DNA of 10,675 nt from Candidatus Anstonellales archaeon (lineage in GTDB: Archaea; Micrarchaeota; Micrarchaeia; Anstonellales; CG1-02-47-40). The notes under the pieces were generated by a model. It was given only the letters and a program-made list of their open reading frames with translations, searched no databases and had not been told where the DNA came from. The translations under genes and the position numbers were made by a program. Below are positions 1-10,675 of this stretch, one piece after another (position 1 is the stretch's first letter; each line of letters starts with the position of its first letter). The DNA is taken from the NCBI GenBank assembly GCA_038869735.1, contig JAWCQO010000013.1:1-10675 (forward strand), written 5' to 3'.

Positions 1-1
1 C

Positions 2-2965
2 TCTGTTTCTGGGGTAATGGAATTTGAGCGAAAGAAAGAAGAGGCACTTACTGAGCTTGGACATGTTGAATCAAAAATAAATGAAACAAAAATAGTTTTA
101 GCGGAGAGGGAAGGTGTATTATCCGAACTTGAAAAAGAAAAGAATGACGCCCTCCTATATATTGATGCGACCAATAGACTAAAGAATTCAAAAGCTTCTC
201 TTCTTTGTTTGGAACTTAACAAAATTGAAGGAGAACATAGCAAAATACTTCATGATTTAGAGCAAATAGAAGCGTCAAAAAAGGATGCAGAGTCGCATAT
301 ACGGCAACTAGATGAAAAAATAAAACAACTTTCAGAAGAACGAGGAGAACTTATAAATAAGATAAACAAGCGAGGCGAGCGTGAAGGTACCATAAAAGAG
401 ATAGAAGATTTTAAATCAAAAATAAAAGCTGCAGAAGCAACCATCAATGAAAAGAATAGGGTATTGAAGGGATTAGAAGATGAGCTTAAAAAACTAGATG
501 CAAGGAAGAACGAATATTCAAATAAAATATTACATTTGGAAACAAAAATAGCTGCTTCTCAACAAGAAGCCGCACTAAACGAAATCGAAATAAACAGACT
601 TAAAGAAAGCGGTCTACTCTCCAAAAGAGATATACCTCAAACGAATGAAGCTGAGCGAGTTTCCACGGAGTTGTCGCTTCATCTTCAGAAAAGAGCCAAG
701 TTGGAAGGAGAGATATCATCAATTCAGGAAACGTTACTTCTTCTTGAAGAAAAACAAAAAAAACTTGAGGTCATGGTGAGTGAGATCGGTATTAACGAAG
801 AAAAAGATTTAACATCAAAAAAATCAGCACTTTTATCAGAAATTCAATCATTAGAAAAAGAGATTGACGCATTATTCGAAAAAGAAAAAGAAATAAATAA
901 AGAAATCCCCCAGCTCGACAAAAGTAGGCTTGAACTTGGAGAAAAAGCAGCGACTCTCCGCACTCAGGTTAGAGGTGGAGGGGAGCAGAATCATGCGCTT
1001 GCTGTTGTATCTCAACTCAAAGGAAAGATTAGTGGAATATATGGAACCGTCTCAGAGCTCATCTCATTTGACCAAGAATATGCCGTCGCAATTGAAGCGG
1101 CATGTGGACAGAGGTTGAACTACGTAGTAGTTGAGAACATAGATGTAGCCTCTCAAATTATCTCAATACTAAAAAAACAAAAGGGAGGGAGATGCACCTT
1201 TATACCACTTGATAGAAAGGTAACCCCACTGAGTCAAGAAACCGAAAAAATAGCAAAATCCCAATATTCACTTGGCTATCTCTCGGAGTTTGTAAAATAT
1301 GAGCGATATTTAGAGCCAGTCATGAACTATGTTTTTTCAGACACGATACTTGTCAATTCAATCGAACAAGCAAAAAAGATAGGTCTGCAAAAAGCACGAA
1401 TAGTTACAATAGAAGGCGAACTCATAGAGAGGTCAGGTGTAATAACCGGAGGAAGCTTTAGTGGGATAGCAACTGCCCGTGCGCAACTTGAAAAAATTGA
1501 AAGTGAGATACTAAAAATAAAAGAAAAAAGAGAGGCACTCTATTCGACTCTATACTCCACAAGAGAAGAGATGGGGCGAAAAAGGAAAGAAAAGGCTGCT
1601 CTGGAGGTTGAATTAAAAGGAATTGAGGTAAAACTCGACAACCTATCTGTTAGGATAAAAAGCCTCCACCAGTCTCAAAAAGATTTGGAACAGACAAAGA
1701 AAAGAGTTCAGGAAATCCTAGCACTTATAGAACAAAAAAAATCACAAATGTTAAAGTTAGACGAACAGATGAAAGTTCTAGAGTCCAGACTCCGTTCAAT
1801 AAAAGAAAAAATGGTTGAAGAAGAGAAAAAAACAGAAGAACTAAAGATCCAAGAACAAAATAGACTAAATGAGCTCATAGCTAATCATTCGGCATTATTA
1901 GAAGGGATAAAGGGTTTTGAAAACGAATTAGCCTTATATCGCTCGCACCTGCATGAAGCAACCGAAGAGGAGAAAAGGAAAAGAGATGACCTAAAACTCC
2001 AAAAGTCAGAAATTATTAACCTACAGAAACAATGTGCCGAGTATAAGGACTTTATAACTGCAAAAGAGGAGGAACTGCGTGAAGCCAGCAAGCGAATACA
2101 AAAGTGGTTTGAGACATCAAAAGAACTTGAGACTCAAATCTCAGCTTTAGCTATTGAAAAAGGAAAATTCCAACATTCATCAGAGACAGCTTCAAAGAAA
2201 ATCGAGGAATTAAAAATAAAGAAAGCAATGATAGAGACCAAACTTATTGATCTAAAAAGTGAATTTGAAGAATATAAAGAATTTGAAAAAGTGGATGCTC
2301 CAAAAGAAAAACTCCTCGAGCTAATTAGAGAAAGTGAAGAAACTCTTTCTAGACTTGGCAGCGTGAATTTAAAGGCACCGCATATCTATGAAGAAAAAAG
2401 AAAAGATGTGCTTGAAATTAAAGAAAAACTTTCAAAGCTTTCAGATGAACGTTCTGCAGTTTTGCAAATGATCTCTGAGATAGAAAAAAGAAAATATGCT
2501 GTCTTCATGGAAACATTTACGGCAATTGCTGACAACTTCAAGAGACTCTACGCCAATATGTTCAAGGATGAGGAAGCCATGCTTGTCCTTGAAAATCCGA
2601 CTGACCCATTTTTGGGTGGACTTGCCATAAAAGTACGTGAGGGGAAGCACGAAAAAAATATTGAATCTATGTCCGGAGGCGAAAAATCACTTATGGCAAT
2701 TGTCTTCTTGTTTGCGATTCAGCTCTATAGACCGGCACCTTTCTATGTTTTAGACGAAGTAGATGCTGCCCTCGACAAAGAAAACTCAAAAAAGCTTTCA
2801 ATACTTGTATCGAAAATGGCTGATAAAACACAATTTATTGTAGTCACCCATAACGATGCAATGTTGACTGCCGCCGATATGGCTATTGGAGTCTCGATGA
2901 CAGATGAAGGTTCAAAGGTCGTTGGTCTTCAAATAAAAAACAGCATTAAAATAAAAAATGATTAA
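2..2965 (+). CDS. smc: Chromosome segregation/condensation ATPase SMC, 5'-truncated by window edge
   Basis: Structural maintenance of chromosomes protein, an ABC-type ATPase that dimerises through a hinge and organises the chromosome. The frame is open from base 2 with no stop, so the first ATG (base 17) is internal. The visible 987 residues begin SVSGVMEFERKKEEA, typical of the SMC stretch just after the N-terminal head. Full SMCs run about 1150-1200 residues, so roughly 160-200 residues including Walker A lie outside the window. Numbering from base 2: coiled coil to about 320; hinge about 325-490, ending near the glycine-rich VITGGSFSG; second Lys/Glu-rich coil to about 850; then the C-terminal head with ABC signature MSGGEKSL (890-897), Walker B FYVLDEVD (914-921), D-loop ALD after it, and switch histidine H950 in VVTHND. 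All catalytic elements that can be seen are intact. No ScpA/ScpB gene is in the window. The stop is 10 bp from that of the convergent lipoprotein gene. Confidence 0.96.
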   Translation, partial: SVSGVMEFERKKEEALTELGHVESKINETKIVLAEREGVLSELEKEKNDALLYIDATNRLKNSKASLLCLELNKIEGEHSKILHDLEQIEASKKDAESHIRQLDEKIKQLSEERGELINKINKRGEREGTIKEIEDFKSKIKAAEATINEKNRVLKGLEDELKKLDARKNEYSNKILHLETKIAASQQEAALNEIEINRLKESGLLSKRDIPQTNEAERVSTELSLHLQKRAKLEGEISSIQETLLLLEEKQKKLEVMVSEIGINEEKDLTSKKSALLSEIQSLEKEIDALFEKEKEINKEIPQLDKSRLELGEKAATLRTQVRGGGEQNHALAVVSQLKGKISGIYGTVSELISFDQEYAVAIEAACGQRLNYVVVENIDVASQIISILKKQKGGRCTFIPLDRKVTPLSQETEKIAKSQYSLGYLSEFVKYERYLEPVMNYVFSDTILVNSIEQAKKIGLQKARIVTIEGELIERSGVITGGSFSGIATARAQLEKIESEILKIKEKREALYSTLYSTREEMGRKRKEKAALEVELKGIEVKLDNLSVRIKSLHQSQKDLEQTKKRVQEILALIEQKKSQMLKLDEQMKVLESRLRSIKEKMVEEEKKTEELKIQEQNRLNELIANHSALLEGIKGFENELALYRSHLHEATEEEKRKRDDLKLQKSEIINLQKQCAEYKDFITAKEEELREASKRIQKWFETSKELETQISALAIEKGKFQHSSETASKKIEELKIKKAMIETKLIDLKSEFEEYKEFEKVDAPKEKLLELIRESEETLSRLGSVNLKAPHIYEEKRKDVLEIKEKLSKLSDERSAVLQMISEIEKRKYAVFMETFTAIADNFKRLYANMFKDEEAMLVLENPTDPFLGGLAIKVREGKHEKNIESMSGGEKSLMAIVFLFAIQLYRPAPFYVLDEVDAALDKENSKKLSILVSKMADKTQFIVVTHNDAMLTAADMAIGVSMTDEGSKVVGLQIKNSIKIKND
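2931..2960 (-). terminator. Oligo-T tracts, probable terminator of the translin-lipoprotein unit
   Basis: On the minus strand, just past the lipoprotein stop, two T-rich runs (TTTTTTATTTTAA and TTTTTTATTTG) follow each other. Archaeal termination commonly uses such oligo-T tracts without a hairpin. They lie inside the 3' end of smc, so transcripts of the two convergent units probably overlap. Inferred from composition only. Confidence 0.4.
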
Positions 2966-2975
2966 AGACAAAATA

Positions 2976-4028
2976 TTAACCTCTCTTTTCAGTTCTTATT
3001 TGATAGGTTGTTCCGTTGCTCTGTATGATAATATTACCATCTAAATCTGTGCGATACAGCTTTATATTTAGGACTTTCATTTTTTCGATGCTAGTTGGAT
3101 TAGGATACCCATCTTTGTTTGGACCCACGCTTAGTAATGCATCCTTAGGTTCAACTGCTACTAGAAACGTGAGGTCAGTGCTACTAGCTGAGCCATATTT
3201 AGCAATCTTTAATACTTCGCATCTCAATCCACCGCTACCTACCAACTTATTTTCAATTCCCCTCTCTATGTTTGACGTTAGGAGCAGACAAAATTGTCTG
3301 TCAGTTATTTTTACTACTATACTATTTGCGTCTTTGTTTTGTGTAAATCTATCCTTTTGAGGATTCAAAAATCTAAAGACCATACCATTAAATTCCACTT
3401 CGTCGCCTTCTTCAGGATGCCTTATGGGGACCCCGTATGCTGCCGCATATTGACTCACTTCTTGAAAATCCGTTCCACCTAACTCATCTCCATTTGTCCA
3501 AATCTCGCTTATTGGAAAATTCTCAAAAAGACTCCTAGATCCCCCAAAACGTTTTTCATCATCAGAGGTAATAACTAGGGCTTCAATTTTGTTTATCCCT
3601 AATCGTTGGAGCTCCGAAACAAGTTTTTTGGAAGTTTCATTTCTACCCGCATCAAAAAGAATCTCAAAATCACCTTTTTTAATAAGTATTGACTCTCCAT
3701 AGCCAACATCAAAAACGTAAACATAGGTTTGTTGGTTTTCGTTTTTTGAAAATTGAAAGTTTTTTCCAAACTCTTTATACTGAGAAGAGAGTTTTGTTAT
3801 ATCTCCTTTATCAATTTCCATCGAAGTAGCATTTATCGTTGGGATAAACCCTTCTTTATCGTCTTCCTCTATTTTGCTATTCGTTTGCCCATAAACTATA
3901 TTCTTACCCTCAAATTTTATTCTGTAAGGCAGGGTCTCTCCATCTTGATTTGAAGGGCTTTCTTTCTCTGTATTTTGTATACAGCCACCAATCAAAATAA
4001 GGATTAGCAAAAGACCTTCAATTTTCAT
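2976..4028 (-). CDS. Lipoprotein with ComEC-like metallo-beta-lactamase fold lacking the metal ligands
   Basis: Predicted 350-residue membrane-anchored protein. Residues 1-16, MKIEGLLLILILIGGC, form a signal peptide with a lipobox ending at C16, followed by a polar linker. From about 100 to 345 the order of motifs is that of the MBL domain found in ComEC/Rec2-type proteins: VFDVGYGESILI (105-116), LFDAG (124-128), LGINKIEALVITS, GG (162-163), KDANSIVVKI, LLLTSNIE, EVLKIAKYGS (271-280), LLSVGPN (298-304) and LYRTDLDG (324-331). The ligand positions differ: the usual THxDxDHxGG reads TSDDEKRFGG (154-163), LTGD reads LTSN, HHGS reads KYGS, and GHP reads GYP. A metal-dependent hydrolase is therefore unlikely; a binding or scaffold role is only inference. 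Start chosen at the ATG preceded by AGAGGTAAATAAG, placing the signal peptide at the N-terminus; a start at 4067 would put 13 polar residues in front of it. It follows the translin stop by 1 nt (TAAGATG), so coupled translation is likely. Confidence 0.85.
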   Translation of the reverse strand: MKIEGLLLILILIGGCIQNTEKESPSNQDGETLPYRIKFEGKNIVYGQTNSKIEEDDKEGFIPTINATSMEIDKGDITKLSSQYKEFGKNFQFSKNENQQTYVYVFDVGYGESILIKKGDFEILFDAGRNETSKKLVSELQRLGINKIEALVITSDDEKRFGGSRSLFENFPISEIWTNGDELGGTDFQEVSQYAAAYGVPIRHPEEGDEVEFNGMVFRFLNPQKDRFTQNKDANSIVVKITDRQFCLLLTSNIERGIENKLVGSGGLRCEVLKIAKYGSASSTDLTFLVAVEPKDALLSVGPNKDGYPNPTSIEKMKVLNIKLYRTDLDGNIIIQSNGTTYQIRTEKRG

Positions 4029-4029
4029 C

Positions 4030-4596
4030 TTATTTACCTCTTGTATGTAGTATTTCGCTTCTGGCACGTTCTAGCTGACTTCTTACTATATCTTGTTTTT
4101 GCCTAAAACCTCGTACAAGCGAGTCAGAAAAGCGAATCGCTACTAACTCATCGGCGATTGCATCCATTACTTCAAAATATCTAAGAGCTTCCTTTTTTCT
4201 TCCCTTCTTTAACTGCTCAAGCATTTGTCGTCTCAATTCTCCTACACAGTCGCATATGCCTGTAAGATAAGAAGAATCTTCGACACCCAGTTCTTCTGCT
4301 TTAGGGATAGACTTATTTTCTATTATTGAAAGAAGAATGCTTGCTTCTACAACTTCTTGCTCAGCTTGTAAGAACATATACGAAAGTTTTTCCTCTTTCT
4401 TTACATTAGACAAAATTTTTTTCGCTTTATCTACCATCTTTTTCGCTTGGCTTATTTTGCCTCCATGCATTAATTTTATTGCATTTGAGCAAAATCTTAC
4501 TATCTCTCGAATACGGGGTATAATCTTATCTTGGGTCTTTTCAAGTTTTGATAGCCTTTTTACTATTTTCTCTATCCCGATATCAATTTTTGCCAT
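4030..4596 (-). CDS. Translin-family protein (archaeal translin/TRAX-like)
   Basis: 188-residue, almost entirely helical protein of the translin superfamily. Eukaryotic translin and TRAX form the C3PO nucleic-acid-binding octamer, with RNase activity in TRAX; archaeal single-gene homologues are known. Family-like segments are the N-terminal basic helices (about 10-70), QEVVEASILL (80-89), the ELGV..SYLTG turn (102-113), CVGELRRQML (117-126), YFEVMDAIADEL (140-151) and the C-terminal FRQKQDIVRSQLERAR (164-179). E81, E84 and E120 are acidic positions reminiscent of those used by TRAX-type nucleases, but I cannot confirm the alignment. Upstream sequence has no Shine-Dalgarno, and the ATG lies about 25 nt from a TATA box, so the transcript is probably leaderless. 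It is the first gene of a two-gene unit with the lipoprotein. Substrate unknown. Confidence 0.83.
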   Translation of the reverse strand: MAKIDIGIEKIVKRLSKLEKTQDKIIPRIREIVRFCSNAIKLMHGGKISQAKKMVDKAKKILSNVKKEEKLSYMFLQAEQEVVEASILLSIIENKSIPKAEELGVEDSSYLTGICDCVGELRRQMLEQLKKGRKKEALRYFEVMDAIADELVAIRFSDSLVRGFRQKQDIVRSQLERARSEILHTRGK

Positions 4597-4616
4597 AGAT
4601 GAATTTTGGAGAATGG

Positions 4617-4628
4617 CTTATAAATAAT
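4617..4628. promoter_or_regulatory. Shared TATA box of the divergent translin and pyrH genes
   Basis: The 51-bp gap 4597-4647 contains one clear TATA element, CTTATAAATAAT. It reads as a TATA box on both strands (plus TTATAAAT, minus ATTTATAA). Its centre near 4621.5 is about 26 nt from the pyrH ATG at 4648 and about 25 nt from the translin ATG at 4596. That is the normal archaeal distance to the transcript start in each direction, and neither gene has a ribosome-binding site. Confidence 0.65.
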
Positions 4629-4647
4629 TTGTTCTAAATTTTTTCTA

Positions 4648-5334
4648 ATGAGAAAAAACACTGTCGTTATTTCATTAGGCGGGAGCTTAGTAAATCCTGG
4701 AAAACCTGATTTTTCTTACATTAACAAAATTAGCAGATTACTTGAAACGTTAGATTATTCCTTTGGTGTTGTAGTCGGAGGCGGAAGGCTTGCTCGTCAA
4801 TACGCAGAAAGAGAAAGAAAAAAAGGAAAAGGTGAATTTGAAGCCGATTTAGCCGCAATAAAAGCAACAAAAATTAATGCAAATCTGTTAATCAAATCAT
4901 TAAAGCGTCAAGCATATTCAAAGGTATGTAGTACTTTTGATGAGGCAAAAAGAGCCTCGAAGAAATATAAAATAGTTGTTATGGGCGGTACAATTCCTGG
5001 CATTACTACCGATGCTGATGCAGCGCTCTTAGCAGAGTGTCTCCACGCACGTCGCTTAGTAAACATAAGCAATATAGATGGAATATACGATAGAAATCCT
5101 TCTAAATTTCATGATGCACGAAAGTATCGTTATATGAAATTTGAGGAGCTACTTCTCCTTTCTAATAAGGAAGATTTAAGACTTGCAGGAGGACACTTTG
5201 TATTCGACATTTTAGGATGCAAAATAATTGCAAGAAGTAAGATTGAGACCCATTTTGTTTCGGGTAAAAACCTTAGTGACGTTTCAAAGGCTATTCAAGG
5301 AAAACGGCACAATGGCACCATTGTGTCCAGTTAA
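4648..5334 (+). CDS. pyrH: UMP kinase (uridylate kinase), archaeal type
   Basis: Phosphorylates UMP to UDP with ATP in pyrimidine nucleotide synthesis, in the cytoplasm. Amino-acid kinase fold of 228 residues, the usual archaeal length (about 225). Motifs in order: phosphate-binding ISLGGSL (8-14); VVVGGGRLAR (41-50); acidic/Lys-rich segment with DLAAIKATKINA (68-79); VVMGGTIPGITTDADAALLAE (110-130), the uridine-binding and phosphate loop; NISNIDGIYDRNP (139-151), nucleotide binding; C-terminal GTIV. The start is the ATG about 26 nt after the TATA box, with no Shine-Dalgarno in front (oligo-T and A only), fitting a leaderless mRNA. A small lysine-rich gene follows in the same direction and probably shares the transcript. 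No oddities in the active-site motifs. Confidence 0.95.
   Translation: MRKNTVVISLGGSLVNPGKPDFSYINKISRLLETLDYSFGVVVGGGRLARQYAERERKKGKGEFEADLAAIKATKINANLLIKSLKRQAYSKVCSTFDEAKRASKKYKIVVMGGTIPGITTDADAALLAECLHARRLVNISNIDGIYDRNPSKFHDARKYRYMKFEELLLLSNKEDLRLAGGHFVFDILGCKIIARSKIETHFVSGKNLSDVSKAIQGKRHNGTIVSS
5308..5325 (+). repeat. Palindrome at the 3' end of pyrH
   Basis: CACAATGG-CA-CCATTGTG is a perfect inverted repeat with 8-bp arms and a 2-nt centre. In RNA it could form a 7-bp hairpin with a GCAC loop. It ends 6 nt before the pyrH stop codon and 12 nt before the GGTGA ribosome-binding site of the next gene. It also encodes HNGTIV at the conserved C-terminus of UMP kinase, so it may be coincidental. 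Confidence 0.5.
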
Positions 5335-5343
5335 ATGGGGTGA
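5332..5343 (+). promoter_or_regulatory. Stop codon plus ribosome-binding site module TAAATGGGGTGA (plus copy)
   Basis: The 12-mer TAAATGGGGTGA contains the pyrH stop (TAA), a two-codon ATG-GGG-TGA frame and the Shine-Dalgarno GGGGTGA. The downstream TTG start follows after TTCT. An identical 12-mer lies on the minus strand at 5577-5588 in the same role. Confidence 0.6.
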
Positions 5344-5347
5344 TTCT

Positions 5348-5527
5348 TTGACAATAAAAAGAAAAAAACGAAAACCAAAAGATCTACCATCTCTAGACAG
5401 AATTTCTTATATGAGTCCAAAAAAAGAAAGGAAATCGAAAAAGAAAAATACTAAAAAGAAGAAGTCGACGACTGAAGAGAAAATTTTAGAAGACTTGTTT
5501 GAAAAAAGTCGTCAGATAACCTACTAG
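5348..5527 (+). CDS. Small lysine-rich basic protein of unknown function
   Basis: Not a recognised family. A predicted 59-residue protein with very high Lys/Arg content: KRKKRKPK near the N-terminus, then KKERKSKKKNTKKKKS (25-40) and an acidic-amphipathic tail TTEEKILEDLFEKSR. It has no hydrophobic segment and no cysteines, so a nucleic-acid- or ribosome-associated role is conceivable but unproven. The frame is open well upstream into pyrH. I chose TTG at 5348 because GGGGTGA ends 4 nt before it, the same sequence and spacing seen before the facing small gene at 5572 and, for GGTGA, before ppsA. An ATG at 5411 would give only 38 residues. The gene begins 13 nt after the pyrH stop, so it is probably co-transcribed. 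Poly-Lys composition lowers confidence that it is a conserved protein. Confidence 0.55.
   Translation: MTIKRKKRKPKDLPSLDRISYMSPKKERKSKKKNTKKKKSTTEEKILEDLFEKSRQITY
5481..5507 (-). terminator. Possible oligo-T terminator of the hsp20 unit
   Basis: On the minus strand TTTTTT is followed by CTTCTAAAATTTTC, beginning 24 nt after the end of the small Lys/Cys frame. It lies inside the facing lysine-rich gene, whose AAA codons produce the T run, so the signal may be incidental. Confidence 0.25.
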
Positions 5528-5530
5528 CTG

Positions 5531-5572
5531 TCAACAACAACCGCATGAAGACTTCTTCTTCTTTTCCTTCAT
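5531..5572 (-). CDS. Possible 13-residue Lys/Cys-rich peptide gene behind hsp20
   Basis: A minus-strand ATG frame encodes MKEKKKKSSCGCC and stops at TGA. It begins 13 nt after the hsp20 stop and is preceded by a strong GGGGTGA, 4 nt before the ATG, as for the facing lysine-rich gene. The CGCC carboxy end could bind metal or act in redox chemistry; that is inference. Against it, the Lys codons are the complement of the T-rich run that looks like the pyrH-unit terminator, and 13 codons prove nothing by themselves. Confidence 0.3.
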   Translation of the reverse strand: MKEKKKKSSCGCC

Positions 5573-5578
5573 TTTTTC
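5552..5578 (+). terminator. T-rich tract, probable terminator of the pyrH unit
   Basis: A pyrimidine run of repeated CTT followed by CTTTTCCTTCATTTTTTC lies 25 nt past the stop of the lysine-rich gene, in the convergent gap before hsp20. T-rich non-template strand after a gene is the usual archaeal terminator. It overlaps the possible Lys/Cys peptide frame on the other strand. Confidence 0.45.
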
Positions 5579-5588
5579 ACCCCATTTA
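5577..5588 (-). promoter_or_regulatory. Stop codon plus ribosome-binding site module TAAATGGGGTGA (minus copy)
   Basis: This is the exact inverted copy of 5332-5343. It supplies the TAA stop of hsp20 and the GGGGTGA site 4 nt before the ATG at 5572. The flanking bases differ, so identity is confined to the 12-mer. Confidence 0.55.
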
Positions 5589-6149
5589 TTCTATTTTGAT
5601 AGGTTTACCAACCTTCTTATCTTCCATTTTCTTCTTTTTAAGCCTTACCTCCAAAACTCCATTTTTATAAGTTGCTTTCGACGATTCCGGAATTACTTCC
5701 TTTGGAAGGTCGACCTTTCTGTAATACTTCCTTTCAGGATTTTCAACATTTATCTCAAGCTCGGTTTCTGTAGCATGAAGATTTATCTCTTTTTTTTCTA
5801 CCCCTGGTACTTCAGCTATGACAACTATTTCGCCTTTGTCATCAATGACATCAACAAGTGGGGAACGCTCGCCTTCTTCAAGTGCCTTTAACCCCTTCAT
5901 TTCAATCCCTGGTTTCCAGTTTCCAAATTCCCTCACTATTGGCTTTCCATCACTACCTATCCTTACAGAAAATCCATAGACCTTTGTATTTGGCATTCTT
6001 GCCAATCGTTCAATTTCCTTTTCATCAAGCTCAGATAGACGTAGTGACTCCTCCATCATTCTCCTCATTTCGTCTTGTATTCGTTCAAAAATGTCATCAA
6101 AATCTCCTCCGAATATGCCAAATCTTCTTCTTCTAAAGAAAGGGTCCAT
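5586..6149 (-). CDS. hsp20: Small heat shock protein, Hsp20/alpha-crystallin family
   Basis: ATP-independent holdase chaperone that assembles into oligomers and binds unfolding proteins. The protein has 187 residues. The N-terminal arm (1-95) holds the Arg-rich MDPFFRRRRFG start, an acidic amphipathic helix DEMRRMMEESLRLSE (26-40), and VYGFSVRIGSDGKPIVREFGN, a stretch common in archaeal Hsp20s. The alpha-crystallin domain spans about 97-172, with PLVDVIDDKGEIVVIAEVPG, KYYRKVDLP and the hallmark YKNGVLEVRL (161-170). The C-terminal I-x-I motif is IKI (184-186), needed for oligomer packing. I chose ATG 6149 rather than GTG 6158 because the strong GGGGGGTGA site overlaps the GTG and sits 5 nt before the ATG. 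It has its own promoter with an operator-like dyad; a tiny frame may follow it. Convergent with the pyrH unit. Confidence 0.94.
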   Translation of the reverse strand: MDPFFRRRRFGIFGGDFDDIFERIQDEMRRMMEESLRLSELDEKEIERLARMPNTKVYGFSVRIGSDGKPIVREFGNWKPGIEMKGLKALEEGERSPLVDVIDDKGEIVVIAEVPGVEKKEINLHATETELEINVENPERKYYRKVDLPKEVIPESSKATYKNGVLEVRLKKKKMEDKKVGKPIKIE

Positions 6150-6164
6150 ATACGTCACCCCCCG

Positions 6165-6200
6165 TTACATTATGTTAATATGGTATTAACACTTATGTAA
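6165..6200. promoter_or_regulatory. Nested inverted repeat over the hsp20 transcript start, candidate operator
   Basis: The inner dyad TGTTAATA-TGG-TATTAACA (6173-6191) has perfect 8-bp arms. It lies inside outer arms TTACAT (6165-6170) and ATGTAA (6195-6200), almost concentric, separated from it by 2 and 3 nt. It begins 5 bp downstream of the hsp20 TATA box and covers the predicted transcript start near 6185, the place where archaeal heat-shock repressors such as Phr and HSR1 act. Dimer binding is inferred from symmetry. Confidence 0.6.
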
Positions 6201-6205
6201 AAGGA

Positions 6206-6215
6206 CTATTTAAAG
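6206..6215 (-). promoter_or_regulatory. hsp20 TATA box with purine-rich BRE
   Basis: On the minus strand CTTTAAATAG is preceded by the purine-rich GCGAAAG, which fits a BRE. The expected transcript start is about 25 bp downstream (near 6185). This gives a leader of about 36 nt that contains the GGGGGGTGA ribosome-binding site. Confidence 0.6.
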
Positions 6216-6666
6216 CTTTCGCTTTTGCTTTCTGTCTATGATGAAAAAGAAACGATTGATTGTTTGTATACCAAAAAGAATAGGTATCGACCTTTACAAC
6301 AAAAGACTATAATCAAGATGATGATATAGGATTTGTTACATAAACCAAACTAAAATACGCCACGGCGCATTTCGATCAATTAAATAAGAAACAAAAAAGA
6401 TTCAAGTATCATTTCAAGTTACCCCCTCCACAAGATTTTCCACATTTTTTCGAATTTATAAAATCCGGAAATTATGCAAAATACACCAGCAATTTTGAAG
6501 CTGAATTAAAGGGATAGCTTCTTGCATGAGGTAAGAAACCGATTATTTCCAGCATTCGACCCAAGTGTCATTAAACTTTTTTGCGATATAGAGGTTTTGG
6601 GGTTCGTTGAATGTCGTGCAGAGCCTGCCCATCGTCTATTTTTTATTCTAGTCCTCATTATCAGTA
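6216..6666. other. 451-bp gap without a convincing gene
   Basis: Bounded by the hsp20 promoter and the dph2 stop codon. I find no tRNA, rRNA, C/D box pair or long frame. It holds a 24-codon plus-strand ATG frame (6238-6312). It also has a 57-codon open stretch without any start codon (6344-6517), whose translation, including PPPQDFPHFFEFIKSGNYAKY, looks protein-like. A TATA-like TTTATAAAA lies at 6455-6463, and a T run (CTATTTTTTATTC) at about 6637-6649 on the plus strand. A decayed gene or a short untranslated RNA is possible; neither is established. Confidence 0.5.
6344..6517 (+). pseudogene. Possible gene remnant without start codon
   Basis: A 57-codon open stretch bounded by TAA (6341) and TAG (6515), with no ATG, GTG or TTG in frame. 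The reading has a plausible amino-acid mix: KKQKRFKYHFKL, then DFPHFFEFIKSGNYAKYTSNFEAELKG. The same frame upstream of the TAA reads KDYNQDDDIGFVT, as if one gene were interrupted. I recognise no family. A stretch this long can occur by chance in AT-rich DNA. Confidence 0.2.
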
Positions 6667-7572
6667 TCAGAGCAGTTTTTCCAACATCCAAAAATCAGAA
6701 ACATCTATAATGGGTTTTCCGTATCTTTCATAATCATCTGGAATTCGAGGGCACGCTGTATTAATATATGCGTCAAAAAAATTGAAATCCTGTAATGCTT
6801 CTGGATCGATAAAGTTGGAAACTAAAATATACCCTTTCCTTTTCTTGCGCTCCAAGATTTTTTTAATTCTCACCGCCACTTCAAGGTTGAACTGTCCATT
6901 TTTAGTTGAAACAAGAATCCCAAAAGTTTTGACTGTCTGGCTTGCACACGCAAGAATCATCCCTCTCCTCCTTTTCTGAATTTTGTCTAGTTCGTCATCC
7001 AACCTTTTTATTAAACCAGAAAAAGGATCAAAAATAAAGGTTGGGATATGTTTATCTATCCCGAGAGGATGAAAGAATCCTCCCCCAAAATATAAGAGGC
7101 AATCAGCTTTTTTTGCAGCTTTGGTTGCTGCAAGAGTGTCGCAGCCCAAAACCTGACCAGGATATCGAGTATGTGGACCTCCTTTTTCAACAATTATTCT
7201 GTGCCCAGCTGATTCAAGAATATACCTAATTTCGGGGATAAGATGAACATGCTGGACCGTGGTTAAAAGACCGATACTCTTATACTGAGAGAGTACCTTT
7301 AATCCTTTCTTTATAACAGTTAATTTCACATCAAGTGGATAGGGAACATATTCAATTCTGAACGCCTCTCCCTTCACTTTCTGAAATTCGGCATGTCCAT
7401 AATGCCTTAACAAATCAACTTTAAGCGTTCTGGCTTCCTCTAAGGCCAAGTCACAAGCTCCGAAACACCGAGCAGAAGAAATAAAAACCTCATGCCCTTC
7501 TCTTTCAAGCTTTTCTGCTTCTCCCTTTGCTTTGTTTTTAAGCCCCTCTGGAAACTGAAGAAGAATCCTCAT
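6667..7572 (-). CDS. dph2: 2-(3-amino-3-carboxypropyl)histidine synthase, diphthamide biosynthesis Dph2
   Basis: Catalyses the first step of diphthamide formation: transfer of the 3-amino-3-carboxypropyl group from S-adenosylmethionine to the conserved histidine of translation elongation factor 2, by a non-canonical radical mechanism using a [4Fe-4S] cluster. Archaeal enzymes are homodimers. The protein has 301 residues. The three cluster cysteines, one from each repeat domain, are visible: C40 in FGACDLA, C144 in GQVLGCDTLA and C274 in NTACPRIPDD. Other family segments are LLQFPEGLK (4-12), LRHYGHAEF (55-63), TTVQHVHLIPE (104-114), YFGGGFFHPLG (161-171) and IVSTK-like ILVSTKNGQ (219-227). 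It is shorter than the Pyrococcus enzyme (about 340), lacking a C-terminal tail and having a short N-terminus, but no catalytic element is lost. It lies 58 bp behind ppsA, with its own TATA box abutting the ppsA stop. The ribosome-binding site (AGGAT) is weak. Confidence 0.94.
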   Translation of the reverse strand: MRILLQFPEGLKNKAKGEAEKLEREGHEVFISSARCFGACDLALEEARTLKVDLLRHYGHAEFQKVKGEAFRIEYVPYPLDVKLTVIKKGLKVLSQYKSIGLLTTVQHVHLIPEIRYILESAGHRIIVEKGGPHTRYPGQVLGCDTLAATKAAKKADCLLYFGGGFFHPLGIDKHIPTFIFDPFSGLIKRLDDELDKIQKRRRGMILACASQTVKTFGILVSTKNGQFNLEVAVRIKKILERKKRKGYILVSNFIDPEALQDFNFFDAYINTACPRIPDDYERYGKPIIDVSDFWMLEKLL

Positions 7573-7621
7573 GAGAATATCCTACAGTGATCATTTTAGT
7601 TTTTATCTTTATTACCTTAAT

Positions 7622-7630
7622 TATTTATAT
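7622..7630 (-). promoter_or_regulatory. Probable dph2 TATA box
   Basis: ATATAAATA on the minus strand starts right after the ppsA stop codon. A transcript start about 25 bp downstream, near 7600, would give dph2 a leader of about 28 nt. Read-through from ppsA is also possible because no strong oligo-T run separates them. Confidence 0.45.
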
Positions 7631-10027
7631 CTAATCAGTGTGTTCTACTGAACTTTTATGCTCTACTCCTTCAGCAATTTTGGCTAATCTCCGTAGCATG
7701 ATTTTTTTCTCTGCAGAAGCCACATTTCTTCTTACTATTTCAAGAGCATCAGGATTTACTGAGATGCTGGTAATCCCGTATTCAATGAGCTTTTCAGCGA
7801 ATTCTGGATAAACGGAGGGAGCCTGACCACAGAGCGAGCTTGTTACTCCGTGTTTTGAGCAAACTTTGATAACGTGCTCTATGCTCTTTAATACTGCGTG
7901 GTTCCTCTCGTCGAATATATCTGATACCGTAGCGTTATCTCTGTCAAGACCAAGTATTAATTGCGTTAAATCGTTTGAGCCGATGGAAACTCCATCTATT
8001 CCCTCTTTGCAAAAGTCATCTATCAATAAAACTGTAGATGGAACTTCACACATAATCCACAGCTTAAAATCTCTTGTTCTGTGTATTCCGACTTCTCGCA
8101 ACATATCACGAATTGCCCGGATTTCACCAATTCTCCTTACAAATGGAATCATAAGCCACAGATTTTTTAAGCCGTACTCGTCCCTAACCTTCTTAAGTGC
8201 ATAAAGCTCAAGTTTGAATACTTCGGGCTCTTTTATATATCGCGCACATCCTCTGTAACCCATCATTGGGTTTGCTTCAACCGGCTCAAATTCCTCTCCG
8301 CCCTTTAGATTTCTATATTCATTTGTTTTGAAGTCACTTGCCCTATAAACAACTGGTCTTGGATAAAACGCCGAAGCAAAAATTCTCATTTTCTCTGCAA
8401 GTTTGTTTATATACTCCTCACCGCGTCCTTCTTTGAGCATCTTTTTTGGGTGCTCCCCTATCTCTGCCATCATAAATTCTGCTCGCAACAGTCCAACACC
8501 GTCACAAGGCATACTTGCAACTTTTTCTGCCAATTCTGCTTCCGCAAGGTTGACATAAATTTTTGTGCCCGTAACAATTTGATGTGAAGCCGAGAACTGC
8601 TCCTCTGCTCCTCTTTTAGCGGCTTTTCTTTCTTCGATGTCGACATCCCCGTCATAGACAATGCCGTGGCTTGCATCAACTGTTACAAACTGCCCTTCTT
8701 TGAGAACCTTTGTTGCGTTACCGCTACCTACAATACATGGAATCCCCATTTCTCTAGATACTATTGCCGCATGGCAGGTCATGCCGCCAGTATCAGTTAT
8801 TATTGCACTTGCCTTTTTCATAGCTGGCACAAAGTCAGGCGTAGTCATCTCTGTTACAAGAATTTCGCCATTCTTCATTTTTACAATGTCTTTGGGAGTT
8901 GGAACATGTCTAACATTTCCTTTTCCGATCCCCGGAGCAGCTCCAAGTCCTCTTACGATTATCTTTGCATCCGTAAGTTTTGTCTTCAAAGCGCCCGTAT
9001 CCTTTCTTTCTTCTTGGAGTGAAGAGGGAGCTGCCGCAGACTTCGTAACTCCCTCCTCCTCTTCTATTATATCTTTAAGCGTCGTTATCGGTCTTGATTG
9101 CACGATATAAGCTTTATCATTCATATAAGCCCATTCGATATCCTGCGGCTTTTTGTAGTGATCCTCTATTATCACGGCCAATTGAGCAAGTTCTAAAATT
9201 TGTTTATCAGTTAATTTTTGCACTGCTTTTTTTGTAGCTTCAACATCAACTCGCTCATTCCTTCCATTTCTTTTGATAATCATCCAGTCCTGTACAGCTA
9301 CCTTCTTTTCTACTATCCTTCGCTCTTTTTTACTTACAATGTATCTATCCGGGGTAATTGCACCCGACACCACCACCTCCCCAAGACCATAAGCAGCTTC
9401 TATAGATATCCAATCCCTTCTAGCAGTTATAGGGTCAACAGAAAAAAGAACTCCCGCGACTTCTGATTGTACCATCTCTTGAACTACTGCACAGAGACCT
9501 ACCCTCAAATGGTCAAAACCGTTTTCTTGTCTATAATAAATCGCTCTTGCTTCAAACAGCGATGCCCAGCATTCTTTTACAGCTTGCATCACTTCAGCTC
9601 CACCGATTACATTTAGAAAAGAAGCTTGCTGCCCTGCAAAGGATGCAGTAGGTAAATCCTCAGCTGTTGCAGAGCTTCTTACAGCAACATAAACGTCGTC
9701 TCCATTTTTTCTTAATGAGTTATAAGCAGTTATAACTTCTTCACGTATTCGCTGTGGAATCTCTCCAGCAAGTATCCTTCCCTTTATTATTTCAGAAGCT
9801 TCGTTTAAAGCTCGCGTATCACGAACATTCAAGTTTTCAGTATTCTCTTTTATTGCGTCGTCTATTCTGTTGTAGCGTATGAACTCAAAATAAGCACTAC
9901 TTGTAACGCAAAAACCGTTTGGAACTGGAAGACCTAAGCTTAACATCTCACCAAGATTAGCTCCTTTTCCCCCTACTTCATTAATCATTTCTTTTCTTAT
10001 TTGGGAGAACCATAAGATAACATCCAC
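7631..10027 (-). CDS. ppsA: Phosphoenolpyruvate synthase (pyruvate, water dikinase)
   Basis: Converts pyruvate, ATP and water to phosphoenolpyruvate, AMP and phosphate, the entry step of gluconeogenesis; in some archaea it can also run toward pyruvate. The protein has 798 residues, the normal length. N-terminal ATP-binding domain (about 1-330): NEVGGKGANLGEM, VAVRSSATAEDLPTASFAGQQ, SVDPITARRDW and DIEWAY. A charged linker (EEEEGVTKSAAAPSS) leads to the swivelling phosphohistidine domain with TDTGGMTCHAAIVSRE; H419 is the phosphorylated residue. The C-terminal TIM barrel binds pyruvate/PEP: LLRAEFM, RASDFKTNEYRNL, ANPMMGYRGCARY, IGSNDLTQL and the catalytic-cysteine loop SLCGQAPS (C733). GTG 10027 is chosen because GAGGGTGA lies 4 nt before it and homologues begin close to ILWF. 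The GTG at 10051 has AAGGA directly adjacent, with no room for a ribosome-binding site. Divergent from nadM, with a shared TATA region. Confidence 0.96.
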   Translation of the reverse strand: MDVILWFSQIRKEMINEVGGKGANLGEMLSLGLPVPNGFCVTSSAYFEFIRYNRIDDAIKENTENLNVRDTRALNEASEIIKGRILAGEIPQRIREEVITAYNSLRKNGDDVYVAVRSSATAEDLPTASFAGQQASFLNVIGGAEVMQAVKECWASLFEARAIYYRQENGFDHLRVGLCAVVQEMVQSEVAGVLFSVDPITARRDWISIEAAYGLGEVVVSGAITPDRYIVSKKERRIVEKKVAVQDWMIIKRNGRNERVDVEATKKAVQKLTDKQILELAQLAVIIEDHYKKPQDIEWAYMNDKAYIVQSRPITTLKDIIEEEEGVTKSAAAPSSLQEERKDTGALKTKLTDAKIIVRGLGAAPGIGKGNVRHVPTPKDIVKMKNGEILVTEMTTPDFVPAMKKASAIITDTGGMTCHAAIVSREMGIPCIVGSGNATKVLKEGQFVTVDASHGIVYDGDVDIEERKAAKRGAEEQFSASHQIVTGTKIYVNLAEAELAEKVASMPCDGVGLLRAEFMMAEIGEHPKKMLKEGRGEEYINKLAEKMRIFASAFYPRPVVYRASDFKTNEYRNLKGGEEFEPVEANPMMGYRGCARYIKEPEVFKLELYALKKVRDEYGLKNLWLMIPFVRRIGEIRAIRDMLREVGIHRTRDFKLWIMCEVPSTVLLIDDFCKEGIDGVSIGSNDLTQLILGLDRDNATVSDIFDERNHAVLKSIEHVIKVCSKHGVTSSLCGQAPSVYPEFAEKLIEYGITSISVNPDALEIVRRNVASAEKKIMLRRLAKIAEGVEHKSSVEHTD

Positions 10028-10080
10028 AACATCACCCTCTTTTAAAATCACTCCTTGAAAACTTAGAAAGGATTATGAGA

Positions 10081-10093
10081 TTTTTAAATTTAA
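10081..10093. promoter_or_regulatory. Shared AT-rich TATA element of divergent ppsA and nadM
   Basis: TTTTTAAATTTAA between the two genes reads as a TATA box on both strands (minus TTAAATTTAAAAA). On the plus strand its centre is about 25 nt from the nadM ATG at 10112, fitting a leaderless mRNA. On the minus strand a start near 10060 leaves ppsA a leader of about 34 nt with the GAGGGTGA site. Confidence 0.5.
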
Positions 10094-10108
10094 TTGGATA
10101 CAAAACTC

Positions 10109-10624
10109 ATGATGAGGGGTTTGTTTGTTGGTAGATTCCAACCTTTCCATCTTGGACATCTACACGCTATAAAATATGCGCTCAATAGCTGCCGGCATCT
10201 TAATATAGTTATCGGCAGCGCCCAACGAGCCTATGAATTAGATAACCCATTTACAGCCGGGGAGCGTATCGAGATGATTTTGCGGGTTCTTGATGCTGAA
10301 CAAATAAGCAATAAGTGTCTACTTGTACCAATTCCAGACTTTCAAAGTAACTATCTCTGGGTTCACTATGTAATCTCCTGTCTCCCTCATTTTGATGTCG
10401 TTTATGCAAATACGCCTTTAATTATTAGGTTGTTCTCTGATGCAGGTTTTAAAATAAAAGAGATACCATTTTTTTCGCGATACTCTCTTGAAGCAAAAAA
10501 AATAAGGAGTCTAATGTCAAAAGACCGGGCATGGAAAAAATATGTTCATGTCGAAGTATATAACTTTATAAAAGAAATTGGCGGAGTCGAAAGGATAAAA
10601 GCATTAGTAAGCAAGAGTAAATAA
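10109..10624 (+). CDS. nadM: Nicotinamide-nucleotide adenylyltransferase, archaeal NadM type
   Basis: Forms NAD+ from nicotinamide mononucleotide and ATP, releasing pyrophosphate; last step of NAD synthesis or salvage. The protein has 171 residues, the usual archaeal length. Nucleotidyltransferase fold with the signature GRFQPFHLGH (8-17) binding ATP phosphates, then GSAQRAYELDNPFTAGER (36-53) and PIPDFQSNYLWVHYV (74-88), closely matching archaeal NadM in order and spacing. The second ATP motif, normally YSGTEIRRR, reads YSLEAKKIR (125-133): the serine and final arginine are there, but the threonine is gone and two residues are added. The C-terminus IKEIGGVERIKAL is typical. ATG 10112 (MRGLFVG) is equally acceptable and fits the TATA distance slightly better; TTG 10094 would precede the probable transcript start. 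No Shine-Dalgarno, so probably leaderless. Confidence 0.94.
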   Translation: MMRGLFVGRFQPFHLGHLHAIKYALNSCRHLNIVIGSAQRAYELDNPFTAGERIEMILRVLDAEQISNKCLLVPIPDFQSNYLWVHYVISCLPHFDVVYANTPLIIRLFSDAGFKIKEIPFFSRYSLEAKKIRSLMSKDRAWKKYVHVEVYNFIKEIGGVERIKALVSKSK

Positions 10625-10627
10625 GAT

Positions 10628-10675
10628 TCTTGGTAATATTCTTTATCCATAATCTTGGTAATATTCTTTATCCAT
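10628..10675 (+). repeat. Perfect 23-nt tandem repeat at the window end
   Basis: Two identical 23-nt copies beginning TCTTGGTAATATTCTTTATC lie at 10628-10650 and 10653-10675, separated by AA, period 25. They start 4 nt after the nadM stop and run to the last base, so more copies could follow. Each copy is T-rich and could add to nadM termination. Confidence 0.85.

Follow-up and report, generated by a model that had tools for sequence, protein, structure and literature searches.

ComEC and other extracellular MBL proteins

The closest described relative of the protein considered here is the C-terminal MBL domain (CTD) of ComEC, represented by M. glycerini (PDB 9ic4) and M. thermoacetica. In M. 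glycerini ComEC, single alanine changes at H598, D602, H603 or D700 leave the protein virtually inactive, D600A causes only about a 5-fold loss of activity, and H725 and S728 are putative DNA-binding residues (PMC12455585). A partly degenerate version of the domain is known from S. pneumoniae, where the motif II His and Asp are replaced by Asn and Glu, respectively, and the motif IV Asp by Asn. This CTD is suspected to be inactive and has been proposed to serve as a DNA guide; it resides in a full ComEC of a transformable bacterium in which EndA does the cutting (PMC8579336, PMC12455585).

The next-best structural relative is Pce/CbpE (1wra, 2bib), an extracellular MBL protein that acts as a teichoic acid phosphorylcholine esterase. 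It is a zinc enzyme with choline-binding modules. Among the papers listed by a literature search, none dealt with an MBL pseudoenzyme like the one described below; a joint search for Micrarchaeota and ComEC gave two papers, neither of which names the phylum or the protein in its title or abstract.

A predicted free-standing ComEC-type lipoprotein

The window, i.e., the whole 10,675-nucleotide stretch of DNA that was analyzed, is a complete contig (C13) of a Candidatus Anstonellales archaeon. The lipoprotein gene P0001 and its signals are as follows.

2976..4028, minus strand: P0001, a lipoprotein with a ComEC-type MBL fold and a degenerate metal site (frame, homology, structure)
4036..4041, minus strand: AGAGGT, a Shine-Dalgarno-like, likely ribosome-binding site
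3981..3992, minus strand: lipobox I13-G14-G15-C16 after a hydrophobic stretch (sequence)
2985..3737, minus strand: MBL domain, residues 98–348 (predicted structure)

The gene runs from an ATG at 4028 to a stop at 2976 and encodes 350 amino acids in an intact frame, while the plus strand across the same interval is full of stops. The first-pass annotation had described an intact frame, a good ribosome-binding site and a lipobox, and each is borne out. The AGAGGT at 4041–4036 lies 7 nt 5′ of the ATG, where the translin gene upstream has its final codons, and the N-terminus of the protein, MKIEGLLLILILIGGC, consists of a hydrophobic signal followed by the lipobox IGG-C16, as is typical of prokaryotic lipoproteins. 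By a simple rule, a lipobox also occurs in 67 of 86 homologues. The lipobox cysteine would be expected to anchor the protein outside the membrane, with residues 1–84 forming a linker that is modelled at low confidence.

The ComEC homology of the protein is far above chance. A phmmer search of the PDB matched it to the M. glycerini domain 9ic4 (E = 3.2e-20) and to the full ComEC structures 30bt and 9vc6. NCBIfam TIGR00361 (ComEC_Rec2) also matched with E = 1.9e-22, although below the whole-protein cut-off; the match is confined to the C-terminal part of the model. The Pfam Lactamase_B score (18.1 bits) likewise falls under its cut-off of 22.7 bits, as expected for a protein in which the motifs are gone. 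All of the segments named in the first-pass annotation, FDVG, LFDAG, KDANSIVVK, SVG and the LKxxxxGS loop (which reads LKIAKYGS), were found.

An AlphaFold2 model, built from 13 sequences, predicts a single domain from about residue 95, with pLDDT mostly 80–97 from residue 91. In VIA-align, residues 98..348 of the model overlay 9ic4 with a Z of 34.5, an rmsd of 1.8 and 27% identity over 250 aligned residues, well above the scores for Pce (Z 27; 14% identity) and RNase J (Z 18). The predicted structure is thus MBL-like, as had been proposed. In fold, domain order and inferred location on the extracellular side of the membrane, the protein resembles the ComEC CTD. Unlike the latter, it is a separate lipoprotein, and the channel domain PF03772 is absent from its 350 residues.

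A degenerate metal site

Positions were counted in the phmmer alignment to 9ic4 and agree with the published numbering (PMC12455585). The altered elements are as follows.

3549..3566, minus strand: degenerate motif II, S155-D-D157-E-K159-R160 (ComEC H598-x-D600-x-D602-H603; alignment to 9ic4)
3270..3272, minus strand: N253, replacing the motif IV Asp (ComEC D700; alignment)
3189..3200, minus strand: K277-Y-G-S280, replacing HHGS, with H725 lost and S728 kept (alignment)

Four metal ligands are replaced (H598 by S155, D602 by K159, H603 by R160 and D700 by N253), as is the substrate histidine (H725 by K277). D600 is retained as D157, the motif III Asn as N235 and the substrate serine S728 as S280; the motif I Asp is kept as well. 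Five of the six tracked residues (H598, D600, D602, H603, D700 and H725) are therefore lost, and of the five metal ligands of a ComEC-type MBL nuclease only D600 remains. The earlier claim that every metal ligand had been lost is correct for H598, D602, H603 and D700, but it is too strong as worded because D157 and the substrate serine S280 remain.

A metal site is not expected in such a protein, for which metal-dependent phosphodiester hydrolysis would be impossible. Side chains at the six positions carry a net charge of +2 (K159, R160 and K277 vs. D157), as opposed to −2 to −3, before metals, in relatives with an intact site. The replacement of the motif IV Asp by Asn is common to the S. pneumoniae CTD and the window protein; the latter differs in being a free-standing archaeal lipoprotein with a deeper loss of ligands.

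Distribution and graded ligand loss

P0001 has a relative in 50 of the 59 Ca. Anstonellales genomes (phylum Micrarchaeota), including 20 of the 24 better genomes. In a sample of the phylum, 73 of 295 genomes matched, 70 of them within the order and three outside. A contig search for relatives used a 7-row alignment as query. Viral contigs contained no relative. P0001 is the single match in its own genome, where an intact paralogue was not found; five other Lactamase_B frames do not match it. The nearest orthologue, from Ca. Micrarchaeota CG1_02_47_40 (L041 = G001), belongs to another genus and is 46–47% identical, with nearly the same replacements (TADDEKRWGG, LLTSN and AKYGS).

The homologue set of 86 distinct sequences comprises 12 intact relatives and 74 family members, where "intact" denotes H, D or H, D, H, D and H at the six positions. 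None of the 74 keeps all six residues; one keeps five, ten keep four, and 63 keep three or fewer. The intact relatives form one separate group in a tree calculated without the ligand columns (SH-aLRT 96). Among them are archaeal ComEC-like MBL proteins from this class or order (L078, L083, L087, L093–L097, L081, L099 and L100), which share the domain and in which, likewise, no channel was seen in the same frame. Unlike the window protein, they keep all six residues, sit in other gene neighbourhoods and nearly all lack W177, a residue discussed below. Also among the 12 is L050, a bacterial sequence on a long branch. It derives from a Nitrospiria MAG contig, is 277 aa long with an intact HFHKDH, and was the sole bacterial relative obtained from the scan.

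Within the family, the pocket has been altered differently from clade to clade. For example, Pro occupies the D700 position in all 12 members of f5, while the D600 and D602 positions drift in that clade (entropy 2.1 vs. 1.4 for the median column). In f8-g17, Tyr occupies the H725 position in 17 of 17 members, and both HHGS histidines are Tyr or Phe. S280 is retained in only 16 of 70 members with f9 set apart, whereas the motif I Asp persists in 81 of the 86 sequences. The four f9 members are highly divergent, and the alignment of their ligand positions is unsure. Such clade-specific chemistry means that no single ligand-binding pocket is conserved. Lys and Arg make up 18.4% of residues at the six ligand columns vs. 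8.8% elsewhere in 59 divergent members, an excess that is suggestive but, coming from related sequences, is not an independent test.

At the other end of the range, five half-degenerate f8 members (L048, L074, L076, L077 and L090) carry HxDxE/DH, Asp and WHGM. They retain four or five of the six tracked positions, with hardly any variation inside the group. L048, L077 and L090 combine HDEHD or HDDHD with a second His. Since these sister members may still bind metal, the family need not be inactive throughout. By parsimony on a quick tree, H725 requires three changes and the metal ligands 7–11, which tentatively points to an early, single loss of H725 followed by repeated losses of metal ligands.

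Second copies of the gene exist in f5, in some Anstonellaceae (L054, L057, L061, L068 and L071). These are distinct, mostly keeping HHGS and having lost motif II. A gene of cluster 19, Holliday-junction resolvase-like by eye, lies near four of the five (L057, L061, L068 and L071).

Selection and family-specific residues

Three close, metal-poor pairs of relatives gave dN/dS values of 0.157 (L017/L064), 0.114 (L065/L063) and 0.158 (L034/L056), the relatives being used as the closest sequence to the window gene itself is only 46–47% identical. Values of 0.11–0.16 in relatives argue for maintenance rather than decay. With the fold kept, catalytic residues lost and selection evident in related pairs, the first-pass view of a maintained pseudoenzyme is supported, and neither of the two refuting outcomes named with it, a structure unlike MBL or close orthologues with intact ligands, was observed. 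The residues that distinguish the family are as follows.

3498..3500, minus strand: W177, family-specific and near-invariant (W in 66 of 70 members with f9 apart, and in 1 of 12 intact relatives)
3288..3290, minus strand: C247, first cysteine of a co-varying pair (86-sequence alignment)
3219..3221, minus strand: C270, second cysteine and candidate disulfide partner of C247 (86-sequence alignment)

N222 shows a similar pattern to W177: outside f9, 68 of 70 members have it, whereas it is nearly absent from intact relatives. Both cysteines occur in 49 sequences, neither in 33 and one alone in four, so that they are together or absent in 82 of 86. On supported branches, this corresponds to about five independent pairs with none contrary, which falls short of significance (sign test p 0.125–0.25). 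In the AlphaFold2 model, C247 and C270 belong to successive strands, each cysteine falling where its strand begins or immediately ahead of that point; their predicted positions and co-occurrence fit a candidate disulfide outside the cytoplasm.

Gene neighbourhood

P0001 is flanked by genes that recur with it elsewhere in the order:

4030..4596, minus strand: translin-family gene, directly upstream, a conserved neighbour (PF01997, E 2.2e-07; synteny)
2..2965, plus strand: SMC gene, convergent, truncated 5′ by the contig boundary; a neighbour in several families of the order (domain match, synteny)
4648..5334, plus strand: archaeal UMP kinase gene pyrH, a divergent neighbour in the same conserved block (TIGR02076, E 5.4e-62)

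The block of pyrH (opposite strand), translin, the P0001 family gene and SMC (convergent) repeats in f1, f5, f7 and f10, and the pyrH neighbour is retained in f9. The stop codon (TAA) of the translin gene ends at 4030, 1 nt before the lipoprotein ATG at 4028. Same-strand translin is adjacent in 16 neighbourhoods; the gap is 207 bases in one of these and between −41 and 63 in the others. The negative gap scored for the window reflects a longer scripted start, the ATG at 4028 giving +1. Translin and the lipoprotein gene are likewise paired in f6 and several f8 genera, while f8-g17 has GlyRS upstream instead. This adjacency, found in both halves of the tree, suggests a possible functional link between translin and the lipoprotein; the partners would be on opposite sides of the membrane. 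The NCBIfam PRK14562 models that match the 4030–4596 gene are named "haloacid dehalogenase superfamily protein", in conflict with the Pfam Translin assignment.

ComEC-style DNA uptake, or natural transformation, was considered and is unsupported. The ComEC channel domain PF03772 was found in 0 of 59 Anstonellales genomes, with 10 of 14 controls positive, and DprA (PF02481) is absent from the window's genome, 2 of 29 genomes searched having one. Pilus-type ATPases are present, but these are general. Uptake in the ComEC sense is unlikely given the missing channel and the lack of DprA in this genome.

Several other features of these regions may be recorded. In f5, a gene beyond SMC in 11 neighbourhoods (L117, L118, L124 and others) encodes a small protein whose N-terminus is pilin-like (e.g., QAAMEYLVTYGWALLALFVV). 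In the window, about 500 bases between Hsp20 and Dph2 (6160–6660) are without a convincing gene, and the contig terminates in a perfect 25-bp tandem duplication (10628–10675), perhaps an assembly end effect. There were no Rfam matches anywhere in the window.

Possible roles

The explanation that best accounts for these observations, and one considered reasonably probable, is that P0001 encodes an old, maintained, membrane-anchored pseudoenzyme outside the cytoplasm: a stand-alone ComEC-type MBL domain that has lost its two-metal center and is selected as a binding protein. Such a protein probably binds rather than cuts, and the old cleft would still hold a ligand. In the proposed mechanism, a free-standing MBL nuclease domain would have lost its two-metal catalytic center. 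Positive side chains (K159, R160 and K277) may then stand in for the metal ions, next to a neutral N253 and an S280 that could still contact phosphate. With charge replacing metals and S280 kept, nucleic acid or some other phosphate-bearing molecule outside the cell would be the most likely ligand, and the adjacent gene of the nucleic-acid-binding translin family is a weak pointer in that direction. A common ligand throughout the order is not established, because other clades have altered the pocket differently.

A fuller version of this binding role can be sketched, although as a whole it is rather doubtful. It would hold that the protein serves a channel-less order as a receptor at the cell surface, recognizing nucleic acids or phosphate compounds, that H725 was lost first and the metal ligands several times independently thereafter, that basic replacements arose in some lineages, and that the receptor works with the translin product.

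Alternatively, the cleft could be vestigial. The protein would then be retained because a different surface of it serves a structural or docking function in the envelope, and it would bind neither a small molecule nor nucleic acid. The variation of pocket positions between clades is what this would predict, and the common conserved features of the family (W177, N222 and the cysteine pair) include no metal ligand. However, some pocket positions have been fixed anew within clades, such as the Pro of f5 and the Tyr of f8-g17, which suggests that the cleft region still matters. This alternative is rated as unlikely.

Lower still is the likelihood of a persisting enzyme, which would act on a substrate other than nucleic acid, either through a metal site that has been rearranged or through acid-base chemistry that needs no metal (D157, K159, R160, K277 and S280). 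Consistent with such activity are the retention of D157, N235 and S280, the widespread motif I Asp, the HxDxEH and Asp of sister members, and the resemblance to Pce, the closest fold after ComEC, which indicates that the fold serves several chemistries. Nevertheless, changing any one of the four lost ligands to Ala leaves M. glycerini ComEC virtually inactive (PMC12455585), and the replacements vary by clade, with the D600 and D602 positions drifting in f5, unlike an active site.

Finally, the sub-threshold Lactamase_B score might seem to point to recent decay, or to a loss confined to this genome, but both are ruled out for practical purposes by the open frame, the order-wide occurrence, the near-identical replacements in another genus, the conserved gene order and the low dN/dS in relatives.

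Significance

The pseudoenzyme interpretation has its precedent in S. pneumoniae ComEC, the one ComEC pseudo-domain found in the literature, a bacterial case within full ComEC. What is new is an archaeal lipoprotein family that stands alone, spans an order and shows graded ligand loss. Its intact, half-degenerate and largely replaced sites, with context kept, form a naturally occurring series in which the function of an MBL fold without metal can be explored. The family also marks a widespread, uncharacterized protein, predicted to lie at the surface, of the Anstonellales, small-genomed archaea whose dependence on hosts is debated.
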